NCBI RefSeq assembly: GCF_022763305.1 | Contig: NZ_JALEGT010000017.1 | Location: forward strand, 62,001 to 126,000 | Source of the DNA: Marivita sp. | GTDB lineage: Bacteria; Pseudomonadota; Alphaproteobacteria; Rhodobacterales; Rhodobacteraceae | Direction: 5' to 3' | DNA length: 64,000 bases | Shown here: in pieces, positions 1 to 64,000 of the stretch | How the letters are laid out: the number at the start of each line of letters is the position of its first letter | How positions within the stretch are numbered: position 1 is the first letter of the stretch | Notes under the pieces: generated by a model | Told to the model about the DNA's origin: nothing | Database searches by the model: none | What the model saw: the letters and a program-made list of their open reading frames with translations, nothing else | Translations under genes and position numbers: made by a program

Positions 1-953
1 ACATCGCGACCCCCCACCAGATGCACCGGGACCATGCGGTTGCGACGGCGCGGGCTGGGAAACATGTTCTGGTCGATAAGCCGCTCGCCATCACGATGGA
101 CGATGCCAACGCCATCGTGGACGCCGCACGGTCAGCGGGCGTGCATCTGATCACCGGCCCAAGCCATAGTTTCGACCAGCCGGTGGACGCCGCGCGCAGG
201 CTGGTTGCTTCCGGCCGCTTCGGCAGGGTCCGCATGATCCACGCGATGAACTACACGGATTTCCTCTATCGTCCCCGGCGCCCCGAGGAACTGGACACCG
301 CGCAGGGCGGCGGCGTGATCTTCAGCCAGGCGATCCATCAGATCGACGTGGTATGCGCGCTGGCCGGAGAAAAACCGACCCGAGTTGTTGCCATGACTGG
401 CAAGTGGGATCCGGACCGCGCCACGGAAGGAGCCTATTCCGCCCTGATCGCCTTCGAAAACGGCACGTTCGCGAACCTCACATATTCGGGCTATGCCCAT
501 TACGACAGCGACACGCAGATGGGCGGGATCGGAGAGCTTGGCCATCGCAAGGACCAATCAGCCTACGGCACCTCGCGAAAGGCGCTGGCCGCACTTGTAT
601 CTCCTGCGGATGAGCCTGCGCTGAAATCCGGGCGCACTTATGGGGCGATCGAACCACCGCCCCCAGCGCCATATGCCGAGCATTTTGGCCCCGTGGTCGT
701 CAGCTGCGACCGAGCGGACCTGCGCCTCACGCCCGAGGGCGTTGAGATCTGGGGCGACACCGCGAAAGACTTTGTCGCCGCACCGCCCGATCCGGCCCCG
801 CGCAGCCCGGTTCTTCGGGCTCTTCATCGGGCCATCCGGAACGGGGAACCGCCGTTGCAGTCGGGTCCGTGGGGTGCGGCCCGTCTCGAGATCTGTCACG
901 CGATCCTGCGCTCTGCCGAAACCGGCGGGTTCGTGGACCTGAAACACCAATAA
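1..953 (+). CDS. Gfo/Idh/MocA family oxidoreductase (5' truncated by window)
   Basis: NAD(P)-dependent dehydrogenase of the Gfo/Idh/MocA family. The reading frame is open back to base 3 (IATPHQMHRDH...), so the N-terminal Rossmann fold lies outside the window. Visible are the ATPxxxH...AGKHVLVDKPLA motif that carries the conserved catalytic-site lysine, and the C-terminal alpha/beta domain (GGGVIFSQAIHQIDVV). It ends 19 bp before a 4,5-dihydroxyphthalate decarboxylase-like gene. In phthalate degraders a Gfo/Idh-type cis-dihydrodiol dehydrogenase works beside that decarboxylase, so a similar dehydrogenase role is inferred. The substrate is not known; other Gfo/Idh enzymes act on sugars and inositols. 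Confidence 0.85.
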   Translation, partial: IATPHQMHRDHAVATARAGKHVLVDKPLAITMDDANAIVDAARSAGVHLITGPSHSFDQPVDAARRLVASGRFGRVRMIHAMNYTDFLYRPRRPEELDTAQGGGVIFSQAIHQIDVVCALAGEKPTRVVAMTGKWDPDRATEGAYSALIAFENGTFANLTYSGYAHYDSDTQMGGIGELGHRKDQSAYGTSRKALAALVSPADEPALKSGRTYGAIEPPPPAPYAEHFGPVVVSCDRADLRLTPEGVEIWGDTAKDFVAAPPDPAPRSPVLRALHRAIRNGEPPLQSGPWGAARLEICHAILRSAETGGFVDLKHQ

Positions 954-972
954 GAAGCGAAGGGAGACCGCC

Positions 973-1962
973 TTGACCAACCTCACCCTCTCGATCGCCA
1001 TGGGCGACTACGACCGGACCCGGCCGATCCATGACGGGCGTGTGCAGATCGACGGCGTGACGCCGGTCACGCAGCTCTTGTCGCCGGAAGAGATGTTTTT
1101 CCGCGCTTTCCGGCATGAAGCTTTCGACATCTCGGAACTGTCATTCTCGTCCTATTGCGTGAAACGCGCCCAGGATGCATCGCCCTATGTCGCAATTCCG
1201 GTGTTTCTGTCACGCGCATTCCGCCATTCGTCGATCTATATCCGCACCGACAAGGGCATCGACCGCCCAGAAGACCTGAAGGGACGTCGGATCGGAATTG
1301 CTGAATGGCAACTCACGGCGAATGTCTGGGCGCGCGGCATCCTTGAGGACTACGGTGTCAAACCGTCAGATATCAAATGGGTCCGCGGCGGCATGCACAC
1401 GCCGGGACGTCCAGAAAAGATCGCGATCACCCTGCCCGACGACATCGACATGACCGCCGCGCCAGACGGCGCAACCCTCGACCAGATGCTGCGCGATGGC
1501 GAGATCGACGGCTTCATCGGGCCCCGCTCTCTCAACTGCTTCGACCAGGGGCATCCTAACGTCGGCCGCCTCTTCGCGAACGGCATCGAGGCCGCGTCCG
1601 AGCACTACGCGCGCACGAAAATCTTTCCGATCATGCATGTGCTGGGCATCCGGCAAAGCCTTGCCGACGCGCATCCCTGGCTGCCGGGATCGCTGCTCAA
1701 GGCCTTTTCGCAGGCCAAGGCGATGGCACAACTGGCGCTGTCGGACACGTCGGCCACAAAAGTCACCATGCCCTTCGTCGAGGACACGCTGACGACCGCC
1801 CGGCGTCTGATCGGGCCGGAAATCTGGACGTACGGCGTGCCGGGGAACGAGCACGTGCTCGACACTTTCCTTGACATGCACCACCGTCAGGGGCTCTCCA
1901 AGCGGCGGCTCAAAGTCGACGAGCTGTTTCACCCAGCAACCTATGAAGCCTATTCTCTGTGA
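973..1962 (+). CDS. 4,5-dihydroxyphthalate decarboxylase-like protein
   Basis: Protein of 329 aa resembling the 4,5-dihydroxyphthalate decarboxylase (Pht5) family, which shares a periplasmic-binding-protein fold but works in the cytoplasm. There is no signal peptide, so it is not a transporter subunit. The N-terminus (LTLSIAMGDYDRTRPIHDG) and the segment RGGMHTPGRPEK look typical of the family. The start is TTG at 973, chosen because AGGGAGA (961-967) precedes it at good spacing. It follows the Gfo/Idh gene by 19 bp and precedes the unknown gene at 1970 by 7 bp, so the three are likely one operon. The true substrate could be another ortho-hydroxy aromatic acid; no ring dioxygenase is visible. 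Confidence 0.75.
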   Translation: MTNLTLSIAMGDYDRTRPIHDGRVQIDGVTPVTQLLSPEEMFFRAFRHEAFDISELSFSSYCVKRAQDASPYVAIPVFLSRAFRHSSIYIRTDKGIDRPEDLKGRRIGIAEWQLTANVWARGILEDYGVKPSDIKWVRGGMHTPGRPEKIAITLPDDIDMTAAPDGATLDQMLRDGEIDGFIGPRSLNCFDQGHPNVGRLFANGIEAASEHYARTKIFPIMHVLGIRQSLADAHPWLPGSLLKAFSQAKAMAQLALSDTSATKVTMPFVEDTLTTARRLIGPEIWTYGVPGNEHVLDTFLDMHHRQGLSKRRLKVDELFHPATYEAYSL

Positions 1963-1969
1963 GGTTGCC

Positions 1970-2434
1970 ATGACCTACCAAGACAGGACGCAAAGCTCTG
2001 ACATCCCCAAGCTGGCTCCGGGCGATATCGTGGCCATCGACACCGACCGCGGCATCCGCCACGCGCAGATCACCCATCTGCGCGCGCCCTACCCGGACGT
2101 CCTGCGGGCCATCGAACCGACCGGCGCGTCCGAACCCGCCGATATCGCAAAAGGGAAGACCGCGTTCATCGCCATGGTCGAATTGGCCCGCGCACTCAGG
2201 GACGAGACCGTATCGACCCGGGTGATCGGACATGCCACGATCCCGCAGGCTGACCGGGCCTTTCCCACCTTCCGCCTGCCCATCCGCAACAAGGCGGGCG
2301 AGATCGTCTACTGGTGGGCGTGGGATGGCGAGGGGTTGTCCGTTGCCTCGGAGGCGGGCGTCACAGATCTGCCAATCCGCGAGATCCTCCCGGTAGCGCG
2401 GCTTCGCGCACGGTTGGCCGACCTTGGCGGGTAA
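1970..2434 (+). CDS. conserved protein of unknown function, 154 aa
   Basis: Not recognised. The start is set at ATG 1970, 7 bp after the preceding stop, with the GAGG of that junction as ribosome binding site; an open frame from 1871 would overlap the upstream gene. The protein is soluble, without signal peptide or membrane segments. The N-terminus resembles a small beta domain (PGDIVAIDTDRGIRHAQITH), and the middle is helical (IAMVELARAL). Co-transcription with the decarboxylase-like gene suggests a role in the same pathway, perhaps as an accessory protein or isomerase. No residue pattern supports a specific reaction. Confidence 0.6.
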   Translation: MTYQDRTQSSDIPKLAPGDIVAIDTDRGIRHAQITHLRAPYPDVLRAIEPTGASEPADIAKGKTAFIAMVELARALRDETVSTRVIGHATIPQADRAFPTFRLPIRNKAGEIVYWWAWDGEGLSVASEAGVTDLPIREILPVARLRARLADLGG

Positions 2435-2453
2435 TGCTCCCGCACCCGTCCCG

Positions 2454-2996
2454 TCAGACGTTCCCCCCACGCGTCGGCGGGATGCGCAGCCCGCGCGCCT
2501 CGGCCTCGGCCTCGTCGCGTTCGAGATTGCCAAGGATGTGGATCAGAAGGGTCCGAAGCTGTTCGGACGTCTCAGGATCAAGCCCTTGCAGCGCGGTTTC
2601 GTTCGCATCCACCGCCAGCGGCTCCAGAACAGACTTCAGGCTCCGGCCATGATTGGTCAGATAGACATGCTGCTTGCGCCGGTTTCCGTCTTCCGTCCGA
2701 CGAATGATCATGCCCTGCGCCGCCATTTTGGTCAGCGCGGTGTGAACGGTCGGTTCGGTCAGATTGGCGCGCTCGCTCAGCTGGCGCTGGGTCAGCCCCT
2801 CTTCTTTCCACAGAATCCGCAGAAAGACCCATTGCCCAAAGGACACGTCGCTGTCTGCAAGGCGACGCGTCAGCGACCTGTTGAAGCCCCGCGCGCACAG
2901 TCGGATCAGGTGTGCGACACGTTCGTCGCGATACTGTTCGGGCAGGTCATCCCGGCTGCGCGGCGCCGCACCGGGCTCACGGTCCATTCGGTTCAT
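2454..2996 (-). CDS. MarR family transcriptional regulator
   Basis: Winged-helix MarR regulator of 180 aa. The core runs from RDERVAHLIRLCARGFNR through the recognition helix region LTQRQLSERANLTEPTVHTAL and the wing RRTEDGNRRKQHVYLT. The start is ATG 2996 (alternative ATG 2987); the frame stays open further upstream but would run into the divergent gene. It is transcribed away from the thiamine-diphosphate enzyme at 3112, leaving 115 bp between the two starts, so it probably controls that gene and itself. It converges on the decarboxylase operon with 19 bp between the stops. Ligands of this family are often aromatic acids, but the effector is unknown here. Confidence 0.85.
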   Translation of the reverse strand: MNRMDREPGAAPRSRDDLPEQYRDERVAHLIRLCARGFNRSLTRRLADSDVSFGQWVFLRILWKEEGLTQRQLSERANLTEPTVHTALTKMAAQGMIIRRTEDGNRRKQHVYLTNHGRSLKSVLEPLAVDANETALQGLDPETSEQLRTLLIHILGNLERDEAEAEARGLRIPPTRGGNV

Positions 2997-3111
2997 AGGC
3001 CTCAGATCAGAAAACTCACTTCGACCGGCACGGTAACAACTCAGCGGCATGCCGACAATCGCTTGCTGCATCACACCGGCGGACTGCAGGCATTGGAAGG
3101 TTAGCAAACGC

Positions 3112-4881
3112 ATGACACATATCGACCGGACCCAAATCGACAAGCCCGAACCCCATACCGGCTCCGGACGGTTTGGCAGCGACCTGATTGCAGAAACCAT
3201 CAGAGCACTTGGCGTCCAGCATGTGACCCTGAATCCGGGATCGAGTTTTCGGGGTCTGCATGACAGCCTTGTCAATCACCTCGGCAACCGGAACCCACAG
3301 ATGCTTTTGTGCCTGCACGAAGAACACGCCGTGTCGATTGCACATGGCTGGGCCAAGGTCACGGGAGAACCAATGGCGGTGCTGCTTCATGCAAATGTCG
3401 GCTTGATGCACGCGTCGATGGCCATCTACAACGCGTGGTGCGACCGGGTGCCCATGGTGATCTTCGGTGCGACGGGACCGGTGGATGCCGATCAGCGACG
3501 GCCCTGGATCGACTGGATTCACACGTCGCGGGATCAGGCCGCGCTGGTCCGGCCGTTTGTGAAATTCGACGACCAACCGGCAAGCCTTGCAGCCTCACTC
3601 GAGGGAATCGCCCGGGCCCATGCGATCACCCGGACCGCGCCGCATGGACCAACCTACGTCTGTTTCGATGTGACGGTTCAGGAAGATCCCGCCCCGGACA
3701 ATGTCCCAGTACCAGACATCGCGCGCTATCAACCGCCCGAGCCTCCCTCCGTAGCCCACAAGACCGTTGCAACCCTTGTGGAGATGCTGAAGGCTGCCTC
3801 GAAACCGGTATTCCTCATGGGTCGCATGTCCCGGTCCGAAGACGACTGGGCGCGCAGAGTTGCCCTTGTCGAAGCGACGCACGCGAAAGTCATCACCGAC
3901 ATCAAGACCGGTGCCACCTTCCCCACCGATCACCCGGCGCATGTCGGCCCGCCCTCATTCTTCATCGCCTGCGCGCCCGCTCAGGCTTTGGCCGAAGCCG
4001 ATTTGATCCTCGCCTTCGACTGGGTGGACACAGCCGGAACCCTGCGGCAGGCCAAGGCCAGCGCCGACCTGATCAACATCACGCTGGACCACCAACTGGC
4101 CAATGGCTGGTCGCTGGACCACATGGCTCACCCGCCTGCCCGACTGCATATCGCGGCTTTGCCGGATACGATGATCGCGGCTCTCACCGACGCGATGGAT
4201 TTGGACAGGACACCATTGGCCAACGGCACGCCACGCGCGGATACGCCGATTGACGCGCCTGACGGTCCCCTGTCCATGCCGAATTTCGCGGCTGCACTGG
4301 CTGCGGGCCTTGGCGACGAAACGACCTGTCTGGTGCGTCTGCCGCTTGGTTGGGACGGTGGCAGTCGGCCTTTCCGGCACCCGCTGGACTACCTCGGGTA
4401 TGACGGCGGTGCCGGAATCGGATCAGGTCCCGGCATGCTAGTGGGCGCCGCGCTGGCACTGGAGGGCTCGGGCCGCATCCCGGTCGGTGTTCTGGGCGAC
4501 GGCGACACGATGATGGGGATCTCGGCGTTCTGGACAGCAGCGCGCTACGGCATTCCCCTGATCGCCATCGTCTGCAACAACCGGTCCTACTTCAACGACG
4601 AAGTTCATCAGGAAAAGGTGGCCGTCATGCGCGGTCGACCGGTCGGCAACAAGTCCGTTGGACAGACCATCGCAGAGCCCGACATCGACTTCGGCAAACT
4701 GGCCGAGGCACAAGGCTTGCACGCGATCGGCCCGGTCAGCACCACGCAGGATCTTGTCGCCGCCATCGCCGAGGCTCTCGAAACAGTCCGCGCCGGATCA
4801 CCGGTTCTCATCGACGCGCGGGTGGAACCTGAATACGCCGAGGCGATGTCAAAAGGCATGACAGACAGCGGTGGCGCTTGA
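3112..4881 (+). CDS. thiamine diphosphate-dependent enzyme (benzoylformate decarboxylase/acetolactate synthase type)
   Basis: Cytoplasmic ThDP enzyme of 589 aa with the three-domain POX fold: an N-terminal pyrimidine-binding domain with cofactor-activating Glu in LHEEHA (E70), a central domain, and a C-terminal diphosphate-binding domain with the GDG...NN metal motif (GDG 462-464, NN 489-490). The C-terminal part (NNRSYFNDEVHQ) resembles the benzoylformate-decarboxylase-like branch more than true acetolactate synthase, and no regulatory ilvN subunit is adjacent. ATG 3112 is preceded by GGAAGG. A likely role is decarboxylation or ligation of a 2-oxo acid from the catabolic route; substrate unknown. 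It is probably controlled by the divergent MarR gene. Confidence 0.85.
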   Translation: MTHIDRTQIDKPEPHTGSGRFGSDLIAETIRALGVQHVTLNPGSSFRGLHDSLVNHLGNRNPQMLLCLHEEHAVSIAHGWAKVTGEPMAVLLHANVGLMHASMAIYNAWCDRVPMVIFGATGPVDADQRRPWIDWIHTSRDQAALVRPFVKFDDQPASLAASLEGIARAHAITRTAPHGPTYVCFDVTVQEDPAPDNVPVPDIARYQPPEPPSVAHKTVATLVEMLKAASKPVFLMGRMSRSEDDWARRVALVEATHAKVITDIKTGATFPTDHPAHVGPPSFFIACAPAQALAEADLILAFDWVDTAGTLRQAKASADLINITLDHQLANGWSLDHMAHPPARLHIAALPDTMIAALTDAMDLDRTPLANGTPRADTPIDAPDGPLSMPNFAAALAAGLGDETTCLVRLPLGWDGGSRPFRHPLDYLGYDGGAGIGSGPGMLVGAALALEGSGRIPVGVLGDGDTMMGISAFWTAARYGIPLIAIVCNNRSYFNDEVHQEKVAVMRGRPVGNKSVGQTIAEPDIDFGKLAEAQGLHAIGPVSTTQDLVAAIAEALETVRAGSPVLIDARVEPEYAEAMSKGMTDSGGA

Positions 4882-5294
4882 CCTGCGGTCGAACCAGCGC
4901 ACTTGCACTGGCGGCCCACGATGTCGCAGCACACCTTTGCATCGGGCGGCTCACAGTTGGAATGGGTGACCCAGACTGCCGTCCATCATCGACATTCAGC
5001 TGTAAGCCATGAGCATGGCCGACAGCTTTTGACCTTACCGACAGTTTGGGCTCAGTCAGAAAGTCCGCTGTTGTAGTCAGGGTTAGTTCACGCCGAAACA
5101 GACGTGGCTCAGCGATGATGGTTCGGTCCATGTGGTGACCGACCCGAGTGAGCACCTTCAGGTGCAGCGACAGAGCAACCATTTTTGCAACCATTAAAGC
5201 TATACATATAGCTTTTTATTCAATATAGCTCCACAAGAGCCCTGCCCGACTGTTCGGCCACGGTGTCGTCCTGACCGAAAAGGGGAAGTGACCT
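4882..5294. other. 413-bp intergenic region without a recognised gene
   Basis: No credible coding sequence was found here. An antisense frame at 4808-5194 has no family resemblance and overlaps the end of the ThDP gene. The last 100 bp turn sharply AT-rich and contain the perfect dyad at 5196-5215, so this end is the presumed promoter of the beta-oxidation operon. The remaining sequence gives no clear hairpin or T-tract terminator. Confidence 0.5.
5196..5215. promoter_or_regulatory. perfect 20-bp AT-rich dyad, candidate operator
   Basis: AAAGCTATACATATAGCTTT consists of 9-bp arms (AAAGCTATA / TATAGCTTT) around CA. It lies 80-100 bp before the TTG start at 5295, in a patch much more AT-rich than its surroundings. 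The architecture, TATA-N2-TATA flanked by A and T runs, resembles 25930-25951. The cognate regulator is unknown; MarR (2454) and GntR (9345) are nearby candidates. Confidence 0.5.
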
Positions 5295-7376
5295 TTGACA
5301 AAACACCAGATCCCCACGGCCGAAACACCGATTTCCTATCAGCTTCGCGGCACGGTCGCCGTGCTGACCATAGACAACCCGCCGGTGAATGTGGGCTCGC
5401 AGGCAGTGCGCCTTGGGCTGGTGCATGGGATCGAACGCGCGACGTCCGACGGCGTTGCCGGGGCCATCATCATCGGCGCGGGAAAAACCTTCATTGCCGG
5501 ATCGGACCTCAAGGAGTTCGGTCGCCCGCTGGACTGGCCGCAATTGCCGGATGTCATCGCAGCCATCGAAGAAGCGCCGTTTCCTGTCGTCGCCGCGCTG
5601 CACGGCGTGGCGCTTGGCGGCGGACTGGAACTTGCCCTCGGTTGCGACTACCGCATCGCGGCCCCGGGCACCAAGGTTGGCTTGCCGGAAGTATCCCTGG
5701 GTTTCGTACCGGGTGCAGGCGGCACCCAGCGATTGCCGCGCCTTGTCGGTGTGTCGCGTGGCATCGAATTGATCTGCAATGCATCGCGGATCGCAGCGGA
5801 TCATGCTCTGGATATCGGCCTGATTGACGCGGTCGTGTCAGGCGACCTACTGGACGCCGCCTTGGATTTTGTGGGCCAACACCCGGAAAAGCGCCCGGTT
5901 CGGAGCATTGCGACCCCATCCGAGACGCACGACGTGATCGAAGCGGCGGCCAGCAAGGCGCAGAAGCTTGGGAAGAACCGCCCGAACATTTCAGAGGCCA
6001 TTCGATTGATCCGGCGCGCCACCGAGCCCGAAATGGCAGATGCTCTCGCCGATGAACGCAGGGTTTTTCAGGACATGCGGGTCGGGCCGGATGCCACAGC
6101 CCTGCGTTATCTCTTTTTTGCAGAGCGCCGGGCGGCGACTGTCGAGGGGCTGGATGGACGCTGCGCCAAAACCATTGCCCAAGTCGGTGTCGTGGGTGGC
6201 GGAACCATGGGCCAGGGCATCGTCCGCGCCTGTCTCAAGGCAGGTCTGCCCGTGACATTGCTGGAGCGCGACGAAACCGCCTTGCGGATGTCACTGGAAA
6301 AGGTCGGCGCGCATCTTGATGCGCAGGTTGCAAAGGGCCGCCTTGATCCAAAGGACCGCGCCGAGCAATCAGAACGGCTGTCCGGAGCTGTCGATCCCGG
6401 CGTGTTGGCACAATGCGACTTGGTGATCGAGGCTGTCTTTGAGGACATGCAGGTCAAACGCGAGGTGATCAGCCAGCTCGAGCCGGTCCTGTCGCCCGAC
6501 GCGCTGATCGCAACAAACACCTCGTATCTGGATATCGACGCCATGTCCGAGGGGATGGCCTGTCCCGGTCGGCTCATCGGACTGCATTTCTTCAGCCCTG
6601 CCGACGTCATGCCACTGCTCGAAGTGGTCCGTGCCGAGCAGACATCCGACACCGCTTTGGCCACCGGTCTCAAACTGGCCCGCACGATGGGCAAACAGCC
6701 GGTGGTGTCGCGCGTCGCCGAAGGTTTCATTGGCAACCGGATGTATGCGGCCTATCGGCGGAGGGCTGAATTGCTGGTCCTCGATGGCGCCAGTCCGCAG
6801 CAGGTCGATGCGGCGGCCGTCGATTTCGGTTTTGCCATGGGACCCTTTGCGGTCGCAGACATGTCGGGCCTCGATATCGCATGGGCGATGCGCAAGCGTC
6901 AGGCTGCAACGCGCGCACCGCAAGCGCGCTATGTCACCATTCCGGACAGACTGTGCGAGGCAGGCCGACTGGGACGCAAGACCGGTGCGGGGTGGTACGA
7001 TTACAGCAGCGGCTCAGCGCAACCGGATGAGACAGTGGACGCCCTGATTGACGCCGCCCGCGCCGAGGCCGGCGTCACACCACAGAGTTACGACTGTGAT
7101 ACGATCCAGCGGCAATTGCTGGCTGCAATTGTCAATGAAGCGGCGTGTTTGCTGGAAGAAAGCGTCGCACAACGGGCCTCTGATTGTGATGTGACCTTTG
7201 CCAATGGCTATGGCTTTCCGCGATGGCGCGGCGGGCCGCTATATTGGGCAGCCCTGCAATCCGCAGACGGGATTTCGGCCGACTTGGCGGCACTTGCAGA
7301 TGCTGTGGGCTTTGGTCACGTGCGCGGCCCCGTGGATAAAGTTTTGAATGGCATCAAAGACCTGAGGGGAAGCTGA
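5295..7376 (+). CDS. bifunctional enoyl-CoA hydratase / 3-hydroxyacyl-CoA dehydrogenase
   Basis: Fused FadB/FadJ-type enzyme of 693 aa carrying out hydration and NAD-dependent dehydrogenation in beta-oxidation. The N-terminal crotonase domain (about 1-190) keeps the oxyanion loop GSDLKEFG and both catalytic glutamates ([11 protein letters not shown] and GLPEVSLG). A Rossmann domain begins near residue 296 ([12 protein letters not shown]), followed by the HADH C-terminal domains ([27 protein letters not shown]). The start is TTG 5295 behind AGGGGAAG (5281-5288). It is first in an operon with the thiolase (3-bp gap) and a GST-like gene. Chain-length or ring specificity cannot be read from the sequence. 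Confidence 0.9.
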
Positions 7377-7379
7377 CAC

Positions 7380-8582
7380 ATGCGTGACGTCTATATCTGT
7401 GACTATATCCGCACCCCCATCGGCCGCTACGGCGGGGCGCTGTCAGGTATCCGGGCAGACGATCTGGCTGCGTTGCCTCTGAAGGCTCTGGTGCAACGAC
7501 ACCCGAAGCTTGATTGGGACGCGACCGTGGATGTGATCTACGGCTGCGCCAATCAGGCAGGTGAAGACAACCGGTCGGTCGCACGCATGGCCCTTCTTCT
7601 TGCCGGTCTGCCCGAAACGGTGTCGGGCACGACCATCAATCGGCTCTGCGGGTCAGGCATGGACGCGGTGCTGGCAGCGTGGCGCAGACTTGCTGTAGGA
7701 GAAGGCGATCTTGCCGTTGCAGGCGGCGTCGAAAGCATGAGCCGCGCGCCCTTTGTCCTGCCCAAAGCGACCAGCGCGTTTTCCCGCCAGACCAGTGTCG
7801 AGGACACAACGATCGGATGGCGCTTCATCAACCCGGCGATGCAGCGCATGTATGGCACCGACTCGATGCCGGAGACGGCGGAAAACGTGGCCGAGGATTT
7901 TAGCATTTCGCGTGCAGATCAGGATGCGTTTGCGCTGCGCTCGCAAGAACGGGCTGCTGCAGCGATTGCCTCGGGGGCCTACGCGGACGAGATCCTTCCC
8001 GTCGAGGTCCCGCAACGGCGCGGAGACCCGATTGTGTTTGACACCGACGAACACCCCAGAGCCACCACATTGGAGCAACTCGCCGCGTTGAAAGCGCCCT
8101 TCCGTGAGGGCGGATCAGTCACGGCAGGAAACGCGTCCGGCGTGAACGATGGCGCGGCGGCGATGATCCTTGCCACCGAATACGGCGCCGCGCGCCATGG
8201 ACTGACGCCTCTGGCTCGCATCATGGGCGGCGCCACCGCAGGCGTAGCCCCGCGCATCATGGGCATTGGACCGGCCCCGGCGACAGAAAAGCTTTGCGCG
8301 CAGATTGGCGTCGCACCCACCGCGTTCGACGTGATCGAGTTGAACGAAGCCTTCGCAAGCCAGGCCTTGGCAGTGTTGCGGCGGCTCGGCCTGCCGGACG
8401 ATGCAGACCATGTGAACCGGAACGGCGGTGCCATTGCGCTTGGTCACCCCTTGGGTATGTCCGGCGCACGTATCACCGGGACTGCAGCGCGCATGCTGGC
8501 CAAAGGCCACGGGGCGCGCGCCCTGGCGACGATGTGTATCGGTGTTGGTCAAGGCATCGCAATCGGCCTCAAAGCCGTCTGA
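7380..8582 (+). CDS. acetyl-CoA C-acyltransferase (3-oxoadipyl-CoA thiolase-like)
   Basis: Thiolase of 400 aa, the length typical of 3-oxoadipyl-CoA thiolase (PcaF). All active-site residues are present: the acyl-accepting Cys90 (NRLCGSGMDAV), His356 (GHPLGMSGAR) and Cys386 (MCIGVGQG). It completes the cycle begun by the bifunctional enzyme immediately upstream, cleaving a 3-oxoacyl-CoA with free CoA. Substrate could be 3-oxoadipyl-CoA or another dicarboxyl or branched acyl-CoA; a generic FadA role cannot be excluded. Confidence 0.9.
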   Translation: MRDVYICDYIRTPIGRYGGALSGIRADDLAALPLKALVQRHPKLDWDATVDVIYGCANQAGEDNRSVARMALLLAGLPETVSGTTINRLCGSGMDAVLAAWRRLAVGEGDLAVAGGVESMSRAPFVLPKATSAFSRQTSVEDTTIGWRFINPAMQRMYGTDSMPETAENVAEDFSISRADQDAFALRSQERAAAAIASGAYADEILPVEVPQRRGDPIVFDTDEHPRATTLEQLAALKAPFREGGSVTAGNASGVNDGAAAMILATEYGAARHGLTPLARIMGGATAGVAPRIMGIGPAPATEKLCAQIGVAPTAFDVIELNEAFASQALAVLRRLGLPDDADHVNRNGGAIALGHPLGMSGARITGTAARMLAKGHGARALATMCIGVGQGIAIGLKAV

Positions 8583-8596
8583 AGAGGAGCCCCCAG

Positions 8597-9262
8597 ATGA
8601 AATTGCATTGGTCGCCGCGATCTCCGTTCGTGCGCAAGGTCATGATTGTGCTCAAGGAGATTGGCTTCGAGGATCGCGTGGAATTGACACGCAACGTGGT
8701 TGCACTGCACATGCCGACGCCCGAGGCGGTCCTGATCGACAACCCATTGGGCAAAATCCCCACACTGGTCACGGACGCAGGCAAACCCCTCTATGACAGC
8801 CGCGTGGTCTGTGAGTATCTCGATGGCCTTGCGCAAGGCGGTCTTTTCCCGTCCGATCCCGATGCCCGGATGGATCACCTCTGCTGGCAATCGCTGGGCG
8901 ATGGGATGACGGATATCCTGTTGCTGTGGCGCACCGAACTGTCTCGGCCAACCGGCGCCTGGGCGTCAGTGACTGACGCGTGGCGCGTGAAAATCCGGGC
9001 AGGAATGCGCGCACTCGAAGCCGACGCAGAGCGGCTCTCGGAAGGGCCACTTGGCATCGGCCAGATTTCGGTCGTCTGCACCTTGGGGCAACTTGATTTC
9101 CGGTGGTCAGACTGTGACTGGCGCACCCATTTTCCGAGCCTCGCCGCCTTTCACGACCGGATGTTGCTCCGCCGCTCGGTGCGTGACACGGTGCCGGCGG
9201 ATGACAACGTCGCTGACAACGTCGCGGATATCACTGCAGGGCACCTCTGGTTCGATGCTTAA
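8597..9262 (+). CDS. glutathione S-transferase family protein
   Basis: Soluble protein of 221 aa with a thioredoxin-like N-terminal domain (MKLHWSPRSPFVRKVMIVLKE) and the cis-proline glutathione-site motif (GKIPTLV, then LYDSRVVCEYLD), followed by an all-helical domain. ATG 8597 lies 14 bp after the thiolase stop behind GAAGAGGAG. In catabolic operons such proteins act as isomerases or detoxifying enzymes, for example maleylacetoacetate/maleylpyruvate isomerase. Here it is last in a beta-oxidation operon, so a glutathione-dependent step on an intermediate is possible but unproven. Confidence 0.85.
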   Translation: MKLHWSPRSPFVRKVMIVLKEIGFEDRVELTRNVVALHMPTPEAVLIDNPLGKIPTLVTDAGKPLYDSRVVCEYLDGLAQGGLFPSDPDARMDHLCWQSLGDGMTDILLLWRTELSRPTGAWASVTDAWRVKIRAGMRALEADAERLSEGPLGIGQISVVCTLGQLDFRWSDCDWRTHFPSLAAFHDRMLLRRSVRDTVPADDNVADNVADITAGHLWFDA

Positions 9263-9267
9263 TATCA

Positions 9268-9281
9268 AAAACCTAGGTTTT
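9268..9281. promoter_or_regulatory. perfect 14-bp palindrome before the GntR gene
   Basis: AAAACCTAGGTTTT lies 64-77 bp before the ATG of the HutC-type regulator at 9345, within an AT-rich promoter-like stretch. HutC-type regulators often bind their own promoter, so autoregulation is inferred. No second CCTAGG-centred dyad was noticed in the window. Confidence 0.45.
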
Positions 9282-9344
9282 GTGATTGATAGCCTCTCAC
9301 CGCCCCTGTAGCCTGTCCCTCAGGGGATATTCAGGGTATGAGAC

Positions 9345-10097
9345 ATGCCGGACACCAAATCCGAAAACGCCACCGTAGCGGCACTGCAGCGAAGCAATGT
9401 TTCGCGCTATATCCAGCTGGCAAGCCTGTTTCGTCAACGGATCGAGAGTGGCGAATGGGAAGTCGGCTCGAAAATCCCCACCGTCAAGGAATTGTCTGAC
9501 CAATGCGGGGTCGCGACGATGACCATCCGGCAGGCGCTTGCCACGCTTGAAAAGGATGGCCTGATCGAGCGCTACCGCGCCAAAGGGACATTTGTGCTGG
9601 ACCGGCCCAAACGCGACCTGTGGTGCGAGGTCAACACAGACTGGACCGGGATGCTGATCGCGCGTGACAATGCGACGATCAAGATCCTCAGCGACGAACG
9701 CAACGTGCCCTTGCCCCGCTACGAAGGCCATATCGGCAATCCGGCCCCGGGCTACCGACACCTTCGCCGTGTGCACATCCGGGACGGGATCAGCTTTCTA
9801 CTGGCGGATATCTACGTGGATGAACGGGTATGCCCTCAGATCGACGAGGCCGATTACAGCAGGGTGACTGCGATGCGGCTGGTATCGGACATTCCGGGCC
9901 AGACCATCGTTGATGCAAACCAGATCGTCACCATCAGTTCTGCAGACCTTGAAACCTCGGACACCCTGAATGTCTCGATCGGTGAGCCGGTGGCAAAGGT
10001 TCAGCGGATGGCCGTGAACCAGCAGGGCGATATCATCCTGCTGGCCAATGGCATCTATCGGGGCGACATGATGAAGATCGAATTCAAGCTCAGATGA
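9345..10097 (+). CDS. GntR family transcriptional regulator, HutC subfamily
   Basis: Regulator of 250 aa. It has an N-terminal winged helix (about 15-85: IESGEWEVGSKIPTVKELSD, then MTIRQALATLEKDGLIERY) and a C-terminal UTRA ligand-binding domain of the HutC type. It follows the GST gene by 82 bp that contain the AAAACCTAGGTTTT palindrome, so it has its own promoter. It converges on the crotonase gene at 10127. Likely controls the adjacent acyl-CoA catabolic operons; UTRA ligands are small carboxylates or sugars. Confidence 0.88.
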   Translation: MPDTKSENATVAALQRSNVSRYIQLASLFRQRIESGEWEVGSKIPTVKELSDQCGVATMTIRQALATLEKDGLIERYRAKGTFVLDRPKRDLWCEVNTDWTGMLIARDNATIKILSDERNVPLPRYEGHIGNPAPGYRHLRRVHIRDGISFLLADIYVDERVCPQIDEADYSRVTAMRLVSDIPGQTIVDANQIVTISSADLETSDTLNVSIGEPVAKVQRMAVNQQGDIILLANGIYRGDMMKIEFKLR

Positions 10098-10098
10098 T

Positions 10099-10118
10099 CC
10101 CCCGACCAAGGCCGGGGG
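10099..10118. terminator. hairpin between convergent genes
   Basis: CCCCCG (10099-10104) pairs with CGGGGG (10113-10118) across an 8-nt loop. It lies immediately downstream of the GntR stop (10097) and 9 bp from the crotonase stop (10127), so it may end both transcripts. There is no clear T-run, so termination is inferred from position and stem strength. Confidence 0.5.
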
Positions 10119-10126
10119 CCGCGTGA

Positions 10127-10894
10127 TCAGCTCTTGAAAACCGGCGCACGCTTCTCACGGAACGCAGCCATCGCTTCGGCCGTGTCTTCTGAAGTCGACA
10201 GCGCCTTGGTCTGACCCTGCTCGAAGCGGTACCCGTCGTAGATCGACACACCCTCGGTTTGCTGAAAGCTCTTCTTTGCGGCGCGCACGGCCGACGGGCT
10301 GGCCTTGGCAATATCGGCCGCGATGCCGCGCGCCGTCTCCAACAGGTCCTCCGGTGCGGTACAGGCAGAGGCCACGTTCATCCGCAGCAGGTCCGGACCG
10401 TAAACACGTCGGGCTGTCATGATCATCATCCGGGCATCGCTTTCGCCGAAATGACGGCGGACATGGGCAACCCCACCCGCAAGCCCGACCATCACCTCGG
10501 TCATCTGCAGGAACCCTTTTTCGGAAACCACGAGGATGTCACAACACAATGCAGTCACGCAGCCCGCCCCAATGGCCGCGCCATTGACGGCCGCGATAAT
10601 CGGCTTGGGGCACTCCAGAAGACAGTCGAAACTCGCCCTGACCCGACGGTTGTGCGCGGTGTAATGGCCCGGCTCCTGTGTCGGCCGCTCGGACAGATCG
10701 GCACCGGCGGAAAACGCCTTGCCCGCACCCGTAATGATGATCGCGCGCACATCGCTTCGGTCGCCCAGTTGATCGATCACCTCGACCAGTTCCTCGCGAA
10801 ATCGGTTGTTCTGGGCATTCACCGGCGCACGGTCGATCGTCACAGTGGCGATGAAGTCGCTCACATCGAGCGACAACGTCTCGTAAGTCGTCAT
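10127..10894 (-). CDS. enoyl-CoA hydratase/isomerase family protein, atypical active site
   Basis: Crotonase-fold protein of 255 aa with the usual oxyanion loop (GKAFSAGADLSE). The first catalytic Glu of enoyl-CoA hydratase is replaced by Val: the segment reads GAGCVTALCCD where hydratases have GGGxELAxxCD. The second Glu is kept (MTEVMVG). Members with one Glu are often isomerases, hydrolases or lyases, so plain hydratase activity is doubtful. ATG 10894 follows AAAGGACA. It is the last gene of the leftward operon that begins with the TAXI binding protein at 17364. Confidence 0.85.
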   Translation of the reverse strand: MTTYETLSLDVSDFIATVTIDRAPVNAQNNRFREELVEVIDQLGDRSDVRAIIITGAGKAFSAGADLSERPTQEPGHYTAHNRRVRASFDCLLECPKPIIAAVNGAAIGAGCVTALCCDILVVSEKGFLQMTEVMVGLAGGVAHVRRHFGESDARMMIMTARRVYGPDLLRMNVASACTAPEDLLETARGIAADIAKASPSAVRAAKKSFQQTEGVSIYDGYRFEQGQTKALSTSEDTAEAMAAFREKRAPVFKS

Positions 10895-10910
10895 GGGGGT
10901 CTTGTCCTTT

Positions 10911-11516
10911 TCAGTCCAGTTTTGGCCGTGTCATCTCGAACGAGACCTCTGGCACGGTATATTCCATGTATCCCATTCGTCCCAGCGGCTTGAGCAGAGT
11001 GACATCCACGCGCCCGTCGCGGATTACCGAAGGGTTGATGTGGATACCCACCACCTCGCCGATGGCGACACGATTTGTGCAGGGCGCACCAGTTGACGGC
11101 TTGAGTTCGAGAATGTCTGACAGGCGGCATTCGATTGCGACGGGGCTGTCTGCAACGCGCATCACGGGAATGTTCCGGCAGGGCACCGCGGTCAATCCTG
11201 CTGCATCGAATTCATCGACATCGGGCGGATACGCGGCAGAGCTTTGATTCATCGCCTCTCTCAGGTCATAGGTCGCGATGTTGACGCAGAACGCACCCGT
11301 CGCCTCGGCATTGGTCACGCTGTCTTTTGGGCCGTCCGACGAAAACATGACAAAAGGGGGCTTGCCCGAAATCGCGTTGAAACAGGAATACGGCGCGAGG
11401 TTGTGCGTGCCGTTCGGCCCAATGGTGGAAATCCACCCGATCGGGCGCGGAACAACCAGCGCGAGCCACGGATTATGCGGCAGTCCGTGATCTTCGGTGC
11501 GGGGATCGTAGAACAC
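10911..11516 (-). CDS. flavin reductase family protein (FMN-binding split barrel)
   Basis: Protein of 201 aa of the DIM6/NTAB flavin reductase family (PRPIGWISTIGPNGTHNLAPYS; PPFVMFSSDGPKDSVTNAE). Members bind FMN and reduce flavin for two-component monooxygenases or act directly as oxidoreductases. GTG start at 11516, 3 bp after the stop of the upstream gene. No oxygenase partner is visible in the window, so either the partner is elsewhere or the protein has an independent role. Confidence 0.85.
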   Translation of the reverse strand: MFYDPRTEDHGLPHNPWLALVVPRPIGWISTIGPNGTHNLAPYSCFNAISGKPPFVMFSSDGPKDSVTNAEATGAFCVNIATYDLREAMNQSSAAYPPDVDEFDAAGLTAVPCRNIPVMRVADSPVAIECRLSDILELKPSTGAPCTNRVAIGEVVGIHINPSVIRDGRVDVTLLKPLGRMGYMEYTVPEVSFEMTRPKLD

Positions 11517-11519
11517 CGA

Positions 11520-12140
11520 TCAGGTCCGCGCCGGTGGCAGCACCGACAACACTCCCGCCTCCGTTGGGAGCGAGGCAACAACGCCCTCCGGCAATGGCAC
11601 GCGGTGCACGTTCAGCGTCATTGCAACCATGGAGTAATACCCGATCACAGCCGTCAGCTCGACCACCCCGACTTCGTCCCATCTCGCCACGATTTTGGCG
11701 TAGGTTTCGTCATCCACGTTACCGGTGCAGACGAGTTGACGGGCGAATTCGTAGATCTCGCGGGCGGCATCATCGCCGTTGAATGCCGGAGCAGAGCATG
11801 TCCGGATCGCCTCACTGATCGCAGGGTCCAGTCCGGCCTGATCTGCGTCCTTCACATGGATGGCCCATTCCAGATCACTGTTCCAGCGCCGCGCCGTGAC
11901 GAGGATCGCCAATTCGTTAAGGCGGGTCGGCAAAGAGGTTTCGAACCGCAGCACCTGCCCTAGTCGTTGCCACCGGTCCGCGAGGACAGGATTGTGAAGG
12001 GCAGCGCGCAGCGGGCCAACCAACGTCTTGCGCGGGCCGAAAACGATCTGGTCGTAGACGTCGCGTTGCGCCGGGGTCATGGTTTCCAGACTGGGAAAGC
12101 TGATCCGGTCCGAGCGGGATTTTGTCGTCGTCTGATCCAT
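11520..12140 (-). CDS. carboxymuconolactone decarboxylase family protein
   Basis: Protein of 206 aa of the CMD/AhpD-like helical fold (LPTRLNELAILVTARRWNSDLEWAIHVKDA). The AhpD-type CxxC redox pair is absent: the corresponding region reads ARRWNSDLEW. It is therefore closer to the CMD-like side of the family than to peroxide-reducing AhpD. ATG 12140 overlaps the CoA-transferase stop in a TGATG junction and has GGAGA upstream. Next to an enol-lactonase-like hydrolase and near a PcaF-like thiolase it suggests a protocatechuate-like route, but the exact step is unknown. Confidence 0.8.
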   Translation of the reverse strand: MDQTTTKSRSDRISFPSLETMTPAQRDVYDQIVFGPRKTLVGPLRAALHNPVLADRWQRLGQVLRFETSLPTRLNELAILVTARRWNSDLEWAIHVKDADQAGLDPAISEAIRTCSAPAFNGDDAAREIYEFARQLVCTGNVDDETYAKIVARWDEVGVVELTAVIGYYSMVAMTLNVHRVPLPEGVVASLPTEAGVLSVLPPART

Positions 12141-13330
12141 CAAATCGTCTCCTCAAGTCCAAGCGCGGCGAGGACTTCGGCAGTGTGTTGACCCAGCAAG
12201 GGCGGTGCCTTGTCAAAACTCAATGGCGCGTTGCGGTAATTGAGCGGGCTGACGACCTGCTTCAATTGCCCACCCAGCGGGTGCGGGATGTCGCGCAACA
12301 TCTCTCGGTGCCTGACCTGCGGTTCCGCGAACACGCGGTCAATCGTGTTAATCGGGCCGGATGGAACGCCCGCCGCAGCGAATTTGGCCACCCATCCATC
12401 AATCGTGTCCGAGGCCAGAGCCGTGATCAGCAGTTCTTCCAGCTGTGGCAGGTTTTCGACGCGCGCGGCGTTGGTGGCAAAGTCAGGATCATCCGCCAGC
12501 GCAGGTTGGCCGATCACTTCGGCGAATTTGCGGAATTGCCCGTCATTGCCCACGGCAAGAACAATAAAGCCGTCCGAGACCGGATAGACATTCTGCGGCT
12601 GAATGTTGGGATGACGATTGCCCCGACGCACGGGTGTCTGGCCCGACACAAGATAATTCATCGCCTGATTGGCCAACATGGCCACGGACACGTCCAGCAT
12701 GGCGAGATCGATGTGGTCTCCCTGGCCGGTTTGCGTCCGATTGGCCAGCGCGCCCAACACTCCGATTGCGGCGTACATGCCAGTCATGATGTCGACGATC
12801 GGAACACCGACTTTTTGCGGTCCACCGCCGGGGGCATCATCCGGGCCGCCAGTGACGCTCATCAAACCGCCCATGCCCTGAATCATGAAGTCGTAGGCCG
12901 CGTCGTTCGCCATCGGTCCGGTCAGGCCGAAACCAGTGATCGAACAGTAGATCAGGCCGGGATTCTCGGACTTCAGGTCTTCATAGCCCAGTCCCATGCG
13001 ATCCAGCGTGCCGGTCTTGAAGTTTTCGAGCACGATGTCGGATTGCGCTGCAAGGGCGCGCACCACCGCGCGGCCCTCTTCGGATTTCAGATCCAGTTCG
13101 ACCGAGCGCTTGCCACGATTGACGGACAGGTAGTACCCGGCCTCTTTTGTGTTTCTGCCGTCCCTGTCCTTGAGCCAGGGCGGCCCCCATCGACGCGTGT
13201 CATCGCCTTCGCCAAGCCGTTCGACCTTGATGACATCGGCCCCCATGTCCGCGAGGATCTGACCGGCCCAAGGCCCCGCCATGATGCGGCTGAGATCAAG
13301 CACGCGGATATGCGAAAGTGGTCCGGGCAT
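12140..13330 (-). CDS. CaiB/BaiF family CoA-transferase (class III)
   Basis: Class III CoA-transferase of 396 aa that moves CoA between carboxylic acids. The N-terminal signature (LSHIRVLDLSRIMAGPWAGQ) and the catalytic Asp region (VGVPIVDIMTGMYAA) are present. It overlaps both neighbours in TGATG junctions, showing tight translational coupling within the operon. It probably activates the acid imported by the TAXI transporter or recycles CoA from a later intermediate. A second CoA-transferase lies at 19713, so the region holds two paralogues with separate operons. Confidence 0.9.
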   Translation of the reverse strand: MPGPLSHIRVLDLSRIMAGPWAGQILADMGADVIKVERLGEGDDTRRWGPPWLKDRDGRNTKEAGYYLSVNRGKRSVELDLKSEEGRAVVRALAAQSDIVLENFKTGTLDRMGLGYEDLKSENPGLIYCSITGFGLTGPMANDAAYDFMIQGMGGLMSVTGGPDDAPGGGPQKVGVPIVDIMTGMYAAIGVLGALANRTQTGQGDHIDLAMLDVSVAMLANQAMNYLVSGQTPVRRGNRHPNIQPQNVYPVSDGFIVLAVGNDGQFRKFAEVIGQPALADDPDFATNAARVENLPQLEELLITALASDTIDGWVAKFAAAGVPSGPINTIDRVFAEPQVRHREMLRDIPHPLGGQLKQVVSPLNYRNAPLSFDKAPPLLGQHTAEVLAALGLEETI

Positions 13331-14139
13331 CAGGTGGTCTCCTTTTGGGACGTGGCATTGATGAAACCCGCAAGCGCATCGTTAAACGCTTCCGGCGCCT
13401 GGAAATTCGGTATGTGACCCGCGTCGGCGATGGTGCGGAACCGGGCATTCGGAACTGCGCCGAATTGGGTCGGCACGATATCCGGCATGGCCCCGTCAAG
13501 CGCACCGACGAGACCCAGCAGCGGGCAGGTCACTGTCGACACCACAGAGGACAGATCATAGCTTTGCAGAGCATGCGTAGCGGCGGCAAACCCATCGACC
13601 GGCGTCGCGGCGATCATCTCGCGCAGGCGTTGCGCCTTCGGATCCTCCGCATCCAGACCCGGAAGCCAGTTTTTCGCCGTCTGCTCGGCGATTGCGGCCA
13701 TGCCCTCGCGGCGCGCCGTCTCACGACGCTCGGTCCAAAAGGCAACGCGGGCGGGTGCGCTCTTGCAGATACCATCCACAGCCACGAAGCGCTCGAACCT
13801 CAGCGGATCGATTGCGTGCGCTGCAAGGCCCGTGGGCACCCCCATGGACAGTCCGACATACGTGCAACGGCCGATGCCCAGATGATCCAGAAGGGCAATC
13901 AGGTCTGCGCCATATTGCGCAAAATCCATCGGTCCGGTGGGCAGGCTCGATCCGCCGTGCCCGCGCTGGTCATAACACAGGACTCGGAAGCGATCGGAAA
14001 ACTCCGAAACCTGGTCCTCCCAGATGCCGAGATCCGTCATCACCGAATTTGAAAACACGATGACATCTGCACCATCCGGGCCAACCAACCGGCCGTTGAG
14101 ATGCCCCCCATCTTGCAGAGGGATGTGAACTTCGGTCAT
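13330..14139 (-). CDS. alpha/beta hydrolase, 3-oxoadipate enol-lactonase-like
   Basis: Alpha/beta hydrolase of 269 aa resembling PcaD. The nucleophile elbow is intact (VGLSMG), with the acid in LVGALDG and the histidine in ADAGHIPNF. ATG 14139 overlaps the TRAP permease stop by 4 bp (ATGA), and the stop is coupled to the CoA-transferase. The combination with a CMD-family protein and a PcaF-like thiolase recalls the beta-ketoadipate pathway, but canonical pcaBGHIJ genes are missing, so it may open a different lactone or ester. Confidence 0.85.
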   Translation of the reverse strand: MTEVHIPLQDGGHLNGRLVGPDGADVIVFSNSVMTDLGIWEDQVSEFSDRFRVLCYDQRGHGGSSLPTGPMDFAQYGADLIALLDHLGIGRCTYVGLSMGVPTGLAAHAIDPLRFERFVAVDGICKSAPARVAFWTERRETARREGMAAIAEQTAKNWLPGLDAEDPKAQRLREMIAATPVDGFAAATHALQSYDLSSVVSTVTCPLLGLVGALDGAMPDIVPTQFGAVPNARFRTIADAGHIPNFQAPEAFNDALAGFINATSQKETT

Positions 14140-16184
14140 TCGAAACCCTCTCCTGCCTTGAGATGTTTGGCTTTGGGCGCAGTGATGAAGCCGGCGCCCA
14201 TCACCGCGACAAGGATTGCCAGCCCCGCCACATCCGAGCGCCATTCCGGCACCAGAAGGCACAGCCCCCCCACAAGCAGCAAAAGCGCCTCCCACCCCGA
14301 CGCAGGCCGGGCAAGAAAGTAGATATACCGCTCTGATGCCGCAGAGAGCATGAGTATCGACAGGATTGCTGTTGTCACTGCCATGGCGACATGCAGCGCA
14401 TCACCCTGAAGGATCAGTGCCGGGTTCAGCACAAAGAGGAACGGCAGAACAAACAGGATGGCCCCAAGGCGCATCGCCGTCACGCCAGTTCGCATGGCCG
14501 GTGCCTTGGCAATGGACGACGCTGCAACAGCAGCCATGGCAACGGGCGGCGTGATATAGGACAGCATTGCCCAGTAGAGAATGAACAGGTGGCTGGCCAT
14601 CATGGAGAATCCGCTCTGAACAAGCGCAGGAGCCAGCACAACTGCAAGAAAGATGTAACAGGCCGAGACCGTCATCCCCATTCCAAGGATGAAGCTGGTG
14701 AAGGCGCCCACGAGCAGCAGCAGATACGGGTTGCCCCCCGCGTATTGCAGCAACTCTCGGCTGAAGGCATTGCCCACACCGGTGATCGACAACGCCCCGA
14801 CGACAAGACCCACGCCGGCCAGCACGCCGACCAGCATGCCGATTGTGCGTCCGGTCTCCATGATCATTTCGATCAGCGGTTCGAAGCGGCGGCCTTTCTC
14901 GGCACGGAGCAGCGCAGTCGCCAGCAGAAGAAGGGTGACGTAGAACGGCGATTTGGATTCCGCATTGGTCGCCAGCAGGAGAACGACCAAGGCCGCAAGG
15001 CTGATCAGGTAGACCCACCCCGAGCGCAAAACCAACCAGATCTTGGGCAGTTGATCGCGCGGCAGCCCTTTCAGCCCGTTGCGCGCTGCGTAGCAATCGG
15101 TCTGGATCAGGAGCACGAGATAGAACAGCAGCGCCGGGATTGTCGCCGCAACCATGATATCGGCATAGGGCACGTTCATGAAGGACGCCATGACAAACGC
15201 CACGGACCCCATGACCGGCGGCATGAGCGCCCCACCGGTTGACGCACAGGATTCCACGGCACCGGCATAGGCCGCCGGATAGCCACATTTCTTCATGGTC
15301 GGGATCGTCATCGAGCCCGTGGAAATGACGTTGGAGATCACACTGCCCGACAGCGACCCGAAAAAACCTGAGGACAGGATCGCCACCTTGGCCGGGCCGC
15401 CACGCGCATGACCCATCAGCGCGCTTGCCAGATCCATGAAGAAGACGCCGCCCCCCGACGCAGTCAACGCCACACCGAAGACGATGAACCCGATCAGCAG
15501 ATCCGCAATCACCCGGATCGGAATGCCGATGATGCTCTCGACGCCCAAAGAATGGCTCAGGACGGTTTCCGACAGTGTCAGCTGAACGCCCCAGAGGAAA
15601 CCCGGCAATGACCCGGTATAAAGCGGAAACGTCGCAAAAACCGCGCAGATCAGGAACAGCGGGACCCCGGCACACCGACGCACCGCCTCGAGCGCCAGCA
15701 GAACAAGCAGGCCCGCCTGCACCGTCACATAACTCGGCGCGAGGAACTCCCACCCCTTGTAAAGGATGCTTTCCGAGTTCGATGCAAAGAACATGCTGAC
15801 GCCAAAGGCCAGCGCCGCGAGCAGCCAGTCGTACCAGCGCACACTGGTCTTGTCCGCCTCACGCGCAGGCGATGTCAGGAAGGCAACGGGCATGAACAGC
15901 CCGACGACGATGTAATAATAGGTCGTCGAAATCGGGCGGAACCCGAACAGCTTCAGATTGAAGATCTGGTTGGTGATGATCGCAAGACCGATCGCGGACA
16001 GGGCGAAGACCGCGAACCACGCTGCGCCGTGCAGACGGCTTTCCTTGTTTGTCCAAGGGCGAACAGACGGGGTAGCGACCGTAACGGCGTCGGGTTGCAT
16101 GCTCAAATCCGGATCGAGTACGTGTGCGATGCGCGCGGGCCGGACAGATAACGGCGTGCCGCCCTTCGGATCATCGAAACACAA
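14136..16184 (-). CDS. TRAP transporter fused small/large permease (TAXI-associated DctQM)
   Basis: Integral membrane protein of 682 aa from a TTG start at 16184, or 654 aa if the ATG at 16100 is used; neither has a strong ribosome binding site. It fuses the DctQ-like four-helix part to the DctM-like permease, the form found with TAXI binding proteins. The conserved MPPVMGSVAFVMASF and YITPPVAMAAVAA segments are seen, with about 16 or more hydrophobic stretches. It imports the substrate delivered by the binding protein encoded 46 bp upstream, using a cation gradient. Confidence 0.88.
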   Translation of the reverse strand: MCFDDPKGGTPLSVRPARIAHVLDPDLSMQPDAVTVATPSVRPWTNKESRLHGAAWFAVFALSAIGLAIITNQIFNLKLFGFRPISTTYYYIVVGLFMPVAFLTSPAREADKTSVRWYDWLLAALAFGVSMFFASNSESILYKGWEFLAPSYVTVQAGLLVLLALEAVRRCAGVPLFLICAVFATFPLYTGSLPGFLWGVQLTLSETVLSHSLGVESIIGIPIRVIADLLIGFIVFGVALTASGGGVFFMDLASALMGHARGGPAKVAILSSGFFGSLSGSVISNVISTGSMTIPTMKKCGYPAAYAGAVESCASTGGALMPPVMGSVAFVMASFMNVPYADIMVAATIPALLFYLVLLIQTDCYAARNGLKGLPRDQLPKIWLVLRSGWVYLISLAALVVLLLATNAESKSPFYVTLLLLATALLRAEKGRRFEPLIEMIMETGRTIGMLVGVLAGVGLVVGALSITGVGNAFSRELLQYAGGNPYLLLLVGAFTSFILGMGMTVSACYIFLAVVLAPALVQSGFSMMASHLFILYWAMLSYITPPVAMAAVAASSIAKAPAMRTGVTAMRLGAILFVLPFLFVLNPALILQGDALHVAMAVTTAILSILMLSAASERYIYFLARPASGWEALLLLVGGLCLLVPEWRSDVAGLAILVAVMGAGFITAPKAKHLKAGEGFE

Positions 16185-16230
16185 GGTGCGCGCCGCCCCC
16201 GTATGAGGCGGCGCAGTCAGAGTGTCTGGC

Positions 16231-17364
16231 TCAGTTCAGATGGTCCGCGCGCCATGTTTCCCAATAGGCCGGCCAGTCCGAGCTTTTGACGCCTTCGCTG
16301 TCAGCCTGTGCGGTTGCTTCTTCCCAAGCGGCCTTGACCTTTTCGATATGGGCAATGCGGGCATCGTTCCATTGCTGGTCCTTATCGGTCCAGACGCCCG
16401 TTTCCTTGAGGTATTTCACTGCGCCGGGGTGGAACGGCGCGCCGGCGGGCGTCACACCCGCGATGGAGGTCGCCCAATCCGGCATGACAACGGACGCCTC
16501 TTTGTACATGTCGAAGGTCTGATCCAGCGCCTTGATCATGTTGTAGACGTCTTCGTCGCTGGTGGCCGCCGGAACGGTCAACTGAGGATACCGGTAACCC
16601 AGCAAGTCTGCGGGATTGTCTTCTGAAATGCTCACGCCAACCTTGGCTTGCGAGTGCGAGAACAGGCTCGCGAATTCCGAAACGCGGTCCCAGCCCTCCT
16701 GGTCTTCCGCTGGCATGCTGAGCCACTGGACGCCCCGACCACCTTCTGCTTCTCGCAGGAAAGACGATGTCGGGACAGCAGGCGCCACGGCGATTTCGCC
16801 CGCCACAAAGGCCTGCGCCATCGCCCCGTAGGACGGGTATTCCACCTTTTCCACATCCGCCGTTGTAAGGCCTGCAAAGGCAAGAACGGTTTCGGTGTTC
16901 AATGTCGTGGAGGCGTTTGCAAGAACGTAGCCCACCTTCTTGCCTCGCAGATCAGCAGGCGTCTGGATGCCAGTGTCCTTGCCTGTCACCAGCCCAACCT
17001 GAGACGGACGGCCCAGCACCACGCGGAGGTCCTGCGGACCCCACTCACGGTCCGCAAATTCGAACATCGCTTCACCGGCAAAGAAGTTCTCGTTGCCCAT
17101 GAACCCATAGCTTGCGCGTCCGGTCTGAAGTGGCAACAGGCGGCCGATCGAGGTGCCGGACGGAATGATCCGCACGGTCAGTCCGAATGTCTTGTCCAGC
17201 GCATCAGCCATGGCAGAGGCTTCGACATATCCGGCGGTTCCGACGTCATACGACGTCCAGACCTGCGTTTTGGGCAGGGTGACATCCTGCGCCAGGGCGG
17301 CCGTTGTGAGGAAAGCGGCTGCCAGTGCGGCGGCGGCTCCGGTGGTAAACGTTCTGCGCAGCAA
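16231..17364 (-). CDS. TAXI family TRAP transporter solute-binding protein
   Basis: Periplasmic binding protein of 377 aa with a clear Sec signal peptide (MLRRTFTTGAAAALAAAFL..., cleavage near ALAQD). The mature start (VWTSYDVGTAGYVEASAMAD) and PSGTSIGRLLPLQTGRASYG are typical of TAXI proteins, whose known ligands are small carboxylates such as glutamate or 2-oxoglutarate. TTG 17364 has a strong AGGGAGGA ribosome binding site. First gene of the seven-gene leftward operon ending at 10127, so its ligand is probably that pathway's substrate. Confidence 0.9.
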   Translation of the reverse strand: MLRRTFTTGAAAALAAAFLTTAALAQDVTLPKTQVWTSYDVGTAGYVEASAMADALDKTFGLTVRIIPSGTSIGRLLPLQTGRASYGFMGNENFFAGEAMFEFADREWGPQDLRVVLGRPSQVGLVTGKDTGIQTPADLRGKKVGYVLANASTTLNTETVLAFAGLTTADVEKVEYPSYGAMAQAFVAGEIAVAPAVPTSSFLREAEGGRGVQWLSMPAEDQEGWDRVSEFASLFSHSQAKVGVSISEDNPADLLGYRYPQLTVPAATSDEDVYNMIKALDQTFDMYKEASVVMPDWATSIAGVTPAGAPFHPGAVKYLKETGVWTDKDQQWNDARIAHIEKVKAAWEEATAQADSEGVKSSDWPAYWETWRADHLN

Positions 17365-17459
17365 AATCAGTCCTCCCTAGCTGAGCGTAATCGGGAATTC
17401 GGGTTTGCGCTTGTCAGCGCCCCCTCCTCCGTTGGTAGGGAAAATACGCTGCTCGCAAT

Positions 17460-17484
17460 TAAAAAGTCAATGTTATACTTTTTA
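17460..17484. promoter_or_regulatory. inverted repeat, candidate operator of the TAXI operon
   Basis: TAAAAAGT (17460-17467) and ACTTTTTA (17477-17484) form perfect 8-bp arms around 9 bp. The site is 96-120 bp before the TTG start at 17364 and just beyond the acyl-CoA dehydrogenase stop at 17499. Its AT richness contrasts with the flanking coding sequence. Its TATACTTTTTA right half loosely resembles the dyads at 5196 and 25930. The binding protein is unknown. Confidence 0.4.
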
Positions 17485-17498
17485 GCGCAAAAGCGCCC

Positions 17499-18656
17499 TT
17501 ACCCTCTTGGCAAATTCAAGACGGCAGTGGCCAGCATGTTGCGCATAACCTCAGTCGAGCCGCCAAAAATTGTTGTTGGACGCGCCGACAGATAGACCGC
17601 GGCAGCATGTGTTCTCGTGTCGCCGTCGGGCGCATGACGCAGACCGGCCTCTTCGCCCGCAACCTCCATCGTCAGTTCCGAGATTCGCTGATAGAGTTCG
17701 CTCTGGAAAATCTTGAGCATCGCAACATCCGGACCGATCTCGTGACCTCCGCGCAGCTTGTCCACGTAGGTCTCGAAAAGGTCGCTCAGGTCGGCCACAT
17801 CGCAGCGCAACGCGACAAAACTGTCCCGGAACACCGGATCCTGCCAGACGTCTTTTCTCCGTGCGATCCGCTCAAGACGTGCGAGTGCCGAAGCGGACAA
17901 TCGCGGTGCTCCGATGAACACGCGCTCGTGCCCCAGCAAGGCCTTTGCCGCAGTCCATCCACCGTTCACTTCGCCTACGATGTGGTCTGCAGGTACGCGC
18001 ACGTCATCAAAGAAGACCTCGCAGAACTCGGCTTCCAATTCGAGATTGAGGATCGGCCGCAGGGTCACACCGGGCGCGTCCATCGGCACCAGTAGGAAAC
18101 TGATACCTGCCTGTTTTTTCACGGTCTTGTCGGTGCGCGCCAGGATGAAAATCCAGTTTGCGTCCATCCCCAGCGTGGTCCAGGTCTTTTGACCGTTGAT
18201 CACCCATTCGTCGCCATCCAGCACAGCCTCGCAGCGTACTGCAGCTAGGTCCGACCCGGCGCCGGGTTCGCTATAACCCTGCGCCCAGATATGTTCACCC
18301 GACAGGATTTTTGGCAGAAAATAGGCTTTCTGCGCCTCGGTTCCGTATTTCAACAACAGCGGCCCCAACATCACTGGTCCGATATCGTTCACGCGGGCCG
18401 CACCGAAGCGTTCGAATTCTTCGATCAGGATCAGGTGCTTGCCTGCAGTCAGACCCATCCCCCCGTGTTCGACCGGCCATGTCGGGCACAACCACCCGCG
18501 TTCGGACAGTTTGCGATACCAGGGCTTGACCTCGTCCCAATGCAGACGACTGAGCGAATAGCGCCGGATGTCAGGATACTCCGTCTCCACAAAGTCACGC
18601 ACCATGGCGCGAAAATCGCCATCGCTCATCGCGTTATAATCCCGGACGTCCTTCAT
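17499..18656 (-). CDS. acyl-CoA dehydrogenase
   Basis: FAD-dependent acyl-CoA dehydrogenase of 385 aa oxidising an acyl-CoA to the 2-enoyl-CoA. Seen are the flavin-binding middle domain (WAQGYSEPGAGSDLAAVRCE; GQKTWTTLGMDANW) and the C-terminal FGGSTEVMRNML. At the position of the frequent catalytic Glu (YEGT) there is Gly, as in members whose base sits on another helix. It overlaps the upstream dehydrogenase gene by 4 bp (ATGA). The two may form a heteromeric enzyme, as reported for pimeloyl-CoA and steroid acyl-CoA dehydrogenases. Confidence 0.9.
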   Translation of the reverse strand: MKDVRDYNAMSDGDFRAMVRDFVETEYPDIRRYSLSRLHWDEVKPWYRKLSERGWLCPTWPVEHGGMGLTAGKHLILIEEFERFGAARVNDIGPVMLGPLLLKYGTEAQKAYFLPKILSGEHIWAQGYSEPGAGSDLAAVRCEAVLDGDEWVINGQKTWTTLGMDANWIFILARTDKTVKKQAGISFLLVPMDAPGVTLRPILNLELEAEFCEVFFDDVRVPADHIVGEVNGGWTAAKALLGHERVFIGAPRLSASALARLERIARRKDVWQDPVFRDSFVALRCDVADLSDLFETYVDKLRGGHEIGPDVAMLKIFQSELYQRISELTMEVAGEEAGLRHAPDGDTRTHAAAVYLSARPTTIFGGSTEVMRNMLATAVLNLPRG

Positions 18657-19702
18657 GCTGCGTTCTCTGTCAAAAACTCTGCGAGTCGGCGGCGCTGCTG
18701 CGTCGGTGCACCAAAGAGATTTGCTTCCGTCATGGCCTTGCGCACATAAAGGCCGATATCCGCCTCATCCGTAATGCCCATGGCACCATGCATCTGGATC
18801 GCCTCACGCGCGACAAGCATGGCTAGCGACCCGGCACGCAAATGGCAGCGTGCCACACCCTGCTGGCGCTCTATTGCACCCGCCCCGGTGTCGATCCGGC
18901 GCGCGGTTGCCTCAATGGCGGCACGGGTCAGTTCAAGCTGGAGCTTCATCTCGGTCGCGCGGTGCTGCAGCGACTGAAAACTGCCAATGGGCCGTCCGAA
19001 TTGCTCGCGGATGCGCAGATAATCCAGCGTGATGGCAAAAGCAGCGTCCGACAGCCCAAGCAGATAAGCGGCATGCGCCAACGTCGCTTTCCCAATCACC
19101 GCTTCGACATGCCCGCAAGGAACGAAATCCGCCGCGACATCGTCAAATCGAAGCGTTCCCATATATCCGCCATCCAGGGTTTCCTGAGTCTCGATAGCCA
19201 AACCCGCCGTATCCCTGTGGATCACGGCAACACCGCACGCGGTTGGGACTGCAAACAGGTCCGCGCCCGCTGCGCCGGACACATAGACTTTGGTGCCCGC
19301 AAGGCGTGAACCGGCCGCGCCGCCGTGCCACTCGAGCGATCCGCTGCGGTCCTGCCACGCAGTCACGATCACGGCGTCGCCCGTTGTCGCGGGCTCTGGC
19401 AGGTTTTCTTGCAGCAAAGCGCCCGCCATCATGGCCGAAAGAATTGGCTCTGGCACCAGACCCGCGCCCAATTCTTCCATCAAGGCACAGACCTCGCGCA
19501 TGCCCATGCCGAAACCGCCATTCTCCTCGGTCAACCACATCATCGGCCAGCCAAGCTCGGTCGCCTGCGCCATCACCTCGCGGGAATAGCCGGCGCCGTG
19601 AAACCGCGCCTTTCGGATGCGGTCGAGCGACCTGTCGGCGGGCACGATGGCACGCGCGCTGTCGCGGATCATTTGGATGTTGTCTTGCCAGGTTTCGGAC
19701 AT
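18653..19702 (-). CDS. acyl-CoA dehydrogenase (second, shorter subunit)
   Basis: Second acyl-CoA dehydrogenase, 349 aa with ATG 19702 behind a G-rich ribosome binding site (GTGGGGGG); an upstream ATG at 19732 would overlap the CoA-transferase. The flavin-domain signature is much weaker than in the partner gene, but the C-terminal domain is clear (QFGRPIGSFQSLQHRATEMK; AIQMHGAMGITDEADIGLY). This asymmetry and the 4-bp overlap suggest a structural or helper subunit pairing with 17499-18656. Confidence 0.85.
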   Translation of the reverse strand: MSETWQDNIQMIRDSARAIVPADRSLDRIRKARFHGAGYSREVMAQATELGWPMMWLTEENGGFGMGMREVCALMEELGAGLVPEPILSAMMAGALLQENLPEPATTGDAVIVTAWQDRSGSLEWHGGAAGSRLAGTKVYVSGAAGADLFAVPTACGVAVIHRDTAGLAIETQETLDGGYMGTLRFDDVAADFVPCGHVEAVIGKATLAHAAYLLGLSDAAFAITLDYLRIREQFGRPIGSFQSLQHRATEMKLQLELTRAAIEATARRIDTGAGAIERQQGVARCHLRAGSLAMLVAREAIQMHGAMGITDEADIGLYVRKAMTEANLFGAPTQQRRRLAEFLTENAA

Positions 19703-19712
19703 GTGCCCCCCA

Positions 19713-20939
19713 CTATTTGACGATGCCCGCATCCCGCAAACCGGCGATCTGATCCGCGGTCAGACCAAGCCCGGACAACACCTCGTCCGTATGTTCCGCA
19801 AATAACGGCGGGGGGCGGCGGCCCTCCTCGGCTTCGCCGGCCGAAAAGCGAACTGGATTTCGAACATACCGCACGGTGCCGGCGTTCGGATGCTCGAGGG
19901 TTTGAAGCAATTCCCGGCTGGTGACCTGAGGCATCGCAAAGGTCTCTTCGAAGGAATTCAGCGGCCCGGCTGGAATGCCAATGGCGTCGAGTTCGGCCCA
20001 ACAGGCATCCGCCTGCTTCATGGCGAGTTTCTCAGCGATGATCGGGATCAAGGCCTCTGCGTTGCGCACACGGTCGAGGTTCGTGGCAAATCGCGGATCG
20101 TCGGCCAATTCGGGAAGACCGAGATAGTCGGCAAAGCGCCGGAATTGCGGGTCGTTGCCAATAGCGATCATGATCGGACGGTCGGCGCAGTCAAAGCTCT
20201 GCCATGGGCATGTGATCTGCGACGCAGTTCCATTGCGGCGCGGCAGCTTGCCCGAGGACAGGTAGTTCATCGCCATGTGAGAGGCGGCATGGATTTGCGT
20301 ATCCAACAGGGCCACGTCAATGAACTGACCCTTCCCCGACACCACATCACGATGGTTCAGCGCCGCAAGAATGGCGGACACCGCGTATTGCCCGGCCGTG
20401 ATGTCCGAAATCGAATACCCGACAAGCGCAGGTCCCGCGCCAGGTTTGCCATCGGCGATCCCGGTCATGCTGAGCAGTCCGCTCATGGCCTGAAAGATCG
20501 GGTCATATCCCGGAAGATGCGCCATCGGTCCGCTCTGACCGAAACCCGTGATCGAGCAATAGACGAGTCGCGGATTCAGCTGCGCTACCGCGTCATAATC
20601 AAGGCCGAATTTCGCCAGCGTGCCGGTCTTGAAATTCTCGATCAGGATATCGGCTTCTGCGATCAGTCGGCGTGCAACCTCTTGTCCTTCCGGTTTGCCA
20701 AGATCGACAGCGACCGACCGCTTGCCGCGGTTCATTGCAAGAAACGACGAGGTCTCGCCTGTGGGTGTCCCGTCGGCGCCCAGATGCGGCACGCCCATCC
20801 GGCGCACATCGTCCCCGCCTTTGACATGCTCGACCTTGATCACATCTGCGCCGAAATCCGCGAGCATCTGCGCAGCCCAAGGCCCCGCAAACACGCGGCT
20901 GAAATCAAGAACCTTGATATGCGCCAGACATCCCGCCAT
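19713..20939 (-). CDS. CaiB/BaiF family CoA-transferase (class III), second copy
   Basis: Class III CoA-transferase of 408 aa with the family N-terminus (LAHIKVLDFSRVFAGPWAAQ) and catalytic Asp region (VGYSISDITAGQYAV). ATG 20939 follows GGGGAGA. First gene of the operon with two acyl-CoA dehydrogenases, so its CoA ester product is the likely dehydrogenase substrate. Clearly diverged from the copy at 12140, which argues for a different acid acceptor. Confidence 0.9.
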   Translation of the reverse strand: MAGCLAHIKVLDFSRVFAGPWAAQMLADFGADVIKVEHVKGGDDVRRMGVPHLGADGTPTGETSSFLAMNRGKRSVAVDLGKPEGQEVARRLIAEADILIENFKTGTLAKFGLDYDAVAQLNPRLVYCSITGFGQSGPMAHLPGYDPIFQAMSGLLSMTGIADGKPGAGPALVGYSISDITAGQYAVSAILAALNHRDVVSGKGQFIDVALLDTQIHAASHMAMNYLSSGKLPRRNGTASQITCPWQSFDCADRPIMIAIGNDPQFRRFADYLGLPELADDPRFATNLDRVRNAEALIPIIAEKLAMKQADACWAELDAIGIPAGPLNSFEETFAMPQVTSRELLQTLEHPNAGTVRYVRNPVRFSAGEAEEGRRPPPLFAEHTDEVLSGLGLTADQIAGLRDAGIVK

Positions 20940-21000
20940 CCATCTCTCCCCGACGATCTTCGCTGCGGAGCATCGGGCATTCAGAGGCCGAAGGCAATAT

Positions 21001-21022
21001 AAGAATTATAAATATGATTTAA
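21001..21022. promoter_or_regulatory. AT-rich promoter patch upstream of the CoA-transferase operon
   Basis: A 22-bp stretch (AAGAAT, then TATAAATATG, then ATTTAA) lies 62-83 bp before ATG 20939. It shares the TATA-AA-TAT core and overall layout with 25930-25951 (14 of 22 positions identical by eye). It may be only a sigma-70 promoter or an operator. AT-rich sequences match by chance more easily, so confidence is low. Confidence 0.3.
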
Positions 21023-21029
21023 TGATATT

Positions 21030-21860
21030 TCACGCCTTGCCAAAGCCGTCACGAAGCTGAGTGTCAATCCACCCGACAATGGCGTCGGCCACCACCTTTG
21101 GCTGTTCATCCGGCAAGGCATGGCTGGCGGCATCGACCGTGACAAGATCAACCCGGGCCCCGAACTCCCGGACATAAAAGTCACGTGCTTCGACGGGTCG
21201 AAACGGGTCCTGCAAGCCAATGATGTCAAGGATCGGAGCTCTGCCTGAGGACCACCAGCTGTCGCGCGCGGTGCGCGCCCGCGCCTCGCGCTGCGCCTTG
21301 ACCAAGGCACCGTTCCATCCCTCCAGCCAGGGGCGCGGATCGTGACCTGGCGCGAAAAACCCGACCTTCAGCGCGGCAAGCCTGTCGTCCTCCGGCGCAG
21401 TTGCGTCCATCGCGACCTCGATGGCCTCCGACAGGGATTTCGGCCAGGTGCCGCCGCCCGCAGCAAGCAGGATCAACCCATCGACCAGATCGGGCCGGTC
21501 CTGTGCCACGGTACGGGCGATCCAGCAGCCATAGGCGTGACCCGCAATGATCGCAGGCCCCGCCCGCTCGGCCTCAAGCACGGCGGCTGCGTCCGCAGCC
21601 AGATCGTGAAAGTCGATACCCTCAAGCCTGCCAGTGCTGCCGCCAAGTCCTCTTGGCCACGGCAACAGAACCCGGAATCCAGCCTCTAGAAGATACCACG
21701 TCAGAGCTGCAAAATCGTCGGGGCCGCGACCTGTCGAGGCGATGAGACACAGCGTCGGTGTCCCGGGCTTGCTGTGCCCCGCGCTGCAATAGACGATGCG
21801 GCCCGCCTCGGTTTCGAGCGACCTGAGGTCGCCCAGGTCTTCGAGCCGGAGGTCACTCAT
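21030..21860 (-). CDS. alpha/beta hydrolase-fold protein lacking the nucleophile serine
   Basis: Alpha/beta hydrolase-fold protein of 276 aa. The nucleophile elbow reads AGHAYGCW, so the usual Ser/Asp/Cys position is Ala. Candidate acid (IGLQDPFRP) and histidine (DAASHALPDE) residues remain. It cannot act by normal serine hydrolysis unless another residue substitutes; non-hydrolytic roles are known in this fold. ATG 21860 overlaps the 2-hydroxyacid dehydrogenase stop by 4 bp (ATGA). Last gene of the likely tctBAC operon. Confidence 0.8.
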   Translation of the reverse strand: MSDLRLEDLGDLRSLETEAGRIVYCSAGHSKPGTPTLCLIASTGRGPDDFAALTWYLLEAGFRVLLPWPRGLGGSTGRLEGIDFHDLAADAAAVLEAERAGPAIIAGHAYGCWIARTVAQDRPDLVDGLILLAAGGGTWPKSLSEAIEVAMDATAPEDDRLAALKVGFFAPGHDPRPWLEGWNGALVKAQREARARTARDSWWSSGRAPILDIIGLQDPFRPVEARDFYVREFGARVDLVTVDAASHALPDEQPKVVADAIVGWIDTQLRDGFGKA

Positions 21861-22819
21861 GTCATCACCCGGACAGGCGTGTCGTTGAGCCATTCCAGAA
21901 TGTCGTCCACTGCGTCCCGATAGTAGATGCGGTAATTCTCTTCGGTGACATAGCCGATATGCGGCGTCGCCAACACATTGGGCAGCGTCCGGTATGGGTG
22001 GCCGGCAGGCAGCGGCTCTTGATCGAAAACGTCTAGCACCGCCCCGCCAATCCGCTTGTGTTCCAGGGCGTCCAAAAGCGCGGCCTCGTCGACGATTGGA
22101 CCGCGCGACGTGTTCAACAGGACGGCGTCGGGCCGCATCCGCGCCAAAAGATCGGCGGCGATCAAACCGCGTGTTTCCTCGACCAGAGCAAGCTGAATTG
22201 TCACAACATCCGACGTTTCGAAAAGCTCGGGAAGCGTCACAGGGGCAATCCCGATGTCACTGGCGCGGGTGGCCAGGTCGGTGCGCGTCCAACCGCAGAC
22301 CTCCATCCCGAAGGCCTGACCGAACCGGGCCATCTGACGGCCAAGCTTACCCAATCCGACGATGCCCAATCTGCGTCCCTGAACCGAGCGCCCCAGCCCC
22401 GTCTGCCATGGCCCACCCTCACGAAAATTTGCCACTTCCTGTGGGACATTGCGCAGGAATGCCAGAAGCCCAGCCCAAGCCAGTTCGGCAGCCGGATTCC
22501 CGGCGGAGCCAGTCCCGCAGACCGTGATGCCTTGCGCCTGCGCCGCGTCCAGATCAATGCTGCGGTTCCGGGCACCTGTTGTGATCAGCAGCCTCAGCTT
22601 GGGCAATTGCGCCAGTAGCGATGCAGGAAAGGGTGTCCGTTCGCGCATGGCAACGACGATTGTCGCATCCGCCAAGGCCTGTGCAACCGCGGCCTGATTG
22701 CCCAAATGCCTGTCGTACCGAACCAATTGCACCTTGCCGTCAAGCGGCGTCCAGTCCGCGACCGTCAGAGCCGCGTTCTGATAGTCGTCAAGAATGACGC
22801 AGATCGGAAGGTCACGCAT
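21857..22819 (-). CDS. D-2-hydroxyacid dehydrogenase family protein
   Basis: NAD(P)-dependent dehydrogenase of 320 aa. The Rossmann motif GRRLGIVGLGKLGRQMARFG, the catalytic Arg region (LLNTSRGPIVDEAALL) and the His (LATPHIGYVTEENY) are all present. It interconverts a 2-oxo acid and a D-2-hydroxy acid. It lies 60 bp downstream of the TctC gene and is coupled to the hydrolase-fold gene, suggesting that the carboxylate imported by the Tct system is a hydroxy acid or becomes a 2-oxo acid. Confidence 0.88.
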   Translation of the reverse strand: MRDLPICVILDDYQNAALTVADWTPLDGKVQLVRYDRHLGNQAAVAQALADATIVVAMRERTPFPASLLAQLPKLRLLITTGARNRSIDLDAAQAQGITVCGTGSAGNPAAELAWAGLLAFLRNVPQEVANFREGGPWQTGLGRSVQGRRLGIVGLGKLGRQMARFGQAFGMEVCGWTRTDLATRASDIGIAPVTLPELFETSDVVTIQLALVEETRGLIAADLLARMRPDAVLLNTSRGPIVDEAALLDALEHKRIGGAVLDVFDQEPLPAGHPYRTLPNVLATPHIGYVTEENYRIYYRDAVDDILEWLNDTPVRVMT

Positions 22820-22879
22820 AAGAACATCCGCAAGGCAATATGCGACCGGGCTTGGATACAGCCCGGCCGCGTTCTGAAA

Positions 22880-23827
22880 TTATTGGCCGATGCCCTGCTT
22901 TACGGCAAGGTCTGCCCATTTGGTCAGTTCCACATCGACCTGCTGAGCGAACTCTACCGGCGATGTGTTATCCAGTGTCCAGTCCAGTGGCGTGACCGTG
23001 GCAATGAATTCGGGATTGGCGAGAGCTTCGTTCACGTCCGCATTGATCTTGTCGATGATCGCCGGGTCTGTGCCCTTGGGGGCAAACATGCCGACCCATT
23101 GCTTGATCTCGAGTCCGTCGAACCCCAGTTCCTTGGTCGACGGAACATCCGGCAGGACTTCGATACGCTCGTTCCCGAGAACTGCGAGGGCTTTGACCTT
23201 GCCGGATTTCAGGTTCTCGCCAGCCGAGCTGACGCTGGAGCCGTAAATGTCGGTTTCACCCGAAAGGATCGACACGACAGCAGGGCCACCGCCCTTGAAG
23301 TGAACGACATCCACATCCGCCCCGCTGTCCGCAATGAATTGCTCGATGGCAAAGTGCGTCGTGGTCCCCAGCCCGGCAGTGGCGGCAAATTTCGGCTCTG
23401 CCTTCGAGCTTTCGATGAAGTCGGCCAGCGTATCCGGTCCGTTCTCGCCCGTGACCAGAATGTAGGACACGTGCCCGACGTTGGTGATCGGGATCAGATC
23501 TGCCCGCGGATCAAACGGCAGATCCTTCTGAATGGCCGGCGCGGTGACATAAGCCGATGTTGTTGCCAGCAGCGTCAACCCGTCCGGCGCCGCCTGCGAG
23601 ACAATCGCGGTGCCCACCATGGAGCCACCGCCAGGGCGGTTGTCGATCACAACCGACTGGCCCCATTTCGCTTCGAGATATGGCGCGAGATGGCGGGCCA
23701 GAACGTCGGTATTCCCCGAAGGCGAATACGGCACCACAATGGTGACAGGGCCGGACGGATAGTCTTCGGCAAGCATCGGCGATGCCAGCCCAAGCGCGAT
23801 GGCAGCGGCGGTCAATAGGGTTTTCAT
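22880..23827 (-). CDS. tctC: tripartite tricarboxylate transporter substrate-binding protein
   Basis: Periplasmic Bug/TctC-family binding protein of 315 aa with a Sec signal peptide (MKTLLTAAAIALGLASPMLA). Family motifs are YPSGPVTIVVPYSPSGNTDVLAR and VVIDNRPGGGSMVGT. ATG 23827 follows a strong AGGAGGAGA. Encoded after tctB and tctA in the same leftward transcript. Ligands of this family are mostly carboxylates; the dehydrogenase downstream hints at a hydroxycarboxylate. Confidence 0.92.
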   Translation of the reverse strand: MKTLLTAAAIALGLASPMLAEDYPSGPVTIVVPYSPSGNTDVLARHLAPYLEAKWGQSVVIDNRPGGGSMVGTAIVSQAAPDGLTLLATTSAYVTAPAIQKDLPFDPRADLIPITNVGHVSYILVTGENGPDTLADFIESSKAEPKFAATAGLGTTTHFAIEQFIADSGADVDVVHFKGGGPAVVSILSGETDIYGSSVSSAGENLKSGKVKALAVLGNERIEVLPDVPSTKELGFDGLEIKQWVGMFAPKGTDPAIIDKINADVNEALANPEFIATVTPLDWTLDNTSPVEFAQQVDVELTKWADLAVKQGIGQ

Positions 23828-23864
23828 GGGTCTCCTCCTGGGTTGGTCGGTCTTGTCTTGTGAG

Positions 23865-25400
23865 TCAGGAACCGCCCGCTTCTTCTGCGTCGGCGGGCTT
23901 TGTTTCGGTTTCCACGCGGCGCCCGCGTTCGGATGTCCAGATCCCCCAGAGCAGGATCAGACCGGTGAGGGCCATGATCACCGCGCTGATCGGGCGTTCA
24001 AAAAAGGTCATGAAGTCCCCGCGCGACAACACCATCGCCCGGCGGAAGTGTTCTTCCATCAGCGGGCCCAGCACGAACCCCAGCAGCAAGGGCGCTCCGG
24101 GAAACTGCAGAAGTCGCATCAGGTATCCGAGCACCCCGAAAAAGAAGACCATCCAGATGTTCAGCGCCGAAAAGCCCGAAGAATACGCTCCGATGCAGAT
24201 GAACATGAGAACGGACGGATAAAGGATGTGATACGGGATGGTCAGCATCCTGACCCAGAGGCCGATCAAAGGGATGTTCAGGATCAACAGAATGATGTTG
24301 CCGACCCAGAAGCTCATGATCAGACCCCAGAAAAGCTCGGGCTGGCTGGTGATCAGGTTCGGGCCCGGGGCCACGCCGTGGATCATCAGGACACCCAGCA
24401 TCAACGCCATCGTGGCGCTTCCGGGCACACCCAAAGAAAGCGTCGGGATGAAGGCCGTCTGGTCCGCAGCATTGTTCGCCGATTCCGGCCCCATGATTCC
24501 TTCGATTGCCCCGTTTCCGAACCGCTCGGGCGTGCGCGACAGGCGTTTTTCGATGGCATAGGACAGAAAGGCGGCAATAGAGGGCCCGGTGCCGGGCAAG
24601 GTGCCGAAGAACGATCCGATGGACGATCCGCGCAGCATCGGAAACCATGACCGCCGCACGTCATCCCGTGTCGGCTTGATGGCCTTGAGCTTGAGGGTTT
24701 CGGGATCAATGTCCGCTGTCCGCACGCGCCGCACCGACATGATGATCTCGGCCACACCAAAGATGCCCATGGCGAGCGCGATCAGGCTGATCCCTTCAAG
24801 CAGGCCAAGAATGCCAAAGCTGAAGCGGACCGTTGCGCTTTGTGTGTCCATGCCGACAAGACCGAACAGGATGCCCAGCACGACCATCGCCAGCGCCTTG
24901 AGCGCAGATCCCGACGAAATGGTCGACGCGGCAACAAGGCCCATCAGCATCAGGGCGAAATATTCTGCCGATCCGAAACGCAGCGCATACTCCGCGATCA
25001 CGGGGGTAAACAGCATCAGAAGCAGGATTCCGAAGGTCGCCCCGAAAAAAGATGCAACCGTGGTCATGAACAGGGCAACGCCGCCCCGCCCCTGCTGGGC
25101 CATCGGGAAGCCGTCAAGGCAGGTGACCGCATTGGCTGGTGTGCCCGGCAGGTTGAGCAGGATCGACGCGGTCGACCCTCCATAGGTGGTGCCGTACCAG
25201 ATGCCGGCCAGCATGATCAGCGCCGTTGTCGGCTCCAGACTGAATGTCAGTGGAAACAGCATCGAGATGGCGGCAAGCACGCCCAGACCGGGAATGACGC
25301 CAACGATCGTGCCCAAAAGCGCTCCGAGAAAGCAGTAAAAGAGGTTCTGAACGCTCAACGCGACACCAAGACCCAGAACCGCGTTGCCAAGAAGCTCCAT
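23865..25400 (-). CDS. tctA: tripartite tricarboxylate transporter large permease
   Basis: TctA-family permease of 511 aa with about 12 membrane segments and the family motifs GLGVLAAISMLFPLTF, YGGSTASILLNLPGTP and FIPTLSLGVPGSATMALML. ATG 25400 shares one base with the TctB stop (TGATG), which fixes the start; the frame is open further upstream but would lie inside tctB. The C-terminal tail is charged and cytoplasmic. Confidence 0.95.
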   Translation of the reverse strand: MELLGNAVLGLGVALSVQNLFYCFLGALLGTIVGVIPGLGVLAAISMLFPLTFSLEPTTALIMLAGIWYGTTYGGSTASILLNLPGTPANAVTCLDGFPMAQQGRGGVALFMTTVASFFGATFGILLLMLFTPVIAEYALRFGSAEYFALMLMGLVAASTISSGSALKALAMVVLGILFGLVGMDTQSATVRFSFGILGLLEGISLIALAMGIFGVAEIIMSVRRVRTADIDPETLKLKAIKPTRDDVRRSWFPMLRGSSIGSFFGTLPGTGPSIAAFLSYAIEKRLSRTPERFGNGAIEGIMGPESANNAADQTAFIPTLSLGVPGSATMALMLGVLMIHGVAPGPNLITSQPELFWGLIMSFWVGNIILLILNIPLIGLWVRMLTIPYHILYPSVLMFICIGAYSSGFSALNIWMVFFFGVLGYLMRLLQFPGAPLLLGFVLGPLMEEHFRRAMVLSRGDFMTFFERPISAVIMALTGLILLWGIWTSERGRRVETETKPADAEEAGGS

Positions 25401-25849
25401 CAGAAGGGCCACCGTACCAATGAAATCTGGAGCCCCAGCCCGTAAACGAACACCAAAGGCGCGATCAGACACAGGGCGAGACACAGAAGGATCAGACTGA
25501 CCGGGCGAAGGCGCAATTCTGCGAGGGACGAGATGATGGTCACACCGAGGATTGCCGGGATCAAACCAAACGGCGCGATCAGGGCCGCGAACGCGGCAAC
25601 ACCGCCCAGAACGAAGAGCGGCGAGAATACGCGAATGTCAGGCCGACGGCCCGGCTTCCTCAGGGCCTGCAGCACGATCAATATCCCGAGGAAGGCAAGG
25701 AGAACGCCAAGAATGGACGGAAACATGCCCGGCCCCATACGCCGCAGTGTCCCGACCGCGTAGCTTGTCATCGAGACAGCGGTCACACCGAGCCCCGTCG
25801 CGACAAGCAGCGCGCCACCAACAACATCGGTGTAGTCTGCTTTGAACAC
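25400..25849 (-). CDS. tctB: tripartite tricarboxylate transporter small permease
   Basis: TctB-family protein of 149 aa with four hydrophobic segments. GTG 25849 is preferred because GGGGGAGA lies just before it; a second GTG at 25873 would add eight residues. First gene of the tctB-tctA-tctC transcript. Little sequence is conserved in TctB, so assignment rests on size, hydrophobicity and position. Confidence 0.85.
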   Translation of the reverse strand: MFKADYTDVVGGALLVATGLGVTAVSMTSYAVGTLRRMGPGMFPSILGVLLAFLGILIVLQALRKPGRRPDIRVFSPLFVLGGVAAFAALIAPFGLIPAILGVTIISSLAELRLRPVSLILLCLALCLIAPLVFVYGLGLQISLVRWPF

Positions 25850-25899
25850 GTCTCTCCCCCATGGACGGAACACACCTGGGCAGCCACACCCATGGTCAT

Positions 25900-25924
25900 C
25901 CAGCCTGTCTCCTCTGCAGGCTGG
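25900..25924 (-). promoter_or_regulatory. leader hairpin before tctB
   Basis: CCAGCCTG (25900-25907) pairs perfectly with CAGGCTGG (25917-25924) over a 9-nt loop. It lies between the AT-rich promoter-like dyad and the tctB start, so it would fold in the 5' leader. It could stabilise the mRNA or attenuate transcription. No T-run follows on the minus strand. Confidence 0.35.
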
Positions 25925-25929
25925 TCAAT

Positions 25930-25951
25930 AAAATCTATAAATATATCTTTT
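25930..25951. promoter_or_regulatory. AT-rich dyad, candidate tct operator or promoter
   Basis: Arms AAAATCTATA and TATATCTTTT flank AA; the dyad is perfect except for the TC/TC pair. It sits 81-102 bp upstream of GTG 25849 and resembles 5196-5215 in layout (A-run, N2, TATA, N2, TATA, N2, T-run). Confidence 0.4.
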
Positions 25952-26337
25952 TGTCAATTTGGAAATTATGGAGATTATGCCCGGCCCTTTTGCGGGCCAC
26001 TGGATCAAAGACGATCTCGAAACATTTTCACCAAAGAAAACAGAGAGGTAACAGACGCATCCCGATATCACACTGTCGGACCGCACCCGTCTGATGCCAA
26101 CAGGGCACCCAACACATCGCCATCGACTTGAATGACATCTCTTCTTTTTTGCCAAGCGTATAGTTGAGCAAACTCAAGCCTATAGCTTGACTGACGCCGC
26201 GGTCGGTTACGGCCTCTGACACCGCCTGTCTATCGGCATCATCAGCGGGCGGAGGCCGCCAGTTCAGGACCCACACCCTCTTTTTGGCGATCCGGGCAGG
26301 CCGAATCCCGCCAAGTCAGGAGTGAATCTGCCGAGAG

Positions 26338-27090
26338 TTACCCCCTCGCCATAGCCATCATCTGGGCGGCGGACTTGCGCAACAGAGCCTGATCCGAGCC
26401 ACAGACAAAAACCGAAACCCCCCTCGCATGCCAGCCCGGAATCTGAGCGGCATCGCCGACGAACAGCCCCACGGCCATCCCGGCGCGCTGACCGGCGGCA
26501 ATGATGTGCTCGATGGCCTCATCCAGTTCTGGCGACGGCATCGGCACGCCCATAGACTGCGACAGGTCCGCCGGACCGACAAACATCAGATCGACATCGT
26601 CCAGTGCCGCGATGACGTCGAGAGTCTCCAGCGCGCTTTTGTCTTCGATCTGGACCATGACGACACTGGCCATGTCGGACGTCTCTCGGAAAACCGGGAT
26701 GCTCATGCCGCCGTAATTGCCCGCGCGTGGCGAAGGCGACACCCCGCGTTTGCCACGAGCGAATTTCACTGCGTCGCAGACTGCTGTCGCCCCAACGGCG
26801 TCGAGCACATGCGGGACCATCACACCCGTCAGGCCAAGGTCTAGAAGCGGCGCGATCCAGTCCGTTCCCGCGCCCCAGCGCCGCGACAGAAGCGGCAGTC
26901 CAACCGCGCGACCCGCCAAGGCCAGCATGTCCATCTGCCCCAGTTCGATCGGCGCGTGTTCCTGATCAATCACCGCGAAGTCCAGCCCAGCATGGCCAAG
27001 GATCTCGACAACATGCGGGGACGGAGTCTTGACGAATGTCCCGATCAGCAGCTCTTTGGCGCGAATGCGCGCCCGCAGATCGCCAGCCAT
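26338..27090 (-). CDS. HpcH/HpaI family aldolase
   Basis: Class II metal-dependent aldolase of 250 aa related to HpcH/HpaI. It keeps the active-site His in VIDQEHAPIE, the substrate Arg in LSRRWG, and the metal ligands Glu (MVQIEDKSALE) and Asp (MFVGPADLS). Such enzymes cleave 4-hydroxy-2-oxo acids to pyruvate plus an aldehyde. ATG 27090 lies 11 bp after the DUF6282 stop, so the two are co-transcribed. Its pyruvate and aldehyde products would fit an upstream hydratase or hydrolase step. Confidence 0.9.
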   Translation of the reverse strand: MAGDLRARIRAKELLIGTFVKTPSPHVVEILGHAGLDFAVIDQEHAPIELGQMDMLALAGRAVGLPLLSRRWGAGTDWIAPLLDLGLTGVMVPHVLDAVGATAVCDAVKFARGKRGVSPSPRAGNYGGMSIPVFRETSDMASVVMVQIEDKSALETLDVIAALDDVDLMFVGPADLSQSMGVPMPSPELDEAIEHIIAAGQRAGMAVGLFVGDAAQIPGWHARGVSVFVCGSDQALLRKSAAQMMAMARG

Positions 27091-27101
27091 GTCCCGCGTC
27101 C

Positions 27102-28022
27102 TCAGCCGTTCAGACCGATGACCGTGGCAGCGTTGGTCGCCACCATGGCATGTGTCTGCGCATCGCTGTACCCCATCGACAGACAGGCAGCCACGCCGCG
27201 CCGCATCCCTTGAAGCGGATCAAGCGTCCCCACCTGCCCCAGATCCGAGCACAGGATCGTGCGCTCGGGACCAACCAGATCGATGAACGCCTGAAGTTCT
27301 TCGTAGGTGCGTGTGCGGAATTTCGAATCGTGGATGAAGAAGGCCAGTGAATGTTCCACATAGGCCCCCATGCCCGCGATCTCGAGTGTGTCGTCATGGG
27401 TGGCGCCAACGATGTCCTCGGGATGGGTAAAGATCAGCCGTTCAACGCCACGCTTGCGGGCCTCGGCAAAGACGATCTTGGTTTCCGAGACATGGATGTG
27501 CCCGCTTGCCAGCGCCAGCCCGGTTGCGGCACAGACATCCAGCACATCCAGCACCTCTGGGCGCAGTTTGCCATCCTCGAACAGTGGCACCGGCGAGGCA
27601 TGGCGCATCTTCTGGGTTGCCGCCGGATGTGACCAGTTCGAGCTTTTTTCCCATTCGAGGTGGTTCTCGGCGGCCAGCGTGGGCAGCCAGACGATTTTTC
27701 CGCCTGTCGCAGCGGTGTGTTCTACCGCGTAAGGGTTGATGCCCCCCACCACGTTGTTCAACACGAGACCGGAAAACACCTGCGTTTTCAGCTCGGGAAA
27801 ATGCGCCTTGATCAGGTTCGCGCACATCACCCCGGCATAGTCGTGATCCTTGGTCACAACAGCTGCAAACCCGGCATCCGACAGCATTCGCGCCAGGTCG
27901 AGATGGTCGATCGCGCGCGCCGCAATGGATGGGCCGCTGTGGACGTGCGGATCGACCGCGCCTTTCAGGATGTCATCGATGCGCGCCGCCTCATCGCGCT
28001 CGATTGCGTCTACTGCTGTCAT
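27102..28022 (-). CDS. DUF6282 family protein, putative metal-dependent hydrolase
   Basis: Protein of 306 aa with the pattern of an amidohydrolase-like TIM barrel: HxH near the N-terminus (GAVDPHVHSGPS), VVTKDHDYAG, SGHIHVSETK, IFTHPEDIVG and LCSDLGQVG supply His/Lys/Asp positions for a metal site. It resembles the group annotated DUF6282, whose reaction is not established. ATG 28022 is chosen for its GGAGG; a further upstream start is open. Encoded directly before the aldolase, it may hydrolyse or hydrate the aldolase precursor. Confidence 0.75.
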   Translation of the reverse strand: MTAVDAIERDEAARIDDILKGAVDPHVHSGPSIAARAIDHLDLARMLSDAGFAAVVTKDHDYAGVMCANLIKAHFPELKTQVFSGLVLNNVVGGINPYAVEHTAATGGKIVWLPTLAAENHLEWEKSSNWSHPAATQKMRHASPVPLFEDGKLRPEVLDVLDVCAATGLALASGHIHVSETKIVFAEARKRGVERLIFTHPEDIVGATHDDTLEIAGMGAYVEHSLAFFIHDSKFRTRTYEELQAFIDLVGPERTILCSDLGQVGTLDPLQGMRRGVAACLSMGYSDAQTHAMVATNAATVIGLNG

Positions 28023-28079
28023 GGGGACCTCCCGAACCATCTGTCAGACTGTAATTGCTCGTTGCATCATGCGAACCAG

Positions 28080-28098
28080 TGTTTCGCATAGCAGAACA
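28080..28098 (+). promoter_or_regulatory. IclR-type operator box C, upstream of the DUF6282-aldolase pair
   Basis: TGTTTCGCATAGCAGAACA lies 58-76 bp before ATG 28022. It matches 16 of 19 positions of box B and 14 of 19 of box A in the iclR/cupin intergenic region. The overlapping 21-bp dyad ATGCGAA-N7-TTCGCAT (28069-28089) adds symmetry. This links the leftward pair to the same regulator. Confidence 0.6.
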
Positions 28099-28178
28099 AG
28101 CCCGACGTTATTTTTGTCCGGCTCGCGAGTCAAGCAATCGCCGACCCCGCCCTGATGACCCTGAAAATGGAGTTGCGG

Positions 28179-28958
28179 TCAGACCGCGTGACCCAGCTCT
28201 GCCGAGATCCGCCGTGCCGCCTCTTGCACCGCGTCAATCTGGTCCGCGTCGGGCGGCGTGCTGATGTATTGCGTCAGGCTCACAATCGCGACGGTCGCGA
28301 CAGGCTCGCCATCAAGCCCGAAGATCGGACAGGCGAGCGCGTTAAGTCCAAGCATCGTTTCGTTCGGCGCGGTTGACCAGCCGCGCGCGGCGATGTCGTC
28401 GATATGCGCGTACAGCGCAGCATGATCGGTGATGGTGAATTCCGTCATCGGTGAAATGGTTTCGGGAATGAGGTCCGGCCATCTGCTGCGTGGCGTAAAG
28501 GCCAGCGCAACCTTGCCCTGAGCGGAATTCCAGAAGCCCAGCAGCGACCCGGGGCGAACGCCCACCTCGATCTGCATGCGACCCGGCAGAGTGTTCAATA
28601 TCCGAATGCCCGTCGGTTCGATCTGACCCAGACTGACCGCCTGCCCGGTGCGGTCGCGCAAAGCGCGCAGATGGGGCATCGCCACGCTTGTCAGATCGGT
28701 AGACCCCGCAGCCGCACGCCCAAGGCCAATCAGCCTCGCACCGATTCGATACCGTTCGGTTTCCTCGGATTGCGTCAGGTAACCCAGCGAAACGAGGGTC
28801 CGCAGATGACGGTAAATCCGGCTCTTGGTCGTTCCCAAAGCCTGTGCCAGTTCCGTAACACCGACCTCGCCCTCGCTGAAGGCCATCGCCTCGAGCACCT
28901 GCAAGGCGAGCGCGACGCTTTGGATGATCTCAGTTTTCTGTGGGTCTTCAGCGGTCAT
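28179..28958 (-). CDS. IclR family transcriptional regulator
   Basis: Regulator of 259 aa: N-terminal winged helix (SVALALQVLEAMAFSEGEVG, then ELAQALGTTKSRIYRHLRTL) and a C-terminal GAF-like IclR effector domain. ATG 28958 is used; a GTG at 28973 is possible. It sits between the DUF6282/aldolase genes, which it precedes in the same direction with 156 bp between, and the divergent cupin-TRAP operon. Both gaps contain the shared 19-bp boxes, so it most likely controls both. Confidence 0.9.
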   Translation of the reverse strand: MTAEDPQKTEIIQSVALALQVLEAMAFSEGEVGVTELAQALGTTKSRIYRHLRTLVSLGYLTQSEETERYRIGARLIGLGRAAAGSTDLTSVAMPHLRALRDRTGQAVSLGQIEPTGIRILNTLPGRMQIEVGVRPGSLLGFWNSAQGKVALAFTPRSRWPDLIPETISPMTEFTITDHAALYAHIDDIAARGWSTAPNETMLGLNALACPIFGLDGEPVATVAIVSLTQYISTPPDADQIDAVQEAARRISAELGHAV

Positions 28959-29051
28959 GACAATCCAATTCACTCAGCTTCGCGTCCAGAGCAAGGGGTG
29001 GCCAGCGAATTTCGCAAGGCGACGCTTGACAGGCGCAACCTTACCTAAATA

Positions 29052-29090
29052 TGTTTCGTTTGAAAGAACATTGTTCCGCTAGACGAAACA
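29052..29090. promoter_or_regulatory. paired IclR-type operator boxes A and B
   Basis: Box A reads TGTTTCGTTTGAAAGAACA at 29052-29070 on the plus strand. Box B reads TGTTTCGTCTAGCGGAACA at 29090-29072 on the minus strand. They face each other across one base and together form a 39-bp dyad whose centre is GAACATTGTTC. The pair lies between the divergent iclR (start 28958) and cupin (start 29121) genes, the expected place for the regulator's own operator. Confidence 0.65.
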
Positions 29091-29120
29091 ACATGCTGAT
29101 ACCGGGAGGGGGGAGCCTGC

Positions 29121-30029
29121 ATGAGCAATTATGACAAGTCCGATCCACGCGCGTCGCTGGCCCCCGCCTTGACCGGCAATATGCTGTCTCAGACCGGGCT
29201 CGTGGCCGATCCCCAGGCAGCGCATTTCAGCGAAACCGATCCACAGATCGACGACGCCACAGGAAAAAGTTGGCTCCACCGCGGGCATAATTTCCTCGTG
29301 GCCTATTCCGAGGCAGAAAAGGGCGCGCTGTTCACCCGCACAGCGCAGCCCGATGAGTACTGCGTCCTCCTTCCGAAGGCTGGTGCGACGATCGACTGGA
29401 ATGGCACGACAGTTTCGGTCCCCGGCTATTCGATCGCCTTCGTTCCGCCCGGCGACAGCAGCGTGACCATGCCCGAAGGCGGCGTTCTGGTGCGACTGTT
29501 CTCGACGCAGAACACCGATCTTGCAGAAATGTGCGGGAACGCACGAGGCTATGACGTGCCGCGCGCTCACATCCCGGCGTTTCAGCCGTGGCCCGAGCCG
29601 CCAGGCGGTTGGGCCATCCGCGCCTATTCGCTGGACGTACCGCCCGAGACCGGTCGGTTTGGCCGCATCTTCCGCTGCACGACGCTGATGGTGAACGTGC
29701 TCGACCCGTTCGAAGGACCGCGCGACGCGTCAAAGATGTCGCCGCATCATCATGACGACTTTGAACAGGGGTCATTGGCCCTGTCAGGCGACTTCACCCA
29801 CTACCTGCGATGGAACTGGACCAGCGACATGGCGGATTGGCGCGATGATCAGGCACTGGAGATGGGATCTCCGTCGATGTTGGTGATCCCGCCCCCCGTG
29901 ATCCACACCACGCGCGCCACCGGTGCAGGGTCAAACTGGTTGATCGACATCTTCAGTCCTCCCCGCGAGGACTTTTCGTCCAAACCCGGTTGGGTGCTGA
30001 ACGCCAAGGACTACCCGATGCCGGCCTGA
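29121..30029 (+). CDS. cupin domain-containing protein, 302 aa
   Basis: Soluble bicupin-like protein. The C-terminal half has a metal-binding cupin motif 1 (SPHHHDDFEQGSLALSG) and a possible motif 2 His in PPPVIHTT; the N-terminal half has a second beta-barrel segment (SIAFVPPGDSSVTMPEGG) without the histidines. ATG 29121 follows a strong GGGAGGGGGGAG. First gene of the TRAP operon and directly under the IclR boxes. It could be a dioxygenase, isomerase or lyase for the imported compound; no characterised family was recognised. Confidence 0.75.
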   Translation: MSNYDKSDPRASLAPALTGNMLSQTGLVADPQAAHFSETDPQIDDATGKSWLHRGHNFLVAYSEAEKGALFTRTAQPDEYCVLLPKAGATIDWNGTTVSVPGYSIAFVPPGDSSVTMPEGGVLVRLFSTQNTDLAEMCGNARGYDVPRAHIPAFQPWPEPPGGWAIRAYSLDVPPETGRFGRIFRCTTLMVNVLDPFEGPRDASKMSPHHHDDFEQGSLALSGDFTHYLRWNWTSDMADWRDDQALEMGSPSMLVIPPPVIHTTRATGAGSNWLIDIFSPPREDFSSKPGWVLNAKDYPMPA

Positions 30030-30079
30030 CATGGCCCTGGCATCAAACTGCTCATGACTTTTCAGGGAGGAAACCCGAA

Positions 30080-31075
30080 ATGATCACCAGAAGGACACTT
30101 CTGCACACCGGCGTCGCACTCGGCGCCACCCTCGCCATGCCGCATGTCGCCCGCGCTGCGGGCAAGACCATCCGTCTGGCCCATGCGGCCAACCCCGTCC
30201 ATCCGGGACACATCCAGTCCACCTCGTTTGCGGACGCGCTCGAAGAACTGATGCCGGGCGCTTTCAACGTGCAAATCTTCCCCAACCGGCAGTTGGGAGA
30301 TGACAAGCAGGTGCTCGAAGCCACAGTGGCCGGGTCTCTGGACATGTGTGGCGTGTCCGGGGTGCTGGTGCCGCTGGTGACAGGTCGCCCGGCCATGAAC
30401 GCTTGGCAATTGCCGTTTCTTGTTCGTGACTACGACCACTTTGGCGAACTGGTGCACAGCGAGATCGGCCAGAAGATGCTGGACGACCTGCGCCCCGCAG
30501 GCATTGTCGGCCTGTCACTGGTCGATGGCGGCCAGCGCAACTTTCTGTCGGTCAAGAACCAGGTCAAGACGATCGACGACTTCGCCGGTCTCAAGACGCG
30601 GATCGTCCCCGTGCCGCTGCACAAGGCGATCTGGGAAGCCATAGGCACCGCACCTGTCGGCCTGCCCTATGGCGAGGTTTACGGCGCGCTGGAAACTGGC
30701 GTGATCGACGCGGTCGAAATCAACGTGTCTTCCATGCTGGGGGAGAACCTGTGGGAAGTCGGCAAGAACTTCACCCTGACCGGGCATTACCCATGGCACC
30801 TCGCCTTGGTGATGGCAGACGGCATGTGGAACACGCTCAACGAAGAAGAGCAGTCAGCGATCCGCGAGGCTGGCAGGCGCGCCACGGACTTTACCCTGGC
30901 CTATGCCAAGGATCAGGATCTTGCGGGCCGCGAAGAGCTTGTTGCCAAAGGTGTTGAGATTGCCCCGCTGGACGACTTGACCGCTCTGCGCGAGAAGGTT
31001 GCTGCCGTCACCGCCGAATACAGCCAGCAGGATCCGCTCATCGCGGAATTCGTCGCGGCCGCGACGGGGGCCTGA
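30080..31075 (+). CDS. TRAP transporter substrate-binding protein, DctP family
   Basis: Periplasmic binding protein of 331 aa. ATG 30080 follows AGGGAGG. The signal peptide has a twin-arginine look (MITRRTLLHTGVALGATL, cleavage after ARAA). DctP hallmarks are seen: HPGHIQSTSFADALEELMPG, FPNRQLGDDKQVLEATVAG and the Arg in LKTRIVPVPLHKAIW that usually binds the carboxylate. Transcribed with the cupin gene 50 bp upstream and the DctQM permeases 61 bp downstream. Confidence 0.92.
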   Translation: MITRRTLLHTGVALGATLAMPHVARAAGKTIRLAHAANPVHPGHIQSTSFADALEELMPGAFNVQIFPNRQLGDDKQVLEATVAGSLDMCGVSGVLVPLVTGRPAMNAWQLPFLVRDYDHFGELVHSEIGQKMLDDLRPAGIVGLSLVDGGQRNFLSVKNQVKTIDDFAGLKTRIVPVPLHKAIWEAIGTAPVGLPYGEVYGALETGVIDAVEINVSSMLGENLWEVGKNFTLTGHYPWHLALVMADGMWNTLNEEEQSAIREAGRRATDFTLAYAKDQDLAGREELVAKGVEIAPLDDLTALREKVAAVTAEYSQQDPLIAEFVAAATGA

Positions 31076-31136
31076 CAATTGAACCCGGCGGGGGCTTGGC
31101 GGCCCCTGCCTCACACTTCGTGAAGGCGTCGCTGAC

Positions 31137-31694
31137 ATGCAGGACAGGACGGGACCGGTCTCGCGCCTTGTTGGCGCATATGTGTGGTTGATCCGCACGC
31201 TGGCGGGACTCAGCATGGCCTTGATTGTCGGCATCATGCTGGTTCAGGTCTTCTACCGATATGCCTTGAACGACAGCCTGATCTGGGCCGAAGAGATCTG
31301 TCGCTATCTGCTGATCTGGCAGACCTTTCTCGTGCTGGGCTTGGCCTATTCCAAGGGTGAGCTTGTCGCGCTCGACTTCCTGCCCGGCGCGCTCCCGCCC
31401 CGGGGGAAATGGCTGCTGCGGGCAGCCATGGCGGTACCCATCCTTGCTTTTCTCGCGGTCATGGGGTGGTACGGCTACGACTTTTCTTCACGCTTTGACC
31501 GTCAGACCATACCTGCGCTCGACTTCATTTGGACCGCGGTGACCGGTGAAGCCTTGGGTTTGTCGATCCGCTGGGTCTATGTCTCGGTGACGGTCGGCGC
31601 GGCGCTGATGGGGCTGCATGTGGTCGCAAATCTGGTCAGCACCTTCCGACTGCAGTTCCTGCACAATATCTCTGATCAGGTGGATGCAGCCTGA
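31137..31694 (+). CDS. TRAP transporter small permease, DctQ family
   Basis: Membrane protein of 185 aa with four predicted helices and the DctQ motif (YRYALNDSLIWAEEICRYLLIW). Its stop overlaps the DctM start (TGATG at 31693-31696). It pairs with the large permease to form the cation-coupled channel. Confidence 0.92.
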   Translation: MQDRTGPVSRLVGAYVWLIRTLAGLSMALIVGIMLVQVFYRYALNDSLIWAEEICRYLLIWQTFLVLGLAYSKGELVALDFLPGALPPRGKWLLRAAMAVPILAFLAVMGWYGYDFSSRFDRQTIPALDFIWTAVTGEALGLSIRWVYVSVTVGAALMGLHVVANLVSTFRLQFLHNISDQVDAA

Positions 31695-32965
31695 TGGGCA
31701 GTTTCTTTTTTCTGTTCGCCGCCTTCCTGGCATCCGGCATCCCGATCGCTCTGACGCTTGGGATTGCAGGGACCGCCTACCTGTATCTGTCGGGCAACGG
31801 CATGATGGTGCTGATGCTCCCGCAGCGGATGATGGCAGGCATTGATCAGTTCGTTCTGCTGACCATTCCCCTGTTCCTGCTGGCCGGATCGCTCATGAAC
31901 GTGGGCGGAGTGACCGACCGGATCGTGACCTTTGCCCGCGCAATGGTCGGCCATCGACAAGGTGGCATGTCGTCTGTGTCGATCCTGTCCTCGGGCTTTT
32001 TCGCGGGCATCTCAGGCAGCGCCACGGCCGAAGCCTCGGCTCTTGGCACCATCCTGATCCCGTCCATGTCCAAGCAGGGAATGCCGTCGGCCTATGCCGC
32101 AGCGCTTGTTGCCGTCAGTTCGGTCATGGGGCCGATCATCCCCCCTTCGATCACGATGATCGTCTATGGCGTGCTGTCTGGCACCTCGATCGGGCAGTTG
32201 TTTCTTGCGGGGGTCGCACCGGGCGTCGGACTTGCCGCGGGACTTTTGATGTATGCCAGTTGGCGCGCCAAGCGCGACGGGTTTCCTGTAACGCCAAAGA
32301 TGCGTGCAAGGGACAGGCTGATTGCCACGCGGCGGACCCTTCCTGCGCTGTTTCTGCCGCTGATCATCCTCGTCGGCATCAAAGCCGGGATCTTCACTCC
32401 GACCGAAGCCGCTGCGGTGGCCGTGGGCTACGCGCTGATCATCGGCACGATCTACCGCGACCTGACGATCCAGCGGATCTGGGAGGCGCTGATCGCAACC
32501 GCGCTGGTTTCGGCGTCAATTCTGTTCATCACCGCGATGGCCAGCGTCGTGTCCTTTGTCTTCACGCTCGAACAGGTGCCCACGCTGATCGCCGAAGCCA
32601 TGCTGACCCTGACCGAGAACCCCTGGATGATCCTGCTGCTTCTGAACCTCTTTCTGCTGATCCTCGGCATGTTCCTCGAGCCGATCTCGATCCTGATCCT
32701 GACCATGCCGATCCTGATGGAGTTTCAGGGCATCATCGACATGGACCCGGTGCAGTTCGGAACAGTTGTGGTCCTGAACGTGGTGATCGGCATGGCAACA
32801 CCGCCGGTGGGTATTCTGCTCTTCATCACCTCGGCCATTTCCGGCGAGCCGGTCACGCGCGTGATCCGCGAGGCGCTCCCACTGATTGGTATCTGCCTGA
32901 TCGTCCTGGCGCTGATCGCGCTGGTCCCGGCGGTGTCGCTGTTCCTGCCGAAAATGCTGGTGTGA
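31694..32965 (+). CDS. TRAP transporter large permease, DctM family
   Basis: Large permease of 423 aa with about 12 membrane helices. Conserved segments include SGSATAEASALGTILIPSM, GPIIPPSITMIVYG and GMATPPVGILLF. Translationally coupled to DctQ. Last gene of the IclR-linked cupin-TRAP operon; about 100 bp without a clear terminator separate it from the convergent LysE gene. Confidence 0.95.
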   Translation: MGSFFFLFAAFLASGIPIALTLGIAGTAYLYLSGNGMMVLMLPQRMMAGIDQFVLLTIPLFLLAGSLMNVGGVTDRIVTFARAMVGHRQGGMSSVSILSSGFFAGISGSATAEASALGTILIPSMSKQGMPSAYAAALVAVSSVMGPIIPPSITMIVYGVLSGTSIGQLFLAGVAPGVGLAAGLLMYASWRAKRDGFPVTPKMRARDRLIATRRTLPALFLPLIILVGIKAGIFTPTEAAAVAVGYALIIGTIYRDLTIQRIWEALIATALVSASILFITAMASVVSFVFTLEQVPTLIAEAMLTLTENPWMILLLLNLFLLILGMFLEPISILILTMPILMEFQGIIDMDPVQFGTVVVLNVVIGMATPPVGILLFITSAISGEPVTRVIREALPLIGICLIVLALIALVPAVSLFLPKMLV

Positions 32966-33066
32966 CCGAGCCCGCCAATGATCGCGTTCCCTGTCGCACA
33001 GCCCGGCCGACGTCTACGTTGCCCCGGAACGGATCGACACGCGGCACGGGCCACATGCCCCGCGCG

Positions 33067-33711
33067 TCAGATAAACCCCAAGTGAAGATTGACCGCGATG
33101 AGGCACAGCGCCAATCCGCCTGACCACGCCAGTCCCTTGCGAATGTTGGGGTTCCGCGACACGGATTGCGCCAGCCTCGCCCCCAGCCACGCGACGGTGA
33201 TATCGGACGGGATCGCCGTCAACGGAACAAGAATACCCAGGATGATGAGTTGTCCCTGCAACGCGCCTTCATCAAGGTTGGGGTCGACAAAGGGCGGCAA
33301 GAAAAGGGCAAAAAACAGGACGGTCTTGGGGTTGAGAAGTTCGACCCACATACCCTGCCACACGATCTGCCCAAAACTCTGGTGCCGTGTCGGCGTGTCG
33401 GTGACGGACAGGTCCAGCCTGACATAGGAATCCCGGATCAATCCATATCCAAGATACACCAGGTAGAAAGAGCCGAGGAACCGCAGGCTGACCATGACCC
33501 ACTCGAATTGGCGGAACACGGCGGCCAATCCGAAGGCTGTGGCGATGGCAAGCAGAACGCCACCCAACCCCAGGCCCAGGGCAGACGCATAGCCGGCGCT
33601 CCTGCTCTGACCGGCACTTCGCGACAGCACATACAGCATCGAGGGACCAGGTGTGGCGCTCAACACGAGCCCGGCAAGGGCTACGGCAAACATGGTTTCA
33701 AGTTCAGGCAT
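33067..33711 (-). CDS. LysE family translocator
   Basis: Membrane exporter of 214 aa (RhtB/LysE superfamily) with six hydrophobic segments and the family N-terminus LVLSATPGPSMLYVLSRSAG. Members export amino acids or homoserine lactone-like compounds. ATG 33711 lies 9 bp after the dioxygenase stop, so the two form an operon. It may export the product of that enzyme or an amino acid analogue. Confidence 0.88.
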   Translation of the reverse strand: MPELETMFAVALAGLVLSATPGPSMLYVLSRSAGQSRSAGYASALGLGLGGVLLAIATAFGLAAVFRQFEWVMVSLRFLGSFYLVYLGYGLIRDSYVRLDLSVTDTPTRHQSFGQIVWQGMWVELLNPKTVLFFALFLPPFVDPNLDEGALQGQLIILGILVPLTAIPSDITVAWLGARLAQSVSRNPNIRKGLAWSGGLALCLIAVNLHLGFI

Positions 33712-33720
33712 TTTGGGAAT

Positions 33721-34788
33721 TCAGGTTATGGTCTTGAGCCTTTGCTCAAACGGATTTTCGATCTGAAGTGAAGGGCTTGTCTGCCCATCATCTTCATCTT
33801 TTTTCGCCATAAGGGCTTTGAGATACGGAAAATCCCGGATCAGCATGCGCTCGAGATGCGCGCCTGCCGCGAAAGGCGCATAACGGGGCGCCGACCCGTC
33901 TGGAACCAATTGTGCGAAAGGTTCGATGATGGTGTCGTGGTTTGCGGCGACGAAATACGGCAGCGAAAACCGTTCAGGTCTCAGATTCAGCACGCGGTGC
34001 GGTGTCGAACGGAGCCGGCCATTGGTCCAGGCTTCCATCATGTCGCCGATATTCACGACAAGGGCGGCCGGATTTACCGGCACATCGATCCAGACGTCAT
34101 CCTGCGACAGGATCTGCAACCCCTTGTTGCGCGTATGCAGCAGGGTCAGACATTCGTAATCCGTGTGGGCCCCCATGTTCACGGATTTGGTGTCCGTCAG
34201 CGACGCCTTGCGCACGTAATGCAGCAGACGCAATTGCGAGACCGGCTTTGTCATCTTCTCCGTCATCGCGCCTTGCGGAAGGTCCAGATAGCGCTCCAAC
34301 AACGCGCATATCATCCGCCCCAGACACGCGACCTCGGTATAATACCGATCGATCGTTTCCCGAAACCCGTCAAGCTCTGGCCAATTGTTCGGACCCAGAA
34401 CGCGGATGCCGGACAGGAAATCGGGATCGTCCGCCGGCAAATCCATCCCAAGATCGAAAGCTTCATAGCTTCGGTGCACTTCGTCGGGATAGTCCCCTTT
34501 CTCGGTGAACGGAACGTAGCCTCTGTGGTTGGGGCTGGCACCGATATAGGTGCGCATCTTGATGTTCTGCGGCAGGGCGAAGAATTCTTCTGCGGCGGCA
34601 TAGACCGCGTCGATCAGATCCAACGAAATGCCGTGGTCGCAAATCCTGAAAAAGCCATGCCGCTCGCAGGCGGTCCCGATTTGGGAAGCAAGCTTGTCCG
34701 TCTCGATCTCATCGCCCGATCTCAATGCGGCAACACTGATGAGAGGCAAAACATGTTCGTCCTGTCGGATATCAGAGAACAACGTCAT
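33721..34788 (-). CDS. isopenicillin N synthase-like 2-oxoglutarate/Fe(II) dioxygenase
   Basis: Cytoplasmic non-haem iron enzyme of 355 aa. It has the N-terminal DIOX_N segment (GTACERHGFFRICDHGI) and the iron-binding facial triad His/Asp (MGAHTDYECLTLL) and His (STPHRVLNL), followed by the 2-oxoglutarate-binding Arg/Ser (RFSLPYF). ATG 34788 follows AAGGGG. Bacterial members hydroxylate or oxidise amino-acid- or nucleobase-like substrates. Coupled to a LysE exporter; substrate unknown. Confidence 0.88.
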   Translation of the reverse strand: MTLFSDIRQDEHVLPLISVAALRSGDEIETDKLASQIGTACERHGFFRICDHGISLDLIDAVYAAAEEFFALPQNIKMRTYIGASPNHRGYVPFTEKGDYPDEVHRSYEAFDLGMDLPADDPDFLSGIRVLGPNNWPELDGFRETIDRYYTEVACLGRMICALLERYLDLPQGAMTEKMTKPVSQLRLLHYVRKASLTDTKSVNMGAHTDYECLTLLHTRNKGLQILSQDDVWIDVPVNPAALVVNIGDMMEAWTNGRLRSTPHRVLNLRPERFSLPYFVAANHDTIIEPFAQLVPDGSAPRYAPFAAGAHLERMLIRDFPYLKALMAKKDEDDGQTSPSLQIENPFEQRLKTIT

Positions 34789-34847
34789 GGGACCCCTTCA
34801 GATGTATCGTTGCTCCAAACTCGTTCAAGTACAGTTCGTTGTTCCGG

Positions 34848-36236
34848 CTATGTGCGAATTGGAAAGAAAAGCTCCACAGATGTTCCGACCGGAGAATTGG
34901 CGGACGCCATGACCGCACCACCGGATTGCGCCATGAACCCCTGAACGGAAGCGAGACCAAGTCCGCGTCCCGATCCAACGTGTTTGGTGGAAAAGAACGG
35001 ATCGAAGATCTGTTGAAGCAGCTCGGGTGGCACGCCGTGTCCCGTGTCTGTCACTTTCACCGAGATGTAGATCCCCGGGTTCAAGTCCGCGGGAAGCGTG
35101 CTGCGCGACATGGCATTCCGGCCGATGATGTCGGTTGACACAGTAAGCGTGCCGCCATCCGGCATCGCCTCGATCGCATTCGACATGATGGCATTGATGG
35201 CGGATTTTGCAGCGGCAGGATCTGTCTGAGCAACCAGGTCGATGGCAGACAGGTGCAGGTCCAATGTGATGGTGTTGGGAAGGACAGAGACCGCGCAAAG
35301 ATCACGCACGAGGCGATTCATGTCGGTGTCGACCGGCGTCAGCCTTGACTTCTCCGCAAAGGCAAGAAGATCGGACACAAGGCGCGCGGCGCTATGGGAT
35401 GCAACGCTGGCGTCCTTCAGAAATTTCCGACTGCTCGGCTCCCTGAAATAAGCTTCCACCAATTCGAGGTTGTTGGAAATCACCGTCAGCAGGTTGTTGA
35501 AATCATGCGCCAAACGGCCTGTAAGCTGCCCGACAGCCTCACGTCTGCGCGCCTCGTGCAGCTCTGCCTCAACCGCCTTGCGGCTGCAGATTTCATCCGA
35601 CAGCATGGCGTGCATCTTCACCAGGTCGGCATAACGGCGCTGAGACTGGTCTGCCTCGTGAAGGAGCTCAAGCTTCGCGCTGGTCATGGCTGCCACGGTT
35701 GTGAGTATCTCCAGCTCCGCGGGCCCAAAGGCTTTGGCTTGCGGATGTTCGCTGTCAATGACACCGACCACGTCACCCTTCGACAGGAGCGGTACACAGA
35801 TTTCCGATCGGGCAGGTTGCGCATCTTCGATATAGTTCGCATCCAGCAGCAGGTCGTCCACGATGGTCGGCTTTGCCGTCTGTGCGGTCTTGCCCGTAAT
35901 GCCTTCGCCAAAAGGAATGACAAGCGGGTTCAGAATTTTGCGCCCGTACGGGTTCTTTTCTCCTAGCGCGGCAACCTGGGTAAGCTTTTGCGTCTGCGTG
36001 TCTGCGGTGTAGATCACACAATCAACAAATCCCAATCTCCCCACGACATTCTGCGCCACATACCAGAAGAGATCAGAGGCGTTGGGGATCGAGATCAAAT
36101 CGACGGCAAATTCATTCAGAGTACGCAGGAAGCTTGGATTTTGATCATGAGGATGGTCCTCCAACACGTGGGTCGTTGCGCTGTGCACGGGTTCCTCCTG
36201 CGATTCATGCTCGCAAAAGTTGTAACTCGTTTGCAT
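34848..36236 (-). CDS. GAF domain-containing sensor histidine kinase
   Basis: Cytoplasmic sensor kinase of 462 aa without membrane helices. An N-terminal GAF domain (about 50-190; GFVDCVIYTADTQTQKLTQV, VPLLSKGDVVGVIDSE) is followed by a coiled-coil helix, an H-box with phospho-acceptor His (LAHDFNNLLTVISN), an N-box (INAIMSNAIEAMPDGG), G1 (DTGHGVP) and G2 (GRGLGLASVQGF). ATG 36236 follows GGAAGG; an open frame continues to 36308. No response regulator is nearby, so the partner is unknown. Confidence 0.88.
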   Translation of the reverse strand: MQTSYNFCEHESQEEPVHSATTHVLEDHPHDQNPSFLRTLNEFAVDLISIPNASDLFWYVAQNVVGRLGFVDCVIYTADTQTQKLTQVAALGEKNPYGRKILNPLVIPFGEGITGKTAQTAKPTIVDDLLLDANYIEDAQPARSEICVPLLSKGDVVGVIDSEHPQAKAFGPAELEILTTVAAMTSAKLELLHEADQSQRRYADLVKMHAMLSDEICSRKAVEAELHEARRREAVGQLTGRLAHDFNNLLTVISNNLELVEAYFREPSSRKFLKDASVASHSAARLVSDLLAFAEKSRLTPVDTDMNRLVRDLCAVSVLPNTITLDLHLSAIDLVAQTDPAAAKSAINAIMSNAIEAMPDGGTLTVSTDIIGRNAMSRSTLPADLNPGIYISVKVTDTGHGVPPELLQQIFDPFFSTKHVGSGRGLGLASVQGFMAQSGGAVMASANSPVGTSVELFFPIRT

Positions 36237-36397
36237 CAAAAAACAAGCCTTCCGGCCCGACGGATTCAATGACTTATGAGTGATGGCGCGGGGACGGGCC
36301 TCCGCCACAGCCGCCGTGATGGCCGATTATCAATTTGATAATGATCAAAATAGGTGACGTTCGCCCCCCGCATCCGCCGGGCCGGAGGCGGATTGCC

Positions 36398-37045
36398 CTA
36401 TCCGCGGGCAACAACTTGGGCCAGCCGGGCGGACGCAGCGACACCCTCGATCAGAGGGATCGACGCACGCGCCGCCAGCTCTGGTTCGATATGCGCCATG
36501 CCCGCGCATCCCAGAACCGCACAGGCCGCGCCATCTTGGGCCGCAGCAACCTCGACTTCCGCGACAATGCGCGCGATCACGTCCGGTCCCCCCTCGTCGA
36601 TGGTCAGGACCGGAAGCCCACTTGCACGAACCGACGCACAAATCCCCGAGAACCCCTGGTGGTGAATGTTCTCTTCGATGACCGGGATCGAGACCGCAAG
36701 CGAGGTGATGACCGAAAACCGCAATCCAAGCAATTGGGCCATGACAAAGCTCGACTGACCAATTCCCAGAACGGGACAGCCCGCTCGGGTTCGTGCCTCG
36801 TCCAACCCGGTATCGTCAAAACAGGCGATCACAATGACATCGGCACCATCCCGTCGTGCCTTCGGCAAAAGTCCAAGCATGCCCGGAACCGCCGCGTCGC
36901 CATCCGACTTGCCCTGGATGGCCGCAGGACCATCGCTATTCGTCAAACCGACAATATCGACCTCCGGCATCACGTTGCGCGCTGTTGCAACGATACTTTC
37001 TGTCATTCCCTCGGTCGAATTGGGATTGATATAGGCAATCTTCAT
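36398..37045 (-). CDS. Asp/Glu/hydantoin racemase family protein
   Basis: Cytoplasmic enzyme of 215 aa with the two-cysteine active site of cofactor-independent racemases: Cys in IVIACFDDTG and Cys in AVLGCAGMAH. The N-terminus IAYINPNSTEGMTESIVATA is typical of the hydantoin racemase/maleate isomerase-like branch. Overlaps the upstream permease stop by 4 bp (ATGA), so it belongs to the ABC importer operon and probably converts the imported compound (amino acid, hydantoin or similar). Confidence 0.88.
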   Translation of the reverse strand: MKIAYINPNSTEGMTESIVATARNVMPEVDIVGLTNSDGPAAIQGKSDGDAAVPGMLGLLPKARRDGADVIVIACFDDTGLDEARTRAGCPVLGIGQSSFVMAQLLGLRFSVITSLAVSIPVIEENIHHQGFSGICASVRASGLPVLTIDEGGPDVIARIVAEVEVAAAQDGAACAVLGCAGMAHIEPELAARASIPLIEGVAASARLAQVVARG

Positions 37046-37878
37046 ACGCCCTTCCCTGCGTCAGAGCCCAGCCGCGCGCGGCGTTTTCCAAGGATCCAGA
37101 CGCCCAGCAGAAAGGCCGCAATGATCGCGAATGAAAAGGCGGTTGTCAGTGTCCCCAGGGCATAGATCACCGGGGTTGTCACATTGGTTGTCATGCCAAA
37201 GATTTCGAGCGGCAATGTGTTGTAACTTCCAGCCGTCAGAAGGGTTCTCGCGAACTCATCGTAACTCAGCGTGAAGCCGAACAGAGCCACACCGATCAGC
37301 GACGGCGCGATGATGGGCAGCACCACATAACGAAGCGTCTGCCACGCGGTCGCGCCCTGATCGCGGGCGGCCTCTTCATAGCTCTTGTCGAACCGGTTGA
37401 AGACCGCAAACATGATGAGCAGGCCAAAAGGCAAGGTCCATGTCAGTTGCGATCCGAACCCGCTCGTCGCCCAATGCACCTTCAGTCCAAGCTGGTTGAA
37501 GATCAGACCGACCCCCAGCGAAATCAGGATCGACGGGATCACCAGAGACGTGATCGCCGCATAGAACACGAGACCCGACCCCCAGAAACGCTTTCGGAAA
37601 GCGAGACCCGCCATCACCGAAACAACGACGGTTGTCACCATGACCATGAGTCCGAGCCCGAAACTGCGCCGGAAGGCACCCCAGATGTCGCCCACCGCCT
37701 GTTCCTGAAAGAGGTCGCGGAACCAATACACCGAGACCCCGTTCATCGGGAAGGTCAGCCCACCCTGCGGCCCCTGAAAGCTCAGAATGCCGATTGTCAG
37801 GATCGGCCCATAAAGGAACAGCACGAACAGCCCGAAGAACACGGCCAGCACGTAGAAACTGCGCGGTCTGCGCTCCAT
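37042..37878 (-). CDS. ABC transporter permease (PotC-like)
   Basis: Inner-membrane permease of 278 aa with six helices and the EAA loop (YEEAARDQGATAWQTLRYVVLPIIAPS) that contacts the ATPase. It belongs to the spermidine/putrescine-type ABC importers. One base separates it from the preceding permease and it overlaps the racemase gene. Confidence 0.92.
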   Translation of the reverse strand: MERRPRSFYVLAVFFGLFVLFLYGPILTIGILSFQGPQGGLTFPMNGVSVYWFRDLFQEQAVGDIWGAFRRSFGLGLMVMVTTVVVSVMAGLAFRKRFWGSGLVFYAAITSLVIPSILISLGVGLIFNQLGLKVHWATSGFGSQLTWTLPFGLLIMFAVFNRFDKSYEEAARDQGATAWQTLRYVVLPIIAPSLIGVALFGFTLSYDEFARTLLTAGSYNTLPLEIFGMTTNVTTPVIYALGTLTTAFSFAIIAAFLLGVWILGKRRARLGSDAGKGV

Positions 37879-37879
37879 C

Positions 37880-38737
37880 TCAAAGCTCCTTCCGGATGTT
37901 GACGAAGCGGAGCAGGATCGCGATCACGATCAGCACGGTGCAGAGCAGCACAACGGCCGTTGCCGCCGCAGACGGGTATTGCAGCAGTCCGATATCGTTC
38001 GAGATCAATCGCCCCACATTGGCGCGCTGCGATCCGGACATGAAACGGACGGTGATGAAATCGCCCATGACCAGCGTCACCACGAAGATGGTTCCGATCA
38101 TGATGCCGGGCTTTGTCAGGGGAATGATCACGTGAACCAGCGTCTGGAAACCCGACGCACCATTGTCGCGCGCCGCTTCCAGCAGCGACTTGTCGATGCG
38201 CATCATCGTGTTGAAGATCGGCACCACCATGAACAGCGTATAAAGATGCACAAACGCAAGGATCACCGAGAAATCGGAATAGAGCAGCCATTCCAGCGGC
38301 TCGTCGATCACCCCCCACGAGATCAGCGTCTGGTTGGCAATGCCATTGCGCCCCAGAAACGGGATCCACGAAATCATGCGGATGATGTTCGATGTCCAGA
38401 ACGGGATGGTGCAGACCAGAAACAGCGCGATCTGCATCGTCAGGCTGCGCACGTGGAAGGCCAGGAAATAGGCCACGGTGAATCCGATGGCGAGGGTCAG
38501 CGCCCAGGTGATGAGCGCGTATTTCAATGTCGCGCCGAACACCCGGTAGGTGACCGGCGAGCCGAAGAGAAACTCGTAATTGTCGAACTGGAACGCCGGG
38601 TAGATCGAGAACTCGGTCGCGCCCCAGAAGCTGACGATCACGATCATCACGATGGGGGCGATCAGGAACGCCAGCAGGACAATGCTCAGCGGGGCCGCCT
38701 GAAGCCATCCCAATAGATGCCTGCTCTTGATCTGCAT
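37880..38737 (-). CDS. ABC transporter permease (PotB-like)
   Basis: Inner-membrane permease of 285 aa with six helices and an EAA loop (LLEAARDNGASGFQTLVHVI). Pairs with the PotC-like subunit to form the channel. It is separated from the binding-protein gene upstream by 137 bp containing a strong hairpin (38819-38841), so its expression may be lower than that of the binding protein. Confidence 0.92.
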   Translation of the reverse strand: MQIKSRHLLGWLQAAPLSIVLLAFLIAPIVMIVIVSFWGATEFSIYPAFQFDNYEFLFGSPVTYRVFGATLKYALITWALTLAIGFTVAYFLAFHVRSLTMQIALFLVCTIPFWTSNIIRMISWIPFLGRNGIANQTLISWGVIDEPLEWLLYSDFSVILAFVHLYTLFMVVPIFNTMMRIDKSLLEAARDNGASGFQTLVHVIIPLTKPGIMIGTIFVVTLVMGDFITVRFMSGSQRANVGRLISNDIGLLQYPSAAATAVVLLCTVLIVIAILLRFVNIRKEL

Positions 38738-38818
38738 ATTCTCACCATCGTTGCGACCGGCTCGGCCTCGATCTCGCCGGCTCCGGCTTCATCTTGCCGG
38801 ATAAACTCTCAGGGGGGT

Positions 38819-38841
38819 CTGGGGGGCAGAATGCCCCCCAG
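38819..38841 (-). terminator. strong intercistronic hairpin after the binding-protein gene
   Basis: CTGGGGGGCA (38819-38828) pairs perfectly with TGCCCCCCAG (38832-38841) across a 3-nt loop. It lies inside the ABC operon, 34 bp after the binding-protein stop (38875) and 82 bp before the PotB start. There is no T-run on the minus strand, so it is more likely a partial terminator or a 3' mRNA-stabilising structure. Confidence 0.55.
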
Positions 38842-38874
38842 CCAGTCGCCACGCGTCCGCGAGGCGAAACTCCA

Positions 38875-40146
38875 TCACGCGGCGATGAATTCGTTCCACT
38901 TGCGGACCATGTACTGGTTCTCGTCCATGACGGCGTTCCAGCAGGCCACGGCGCCCATTCGGTCGTAGAACGAGCCACCGTCGCGGGTCTCGCCGGCTTG
39001 CGCCAGCGTGTCGCCGGTGGGCGAGGTGATGACATCGGTGGCTTCCTTGCCCTCGAACCAGTAACCCCATTCGTTCTCGGACATGAAGTTCTTCGAGGTT
39101 TCCGGAACCGCCGAATAATAGCCCTGGCGCATCAGGTAGCCGCCGACCCAGCCGGAGAGATACCAGTTGATGTATTCATACGCCGCATCAAGCTCCATGC
39201 CCGACAGCGAGGACGACAGTCCGATGCCGCCACCCCAGCTGCGGTAGCCTTCCTTGAGCGGCTGGTAGACGCAGGGGATGCCGCGGGACTTCACAGCGGT
39301 GATCGCCGGGGACCACATGGACTGGATCACGACTTCACCGGACGCCATCAGGTTGACGCTTTCATCGAAGGTCTTCCAGAAGGCGCGGAACTGGCCATTG
39401 CGCTTGGCTTCGGTGAAGATCGCCATGGTCTTGTCGATTTCTTCACGGGTCATGTTGCCCTTGTCGCCATACTGGATCTCGCCCATGGCTTCGCAGACCA
39501 TCGCCATATCCATGATGCCGATCGACGAGATGTCGAGGATCGACGCCTTGCCCTTGAACTCGGGGTTCAGCAGCTCGGTCCAGGATTCGATCGGGCGGCC
39601 GATCAGGTCCGGGCGGATGCCCAGCGTGTCTGCGTTGTAGATCGTCGGGATGAGCGTCATCCAGCCGGTTTCTTCGCTGGCAAAGGACGTCCCGCCGGGG
39701 CCGTCGACAAAGCCGACACTGTGGGGTGCGGTGCCCTGCGCGATTGTCGACTCGGGCGTCAGCTTGCCGCTCCGGAAAATGCCGACGATCTTGTCATAAT
39801 TGGCGATTTTCGACGTATCCATGGCCTGCAGGTTGCCGGTCGGCCAAACCTTCTTACAGATCCAGTATTCGATATCCGCGATGTCAAAGCTGTCGGGCTG
39901 AGTGGCCGCGCGCTGGGTCACGCTGTCGGAATCGAGAGCCGTCATCTCAAGCGTGAAGCCAAGGTCTTCCTTCACCTTGTTGGCGACATCGTTGAGGTTC
40001 GACACGCCGGTGCCGAACTGGCGCAGCACGATGTTCTTCGTGTCCTGCGCCCAGAGCATGGGTGCGGGAAGTGCGGAGGCCGCAAGCGCCGCGCCTCCGG
40101 TCTTCAGAATGGAGCGGCGGGTGTAGCCGACCTTGGGTTTTGCCAT
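38875..40146 (-). CDS. ABC transporter substrate-binding protein (polyamine/PotD type)
   Basis: Periplasmic binding protein of 423 aa with a probable twin-arginine signal (YTRRSILKTGGAALAASAL). The mature part resembles PotD-type proteins (YEYINWYLSGWVGGYLMRQG). ATG 40146 follows AGAGGAA. Second gene of the operon after the ATPase. Ligand unknown; this branch covers polyamines, amino-acid derivatives and opines. The racemase at the operon end argues for a chiral amino acid derivative. Confidence 0.9.
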   Translation of the reverse strand: MAKPKVGYTRRSILKTGGAALAASALPAPMLWAQDTKNIVLRQFGTGVSNLNDVANKVKEDLGFTLEMTALDSDSVTQRAATQPDSFDIADIEYWICKKVWPTGNLQAMDTSKIANYDKIVGIFRSGKLTPESTIAQGTAPHSVGFVDGPGGTSFASEETGWMTLIPTIYNADTLGIRPDLIGRPIESWTELLNPEFKGKASILDISSIGIMDMAMVCEAMGEIQYGDKGNMTREEIDKTMAIFTEAKRNGQFRAFWKTFDESVNLMASGEVVIQSMWSPAITAVKSRGIPCVYQPLKEGYRSWGGGIGLSSSLSGMELDAAYEYINWYLSGWVGGYLMRQGYYSAVPETSKNFMSENEWGYWFEGKEATDVITSPTGDTLAQAGETRDGGSFYDRMGAVACWNAVMDENQYMVRKWNEFIAA

Positions 40147-40196
40147 TGTACTGTTCCTCTTTTTCCAGGGGTTCGGTGTGGAGTTGGATTGGCCGA

Positions 40197-41198
40197 TCAG
40201 GCCTGCAGGCGGTGCAGCCGCCCATCGTCCCAGCAGAGCGTCACTGCTTCGCCGGGTGATTTTGGGGATTGAAAGAACTGCTCTTCCGGAAGCAGGGCGA
40301 GAACCTCGTCCCCGCCCGACGTGGTTGCGGTCACGGCGACCGAAGCGCCTTGATATTCCACAGCGATCACGGTGGCTGGCACGCCTCCCTCGCCCAGCGT
40401 CACGGCATCGGCGCGCACGGTGGCCTTGCCGTCAGGCAACGCGATCACGTTGTGACCTCCGATAAACCGGGCGACGAACTCGGTGCGCGGCTGCGCCCAG
40501 ACCTCGCGTGCGGGGCCCGCCTGTTCGATCACCGCGTCGTTCATGACGACGATCTCGTCGGCGAGCGCGAGCGCTTCGTCCTGACCATGTGTCACGTGAA
40601 TGAAGGTGATGCCCAATTCGCGTTGCAGCTTTTTCAGCTCTGTCCGCATCCGAATACGCAGGAAGGGATCGAGCGCCGAAAGCGGTTCGTCCAGCAGCAG
40701 CACCTTGGGTTCGGTCACAAGCGCGCGGGCAAGCGCGACGCGCTGCTGCTGGCCGCCGGACAACTGCGCCGGCAGACGGTCCGCCAGATGTGTCATGTCC
40801 ACCAGTTCGAGCAACTCGTTGGCGCGGGCGTGCCGCGTCTCTTTTTCGACGCCCTTCATCCGCAGCGAAAACGCCACGTTGTCGCGCACCGACAGGTGCG
40901 GGAAAAGAGCATAGTTCTGGAACATCATGGCGGTCCCGCGCCGTGCCGGCGGCAGGTCCGACACGTCCTGCCCATCCAGGACGATCTGGCCGTCGCTGAC
41001 GTCTTCATGACCGGCGATCATCCGCAGCGTCGATGACTTGCCGCAGCCGGACGGACCAAGCAGACAGACATAGCTGCCCTTGGCAAACACGTGGTTCAGA
41101 TCCCGTACCGCCACCGTGTCACCATAGCGCTTGGTCAGGTGAACAAGTTCAAGATCATAGCCTGTTCGCATCAGGTCCCCCATGTCGTCGCTTGACAT
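40197..41198 (-). CDS. ABC transporter ATP-binding protein (PotA-like)
   Basis: ATPase subunit of 333 aa: Walker A (LLGPSGCGKSST), Q-loop (MMFQNYALFPHLSV), signature (LSGGQQQRVALARAL), Walker B (VLLLDEPLSALD), H-loop (IHVTHGQDEA), then a C-terminal TOBE domain. ATG 41198 is used; ATG 41171 with GGGGGA upstream is equally plausible. Open frame further upstream would run into the GntR promoter. First gene of the five-gene importer-racemase operon. Confidence 0.93.
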   Translation of the reverse strand: MSSDDMGDLMRTGYDLELVHLTKRYGDTVAVRDLNHVFAKGSYVCLLGPSGCGKSSTLRMIAGHEDVSDGQIVLDGQDVSDLPPARRGTAMMFQNYALFPHLSVRDNVAFSLRMKGVEKETRHARANELLELVDMTHLADRLPAQLSGGQQQRVALARALVTEPKVLLLDEPLSALDPFLRIRMRTELKKLQRELGITFIHVTHGQDEALALADEIVVMNDAVIEQAGPAREVWAQPRTEFVARFIGGHNVIALPDGKATVRADAVTLGEGGVPATVIAVEYQGASVAVTATTSGGDEVLALLPEEQFFQSPKSPGEAVTLCWDDGRLHRLQA

Positions 41199-41317
41199 CA
41201 CCCTGTGCAGAGCGCGGACGGGACCGGCAGTGATTTCCGCAGGCGCGAGAGCCGAAAACACAATTCGCCCGTTTTTTGAGCGCACGCGCGAATGATGTGC
41301 ACAGAAAACGGCACAAA

Positions 41318-41329
41318 ATCGTATACAAT
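41318..41329. promoter_or_regulatory. GntR/FCD-type operator candidate
   Basis: ATCGTATACAAT is a 12-bp near-palindrome (10 of 12 symmetric, core GTATAC). It lies between the divergent ABC operon (start 41198) and the FCD-type GntR gene (start 41414). FCD regulators commonly bind short GT-N-AC type palindromes, so this is a good candidate for the shared operator. Confidence 0.5.
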
Positions 41330-41413
41330 CTCGTTCCATAAACTGTTTCCACGCCGCTTGCTTGTGCCGGCACACACGAATCGGAAAGACTTGGAGGCAG
41401 AGCGGAGCGGTGT

Positions 41414-42109
41414 GTGAGAACCATGAACAAGATCGAGACAAAGGGCTGGACGAGCGACACCGTCGTGGCAGACTTGGAACGCGCGATTCACGAGCACCGC
41501 CTGCCGCCGGGCACAAAGCTTGGGGAAGACGAACTGAGCGACGCCTATGGGATCAGCCGAACCATTGTCCGCGCCGCACTTCTGGCTCTGTCACATCGCC
41601 GCCTCGTGGAACTCAAGCGCAACCGAGGCGCGTTTGTCGCGCAGCCGTCGGTACGAGAAGCGCGCGAAGTGTTCGAAGCACGGTCGCTGCTTGAACCACG
41701 CACGGCCCACTCCGCAGCGCTGCGGATGACCGATGCGGACCTGGACCTCCTGACCGAGAATATTTGCAATGAGCATGCCGCCCTCGATGCCGGCGAAAAC
41801 GGTCGTGCTCTGTTTCTGTCCGGTCAGTTTCACATCGAAATCGCTCGGATAGCAGATCAATCGACGATTGAGACATTCATCTCTGAACTGATCGCGCGCT
41901 CATCCCTGATCATCGCTCTTTACTGGCGCCGCCGTGCCGCGCTGTGCGAAACGCAGGCGCATCATGCGCTGCTCGATGCCTTTGCACACCGCGACGGCGA
42001 TGCGGCCGAGCAGTTGATGAAAAGCCATCTTCTCGATCTCGTGGCGTCGCTCGATCTGCGCAATGTGAGCCAGCCGCCCACCTCCCTTCGGGAAGCGTTG
42101 CAGCGATGA
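41414..42109 (+). CDS. GntR family transcriptional regulator, FCD (FadR) subfamily
   Basis: Regulator of 231 aa: winged helix (LPPGTKLGEDELSDAYGISR, then RAALLALSHRRLVELKRNRG) and an all-helical FCD ligand domain with the metal-ligand pattern (FHIEIARIA; HHALLDAFAHRDGDAA). A GTG at 41414 with GGAG at good spacing is used; ATG 41423 is the alternative. Divergent from the ABC importer, which it probably controls. Overlaps the acetyltransferase start by 4 bp. Confidence 0.9.
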   Translation: MRTMNKIETKGWTSDTVVADLERAIHEHRLPPGTKLGEDELSDAYGISRTIVRAALLALSHRRLVELKRNRGAFVAQPSVREAREVFEARSLLEPRTAHSAALRMTDADLDLLTENICNEHAALDAGENGRALFLSGQFHIEIARIADQSTIETFISELIARSSLIIALYWRRRAALCETQAHHALLDAFAHRDGDAAEQLMKSHLLDLVASLDLRNVSQPPTSLREALQR

Positions 42110-42939
42110 CAGAGCTCCGCTGTCGCAACGCCACGTTGCCCGAAGTGTCGATGATGCTGGATTGGGCCGCGAAGGAAGGCTGGAACCCGGGGCTCGACGA
42201 CGCAAAGCCCTTCTATCAGGCGGATCCTGACGGGTTTTTCGTCGCCGAGACCGAAGACACGGTGGTTGCTGCGATTTCCGTTGTGAACCACTCGGACGAT
42301 CACGCCTTTCTCGGTCTGTACCTGTGCCTGCCGGAGTATCGGGGTCGGGGCATCGGCTTTGGTCTTTGGACCCATGCGCTGGCACATGCCGGCGACAGGA
42401 CCGTTGGCTTGGACGGTGTTCCGGCACAGGAGGCCAATTACAGGACATCCGGGTTCATCCTGGCCGGACGCACGTGCCGATGGACCGGGCAATTCGAACG
42501 CGTCGACACGGGCTTTGTGCTCGCGGAACCAGGGGATTTCGCGGACATCGCCGAATTGGATCCTGCCGCGACGGGCGTCCGGCGCGATCGCTTCCTCCGG
42601 GCCTGGCTTGAAAACGGCGCCACCCGAAAGACGGTTGTCTTGCGCAAGGGCGGAGAGGTGACCGGCTTTGCCACGGCACGCGCCTGTCGCACCGGGTGCA
42701 AGATCGGTCCCATCATTGCACCGGATCTCCACGAGGCCGAGCATCTGGCGCGCCAAGCCGCAGCTTCCATTGCCGAAACGCACGTGACGATCGACGTCCC
42801 GGCAAGCGCTGAACCCTTTGCAGACCTACTGGCCCAAAAGGGATTTGAACAAAACTTCAACACCGCGCGCATGTATCGCGGCACCGCGCCAAACGCCCTT
42901 GGAACGCTGCACGCCGTCGCCTCGCTAGAATTGGGGTGA
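42106..42939 (+). CDS. GNAT family N-acetyltransferase (double domain)
   Basis: Acetyltransferase of 277 aa. The N-terminal GNAT domain has the acetyl-CoA loop (LCLPEYRGRGIGFGLWTHAL); the C-terminal half resembles a second, degenerate GNAT domain (RKGGEVTGFATARACRTGCK). ATG 42106 overlaps the GntR stop (ATGA), fixing the start. Coupling to the regulator of an importer-racemase operon suggests that it modifies the imported amine or amino acid. It converges on tex with 27 bp between the stops. Confidence 0.88.
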   Translation: MTELRCRNATLPEVSMMLDWAAKEGWNPGLDDAKPFYQADPDGFFVAETEDTVVAAISVVNHSDDHAFLGLYLCLPEYRGRGIGFGLWTHALAHAGDRTVGLDGVPAQEANYRTSGFILAGRTCRWTGQFERVDTGFVLAEPGDFADIAELDPAATGVRRDRFLRAWLENGATRKTVVLRKGGEVTGFATARACRTGCKIGPIIAPDLHEAEHLARQAAASIAETHVTIDVPASAEPFADLLAQKGFEQNFNTARMYRGTAPNALGTLHAVASLELG

Positions 42940-42966
42940 CACCGACGGATCAGCTGAACGCACCGA

Positions 42967-45303
42967 TCACTGTCTCCCGGTCTTACCCGACATGGCAGCC
43001 CTGAGCGCATTTCCCAGCGCCCCCTGCCCGCCACCGCCCGAAGCTGAACCACTTGCTTTTCCCTGCGGCTTTCCCGGGCTGCTCTTGCGTGCTGTGCCAC
43101 CGGACTTGGATCGCCGCTCCGTAGGCTCGGGCTTCACGTTGTCCTTGCGCATGCTCAACCCGATCCGTTTCCGCGCGACGTCCACCTCCACAACACGCAC
43201 CCGAACGACATCGCCGGCCTTGACGACCTCGTGTGGGTCCTTGACGAAACGGTCGGCCAACTGGCTCACGTGAACCAACCCATCCTGGTGAACACCGATA
43301 TCCACAAAAGCGCCGAATGCGGCGACATTGGTGACAGTCCCTTCAAGCGACATGCCGGGACGCAGATCCTTGATATCATCAACACCGTCGGCAAACCGGG
43401 CGGTCACGAAATCCGGACGGGGATCGCGCCCCGGTTTCTCGAGCTCCGAGAGGATATCGCGGACTGTTGGCAGACCGAACCTGTCATCGACAAAGTCACT
43501 TGCCCGAAGAGCGCGCAGCGCCTCCGGCTCTTTCATGATTGATCGGATATCGCGGCCGCAGGCCTGCACGATGCGACGCGCCACGTCATACGCTTCGGGG
43601 TGAACCGACGTCGCATCCAGCGGTTCGGTGCTGTTTCTGAGACGAAGAAACCCGGCACATTGCTCAAAAGCCTTGGGCCCGAGCCCGGACACTTTGAGCA
43701 AGGTCTTCCGCGATGCAAACTCGCCATGCGCGTCGCGATGCGAGACGATGGCCTGAGCCAGGGACGGTCCGAGACCGGCGACACGGGCCAGAAGAGCGGC
43801 AGACGCCATATTCAGATCAACGCCAACGGCATTCACGGCATCTTCGACGACAGCGTCGAGCGCCTGCGCAAGACGCCTTTGGTCCACATCATGCTGGTAC
43901 TGACCGACGCCAATGGATTGGGGGGTGATCTTCACCAGTTCAGCCAACGGGTCCTGCAATCGACGCGCAATCGAGACCGCGCCTCGCAGGGACACGTCAA
44001 GGTCCGGAAACTCCTGTGCGGCGAGTTCCGAGGCCGAGTAGACCGACGCGCCGGCCTCGGACACGATGACACTGGACGGACGCGCAAGCCCTGCCGGCAG
44101 GTGTTTGAGAGTATCGGCAACCAGTCTTTCCGTCTCGCGACTGGCCGTTCCGTTGCCAATGGCAATCAGTTCAACGCCATGACGCCGGATCATGTCCAGG
44201 ATCGACGCCTGCGCACCTGCAACATCCATGCGCGGCTGGAACGGGTGGAGCGTCGCTGTTTCAAGCAGCTTGCCCGTTGGATCGATGACGGCCGCCTTGA
44301 CGCCCGTCCGAATGCCCGGATCAAGCCCCAGCGTCGCGCGCGGACCGGCGGGGGCAGCCAGCAGCAAGTCCCGCAGGTTCCGAGCAAAAACCGCGATGGC
44401 TTCCTCATGTGCGCGTTTGCGAAGATCCGCCATCAGATCGACATACATGGTCAGGCTCAGCTTGATGCGCCAGGTCCAGTCTGCCGCCGCGCGAAGCCAA
44501 ACGTCACCTGCCGACGTGCCATGAATGCCTACTGCCGCCGCGATCATGTTCACCGCGCGCGGCACATCCGTTTCCGGATCGGGCGCGATATCGACCGTGA
44601 CGATTTCTTCCTTTGCCGCACGCAGGATCGCCAACGCCCTGTGCGACGGGATCGTGGCCCATTTTTCCCGATGATCGAAATAATCCGAAAACTTCGCTCC
44701 AGCCGCCTCCTTGCCCGGCTGCACCCGCGCCGTGATCCACGCAGCCTCGTGCATGAAGGCGCGCAACCGACCCAGAAGGTCCGCGTTTTCGCTCAATTCC
44801 TCGGTCAGGATGTCCCGTGCCCCCGCAAGCGCCTCTTTGGCTGTGGGCACCTCCTGCGAAACGAACCCTTCCGCCAGTGCCTCTGGATCGGCAGCGCGAT
44901 CAGCAAGGATGCTCCGCAGCAAGGGCTCCAAGCCGTTCTCACGGGCGATCATGGCCTTGGTACGGCGTTTAGGCTTGTACGGAAGGTAGATATCCTCCAA
45001 CGCGGCTTTGGTCTCGGCGGACGCAATCGCGGCGCTCAAGGCATCCGTGAGTTTGCCTTGTTCCTTGATCGAATGCCGAATGGTCTCTCTGCGCGCTTCC
45101 AACTCGCGCAGATAATCAAGCCGGTCCGCCAGGGTCCGTAACTGCGTGTCATCCAGTCCACCCGTGGCCTCTTTGCGATACCGGGCCACAAACGGAACGG
45201 TTGCGCCGCCGTCCAGCAGAGTGACAGCGGCGGCAACCTGTTCAGGCCGGGCGGAGATATCCGTGGCAATCGTCTGAAAGATGCGGGTTTCGGTCTGAAT
45301 CAC
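42967..45303 (-). CDS. tex: Tex family transcription accessory protein
   Basis: RNA-binding protein of 778 aa, the normal Tex length. Order of domains: N-terminal helical Tex region (ATVPFVARYRKEATGGLDD), YqgF-like nuclease-fold domain (LGLDPGIRTGVKAAVIDP), helix-hairpin-helix motifs (VGVDLNMASAALLARVAGLG; LLKVSGLGPKAFEQCAGFLR), and a C-terminal S1 domain (LEGTVTNVAAFGAFVDIG). A basic, glycine-rich tail follows. GTG start at 45303 without a strong ribosome binding site. Housekeeping; influences transcription and RNA processing. Confidence 0.95.
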   Translation of the reverse strand: MIQTETRIFQTIATDISARPEQVAAAVTLLDGGATVPFVARYRKEATGGLDDTQLRTLADRLDYLRELEARRETIRHSIKEQGKLTDALSAAIASAETKAALEDIYLPYKPKRRTKAMIARENGLEPLLRSILADRAADPEALAEGFVSQEVPTAKEALAGARDILTEELSENADLLGRLRAFMHEAAWITARVQPGKEAAGAKFSDYFDHREKWATIPSHRALAILRAAKEEIVTVDIAPDPETDVPRAVNMIAAAVGIHGTSAGDVWLRAAADWTWRIKLSLTMYVDLMADLRKRAHEEAIAVFARNLRDLLLAAPAGPRATLGLDPGIRTGVKAAVIDPTGKLLETATLHPFQPRMDVAGAQASILDMIRRHGVELIAIGNGTASRETERLVADTLKHLPAGLARPSSVIVSEAGASVYSASELAAQEFPDLDVSLRGAVSIARRLQDPLAELVKITPQSIGVGQYQHDVDQRRLAQALDAVVEDAVNAVGVDLNMASAALLARVAGLGPSLAQAIVSHRDAHGEFASRKTLLKVSGLGPKAFEQCAGFLRLRNSTEPLDATSVHPEAYDVARRIVQACGRDIRSIMKEPEALRALRASDFVDDRFGLPTVRDILSELEKPGRDPRPDFVTARFADGVDDIKDLRPGMSLEGTVTNVAAFGAFVDIGVHQDGLVHVSQLADRFVKDPHEVVKAGDVVRVRVVEVDVARKRIGLSMRKDNVKPEPTERRSKSGGTARKSSPGKPQGKASGSASGGGGQGALGNALRAAMSGKTGRQ

Positions 45304-45705
45304 GGAGGCTGCCCTTTGCTGCTGTGTGGCTTTCCTTGATAGCTTTCGTCACATGCGGATGGAAGATGCAGGACGGCGCAAGCCCCCGGAAAGACACGTG
45401 TCGCAGTCAGACCCTGAAAAGGTGTGAATGACCGCCGCAGGAAGACCGAAGACAGCAGTCCGGCACGCACACCCCGAACGCGCCCACCCGCACCGTCGCA
45501 TGCCCCTCAAGCGACGCGAAGAGCGCAGCTGTCGCCTCGTCCGCCATATTTTACCATTTGATAAAAGCCGCCATACTTTTGCGTATTTGCTTTGTGGCAA
45601 CCGAAGTCCGATGGGTCATCTGCGCAGGTTTCATGCCCGCGCGGAGGGAGCAGGTACACCAGGGCAGGCAAGACGTCTGCCGCAACGACATCGAGGGAGA
45701 TGTGC
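45304..45705. other. 402-bp intergenic region between tex and a small gene
   Basis: No credible gene. An AT-rich patch at 45541-45596 probably holds the promoter of the small gene at 45706, with TTGATA at 45558-45563 as a possible -35. The 12-mer CCGCCATA(T/C)TTT occurs twice here, at 45541 and 45568, spaced 27 bp. The remaining sequence shows nothing recognisable. Confidence 0.4.
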
Positions 45706-45957
45706 ATGTCAAAGACACATACGATCAAGGTGGACGAAAAGCGAAACGGTGATGGCTCCATGACCTATGGTGCGACAGTCACGGAACACCACGCGGACGG
45801 CGACTTCAGTTCCTTCTACAGGTCACGAAACCTGAACGCCGCGCATGCCATGGCCAACGGATTGGCAATGATCCTTGAAAAGAACAGCGCCAAACGCGTG
45901 AAGATCGAAGTTCTGGATGTTCACGGACGGCCCATCTCCGAGGCACGCGCCGCTTGA
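45706..45957 (+). CDS. small protein of unknown function, 83 aa
   Basis: Not recognised. ATG 45706 has GAGGGAGA (45693-45700) at ideal spacing; a second ATG at 45700 overlaps that site and is rejected. The protein is soluble and hydrophilic, starting MSKTHTIKVDEKRNGDGSM. The pattern of short strands, one helix (AAHAMANGLAMILEK) and a final strand (VKIEVLDVHGRP) suggests a small alpha/beta domain. It stands alone, with its own promoter region, between tex and tRNA-Ser. Confidence 0.65.
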   Translation: MSKTHTIKVDEKRNGDGSMTYGATVTEHHADGDFSSFYRSRNLNAAHAMANGLAMILEKNSAKRVKIEVLDVHGRPISEARAA

Positions 45958-46363
45958 GCCATCAAGCCGGTGCCCCCCGGCCCTGAACACTGCAGCATGG
46001 CCGCCATCCGCGGCCGTCGTCAGGGGCAGTCGACGCCCATCGACTTGATCGTTAAAAATGCGTCTACATCACAGCGCTGACGTCCGTTTGCCGTGCGGAC
46101 AGACTTGCCTCCTCGACATGCCCCAGTCCACGAAGATCGTCGAGGATCTTCAGACCCAAGGCGCCCAATAGCGTTTCTTACAACCCGACCGTGAACGCAT
46201 CGCTCAATCGCCTTCCCGCTGAAGGAAGTGCCGCAGCCGATAATTTCGGACCCGTCGCACAGCCTCATCCAGCCGCTCTCGCGCATCTCGCCCACCCGAC
46301 ACCGCCGCCTGCGGAAAGCCGCTGAAGCAGCTTATGGTCGAGCCATCGCAATATTGGGGAAAA
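45958..46363. other. 406-bp intergenic region without a recognised gene
   Basis: Two modest hairpins are visible: GTCCG/CGGAC (46082-46086 with 46096-46100) and GAAGATC/GATCTTC (46132-46138 with 46145-46151, 6-nt loop). No reading frame resembles a known family. The right end is the 3' flank of the leftward tRNA-Ser gene. Confidence 0.35.
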
Positions 46364-46453
46364 TGGCGGAGACGAAGGGATTCGAACCCTCGAGACGGTT
46401 TCCCGCCTACTCCCTTAGCAGGGGAGCGCCTTCGACCACTCGGCCACGTCTCC
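46364..46453 (-). tRNA. tRNA-Ser (anticodon GCT)
   Basis: Class II tRNA of 90 nt including an encoded CCA end. Acceptor stem GGAGACG/CGTCTCC, discriminator G, anticodon stem CTCCC/GGGAG with loop CTGCTAA (anticodon GCT, reading AGC/AGT), a long variable arm as expected for tRNA-Ser, and T-loop TTCGAAT. It is 73 bp downstream of the ychF stop on the same strand. No integrase or attachment-site repeat is seen beside it. Confidence 0.95.
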
Positions 46454-46526
46454 GCCGACCCGTTTAGTGAGGTGTGCGGTCGGGGACAAGGGTGGAAACC
46501 ACACGGAGGCCAAGTTTTTTCGTGGA

Positions 46527-47624
46527 TCAGGTGTTGAAGAGGAAGTGCAGCACGTCGCCATCCTTGACGACATAGCCCTTGCCTTCGGCCCGCATCTTGC
46601 CTGCTTCCTTCGCGGCGGTTTCGCCGCCCAAGGACACGTAGTCGTCATAGGCGATGGTTTCGGCGCGGATGAAGCCCTTCTCGAAGTCACCATGGATCAC
46701 ACCTGCCGCCTGAGGGGCGAGCGTGCCCTTGGAGATGGTCCAGGCGCGGGCCTCTTTTGGGCCGACGGTGAAATAGGTCTCAAGCTGCAAGAGCTGGTAG
46801 CCCGCGCGGATCACGCGGTCGAGGCCAGCTTCCTCAAGGCCCATTTCGGACAGGAATTCCTGCGCCTCTTCGGCGTCAAGCTGGCTGATCTCTTCTTCGA
46901 TCTGGGCCGAGATCACGACATGGCTGTTGCCCTGTGCCGCGGCCATCTCGCCCACGGCGTTGGACATGGCGTTGCCGTCTGCCGCATCCGCCTCGGACAC
47001 GTTGCAGACGTAAAGCACGGGCTTGGTGGTCAGCAGTTGCAGCATGTCCCAGGCTTTGCGGTCCTCGTCGTCGACCGCCACCGTCCGGGCAGGCTTGCCC
47101 TCTTCCAGTGCGGCCAAGGCGGCGCGCATCAGGCGTTCCTGCTGCACCGCGTCCTTGTCACCGCCGCGCACCTTGCGGACGATGTTCTGCAACCGCTTTT
47201 CGAGGCTCTCGATATCGGCGAGCATCAGCTCGGTCTCGATGGTTTCGGCATCGGCGACAGGATCGACCCGGCCGTCCACATGCACCACATCGCCGTCTTC
47301 GAAACAGCGCAGCACGTGGGCGATGGCGTCCACCTCGCGGATATTGGCGAGGAACTGGTTGCCCAGACCTTCGCCCTTGGACGCGCCTTTCACGAGGCCC
47401 GCGATGTCGACGAAGGTGATGCGCGTCGGGATGATCTGCTTGGACTTGGCGATCCCCGCCAGAGTGTCGAGCCGCGCATCGGGCACGGCGACGTCACCCA
47501 CATTGGGCTCGATCGTGCAGAACGGAAAGTTCGCTGCCTGCGCCGCTGCAGTCTTGGTGAGCGCGTTGAAAAGGGTCGACTTGCCCACGTTCGGCAAACC
47601 CACGATTCCCACCTTGAAGCCCAT
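46527..47624 (-). CDS. ychF: redox-regulated ATPase YchF
   Basis: Obg-family P-loop protein of 365 aa, normal length. G1 GLPNVGKSTLFNAL, G3 DIAGLV, a central coiled coil and a C-terminal TGS domain (LQTYFTVG-like LETYFTVGPKEARAW; HGDFEKGFIRAE). The NxxE motif replaces NKxD (YVCNVSEAD), explaining the ATP preference of the family. ATG 47624 follows AGGAGAG. Ribosome-associated housekeeping protein. Confidence 0.97.
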   Translation of the reverse strand: MGFKVGIVGLPNVGKSTLFNALTKTAAAQAANFPFCTIEPNVGDVAVPDARLDTLAGIAKSKQIIPTRITFVDIAGLVKGASKGEGLGNQFLANIREVDAIAHVLRCFEDGDVVHVDGRVDPVADAETIETELMLADIESLEKRLQNIVRKVRGGDKDAVQQERLMRAALAALEEGKPARTVAVDDEDRKAWDMLQLLTTKPVLYVCNVSEADAADGNAMSNAVGEMAAAQGNSHVVISAQIEEEISQLDAEEAQEFLSEMGLEEAGLDRVIRAGYQLLQLETYFTVGPKEARAWTISKGTLAPQAAGVIHGDFEKGFIRAETIAYDDYVSLGGETAAKEAGKMRAEGKGYVVKDGDVLHFLFNT

Positions 47625-47660
47625 CTCGGTCTCTCCTGATCCTGCGAAGTTGCGCCGCTT

Positions 47661-49043
47661 CTATGCGTTGACCGTCGGCGCTGCAAGACGGCTGAGATTG
47701 GGCATCATCTGGAACCAGAAGCGGTTGTTCAAGAGCACCGCCGCAACGGCCAGCCCCACGACCAGCCCGATCCAGATGCCAGTCGCGCCCCAGTCCACGA
47801 CAAAGCCCAGAACCAAGGCTGCCGGCAGGCCGACCCCGAAATAGGACACGGCCGCGAGGAGCATCGGCAAGCCTGCATCCTGCACCCCGCGCAAGAGGCC
47901 CAACGCCACCACCTGTGCGCCGTCCACCAGTTGGAAGATCGCGGCAAGGATCAGCAGAGTGATGCCCATGGCGATGATCTCGGCCCGGGCCGGATCGTCG
48001 GGGTCGAGGAAGGCGGCGATCAGCGGTTCGGGAAGGGCGACAAACAGAACGATTGTCAGCGCCGCGATAAAGGCCGAGAGCGCAAGGGCAACGATCCCGC
48101 CCCGTGCCATATGCGGCCAATCCTTGCGCCCGAAGGCATTGCCCGCGCGCACGGTGGCGGCGTTGGACAGGCCCAGATGCAGCATGAAGGTCATCGACGC
48201 CAGTTGCAGCGCGATCCCGTGCGCGGCCAACGGGATCGTCCCTAGCCAGCCCATCATGATCGCCGAGGCGGCGAACAGTCCGGTCTCGGACAATGACGTC
48301 AGGCCGATGGGCACACCCAGCTTGAATACCTGAACAAACATCTCGTTGTCGGGCTTCCAAATCCGCTGGAACAGGCTGTGTTCCGGCACGAAGACGCGGA
48401 TATAGACCACGATCACCAGCATTGAGAACACATGCGTGCTGAGCGAGGCGATGGCCGCGCCCTGCAAGCCCAATTCGGGAAAGCCGAAATTGCCGAAGAT
48501 CAGCGCATAGTTCGCCAGCGCGTTATAGGGCACGGCCACGGCTGTGACCCAGAACACGACCTTGGTTTTCTCCAATGCGGCCAGGTAGCTTTTCAGCACC
48601 ATCGTCACCAGCGCAGGCAGCAGACCGAAGGCCAGCACCCGCAGATAGACCTGCGCTTCGGCAGCGATCGTGGGCAACTGACCTGTCAGTCGAAGCAACG
48701 TCTCCGACCACCACAAGAGCGGGAACATCACCACACAGAACAGCGCGGACAGCCAAAGCCCCATGCGGGTGGCGCGGCGGACTTTCTGATCGTCGCCCTC
48801 GGCTGCGTAGGAGGCCACCATGGGCATCACCGCCCAGGCAAAGCCGCAGCCGAAGAGGAAGATCGTAAAGAACAGCGTGTTGGCCAGCGTGACCGTGGCC
48901 AAAGCCTCGGCGCCGTACCAGCCGACCATGATCGTGTCGGTCAGGCCGATGGCCATCTGTGCCATATGCCCGCCAACCAGAGGCAGCCCCAATACGAGGA
49001 TGGCCCTGACATGGGCCGGATATGACATCTCTGCTGTGTGCAT
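47661..49043 (-). CDS. MATE family efflux transporter
   Basis: Membrane protein of 460 aa with 12 hydrophobic segments in two homologous halves (GLTDTIMVGWYGAEALATV in the first, ETGLFAASAIMMGWLG in the second). NorM-like drug/cation antiporter. ATG 49043 is used, with ATG 49028 (MSYPAHV) as an alternative. It ends 36 bp before the ychF start on the same strand. Confidence 0.92.
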   Translation of the reverse strand: MHTAEMSYPAHVRAILVLGLPLVGGHMAQMAIGLTDTIMVGWYGAEALATVTLANTLFFTIFLFGCGFAWAVMPMVASYAAEGDDQKVRRATRMGLWLSALFCVVMFPLLWWSETLLRLTGQLPTIAAEAQVYLRVLAFGLLPALVTMVLKSYLAALEKTKVVFWVTAVAVPYNALANYALIFGNFGFPELGLQGAAIASLSTHVFSMLVIVVYIRVFVPEHSLFQRIWKPDNEMFVQVFKLGVPIGLTSLSETGLFAASAIMMGWLGTIPLAAHGIALQLASMTFMLHLGLSNAATVRAGNAFGRKDWPHMARGGIVALALSAFIAALTIVLFVALPEPLIAAFLDPDDPARAEIIAMGITLLILAAIFQLVDGAQVVALGLLRGVQDAGLPMLLAAVSYFGVGLPAALVLGFVVDWGATGIWIGLVVGLAVAAVLLNNRFWFQMMPNLSRLAAPTVNA

Positions 49044-49091
49044 GCCAGTCGGTTAGACCCGCGCTCTGCACGGGGCAAGTGTTTTGTCGGG

Positions 49092-50021
49092 TCAGATGGC
49101 GCGGATCAGGAACTGTGCGGCCAAAATGGCAATGATCAGCCCGGCCCCGGTTTCGATCACACCGGCGATGCGCGCACCGTTTGCACCCCCGGCAAAGCGT
49201 GCCAAGGCTCCTTCGCGGAAGGTCACCGCCCCGGCGGCGGCGGCCAGAGTGACACTGGCGGTGCCCAGACCCATGGCAAAGGTGCCAAGGATGCCGGCAA
49301 GCTCAATCCCCATGCTCACCGACAGGATCAGCAGGAACAGCGCGCCTGTGCAGGGGCGGATCGCGATGGCCCCGATCAGCACCAGCGCATCGCGCAGGGA
49401 ATGGACATTCTGCGCCTGTTCGGGCGTCGGCGCATGGGCGTGACCGCAGGTGCTACAGACGCCGTCGTCATGGTGGTGATGGTCGTGATGGTGATGGTGA
49501 TCGCGGTGATGCGGCTTGGCCGGGTGCCACTGCGACCGCAGACGCAGCGCCCCGCGAAGGGCCAGCCACGCCCCCACCCCGCAGATCGCGGCATAGCTGA
49601 ACGGGGCGAACCAATCCTCGGCCGCGCCCACCATGTCCTGACGGCCCAGCCCCAGAATCCAAACCCCGGCATAGACCACGATGATGGCCGTGGCCGCCTG
49701 CGCAAGGCTCGACAGCACGGCCAGCAGCGACAACCGGGTCAGTGCAACACGCTCGGCCACGCCGTAGCCTGCAATCAGGATCTTGCCGTGACCGGGACCG
49801 ACCGCATGAAAGAAACCATAGCCGAAACACACCGCCATCAGGGTCATCAAGGCACCCGGCTGATTAGCGCGCAATGCACGCAGGCCCTGCGCCATGCCGC
49901 TTTGCGCCGCGCGCTGACCCTCGGCGGCCCAGCGTTCCAGCAACTGCGCCCCGTCAAACCCCCAGAGCCAGACGGCAAGCGCGACAACAGCCGCAGCGGC
50001 TAGTTGGAGGGCGGAGCGCAT
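49092..50021 (-). CDS. NicO family nickel/cobalt transporter with His-rich loop
   Basis: Membrane protein of 309 aa with about six or seven helices. The NicO/RcnA signature FFHAVGPGHGKILIAGYG and the second motif IRPCTGALFLL are present. Between helices lies a histidine/aspartate-rich loop (runs of HHRDHHHHHDHHHHDD near residue 175, then CSTCGHAHA) likely to bind metal. Its start overlaps the DUF1007 gene by 22 bp. Transport direction (uptake or export) cannot be decided from sequence. Confidence 0.9.
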   Translation of the reverse strand: MRSALQLAAAAVVALAVWLWGFDGAQLLERWAAEGQRAAQSGMAQGLRALRANQPGALMTLMAVCFGYGFFHAVGPGHGKILIAGYGVAERVALTRLSLLAVLSSLAQAATAIIVVYAGVWILGLGRQDMVGAAEDWFAPFSYAAICGVGAWLALRGALRLRSQWHPAKPHHRDHHHHHDHHHHDDGVCSTCGHAHAPTPEQAQNVHSLRDALVLIGAIAIRPCTGALFLLILSVSMGIELAGILGTFAMGLGTASVTLAAAAGAVTFREGALARFAGGANGARIAGVIETGAGLIIAILAAQFLIRAI

Positions 50022-50647
50022 GAGATCGTCACCGTATCGGCAAAATGAATGCCCACACGCATCTCGTTGAAAATGTCCTCCATCGACCCGCCGTTCAGCT
50101 CTTGCTCGACAGCGGCCTGCGCGGCTGCCTGATCAGGGTCGGTGACGGTCGCGGTGCAGTTGGGATCAGTCAGGGTCACGCCCTGCGACACGTCATAAGA
50201 GACATAGTAGGTCGGATCATACTGCAGGACCTCGATGGCCTCGACCGGCACGGGCGGGATCTCGCGGAAATGGGTGGCGGTGATGAACCCGCCCTCCACC
50301 GCGATCCCGATGGGGCGCGGGCGCGGCATCTCGATCTTTTCTCCGGCGGAGTAGACGTACAAATCGCCTTCAAACCCTTCGGGCCATTCAATCAGGTCAA
50401 ACCCGAACAATGTGTCGAGTTCGGCGTCGGTCAGCTCGCCGTCGCCATCGGAATCAAGCCCCATGTCCTCGAGGATGAGCAGCGTAAAGAAATCGTCATA
50501 GGTCCACGTGACAGTCACACCCGTCACTTCGAGCCGGTCGTTCACCTCGAACCGGAGGGCGGTTTCGACAAAGATATGTGGATGCGCACCCAGAGGCGCG
50601 GCGACCAGACCAAGAGCAAGGGCGCAAAAAGCGTGTTTCATGCTCAT
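50000..50647 (-). CDS. DUF1007 family periplasmic protein with EF-hand-like loop
   Basis: Secreted protein of 215 aa: signal peptide MSMKHAFCALALGLVAAPLG followed at once by HPHIFVET, typical of DUF1007. Around residue 65 there is a canonical calcium-type EF-hand loop, DSDGDGELTDAE, with Asp at 1, 3 and 5, Gly at 6 and Glu at 12. DUF1007 genes usually accompany NicO-type transporters, as here with a 22-bp overlap. A role as periplasmic metal-binding partner is inferred. Confidence 0.88.
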   Translation of the reverse strand: MSMKHAFCALALGLVAAPLGAHPHIFVETALRFEVNDRLEVTGVTVTWTYDDFFTLLILEDMGLDSDGDGELTDAELDTLFGFDLIEWPEGFEGDLYVYSAGEKIEMPRPRPIGIAVEGGFITATHFREIPPVPVEAIEVLQYDPTYYVSYDVSQGVTLTDPNCTATVTDPDQAAAQAAVEQELNGGSMEDIFNEMRVGIHFADTVTISCAPPSN

Positions 50648-50716
50648 CGGAGGTAAGACCCCCGACGCGTCAAGGCAAGATCATCCGCCGCGCATGGGCG
50701 CAGAATTGCGCATGTG

Positions 50717-51667
50717 TCAGCTGCGCACCTTTCGGCTGTCGGGATGCAGCGACGTGCCGAGGATGTGATCGGAGCGGTGGATCACATGCCCGGCCCCGCC
50801 CACGATCAGCGGATCGGGTGCGGTGGCGATGCTGTGATCCTTGCCCGGATAGTCCACCGTCGACAGGAAGTGCTTCATGCAGTTCAGGCGCGCGCGTTTC
50901 TTGTCGTCGGATTTGACGATGGTCCAGGGCGCATCGGCGGTGTCGGTGTAGAAGAACATCGCCTCTTTCGCCTCGGTGTAGTCATCCCATTTATCAAGGC
51001 TCGCCTTGTCGATGGGCGACAGCTTCCACTGTTTAAGTGGGTCGGTCTCGCGGCTGGCAAAGCGGCGTTTCTGTTCGGCCTGCGTGACCGAGAACCAGTA
51101 CTTGTAAAGCCGGATGCCCGAGCGTGTGAGCATCCGCTCAAGATCGGGAGTCTGGCGCATGAATTCGAGATATTCGCTGGGTTCGCAGAAGCCCATCACC
51201 CGCTCGACCCCGGCGCGGTTGTACCAGGACCGGTCATAAAGCACGATTTCCCCGGCTGTCGGCAGATGTTCGATGTAGCGCTGGTAATACCACTGACCGC
51301 GCTCCACATCGGTGGGCTTGTTCAGCGCGACGACCCGTGCGGCCCGGGGGTTGAGATGTTCGGTAAACCGCTTGATCGTGCCCCCCTTGCCCGCAGCATC
51401 GCGGCCTTCGAAGATCATGACGAATTTCTGCCCGGTGTCCTGCGCCCAAAGCTGCACTTTCAGCAACTCTGCCTGCAGCGCCGCTTTCTCCGCCTCGTAG
51501 GCCTTGCGCGACAGGCGGCTGCGATAGGGGTATTTGCCGGACTCGAACGCGCGTCGCACGTCATCGGCCGTGACCGCCTTCGCGGGGGGCACCGGCACAT
51601 CCGGCAGCGCGCCATTGGGCTTGGCGGCGGTTTTGGCTTCGGGGGCGGCGACAGGGGCTGAGGTCAT
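50717..51667 (-). CDS. ppk2: polyphosphate kinase 2
   Basis: PPK2 enzyme of 316 aa, transferring phosphate between polyphosphate and nucleotides. Walker A (FEGRDAAGKGGTIKRF), lid and Walker B (VLYDRSWYNRAGVERVMGF) are intact, and the C-terminal ends in the PA0141-like region. The first 45 residues are a low-complexity Ala/Pro/Lys tail. ATG 51667 follows GGAG; open frame extends upstream without support. Divergent from trpA. Confidence 0.93.
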   Translation of the reverse strand: MTSAPVAAPEAKTAAKPNGALPDVPVPPAKAVTADDVRRAFESGKYPYRSRLSRKAYEAEKAALQAELLKVQLWAQDTGQKFVMIFEGRDAAGKGGTIKRFTEHLNPRAARVVALNKPTDVERGQWYYQRYIEHLPTAGEIVLYDRSWYNRAGVERVMGFCEPSEYLEFMRQTPDLERMLTRSGIRLYKYWFSVTQAEQKRRFASRETDPLKQWKLSPIDKASLDKWDDYTEAKEAMFFYTDTADAPWTIVKSDDKKRARLNCMKHFLSTVDYPGKDHSIATAPDPLIVGGAGHVIHRSDHILGTSLHPDSRKVRS

Positions 51668-51818
51668 GCGGGACTCCGATGTTGGCTGTGTCTTTGGTGC
51701 CGAGTGTAACAGGTGTGTAAAAAGGTCTCTTTGACACGCATCAAAATCCCCGTCGCCTGCCCCATTGATTTTCCCGCGCAACTCCGGCAATCGGGTCCGA
51801 CCAGTTCAGGAGACCGCC

Positions 51819-52610
51819 ATGACCCGTATCGACGCCAAATTCGCAGAGCTGCGCAAAGCCGGCAAAAAGGCCTTTGTGTCCTACGTGATGGCGGGCGATC
51901 CCGACTTCGACACCTCTCTCGAGCTGGTCAAGGGCCTGCCGGGCGCGGGTGTGGACATCATCGAACTGGGCCTTCCCTTCACCGATCCGATGGCCGATGG
52001 CAGCACCATCCAATTGGCCGGTCAGCGCGCGCTTGAAGGCGGCATGACGCTCGACCGCACGCTGGAACTTGCGCGCACCTTCCGCGAAGGCGACAACACA
52101 ACGCCCATCGTGATGATGGGCTATTACAACCCGATCTATTCGCGCGGTGTGGACCTGTTCCTGACCCAGGCCAAAGAGGCGGGCATCGACGGGCTGATCA
52201 TCGTCGACCTGCCGCCCGAGGAGGACGACGAACTGTGCATCCCGGCGCAGGCGGCGGGGTTGAACTTCATCCGTCTGGCCACGCCGACCACCGATGACAA
52301 GCGCCTGCCGAAGGTTTTGCAGAACACTTCCGGTTTCGTCTATTACGTGTCGATCACGGGCATCACTGGTGCCGCCGAGGCGCAGGCCGCAGATGTCGGC
52401 CCCGAAGTGGCACGGATCAAGGCCAAGACCGACCTGCCCGTCATCGTCGGCTTCGGCATTAAGACACCAGACGCCTCGCAGGCGATTGCCAGCGTTGCCG
52501 ATGGCTGTGTTGTGGGATCGGCCATTGTCGCGGAACTGGCCAGCGGCAAACCGGTGCATGAGGTGCTTTCCTTCGTCAAATCGCTCGCCGATGGCGCGCA
52601 TCGCGCCTGA
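51819..52610 (+). CDS. trpA: tryptophan synthase alpha chain
   Basis: Alpha subunit of 263 aa converting indole-3-glycerol phosphate to indole. Both catalytic acids are present, Glu49 (DIIELGLPF) and Asp60 ([10 protein letters not shown]), as is the phosphate-binding glycine region ([22 protein letters not shown]). ATG 51819 follows CAGGAGA. trpB is not adjacent; instead a hydratase gene follows after 3 bp. This split arrangement is an observation here. No leader peptide or attenuator is seen. Confidence 0.97.
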
Positions 52611-52613
52611 GCA

Positions 52614-53405
52614 ATGCCTGAGTTCTGGGCCACCGACACGCTCTACGCGGCGTTTCACGGCAACATGCAGGTGCCGCCGCTGACGGCCTCGATGCCCGAG
52701 CTGACGCTGGATCAGGGCTACCGCATAGCCTCCGAAATCCATGCCCGGCGCATCGCCCATGGCGCAACGGTCGCCGGGCGCAAGATCGGGTTCACCAACC
52801 GAACGATCTGGCCGATCTACAATGTCGATGCTCCGGTCTGGGGCTGGATGTATGACAGCGGTGTGCAGGACATCCCTGCGGATGGCATAATTCCCCTGCC
52901 CGCTCTGCCGGAACCGCGGATCGAGCCCGAGATCGTGTTCGGCTTCAAGGCCTCGCCCACGCCAGACATGGATCTGACCGCGTTGGCGGGCTGCATCGAC
53001 TGGGTTGCGCATGGGATCGAGATCGTGACCTCGCTCTATCCCGGCTGGCGCTTCACCGCGCCCGATGCCGTGGCGGCGATGGCGATGCATGGCGCTCTCT
53101 GGATCGGGCCACGCAGGGCGCCGACGCCGGAGCGCCTTGAAGCGATCACCACCTGCGGCATCACCTTGACCGGACCCGATGTTGTTCTGACCGGACATGG
53201 TGTCGATGTGCTTGGCGGGCCGATGATGGCGCTGCGCCATCTCGTGCAGGAGGTGGACCGCATGCCGCAAGCGGACCTGATCCAGCCCGGCGAGGTGGTG
53301 ACAACCGGCACCCTGACCGACGCCCGGCCCATTGCGGCGGGCGACACCTGGTCCACGCAGTTCGACACGCCGCTTCTGGACGGGCTGACCGTCACCTTCG
53401 CCTGA
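52614..53405 (+). CDS. 2-keto-4-pentenoate hydratase-like protein
   Basis: Protein of 263 aa of the fumarylacetoacetate hydrolase/MhpD superfamily (GRKIGFTNRTIWPIYNVD; EPEIVFGFKASP). MhpD-type enzymes hydrate 2-oxopent-4-enoate to 4-hydroxy-2-oxovalerate, the type of compound HpcH/HpaI aldolases cleave. The gene starts 3 bp after the trpA stop, so it is co-transcribed with trpA even though the functions are unrelated. Substrate uncertain. Confidence 0.85.
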   Translation: MPEFWATDTLYAAFHGNMQVPPLTASMPELTLDQGYRIASEIHARRIAHGATVAGRKIGFTNRTIWPIYNVDAPVWGWMYDSGVQDIPADGIIPLPALPEPRIEPEIVFGFKASPTPDMDLTALAGCIDWVAHGIEIVTSLYPGWRFTAPDAVAAMAMHGALWIGPRRAPTPERLEAITTCGITLTGPDVVLTGHGVDVLGGPMMALRHLVQEVDRMPQADLIQPGEVVTTGTLTDARPIAAGDTWSTQFDTPLLDGLTVTFA

Positions 53406-53408
53406 CCG

Positions 53409-53870
53409 TCAGTCCCGCGCGGCGTCCATCCGTTTGCGCAAGGTCTCCAGCTGTCCGATGACGTCGATCAGCGCGTCGGGTGGCAGCGTGTCTTCGATAC
53501 TGGCCAGATCCGGCATCAGCGCGGTGAGCGCCGCCTCCCGAAAGGCGCGACCCGCCTCGGTCAGCCAGACCTGTTTGCTCCGCGCATCCTCCGGATTGGG
53601 GCGCATCTCGACAAACCCGCGTTTCTCAAGCCCGGCCAGCGTATGGGTCATACTGGTTTTCGGCACCTGAAAGGCCCGGGCCAGTTGCAGCGGGGTCTGA
53701 CCGTCGCGGACTCGGATCAGATGATTGACCACCGAGAAATGCGGCAGCACCAGCCCATCGGGCAGCCGCGCCTCGAAGAGCGCGCGGCTGAGTTGGGCGA
53801 GGATGCCGATCTCGTTGAACAGGCGAAAGTAAAGGCCCTTGAGGTCGGGCGGCGTTTGGCTCTCAGGCAT
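53409..53870 (-). CDS. MarR family transcriptional regulator (nitroreductase operon)
   Basis: MarR regulator of 153 aa: recognition region TPLQLARAFQVPKTSMTHTL and wing MRPNPEDARSKQVWLTEAG. Overlaps the oxidoreductase gene by 8 bp, so they are one operon. The promoter upstream of that operon carries two 18-bp dyads (54985-55022), likely its own operators. Converges on the hydratase gene with only 3 bp between the stops. Confidence 0.9.
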   Translation of the reverse strand: MPESQTPPDLKGLYFRLFNEIGILAQLSRALFEARLPDGLVLPHFSVVNHLIRVRDGQTPLQLARAFQVPKTSMTHTLAGLEKRGFVEMRPNPEDARSKQVWLTEAGRAFREAALTALMPDLASIEDTLPPDALIDVIGQLETLRKRMDAARD

Positions 53871-54972
53871 GCCTCATCCGGGTTTCCAGCGGCCAGCGCG
53901 GCGTTCGCGGCGTTCGGGCAGCGTAGCCCAGAAGACCCAGCATTTGAACCGTCCCGCCCTTGGGCGCGTGCACATCATGGATATCGGCATAAGGCGCCGC
54001 CATTTCGGGATATTCCTGCAACGCCTGGCTGACCGGACGCACGCCCAGCCCGGCCCCTGTCGCCGCAAGATTCAGCCGCAGCCACCGAGCCCCCGTGGCA
54101 ATCTGGTCCTCGCGGGTATTGGTTGCGGTTCGGTGCAGCACCAGCGCCGGGGCCGACGCGATGGCGTCCAGCGTACCGGTGATCGCACCCCGCGCGGCTG
54201 CCGTCGTCGGATCGAGCGAGGCATCGCGGGTCAGGATGCCCAGCCGGTTCAGCACTTCGAACGTGGGACCACCCAGATCAATGCCGTCAGGTTGGGCGTT
54301 GATCTCGGCCTTGCCGATCCGCAGAAGGTCGATGCTTTCCTTCCAGGCGGCGGGTGTGCCCGCCTCGATCAGCCAGGCCTTGGAGGCGGTATCGCGCAGA
54401 TCGGTCGCGACATCTCCTTCGGCCAGCAGATCGACATGGGACGCGATGACGGCCCGCGCCGCCGGATCGAGCGGGCGGTTCTCGAACACCTCCTTGTGCG
54501 ACCGGCGGTTCAGGACGTGCGCGAACAGCGGGTCAGGTGCGGCCCCGCCCGGCACGAAGCGGCACACCGCCACCGGCCCGGCATCACCTTCGGGAAACAG
54601 GGTCTGCTCGATGCCGAAGCCGTCAGCGGCCGCCGCCATGCGCATGAGGTCAAGAAAGCAGCCCATCCCGATGGTCAGTTGGCGGCCAAAGGGATCGGTC
54701 ACAGGCAGATTGCGCGCCGGGTCGCGCCAGATGGCGACGCTGTCGTCACCGATCAGCTCGGCCTCCCAGGGTTGACGGTTGTGCGGGTTGGGAGCCAGCA
54801 GAGCATAGGACAGCGCCCGCATCCGAGGCTCGGGAAAACGGCCAGCCGCCTCCCAGGGCACAAGCGCCTCGGTCGGCGTCCGCGTGGCCGCGAAAACGCC
54901 GAACCCGCCTGCTGCCGCCACCAGGGCACCCCCACCGATCAGTCCAAGTGTCTTGCGTCTTGATAGAGTCAT
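53863..54972 (-). CDS. Acg-type nitroreductase family protein with Tat signal
   Basis: Protein of 369 aa with a twin-arginine signal (LSRRKTLGLIGGGALVAAAG), then a divergent double nitroreductase fold of the Acg kind (SYALLAPNPHNRQPWEAELI; QIATGARWLRLNLAATGAGL). The Tat signal implies export of a folded, FMN-loaded protein. First gene of an operon with the MarR regulator. Electron donor and substrate are unknown; some Acg-like proteins lack reductase activity and may store flavin. Confidence 0.85.
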   Translation of the reverse strand: MTLSRRKTLGLIGGGALVAAAGGFGVFAATRTPTEALVPWEAAGRFPEPRMRALSYALLAPNPHNRQPWEAELIGDDSVAIWRDPARNLPVTDPFGRQLTIGMGCFLDLMRMAAAADGFGIEQTLFPEGDAGPVAVCRFVPGGAAPDPLFAHVLNRRSHKEVFENRPLDPAARAVIASHVDLLAEGDVATDLRDTASKAWLIEAGTPAAWKESIDLLRIGKAEINAQPDGIDLGGPTFEVLNRLGILTRDASLDPTTAAARGAITGTLDAIASAPALVLHRTATNTREDQIATGARWLRLNLAATGAGLGVRPVSQALQEYPEMAAPYADIHDVHAPKGGTVQMLGLLGYAARTPRTPRWPLETRMRHA

Positions 54973-54984
54973 GTCGATCTCCTT

Positions 54985-55022
54985 TGGTTCGATTTCGGAC
55001 TATATGGTGCGATTTCGAACTA
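54985..55022. promoter_or_regulatory. two tandem 18-bp MarR-type operator dyads
   Basis: Site 1 TGGTTCGATTTCGGACTA (54985-55002) and site 2 TGGTGCGATTTCGAACTA (55005-55022). Each is an imperfect inverted repeat TrGTyCG-N4-CGraCyA. They are spaced exactly 20 bp, close to two helical turns, and share the 14-bp core CGATTTCG(G/A)ACTAT. They begin 13 bp upstream of the oxidoreductase ATG (54972). The MarR gene in the same operon is the obvious binder. Confidence 0.6.
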
Positions 55023-55076
55023 TTCAAGAGAGATCGCTACGCGGACAAAAATGCCGCGTTGCGCAAGGCAAGACGC

Positions 55077-55099
55077 ATTGGTAAAGAAAACTAACCAAT
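55077..55099. promoter_or_regulatory. inverted repeat before lldD
   Basis: ATTGGT (55077-55082) and ACCAAT (55094-55099) form perfect arms around 11 bp, 20-42 bp before the lldD ATG. GntR-type lactate and pyruvate regulators bind ATTGGT/ACCAAT half-sites, but normally with a spacer near 3 bp. The wider spacing makes this tentative. Confidence 0.3.
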
Positions 55100-55118
55100 A
55101 TATCGGAAAGGCCGCTCC

Positions 55119-56285
55119 ATGACCGTGATTACCGAAATCGAAGACCTGCGCCGCATCTACAAACGGCGCGTGCCCAAGATGTTCTTCGACTACACGGAAT
55201 CGGGCAGCTGGTCCGAACAGACCTTCCGCGAGAACTCTTCGGATTTCGACAGGATCTACCTACGCCAGCGCGTCGCCATCGACATGGAGGGACGCAAGAC
55301 CGCGTCGAAGATGATCGGGCAGGACGTGGCGATGCCGGTGGCTCTGGCCCCGGTGGGGTTGACCGGCATGCAGCATTTCGACGGCGAGATCAAAGCGGCC
55401 AAGGCGGCAGAGAAATTCGGCGTGCCCTACTGCCTCAGCACCATGTCGATCTGTTCGATCGAGGACGTGGCCGCGGACACGTCCAAGCCGTTCTGGATGC
55501 AGGTCTACACGCTCAAGGACGATGATTTCATGCAGCGGCTGTTCGACCGTGCCAAGGACGCCAAATGTTCGGCGGCGATCATCACCGTCGATCTGCAACT
55601 GCTGGGACAGCGCCACAAGGACCTCAAGAACGGTCTGAGCGCCCCGCCCAAGCTGACCCCGGCTTCGGTCGCCAACATGATGACCAAGGTTCAATGGGGC
55701 ATCGGCATGCTCTCCACCAAGCGCCGGTTCTTCGGCAATATCGTGGGGCACGCGAAGGGCGTGAAGGACCCGTCCTCGCTGTCGTCCTGGACGGCGCAGG
55801 CGTTCGACCAGTCGCTGAACTGGGACCGCATCCGCGAGTTTCGCAAGATGTGGGACGGCCCGCTCATCATCAAGGGGATCATGGACCCGCGCGATGCGCT
55901 GGAGGCGCTGAACGTGGGTGCGGATGCGATCATCGTGTCGAACCATGGGGGACGGCAACTGGACGGCGCGCTCTCGTCGATCCGGGCGCTTGCGCCGATC
56001 CTCGATGCGGTGGGCGACAAGATCGAGGTGCATCTCGACAGCGGTATCCGCTCCGGTCAGGACGTTCTCAAGGCGCTCGCGATGGGGGCCAAGGGCACCT
56101 ATATCGGCCGCGCCTATGTCTATGGGCTGGGGGCCAAGGGCCAGCAGGGTGTGACCGACGCGCTGAACGTGATCCACAAGGAGCTCGAGGTGTCGATGGG
56201 CCTTTGCGGGCGCACGGACGTCAATGCGCTCGACCGCGACATCCTGATGATCCCCAAGGGATTTTCGGGCGACTGGGAAGAGTGA
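55119..56285 (+). CDS. lldD: FMN-dependent L-lactate dehydrogenase
   Basis: Alpha-hydroxyacid oxidase family enzyme of 388 aa, oxidising L-lactate to pyruvate with electrons passed to the respiratory chain. FMN-binding and catalytic segments are intact: MPVALAPVGLTGMQH, IIVSNHGGRQLDGALSS (catalytic His) and HLDSGIRSGQDVLKALAMGA. A GGAAAGG ribosome binding site precedes ATG 55119. Monocistronic. Downstream is the hairpin-rich region 56286-56757. Confidence 0.93.
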   Translation: MTVITEIEDLRRIYKRRVPKMFFDYTESGSWSEQTFRENSSDFDRIYLRQRVAIDMEGRKTASKMIGQDVAMPVALAPVGLTGMQHFDGEIKAAKAAEKFGVPYCLSTMSICSIEDVAADTSKPFWMQVYTLKDDDFMQRLFDRAKDAKCSAAIITVDLQLLGQRHKDLKNGLSAPPKLTPASVANMMTKVQWGIGMLSTKRRFFGNIVGHAKGVKDPSSLSSWTAQAFDQSLNWDRIREFRKMWDGPLIIKGIMDPRDALEALNVGADAIIVSNHGGRQLDGALSSIRALAPILDAVGDKIEVHLDSGIRSGQDVLKALAMGAKGTYIGRAYVYGLGAKGQQGVTDALNVIHKELEVSMGLCGRTDVNALDRDILMIPKGFSGDWEE

Positions 56286-56757
56286 AGGGTGCCGGGCTGA
56301 CGCCCGGCTGACGCGTGCGCTCCGGTCGGGATGTCCCCCCGCCGGATACATGTTGGTTAACCCGGGCCTTTGCCCGCCGTGTCGATCTGTCCGAGAAGAA
56401 GCGGCGCCGCCCCGTTGGGCCTGACAGCTCTCCCATCTGCCGGAGTTTCCCCCGGGACCTGTGCCCGTGTTACGGGCCTTCGTGAAACCGGTTTCTCATG
56501 GTCGCCCCGAAGTCGGGGATCAAGAGAGTGTCAGTTCTGTGGTGTCGCGGCCTGGGAGTGACCCTGCCCGCTCGATGCGCATCGTGGGCGGGGGTATGGC
56601 GCAGCATCGGTTAACGATCTGGAAACCGGGCGTGCGGTGGACGGTCTTTCGGAAGACCGGAACACACGGTTTGTAAACCGTGTCCTTAGAGCCTTGGAAG
56701 GCTCTGGAGCGGCATTTTCGAAAATGCCGCCAAGCCTGTTCGAACAGGCTTGGCGCC
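56286..56757. repeat. hairpin-rich convergent intergenic region with array of perfect palindromes
   Basis: This 472-bp gap between lldD (+) and the MFS gene (-) has no recognised gene but many dyads: 56363-56376, 56401-56410, 56463-56477 (GCCCGT/ACGGGC), 56484-56495 (GAAACCGGTTTC), 56505-56518 (CCCCGA/TCGGGG), 56573-56584 (CGATGCGCATCG), 56642-56659 (CGGTCTT/AAGACCG), 56664-56683 (ACACGGTTT/AAACCGTGT), 56688-56705 (AGAGCCTT/AAGGCTCT), 56709-56730 (22-bp palindrome centred on TTCGAA) and 56728-56755 (28-bp palindrome centred on TTCGAA). The last five are consecutive, differ in sequence, have loops of 0-4 nt, and stop 2 bp before the MFS stop codon. Confidence 0.75.
56291..56308 (+). terminator. 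hairpin after lldD
   Basis: GCCGGGC (56291-56297) pairs with GCCCGGC (56302-56308) over a TGAC loop, starting 6 bp after the lldD stop. No T-run follows, so this would be an intrinsic-like or Rho-assisted stop. Confidence 0.6.
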
Positions 56758-57915
56758 TCAGGCACGCCCCAGCGCCACCCGGTTCAGCACCGGCAACAGC
56801 ACCAATGTCACCGCAAATAGCAGCACTCCGATCACGAGGAACGAGGTCGACAGACCAAAGCCCTCGGACAGGAAGCCCATCATCGGCGGTCCGATGAAGA
56901 ATCCGGCATAGCCGACCACCGAAATGCGCGAGATCGCGTGGCTGCGGTAGCGGTTGGGCACCATGCGACCGATCCAGGCATAGGCCATGGGAGCCATGAC
57001 CGAGACCCCGAGCCCGAGAACGGAGAACCCGACATAGGCCACGAGGAGCGAAGGGGCCGTCGCCGCGATCCAGGCTCCGATCCCCGCTGTGACCGCTGCC
57101 CAACGAATCACCAGCTTTTCTGAAACTCGGTTCGCCACGACCTGCCCGGCAAGTCGGCCCACAGCCATGGTCAGTCCCAGCAAGGCCGGACCCAGCGCAC
57201 CCTGTGCAGCCCCGGCGCCAAGATTGCGTTCGAGATGCAGCGCCGACCAGCCTTCGGTCGCTTGTTCCGACATGAAGGCGATCAGGATGATCATGCCACC
57301 GGGCAAAAGCAGCGACCACGGCAGCGGTGCCACCTCGACACCTTCCGCCTCGTGATCGGCATCGGCGACAGGCGCGGCGAAAGCCTGCAGCATCAGCGCA
57401 CCGATCACCACGCCTCCCCCTGTGAGGATCGCTGCAGGACCGAACCCCGCCTCGCGCGCCAGACCGGTGGCCAGCGCACAGATCGCATAGGCGACCGAAA
57501 ACACGGCATGGTTGAGGTTCATAAGGCTGCGCCCCGCCTGCGCTTCGAGTGCGCTCACCCGCGCGTTCATTGCCACGTCGAGCGTGCCCGAGGTCATCGT
57601 GACACCCAGCATGGCCAGCGTGAACAGCACACCGGTCGTGGTGTGCCCCGGCAACAGCGTTGCCAGCCCGAGCAGCCCCGTCAACACGCCCAATGCGCGC
57701 GGCCCGAGCCCGCGTTCGGCCAGCGGCGCCAGCCACATCGCCATCACCGCCCCGATCGAGGTGATGAGCAGCGCCAGCCCGAACTGCCCGTCCGACAGAC
57801 CGACCTGCGGCTTGATCACCGGCACAAGGGCCGCGAAACTGCCCCAGAACACGCCAACGGCGGCGAATCCGGCGGCAGGGCCGCGACTGATATGGAGATC
57901 ACGCAAGAGGCTCAT
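56758..57915 (-). CDS. MFS transporter
   Basis: Major facilitator protein of 385 aa with 12 hydrophobic segments (GVFWGSFAALVPVIKPQVGL at the start; LLISTIG-like LALLITSIGAVMAMWLAPL; MAYAWIGRMVPNRYRSHA in the second half). ATG 57915 is used; a GTG at 57966 would add 17 residues. The layout resembles FucP/YbjJ-like carriers. Substrate unknown. It converges on lldD across the palindrome array. Confidence 0.88.
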   Translation of the reverse strand: MSLLRDLHISRGPAAGFAAVGVFWGSFAALVPVIKPQVGLSDGQFGLALLITSIGAVMAMWLAPLAERGLGPRALGVLTGLLGLATLLPGHTTTGVLFTLAMLGVTMTSGTLDVAMNARVSALEAQAGRSLMNLNHAVFSVAYAICALATGLAREAGFGPAAILTGGGVVIGALMLQAFAAPVADADHEAEGVEVAPLPWSLLLPGGMIILIAFMSEQATEGWSALHLERNLGAGAAQGALGPALLGLTMAVGRLAGQVVANRVSEKLVIRWAAVTAGIGAWIAATAPSLLVAYVGFSVLGLGVSVMAPMAYAWIGRMVPNRYRSHAISRISVVGYAGFFIGPPMMGFLSEGFGLSTSFLVIGVLLFAVTLVLLPVLNRVALGRA

Positions 57916-58087
57916 GGCGCAGTCCGTGCCACGGCGCGCCTCAACGGTCCAGTCCCGAAAACGCACGGCCTGCGACGAAATCAGCCACCTTCGCTCTTGC
58001 CCTGCGCGGAAAACCAGTCTATCGCGCGGGCTTCATGCGGGGTGACAGCCTTGGAGGCACCCTGCCCTTACAATTTGGAGATATATC

Positions 58088-58717
58088 ATGGCTGGTGAGA
58101 TTCCTGATCTCGAAGCTCTGGAACGGACGGGGACAGGCAAGGGCGCCGCTCGTCAGGCACGCCGCGACGGCATGGTTCCGGGCATTGTTTTTGGTGGCGA
58201 CAAAGACCCGCTGCCGATCAACCTTCCGTTCAACAAGCTGTTGCAGCGCCTCAAGAAGGGCCGCTTCAAGTCGACGCTGTTCAACCTCAAGGTTGATGGC
58301 CACGAAGACGTCCGCGTGATCTGCCGCGACGTGCAGCGCGATGTCGTCAAGGATTTGCCGACACACGTGGACCTGATGCGCCTGCGCCGCACCACGAAGA
58401 TCAACCTCTTCATTCCGGTCGAGTTCATCAACCACGGCGCGGCTCCGGGCCTGAAGAAGGGCGGGGTTCTGACCGTCGTGCGTCCCGAAGTCGAACTGGT
58501 CGTGATCGCGGGTGACATCCCCGAGAAGCTGACCGTCGACCTGACCGGCCTGAACATCGGCGAGACCGTGACCATTTCCGACATCACGCTGCCGGAAGGC
58601 ACCAAGCCGACCATCGACCGCGATTTCGTGATCGCCAACATTTCGGCCCCGTCGGGCCTGCGTTCCGCCGAAGGTGAAGCCGACGACGAAGCGGACGACG
58701 AAGGCGCCGAAGACTGA
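58088..58717 (+). CDS. rplY: 50S ribosomal protein L25/general stress protein Ctc
   Basis: Long-form L25 of 209 aa: 5S-rRNA-binding N-terminal domain ([25 protein letters not shown]) and the C-terminal TL5/CTC beta domain ([20 protein letters not shown]), ending in an acidic tail rich in Glu/Asp. ATG 58088 follows TTGGAGA. A strong intrinsic terminator follows at 58743. Confidence 0.96.
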
Positions 58718-58742
58718 TCCATCCCGATTCTCGGGGATCAGA

Positions 58743-58772
58743 CGGCCTCGCCCCACCGGGCGGGGCCGTTTT
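58743..58772 (+). terminator. intrinsic terminator of rplY
   Basis: An 11-bp GC-rich stem (58743-58753 with 58758-58768, one T-G pair, CACC loop) is followed by TTTT (58769-58772). It lies 26 bp after the rplY stop and just before the convergent methyltransferase stop at 58791. This is the clearest Rho-independent terminator in the window. Confidence 0.85.
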
Positions 58773-58790
58773 CATTCAGGCTCCGCTGGA

Positions 58791-59624
58791 TCAGTCGGTC
58801 GGCAAGCGGGCGTGCAACTCGATGGGCGCGATCAGCCCGGTGTGGATGTGGCTGACCATGTTGCGGAGCTTCAGCGCCGTGGTCTCGCCCATGACGAGAT
58901 GCAGGCCAAGCGGTGGGGAGCCGTTCGCTCGGGTCTGCGCGGCGGCAAGATTGGCGAAGAAATCCCTGGCAAACCCGGTGCGGTCGATCCTGTCCTGCAG
59001 ATCGAACCCGGCATCGGTCAGGGCGTCTTCATAAAGCTCTGGCGTCGCCAGTGCGCTCTGGTCGGCCTCCGAAGCCCAGGGTGCCGGATAGGCCATGTCC
59101 CCGACCCCGATCTGCATGACGTCGTAAATGGCGAACCGCCCGCCCGGTTTCAGAACCCGTGCGACCTCGCGGGTCAGCCCCGCCTTGTCCGGAATGTTCA
59201 TGCCCACATGGATCATGTAGGCGGCATCCATCGACCTGTCCTCAAACGGCAGCCCCATCACACTGCCCATGAGCAGGTGCACGCGCTCGGTCAGGCCGGT
59301 CCACTCGGTCAGCGCTTTTGCAGTGTCGATGAACTCCTCTGTGAGATCGATGCCGGTTACATGCGCCCCCGTCTGTGCCGCGACATAGCGAGCCGGACCA
59401 CCAAGGCCACAGCCCAGATCGAGAACGCGGCTGTCTTTTGTGACTTGCAAGGCGTCGATGAACGGCACGGTGGCGGCACGCCCGCCGATGTGGAACTCAT
59501 CCACCGGAGCAAACACATCCGGTTCCATGGGGGGCGCAAGGCCCAGGGCGGCACAGCCTTGCTTTATTCTGTCAAGAAGATGCCCGGTGGCATAGTGGGA
59601 CGCCAGATCGTCGCGGTCGGTCAT
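58791..59624 (-). CDS. class I SAM-dependent methyltransferase
   Basis: Methyltransferase of 277 aa with motif I VLDLGCGLGGPARYVA, the acidic post-I residue in HVTGIDLTEEFID and a UbiE/sarcosine-dimethylglycine-like C-terminal half (FAIYDVMQIG). ATG 59624 follows AGGGAGG. Converges with rplY across its terminator. Acceptor unknown. Confidence 0.88.
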   Translation of the reverse strand: MTDRDDLASHYATGHLLDRIKQGCAALGLAPPMEPDVFAPVDEFHIGGRAATVPFIDALQVTKDSRVLDLGCGLGGPARYVAAQTGAHVTGIDLTEEFIDTAKALTEWTGLTERVHLLMGSVMGLPFEDRSMDAAYMIHVGMNIPDKAGLTREVARVLKPGGRFAIYDVMQIGVGDMAYPAPWASEADQSALATPELYEDALTDAGFDLQDRIDRTGFARDFFANLAAAQTRANGSPPLGLHLVMGETTALKLRNMVSHIHTGLIAPIELHARLPTD

Positions 59625-59650
59625 GTCGGGGCCTCCCTTTCATGACGCGG

Positions 59651-61003
59651 TCAATTGCAGAATGTCTGACCGTTGAACTTGAAACAATTGGAGCTGCGCC
59701 GCGCCGGGCTGCTGGACCCCGAACTGCTGCGGCTGGAAGTGGCCTGCGGCGTGAAGCACACCCCTTTGGACGACAGGCGCTGTCCGCTGGGACAGGTCTT
59801 TCGGACACAGGTTTCTCCGACCAGATCCTCAGTCACCGCGCAGACGACGGGGCAGATCCGGCCTTCGAGCGGATCAAGCCGTCGCAACAGATCTTCGCTC
59901 GGGTCCAGCGAGACCAGGTCGAAGCCCGGCTGATGCTCACTCAGCCGTTCGAGCGCGGCGCGGCTCTTTCGGCCCCAGATCCCGTCTTCCACACCGGCAT
60001 CGCAGCCAAGCCGGTTCAACGCGATCTGTGCCCGGCGCGCGAGCTCTTCCTCGGACAATGCCTCGGTGACCACCGGGAGTTCGCTCCGTCCGGCTTCGGG
60101 GATCGCGGCAGGGCCGGTCTGCGCCACGGGTGCGTCCGGGCCCGACGGGCTTTCGATCGGCGCGGCTTCGGGTACGGCAAGGGCTGCCATCACCGGCGGT
60201 TCGGCTACGACAGTCGGTGTCTGATGCAGCTTGAAGGCAAAGCTGCCGGTCAGGGACGAACTGCTCCACGGGACCTGCAGCCCTCCGGTGAGGTCCATCA
60301 CGTCGCGCCGGACCCGGCGCATCATGATCTCCACATCGAGTTCCGGCGTGGCGATATGGGTGAGCAGCGCGGTGGTGAACGGGCTGTGCCGCCCTGTCCC
60401 GTCCAGCGCCACGTTGCCCGGCTGAGTCGCATAGGCGATCATCGTCCCGACGCCCGTTTCGACCCGCGCGAGACCACGGCCAATCGCGGTTGACCGTGTC
60501 CCCATGTTTCGCGCCAGATTGCTGGCCATCGGGTTGTCGCGGCAGGCATCCAGAAAAATCAGGTTGGTGCGGTCTTCGCGCTCCATCAACTGAAGGATGT
60601 CCGTCAGGTTGATGGTCTCGAACTTGAGATCGGCCTCGTCGCGGATCTGAGCATCCACGGGCACGAGATAATTGATGCCTCCGACTTCAAGCCCGTGCCC
60701 GGCATAGTAGAGCATCGCCGTCGTCGCCTCTTGCGACGCGCGTGTAAAATCCCGGATCAGGTCCTCGGTTTCGGCCCGGCCCAGATCGAACCCGTCATAA
60801 ACGTCGAACCCCAGCTCCCTGAGCGCCGCAGAGATCGCCTCGGCGTCGTTGCGCGGATTGGCAAGGGGCACGGTATGTTCATAATCGGCGTTCCCCAGCA
60901 CCAGTGCCACGCGGCCCGCGCTGGCCTGCCCGGCCATGACGCAAGTGGCCAGGATCAGAAGTCCTGCAAGATACGCGCGGACGAGGCGAACGGCACTCTT
61001 CAT
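59651..61003 (-). CDS. secreted caspase-like (peptidase C14) protein with C-terminal peptidoglycan-binding-like domain
   Basis: Protein of 450 aa. Signal peptide MKSAVRLVRAYLAGLLILAT with cleavage near GQASA. The caspase-fold domain follows directly (RVALVLGNADYEHTVPLANP) with intact His in MLYYAGHGLEV and Cys in IFLDACRDNP. A Pro/Ala-rich linker leads to a peptidoglycan-binding-like helical repeat (ALNRLGCDAGVEDGIWGRKS), a Cys-rich part and a Ser-rich tail. ATG 61003 is chosen for the signal peptide; the frame stays open upstream. Bacterial orthocaspase-type; arginine- or lysine-specific cleavage is typical but not shown. Confidence 0.88.
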   Translation of the reverse strand: MKSAVRLVRAYLAGLLILATCVMAGQASAGRVALVLGNADYEHTVPLANPRNDAEAISAALRELGFDVYDGFDLGRAETEDLIRDFTRASQEATTAMLYYAGHGLEVGGINYLVPVDAQIRDEADLKFETINLTDILQLMEREDRTNLIFLDACRDNPMASNLARNMGTRSTAIGRGLARVETGVGTMIAYATQPGNVALDGTGRHSPFTTALLTHIATPELDVEIMMRRVRRDVMDLTGGLQVPWSSSSLTGSFAFKLHQTPTVVAEPPVMAALAVPEAAPIESPSGPDAPVAQTGPAAIPEAGRSELPVVTEALSEEELARRAQIALNRLGCDAGVEDGIWGRKSRAALERLSEHQPGFDLVSLDPSEDLLRRLDPLEGRICPVVCAVTEDLVGETCVRKTCPSGQRLSSKGVCFTPQATSSRSSSGSSSPARRSSNCFKFNGQTFCN

Positions 61004-61142
61004 GACCAAATCCCAAAAACCTGTTGACAGGCTGGCACCATGGACAGAGCCTAACAGCAATAAGCCTTCGGAGTCGACCATGCGTTTTTCGCAGCGACTT
61101 GGCACAGTTGAATTTTGAAAACAGAAATTTTTCGGGGGAACA

Positions 61143-61544
61143 ATGAAAGGCATCAGAACACTCGCAAGCGCCGTTGTAACGGCCGTCCTCGCATTTTCGG
61201 TCGTCATTGCCGACACGCGGCCAGCCGACGCTCAAAGCCTGAGGTATCTCAATCGCTCCGTCGATGCCGGCAAAGAGATCGAATTCCAGTGGCTGAACTA
61301 CAACGAGCGCACCTGCACGGACAACGGCTATCCCAAGCTGGTCATCGAAAAAGCCCCGAAGCTCGGGAAATTCCGTACGGTCCGGCAGCGGTTCACCCCC
61401 CAGAATGGTCCCTGCAAGGGAAAGCGCTTCAGCGTTTTGCTCGTGTATTACAAAGCTGGCCGAAAGACCGGTACGGACAATACCACCTATGTCATTCAGG
61501 GCCGTAACAACATCCGCATCGCCCTGAAGATCGACGTGAAATGA
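61143..61544 (+). CDS. small secreted protein of unknown function, 133 aa
   Basis: Not recognised. Signal peptide MKGIRTLASAVVTAVLAFSV with likely cleavage after ADA (about residue 30), leaving a mature basic protein of about 100 aa. Two cysteines (RTCTDNGYP and NGPCKGKRF) may form a disulfide. Predicted mostly beta-strand (FRTVRQRFT; FSVLLVYYKAG; NIRIALKIDVK). Divergent from the caspase gene by 139 bp and followed by the DUF1906 gene after 31 bp. The ribosome binding site is GGGGG before ATG 61143. Confidence 0.7.
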   Translation: MKGIRTLASAVVTAVLAFSVVIADTRPADAQSLRYLNRSVDAGKEIEFQWLNYNERTCTDNGYPKLVIEKAPKLGKFRTVRQRFTPQNGPCKGKRFSVLLVYYKAGRKTGTDNTTYVIQGRNNIRIALKIDVK

Positions 61545-61575
61545 TGCCGGTCTGCCGGGCTGAACGGGGTCCGTG

Positions 61576-62793
61576 ATGCGCGGCAGGACCAGCATTCCGG
61601 TCCGTCGCGCGATCCGGCACGCCCTGACAGCCGTCTGTGCCGTTCTGGGTTGCGTGGCCCTGATTGGCCCCGCCCTGGCCGAAACGCGGGTCGCGATCAT
61701 CGACACCGCCTATGACACGCGCCCCTATCTCGACCGGTTGAAAGAGCGCGGTGTGACCGTGATCGGGCGCTATTATGCGCGCTGCGATCAGCCGGAATAC
61801 GGGCTGACAGAGAAACGGTTGATCAATCAGGGGCGGCCCAGCGACCCCGGCAGCGAGATTGCACAGATGTTCGCCAAGGGCTTCGCGATGCTTTCTGTCT
61901 ACCAGTATTACAGCAACACCCCGAACAAGTTTCACGGCCAGAACCGCGACGGCAAGGCGCTGCCCGATGCCAACTGCAACTGGACCGGGGTCGGTCGGAG
62001 CGTGGAAGACGAGGCGGAACTGGATGTGCAGGCGGCGATCTCTCAGGCACAGGCCTTGGGACAGCCGCGCGGCACGGCGATTTATTTTGGCGTGGATTTC
62101 AACTTCACCGATCAGGACCGCGAGACCATCGACCTTATGACCCGCTATTTCCGCGTGATCAAGGCGCGGATGGATGCGGCGGGCTACCGAACCGGGGCCT
62201 ATGGCAGCGGGCACGCGCATCAGATCCTGAAAAGCGCCGGGCTGATCGAGCTGTCGTGGATCTCGGCCTCGCGCGCCTTTTCCCGCACCAGCGAATTCCA
62301 CCGGTCGGGCGAATGGCACCTCTTCCAGAACCAGGTCGACCGGGAATGGTTCGGCAGCACCGGATCAGGCTGCACGCAAGGCCTGCCGCTCGACACCAAT
62401 GTTCAGAACATGTTTCAGGACGCCGATATCGGCCTCTGGCGGCAGGGCGAGAGCTATGTCGTCGATGAAGGCCGCACCTTCGACATCTTCGCAACACGGC
62501 GCTTTGCCTGCGATGGCGATGCGGTGGTGCGGCGCGACCGGGGGTCTTCGTCGTCGGATGTGGCGCGGATCACCGAATGCAAGGCGGGCAAGGCCAACGC
62601 GCTTCCGCCCAGGATCGACTTTGCCAATGCCGCGCGCGTGGGCGAGGCCACGGACACGTTGATCGAGGTCGATGTGGACGATGACGGCGAATTCGACGGC
62701 TGGACCCATCACAGCAACCTGACGGCGCATTTCGGCTACAAGCCCGACTGGATTTTCGAAACCGCCCGTCGCAACGCGACGTCGTGCGATTGA
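61576..62793 (+). CDS. DUF1906 (glycoside hydrolase-like) domain protein, secreted
   Basis: Protein of 405 aa with an N-terminal signal-like segment after a basic start (MRGRTSIPVRRAIRHALTAV..., cleavage near ALAET). Residues about 37-270 match the DUF1906/Rv2525c-like TIM-barrel domain (RVAIIDTAYDTRPYLDRLKE; GTAIYFGVDFNF; GAYGSGHAHQILK; EWHLFQNQVDREWFG). The C-terminal 130 aa are unknown. ATG 61576 is chosen over a GTG three bases before. Such domains resemble peptidoglycan hydrolases; activity is not established. Confidence 0.82.
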   Translation: MRGRTSIPVRRAIRHALTAVCAVLGCVALIGPALAETRVAIIDTAYDTRPYLDRLKERGVTVIGRYYARCDQPEYGLTEKRLINQGRPSDPGSEIAQMFAKGFAMLSVYQYYSNTPNKFHGQNRDGKALPDANCNWTGVGRSVEDEAELDVQAAISQAQALGQPRGTAIYFGVDFNFTDQDRETIDLMTRYFRVIKARMDAAGYRTGAYGSGHAHQILKSAGLIELSWISASRAFSRTSEFHRSGEWHLFQNQVDREWFGSTGSGCTQGLPLDTNVQNMFQDADIGLWRQGESYVVDEGRTFDIFATRRFACDGDAVVRRDRGSSSSDVARITECKAGKANALPPRIDFANAARVGEATDTLIEVDVDDDGEFDGWTHHSNLTAHFGYKPDWIFETARRNATSCD

Positions 62794-62853
62794 TCTGGCA
62801 TTGATCGGCCAAGTGTCATCCTGTTGACACGCAGATCAGAGACACCGCCCGTC

Positions 62854-64000
62854 ATGTCACCACCCCTTGCCCAGATCTTTGCCGTGTTCCTGAAAATCGG
62901 CCTGCTGTCCTTTGGCGGGCCTGCGGCACAGATCGCGCTGATGCACCGGATGCTGGTGGATGAGCGGGCCTGGCTGACTGAGAAGCAGTTTCTCAACGCG
63001 CTCAGCTTTTGCATGCTCTTGCCGGGGCCGGAGGCGATGCAACTTGCCACCTATGCTGGCTGGCGATTGCAGGGCGTCTTGGGCGGGTTGATCGCGGGGT
63101 TGCTGTTTGTCCTTCCGGGGGCGGCGGTGATCTTTGCGCTGGCGCTGCTCTACGTGACCTTTGGCGATGTGCCCTTGGTCGGGACGCTGTTTCTGGGTGT
63201 GCAGGCGGTGGCTGTGGTGATCGTGATCGACGCATTGATCAAGGTGTCGAAGCGGGCGCTGCAGGGGTTCGCGCATTGGCTGCTGGCGGGCCTTGCTTTT
63301 GTTGCGATCTTCTTTTTTGCGGTGCCGTTTCCGGTGATCGTTCTGGCGGCCGGGCTGTACGGCGCGTTGATGGTTTCAAACACAGACGCGATCCCGGCCC
63401 TTCCCGTCAGCGTGACTGCTGGCAGAAGCCTGAGCACCATCGTGATCGGACTTGCGGTCTGGGGACTCCCCGTGCTGGCGGTGGACCTGCTGTTCAACGG
63501 AAACATCCTGACAGACATCGCGCTTTTCTTCTCGAAACTCGCGGTCGTGACATTTGGCGGGGCCTACGCGGTGCTGGCCTACATGGCGCAGGACGTGGTG
63601 GTGCAGTACGGCTGGCTCACCCCGACCGAGATGATGGACGGGTTGGGACTGGCGGAAACCACCCCCGGCCCGCTGATCCTTGTCACGCAATTCGTGGGTA
63701 CCCTGGCCGCGTTCCGCGAGGGCGGCTACGGGCTGGCCATCGCGGGTGGGGCGATGACGCTTTGGGTGACCTTCGTGCCCTGTTTTCTGTGGATCTTTGT
63801 CGGCGCGCCCTACATCGACTGGATTTCCGCTCAGCCGCGCCTGAACGGCGCTCTTCGCGCGATCACGGCGGCGGTGGTGGGGGTGATCCTGAACCTGTCG
63901 CTCTGGTTCGCGCTGCATGTGCTGTTCGGCACCGTGACAAAGACCGAGGCCGGTGTGATGCGGATTTGGGTGCCGGATGTGGCGACGCTCAACTGGCAGG
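62854..64000 (+). CDS. chrA: chromate transporter ChrA (3' truncated by window)
   Basis: CHR-family membrane protein, 382 residues visible and open to the window end. Two homologous halves are present, each with the CHR signature: FLKIGLLSFGGPAAQIALMH with LLPGPEAMQLATYAGW in the first, and KLAVVTFGGAYAVLAYMAQ with TTPGPLILVTQFVG in the second. About ten helices are covered. It exports chromate or acts as a sulfate/chromate antiporter. ATG 62854 follows the DUF1906 stop by 60 bp. Confidence 0.92.
   Translation, partial: MSPPLAQIFAVFLKIGLLSFGGPAAQIALMHRMLVDERAWLTEKQFLNALSFCMLLPGPEAMQLATYAGWRLQGVLGGLIAGLLFVLPGAAVIFALALLYVTFGDVPLVGTLFLGVQAVAVVIVIDALIKVSKRALQGFAHWLLAGLAFVAIFFFAVPFPVIVLAAGLYGALMVSNTDAIPALPVSVTAGRSLSTIVIGLAVWGLPVLAVDLLFNGNILTDIALFFSKLAVVTFGGAYAVLAYMAQDVVVQYGWLTPTEMMDGLGLAETTPGPLILVTQFVGTLAAFREGGYGLAIAGGAMTLWVTFVPCFLWIFVGAPYIDWISAQPRLNGALRAITAAVVGVILNLSLWFALHVLFGTVTKTEAGVMRIWVPDVATLNWQ

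Follow-up and report, generated by a model that had tools for sequence, protein, structure and literature searches.

Multicopy families of homologous small RNAs, such as the cuckoo CCUCCUCCC RNAs of Rhodobacter, Qrr of Vibrio and LhrC of Listeria, and dispersed palindromic DNA at gene ends, such as the intergenic repeats of the REP/BIME and ERIC/BOX type, are the described systems closest to the locus analyzed here. The locus is situated in a window of 64,000 nucleotides from a Marivita genome, in which a first-pass annotation had noticed at least nine dyads crowded into 56463-56755 between convergent lldD-like and MFS genes. All nine dyads were found again at their places, and the two neighbouring genes were confirmed by matches to PF01070 (+) and PF07690 (-) on either side (Table 1). 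However, the segment, which had been taken for one array of unlike palindromes, is composed of two separate modules, as the five right-hand dyads at 56642-56755 are separable from a covarying core at 56392-56643. This unit reaches further to the left than had been drawn, and its promoter-like block and strand had been overlooked. We consider it likely that 56392-56643 represents one copy of an undescribed multicopy family of structured noncoding RNA genes, located on the minus strand and known so far in the genus Marivita only. The reading is based on repetition with fixed ends, covariation, a strand bias of wobble pairs, a promoter-like block present in both subfamilies, and the T-run terminator of the type II subfamily.

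Table 1: Positions (in the window) of the features described in the text.
Feature	Position	Strand	Remarks
lldD-like FMN-dependent dehydrogenase	55119..56285	+	PF01070; conserved neighbour at locus A
Conserved element of ~250 bp, type I copy, predicted ncRNA gene	56392..56643	-	promoter-like block, structured RNA and terminator-like end
Terminator-like end, weak tract in type I	56393..56410	-	GCGGCGCCGC then TTCTTCTC
Branched domain	56421..56534	-	P1 closes P2-P5; covariation on alignment A2 and on the joint type I and II alignment A4
P1	56421-56434 with 56522-56534	-	
P2	56441-56454	-	
P3	56463-56477	-	dyad, re-read of sequence
P4	56484-56495	-	dyad, re-read of sequence
P5	56504-56518	-	dyad, re-read of sequence
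P6, hairpin, nearly invariant	56547..56571	-	99.7-100% of cells paired, almost no variation
P7, palindromic hairpin near the predicted RNA 5′ end	56573..56584	-	CGATGCGCATCG in the window copy; dyad, re-read of sequence
Promoter-like block, unstructured	56592..56640	-	CCGCACGC-N5-TTTCC-N6-TTAAC-N11-CATACC in the window copy; presumed start site
Array of five hairpins	56642..56755	.	~22-nt spacing, last two perfect and TTCGAA-centred; similar element-free arrays between convergent genes
Array hairpin 1	56642-56659		dyad
Array hairpin 2	56664-56683		dyad; two 9-nt arms around GT
Array hairpin 3	56688-56705		dyad
Array hairpin 4	56709-56730		dyad; perfect 22 bp, TTCGAA centre
Array hairpin 5	56728-56755		dyad; perfect 28 bp, TTCGAA centre
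MFS transporter	56758..57966	-	PF07690; convergent, conserved neighbour at locus A

Searching the genome of the window with 56440-56780 yielded eight main places and, in addition, shorter palindrome matches. The copies aligned end to end over ~250 nt, corresponding to 56392-56643 (nhmmer). Among 61 genomes searched (own, same genus, family and class), 16 contained a match, all of them in the own genus. An exact 26-letter pattern was present in 82 stretches, and among the matches listed (80) the names were those of Marivita or of Alphaproteobacteria/Rhodobacteraceae MAGs. From 118 loci and the window, 91 copies of distinct sequence were obtained, 77 of which entered alignment A2, leaving out seven with an insert and seven cut by locus or contig ends. 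Covariance models were built of the right-hand domain (R1) and of the other domain (R2). In the own genome R1 detected eight copies at 80-107 bits and none weaker at E 0.001, and in 17 Marivita genomes it yielded 131 matches, 125 at 50 bits or more and, after a gap, six at 26-29 bits. The strong matches amounted to 5-10 per genome in 15 of these genomes; G008 has no copy and G011 one good copy, indicating that the family is dispensable in the genus. In G011 the element is missing between the lldD-like and MFS genes, and the gap is diverged. The earlier proposal of a dispersed palindromic element fits, as the element is present eight times in the own genome and recurs as one unit in the genus, whereas a coincidental cluster, for which neither copies elsewhere nor compensatory changes would be expected, is not in agreement with the finding of both. 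Seven type I copies (L044, L055, L072, L073, L077, L084 and L100) contain an extra module of ~100 nt, which separates the branched domain from P6 at about position 136 of the model.

Outside the genus, R1 found only two weak matches in the 294 other genera among 295 genomes (one per genus of the family), in G120 with 30.9 bits and in G296 with 26.5 bits, and R2 found the own genome only, both scans having been run with stricter filters, by which some weak matches are lost. Wider conservation was considered and set aside: L126 looks like chance by eye, L127 keeps promoter-like letters, and neither genome is matched by R2. Since this holds for both G120 and G296, we make no claim beyond the genus. 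The match in G296 (L127:1317-1418), a member of another genus, may be a distant relative or a product of chance. Phage and plasmid records gave no blastn match at 1e-3, IMG/VR contained no exact match to one pattern of the element, and the literature searched on Marivita repeats, intergenic elements and small RNAs did not describe it.

The six weak R1 matches within the genus comprise four that clearly belong to a second subfamily (type II), another of the same kind (L159) and a decayed type I copy (L154). Type II has the promoter block and the branched core of type I, together with a different second hairpin and a strong terminator-like end. In 22 of 25 copies, four or more T come directly after its terminal palindrome; the exceptions are two copies with CTTAAAC, one of them that of the own genome, and one without the end. 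The palindrome is mostly AGGTGACGTCACCT, and two of the copies that keep the T run have GGATGGCGCCATCC in its place. TTAAC was found upstream in 22/25 type II copies. The own genome contains one type II copy, elsewhere than its eight type I copies. A joint model of both types detected 8-12 places per genome in 15 genomes, two places in G011 and no place in G008; among the matches listed, five are the same place on the opposite strand.

Covariation was tested on 33 pairs in eight helices over the 77 copies, with P5 outside the helices counted. Overall, 94.2% of the cells were paired, compared to 39.8-50.6% when the partners were slid by 1-3 columns. Doubly changed cells numbered 222 versus 66.5 ± 6.5 after shuffling, a value as high being obtained in none of 500 shuffles, though the cells are not independent because copies at one locus are related. 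Further pair types showed no excess (32 versus 32.8 shuffled). The compensatory changes in the stems, which the first-pass annotation had advised looking for, were detected in six of the eight helices and in 19 of the 33 pairs, while the two P6 helices hardly vary. This invariance arises in part because the exact 26-letter search pattern falls within P6; in L160-L162, which were found through R1, P6 differs in sequence with most pairs kept. In P7, three of four pairs were changed on both sides and 100% of the cells paired, with the variants CAAAAGCTTTTG, CAAAGCGCTTTG, CGGTGCGCACCG and CGTTGAGCAACG occurring by locus in other copies; wobble intermediates were absent from the 77 copies, a pattern that also suits a palindrome at the DNA level. 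The joint alignment of types I and II (31 domains used, two of 33 candidate rows left out) was 95.3% paired, with 55 doubly changed cells versus 15.2 ± 3.1 shuffled. The element consequently possesses covarying secondary structure, one of the marks of an independent bacterial sRNA gene. Rfam 15 found a single tRNA, outside the element, in the whole 64-kb window at the gathering threshold, three weak matches far below gathering in 56300-56800 at E up to 10, none in eight related loci, and nine matches, all below gathering, in one type II copy at E up to 5. No Rfam RNA was found in L003, L062 or L098.

Three lines of evidence bear on the strand. With the helices defined on the plus letters, C.A or A.C cells, which are G.U on the minus strand, occurred 57 times versus 16 for G.T; counted as distinct pair-type-locus classes, this is 38 for minus versus 10 for plus. 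The fold z-score (25 shuffles) was lower on the minus than on the plus strand in 64 of 77 copies, with means of -1.6 and -0.75, respectively; for the window copy itself, the raw minimum energy is lower on the plus strand (-142.2 versus -124.2 kcal/mol on the minus strand). Because of the wobble bias, the fold bias against shuffles and the terminator ends, we predict that the RNA of the element is most likely the minus strand, and an RNA from the plus strand was set aside on the same evidence. Of the explanations offered previously, a folded noncoding RNA is therefore supported by strong compensatory change and by wobble for 56392-56643, on the minus strand.

On the minus strand, per-column conservation gave the consensus CCGnnCGC-N5-TTTCC-N6-TTAAC-N11-CATACC for the promoter-like block, which has a mean fold z of -0.08 and no standard -35 box. 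Of the 77 aligned type I copies, 70 contain GTTAA (plus letters) and 32 the whole promoter pattern. In the own genome, TTTCC-N5..8-TTAAC-N9..13-ATAC matched four times, each time inside an element copy (one match for the reversed control), so that four of the eight copies carry the pattern. CtrA-activated promoters of Rhodobacter sphaeroides, as described in PMC6180460, consist of TTAA-N7-TTAA, with the activating sites located near -35 and an A at -11 that is invariant. Compared with the promoters described there, the block appears similar in a TTAA half near -35, an invariant A at the presumed -11 and ~7 nt between the halves. In the element consensus, TTTC-N7-TTAAC, the second half is conserved and the first deviates; since it is TTTC and not TTAA, the likeness to a CtrA-type promoter can serve only as a lead. 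At the other end of type I, the 8 nt following the GCGGCGCCGC palindrome are 59% T and 34% C (77 copies; the T fraction by position was computed over 84 copies). If the element is an RNA gene, an activator-type promoter at about 56640-56592 on the minus strand would give rise to an RNA of about 195-200 nt reaching from the block to 56392. The transcript presumed to start at this block would begin with the 5′ hairpin P7, continue with P6 and its conserved loop and with the branched domain closed by P1, and end at the GC-rich palindrome and the pyrimidine-rich tract. Such an RNA might act in trans by binding a protein or mRNAs, and its many copies might provide dosage or be maintained separately as paralogues.

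In the right-hand module, perfect palindromes of 20, 22 and 28 bp had been reported; those of 22 and 28 bp are indeed perfect, centred on TTCGAA and overlap by three common bases (56728-56730), but the 20-bp one is interrupted by its GT centre. As also stated before, reading the sequence revealed no T run after any of the nine dyads. Perfect palindromes with arms of at least 10 occur twice in the 64-kb window, both in the array, versus 0.1 expected (20 Markov-1 simulations), and on either strand the region is more stably folded than its shuffled versions (z of -4.0 for plus and -4.7 for minus). In 680 kb we counted 89 perfect palindromes with arms of at least 8, including 66 centred on TTCGAA; 70 of the 89 are located within 350 bp of an element, a proportion that is biased because the loci were picked for carrying it. 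The palindrome types keep one order at several loci. Similar arrays exist without the element: 20 places, mostly palindrome-only matches, were fetched, three of which turned out to be element loci. The remaining 17 TTCGAA-centred arrays (L135-L150 and L152), which stand in short gaps, comprise 13 between convergent genes, two between co-directional genes and two at contig ends. The first hairpin begins 3-9 nt past the stop codon in 11 of the 13 convergent gaps. The sequence GCATTTTCGAAAATGC was found in 13 of 17 Marivita genomes and in none of 44 others. Because of this placement just after stops and mostly in convergent gaps, and judging by placement only, the hairpins at 56642-56755 are probably terminators acting in both directions, on the MFS gene and on transcription that arrives from the left; the earlier suggestion of a bidirectional termination zone fits these right-hand hairpins. 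In this role, the array would stop transcription of the MFS gene and protect the promoter of the RNA against read-through. It resembles known bidirectional intrinsic terminators in that the TTCGAA hairpins stand just past stops in short convergent gaps, and differs from them in the lack of a U tract and in its perfect palindromes with a common TTCGAA centre, arranged in ordered sets ~22 nt apart. A second palindrome family, ATCCTCGGG-N5-CCCGAGGAT, was observed in the 5′ flanks of copies such as L037, L040 and L081, between the left neighbour and the element.

According to our own simple gene caller, 87 of the 91 distinct copies have at most 60 bp in common with any called gene, and 42 of the 68 copies with genes on both sides lie between convergent genes (an earlier gene calling had given 36/70; the count of the better caller is used). 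Seven loci are common to different species: lldD-like/MFS, Fe-S protein/endonuclease-phosphatase, DctP/cytochrome peroxidase, CAF17-like/EF-P, DM13/CoA-transferase, glnE/ketoacyl synthase, and isocitrate dehydrogenase. For the gene beyond locus C, the called strand is supported by Pfam CCP_MauG. At the isocitrate dehydrogenase locus (L051, L072, L091, L095, L110 and L003), no gene was seen on the RNA 3′ side before the end of the stretch; as several of the contigs stop at this point, a long repeat may be present. Among the 74 of 77 aligned rows with a locus label, the nearest neighbour was at the same locus in 36 (9.1 expected), which argues for copies inherited in place, and in the same genome in 21 (4.1 expected), so that gene conversion or re-copying also appears to keep copies alike.

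The similarity of copies both within a genome and within a locus, together with dispersed copies in all genus genomes searched but one and some copies at loci not common to others in the set, would also be compatible with a mobile element that is non-autonomous (MITE-like or domesticated) and is helped by its structure to spread. We regard such an origin of the core as very unlikely: 124 of the 125 strong R1 matches cover the whole model, the remaining one lying at a contig end, with no tail of fragments, and most copies with identified neighbours occupy the seven recurring loci. Moreover, a MITE defined by terminal inverted repeats was rejected, as no inverted pair joins both ends in the three copies tested (window, L003 and L008), and so was a REP element with RAYT, as PF01797 exceeded the cut-off in four of the 17 Marivita genomes, the own genome not being among them.

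A comparison of the two sides within element loci revealed a clear asymmetry. On the promoter and palindrome side, a called gene stands between the element and the conserved neighbour in 23 of 71 copies, whereas on the RNA 3′ side the conserved neighbour is directly next to the element in 62 of 63 and separated by a gene in one; insertion events are fewer than these counts because related species share some inserted genes. Those that could be named encode MATE, GNAT, sulfotransferase, glycosyltransferase, GmrSD_N, AIPR and Fe-ADH proteins. At the DctP locus, the inserts L045:1076-2140 and L073:4737-6440 resemble GmrSD_N/NsnA and AIPR/AbiU phage-defence proteins. The asymmetry bears on the idea that the core is a structured 3′-UTR element of the flanking genes, involved in mRNA stability or termination, rather than an independent RNA gene. 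Although the copies stand at gene ends, often between convergent genes, and TTCGAA hairpins are close to stop codons, we consider this improbable, as the wobble bias denotes the minus strand, yet the extra genes part the minus-strand upstream gene from the core. Furthermore, the hairpins stand between that gene and the core, at the glnE locus there is no plus-strand gene reading into the core, and the promoter-like block is conserved in both subfamilies.

At the B locus, comparison of L083 with L107 showed that an insert of ~0.9 kb, flanked by the 14-bp repeat CTGCCCCGCATTTT, interrupts the palindrome CCCCGCATTTT/CGAAAATGCGG in the middle. Such an insert, the extra genes on the palindrome side, and perfect palindromes with changing arms around a common TTCGAA centre could indicate that palindromes and core are sites acting as DNA, either protein-binding or chromosome-organising palindromes or an attC-like site of gene capture. 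We give this explanation hardly any weight, for the strand-biased wobble of the core is not predicted by DNA cruciforms. Prompted by the extra genes, an integron attC/cassette system was also considered and rejected, since TIGR02249 was over the cut-off in none of the 17 Marivita genomes, and matches below it occurred alike in 17/17 of these and in 14/14 controls. In a more speculative and, in our opinion, rather unlikely scenario, the family would be a bacterial counterpart of SINEs, a complete transcription unit of a small RNA, with promoter, structured RNA and terminator, multiplied to ~10 copies per genome in one genus, the copies exchanging sequence, and the flanking palindromes would be a hot spot capturing single accessory genes, including candidate phage-defence genes, without an integron integrase.

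Provided that the predicted RNA is made, the element represents a new family of structured RNAs from marine bacteria that can be cultured, in which one could study the reason for maintaining many diverged copies of a single RNA in a genus, and whether genes for RNAs can multiply in the manner of mobile elements. It comes with a built-in comparative set of ~10 paralogues per genome, 16 carrier genomes, one genome without it and a conserved block of presumed activator type. In addition, the one-sided extra genes offer a testable case of palindromes as gene-capture sites. Like the cuckoo, Qrr and LhrC families, the element would comprise several homologous small RNA genes per genome, each supposedly with its own promoter and terminator, but it matched no Rfam family, and its fold is larger and branched. 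Membership of the cuckoo RNAs, which are marked by a CCUCCUCCC motif, was rejected, as CCTCCTCCC is absent from both strands in all 77 aligned copies. Like the REP/BIME and ERIC/BOX repeats, it is palindromic DNA found dispersed at the ends of genes, in many cases where two genes converge; apart from the absence of RAYT from the own genome, it differs from them in that its core carries a one-sided promoter-like block, strand-biased wobble pairs and a terminator-like end.
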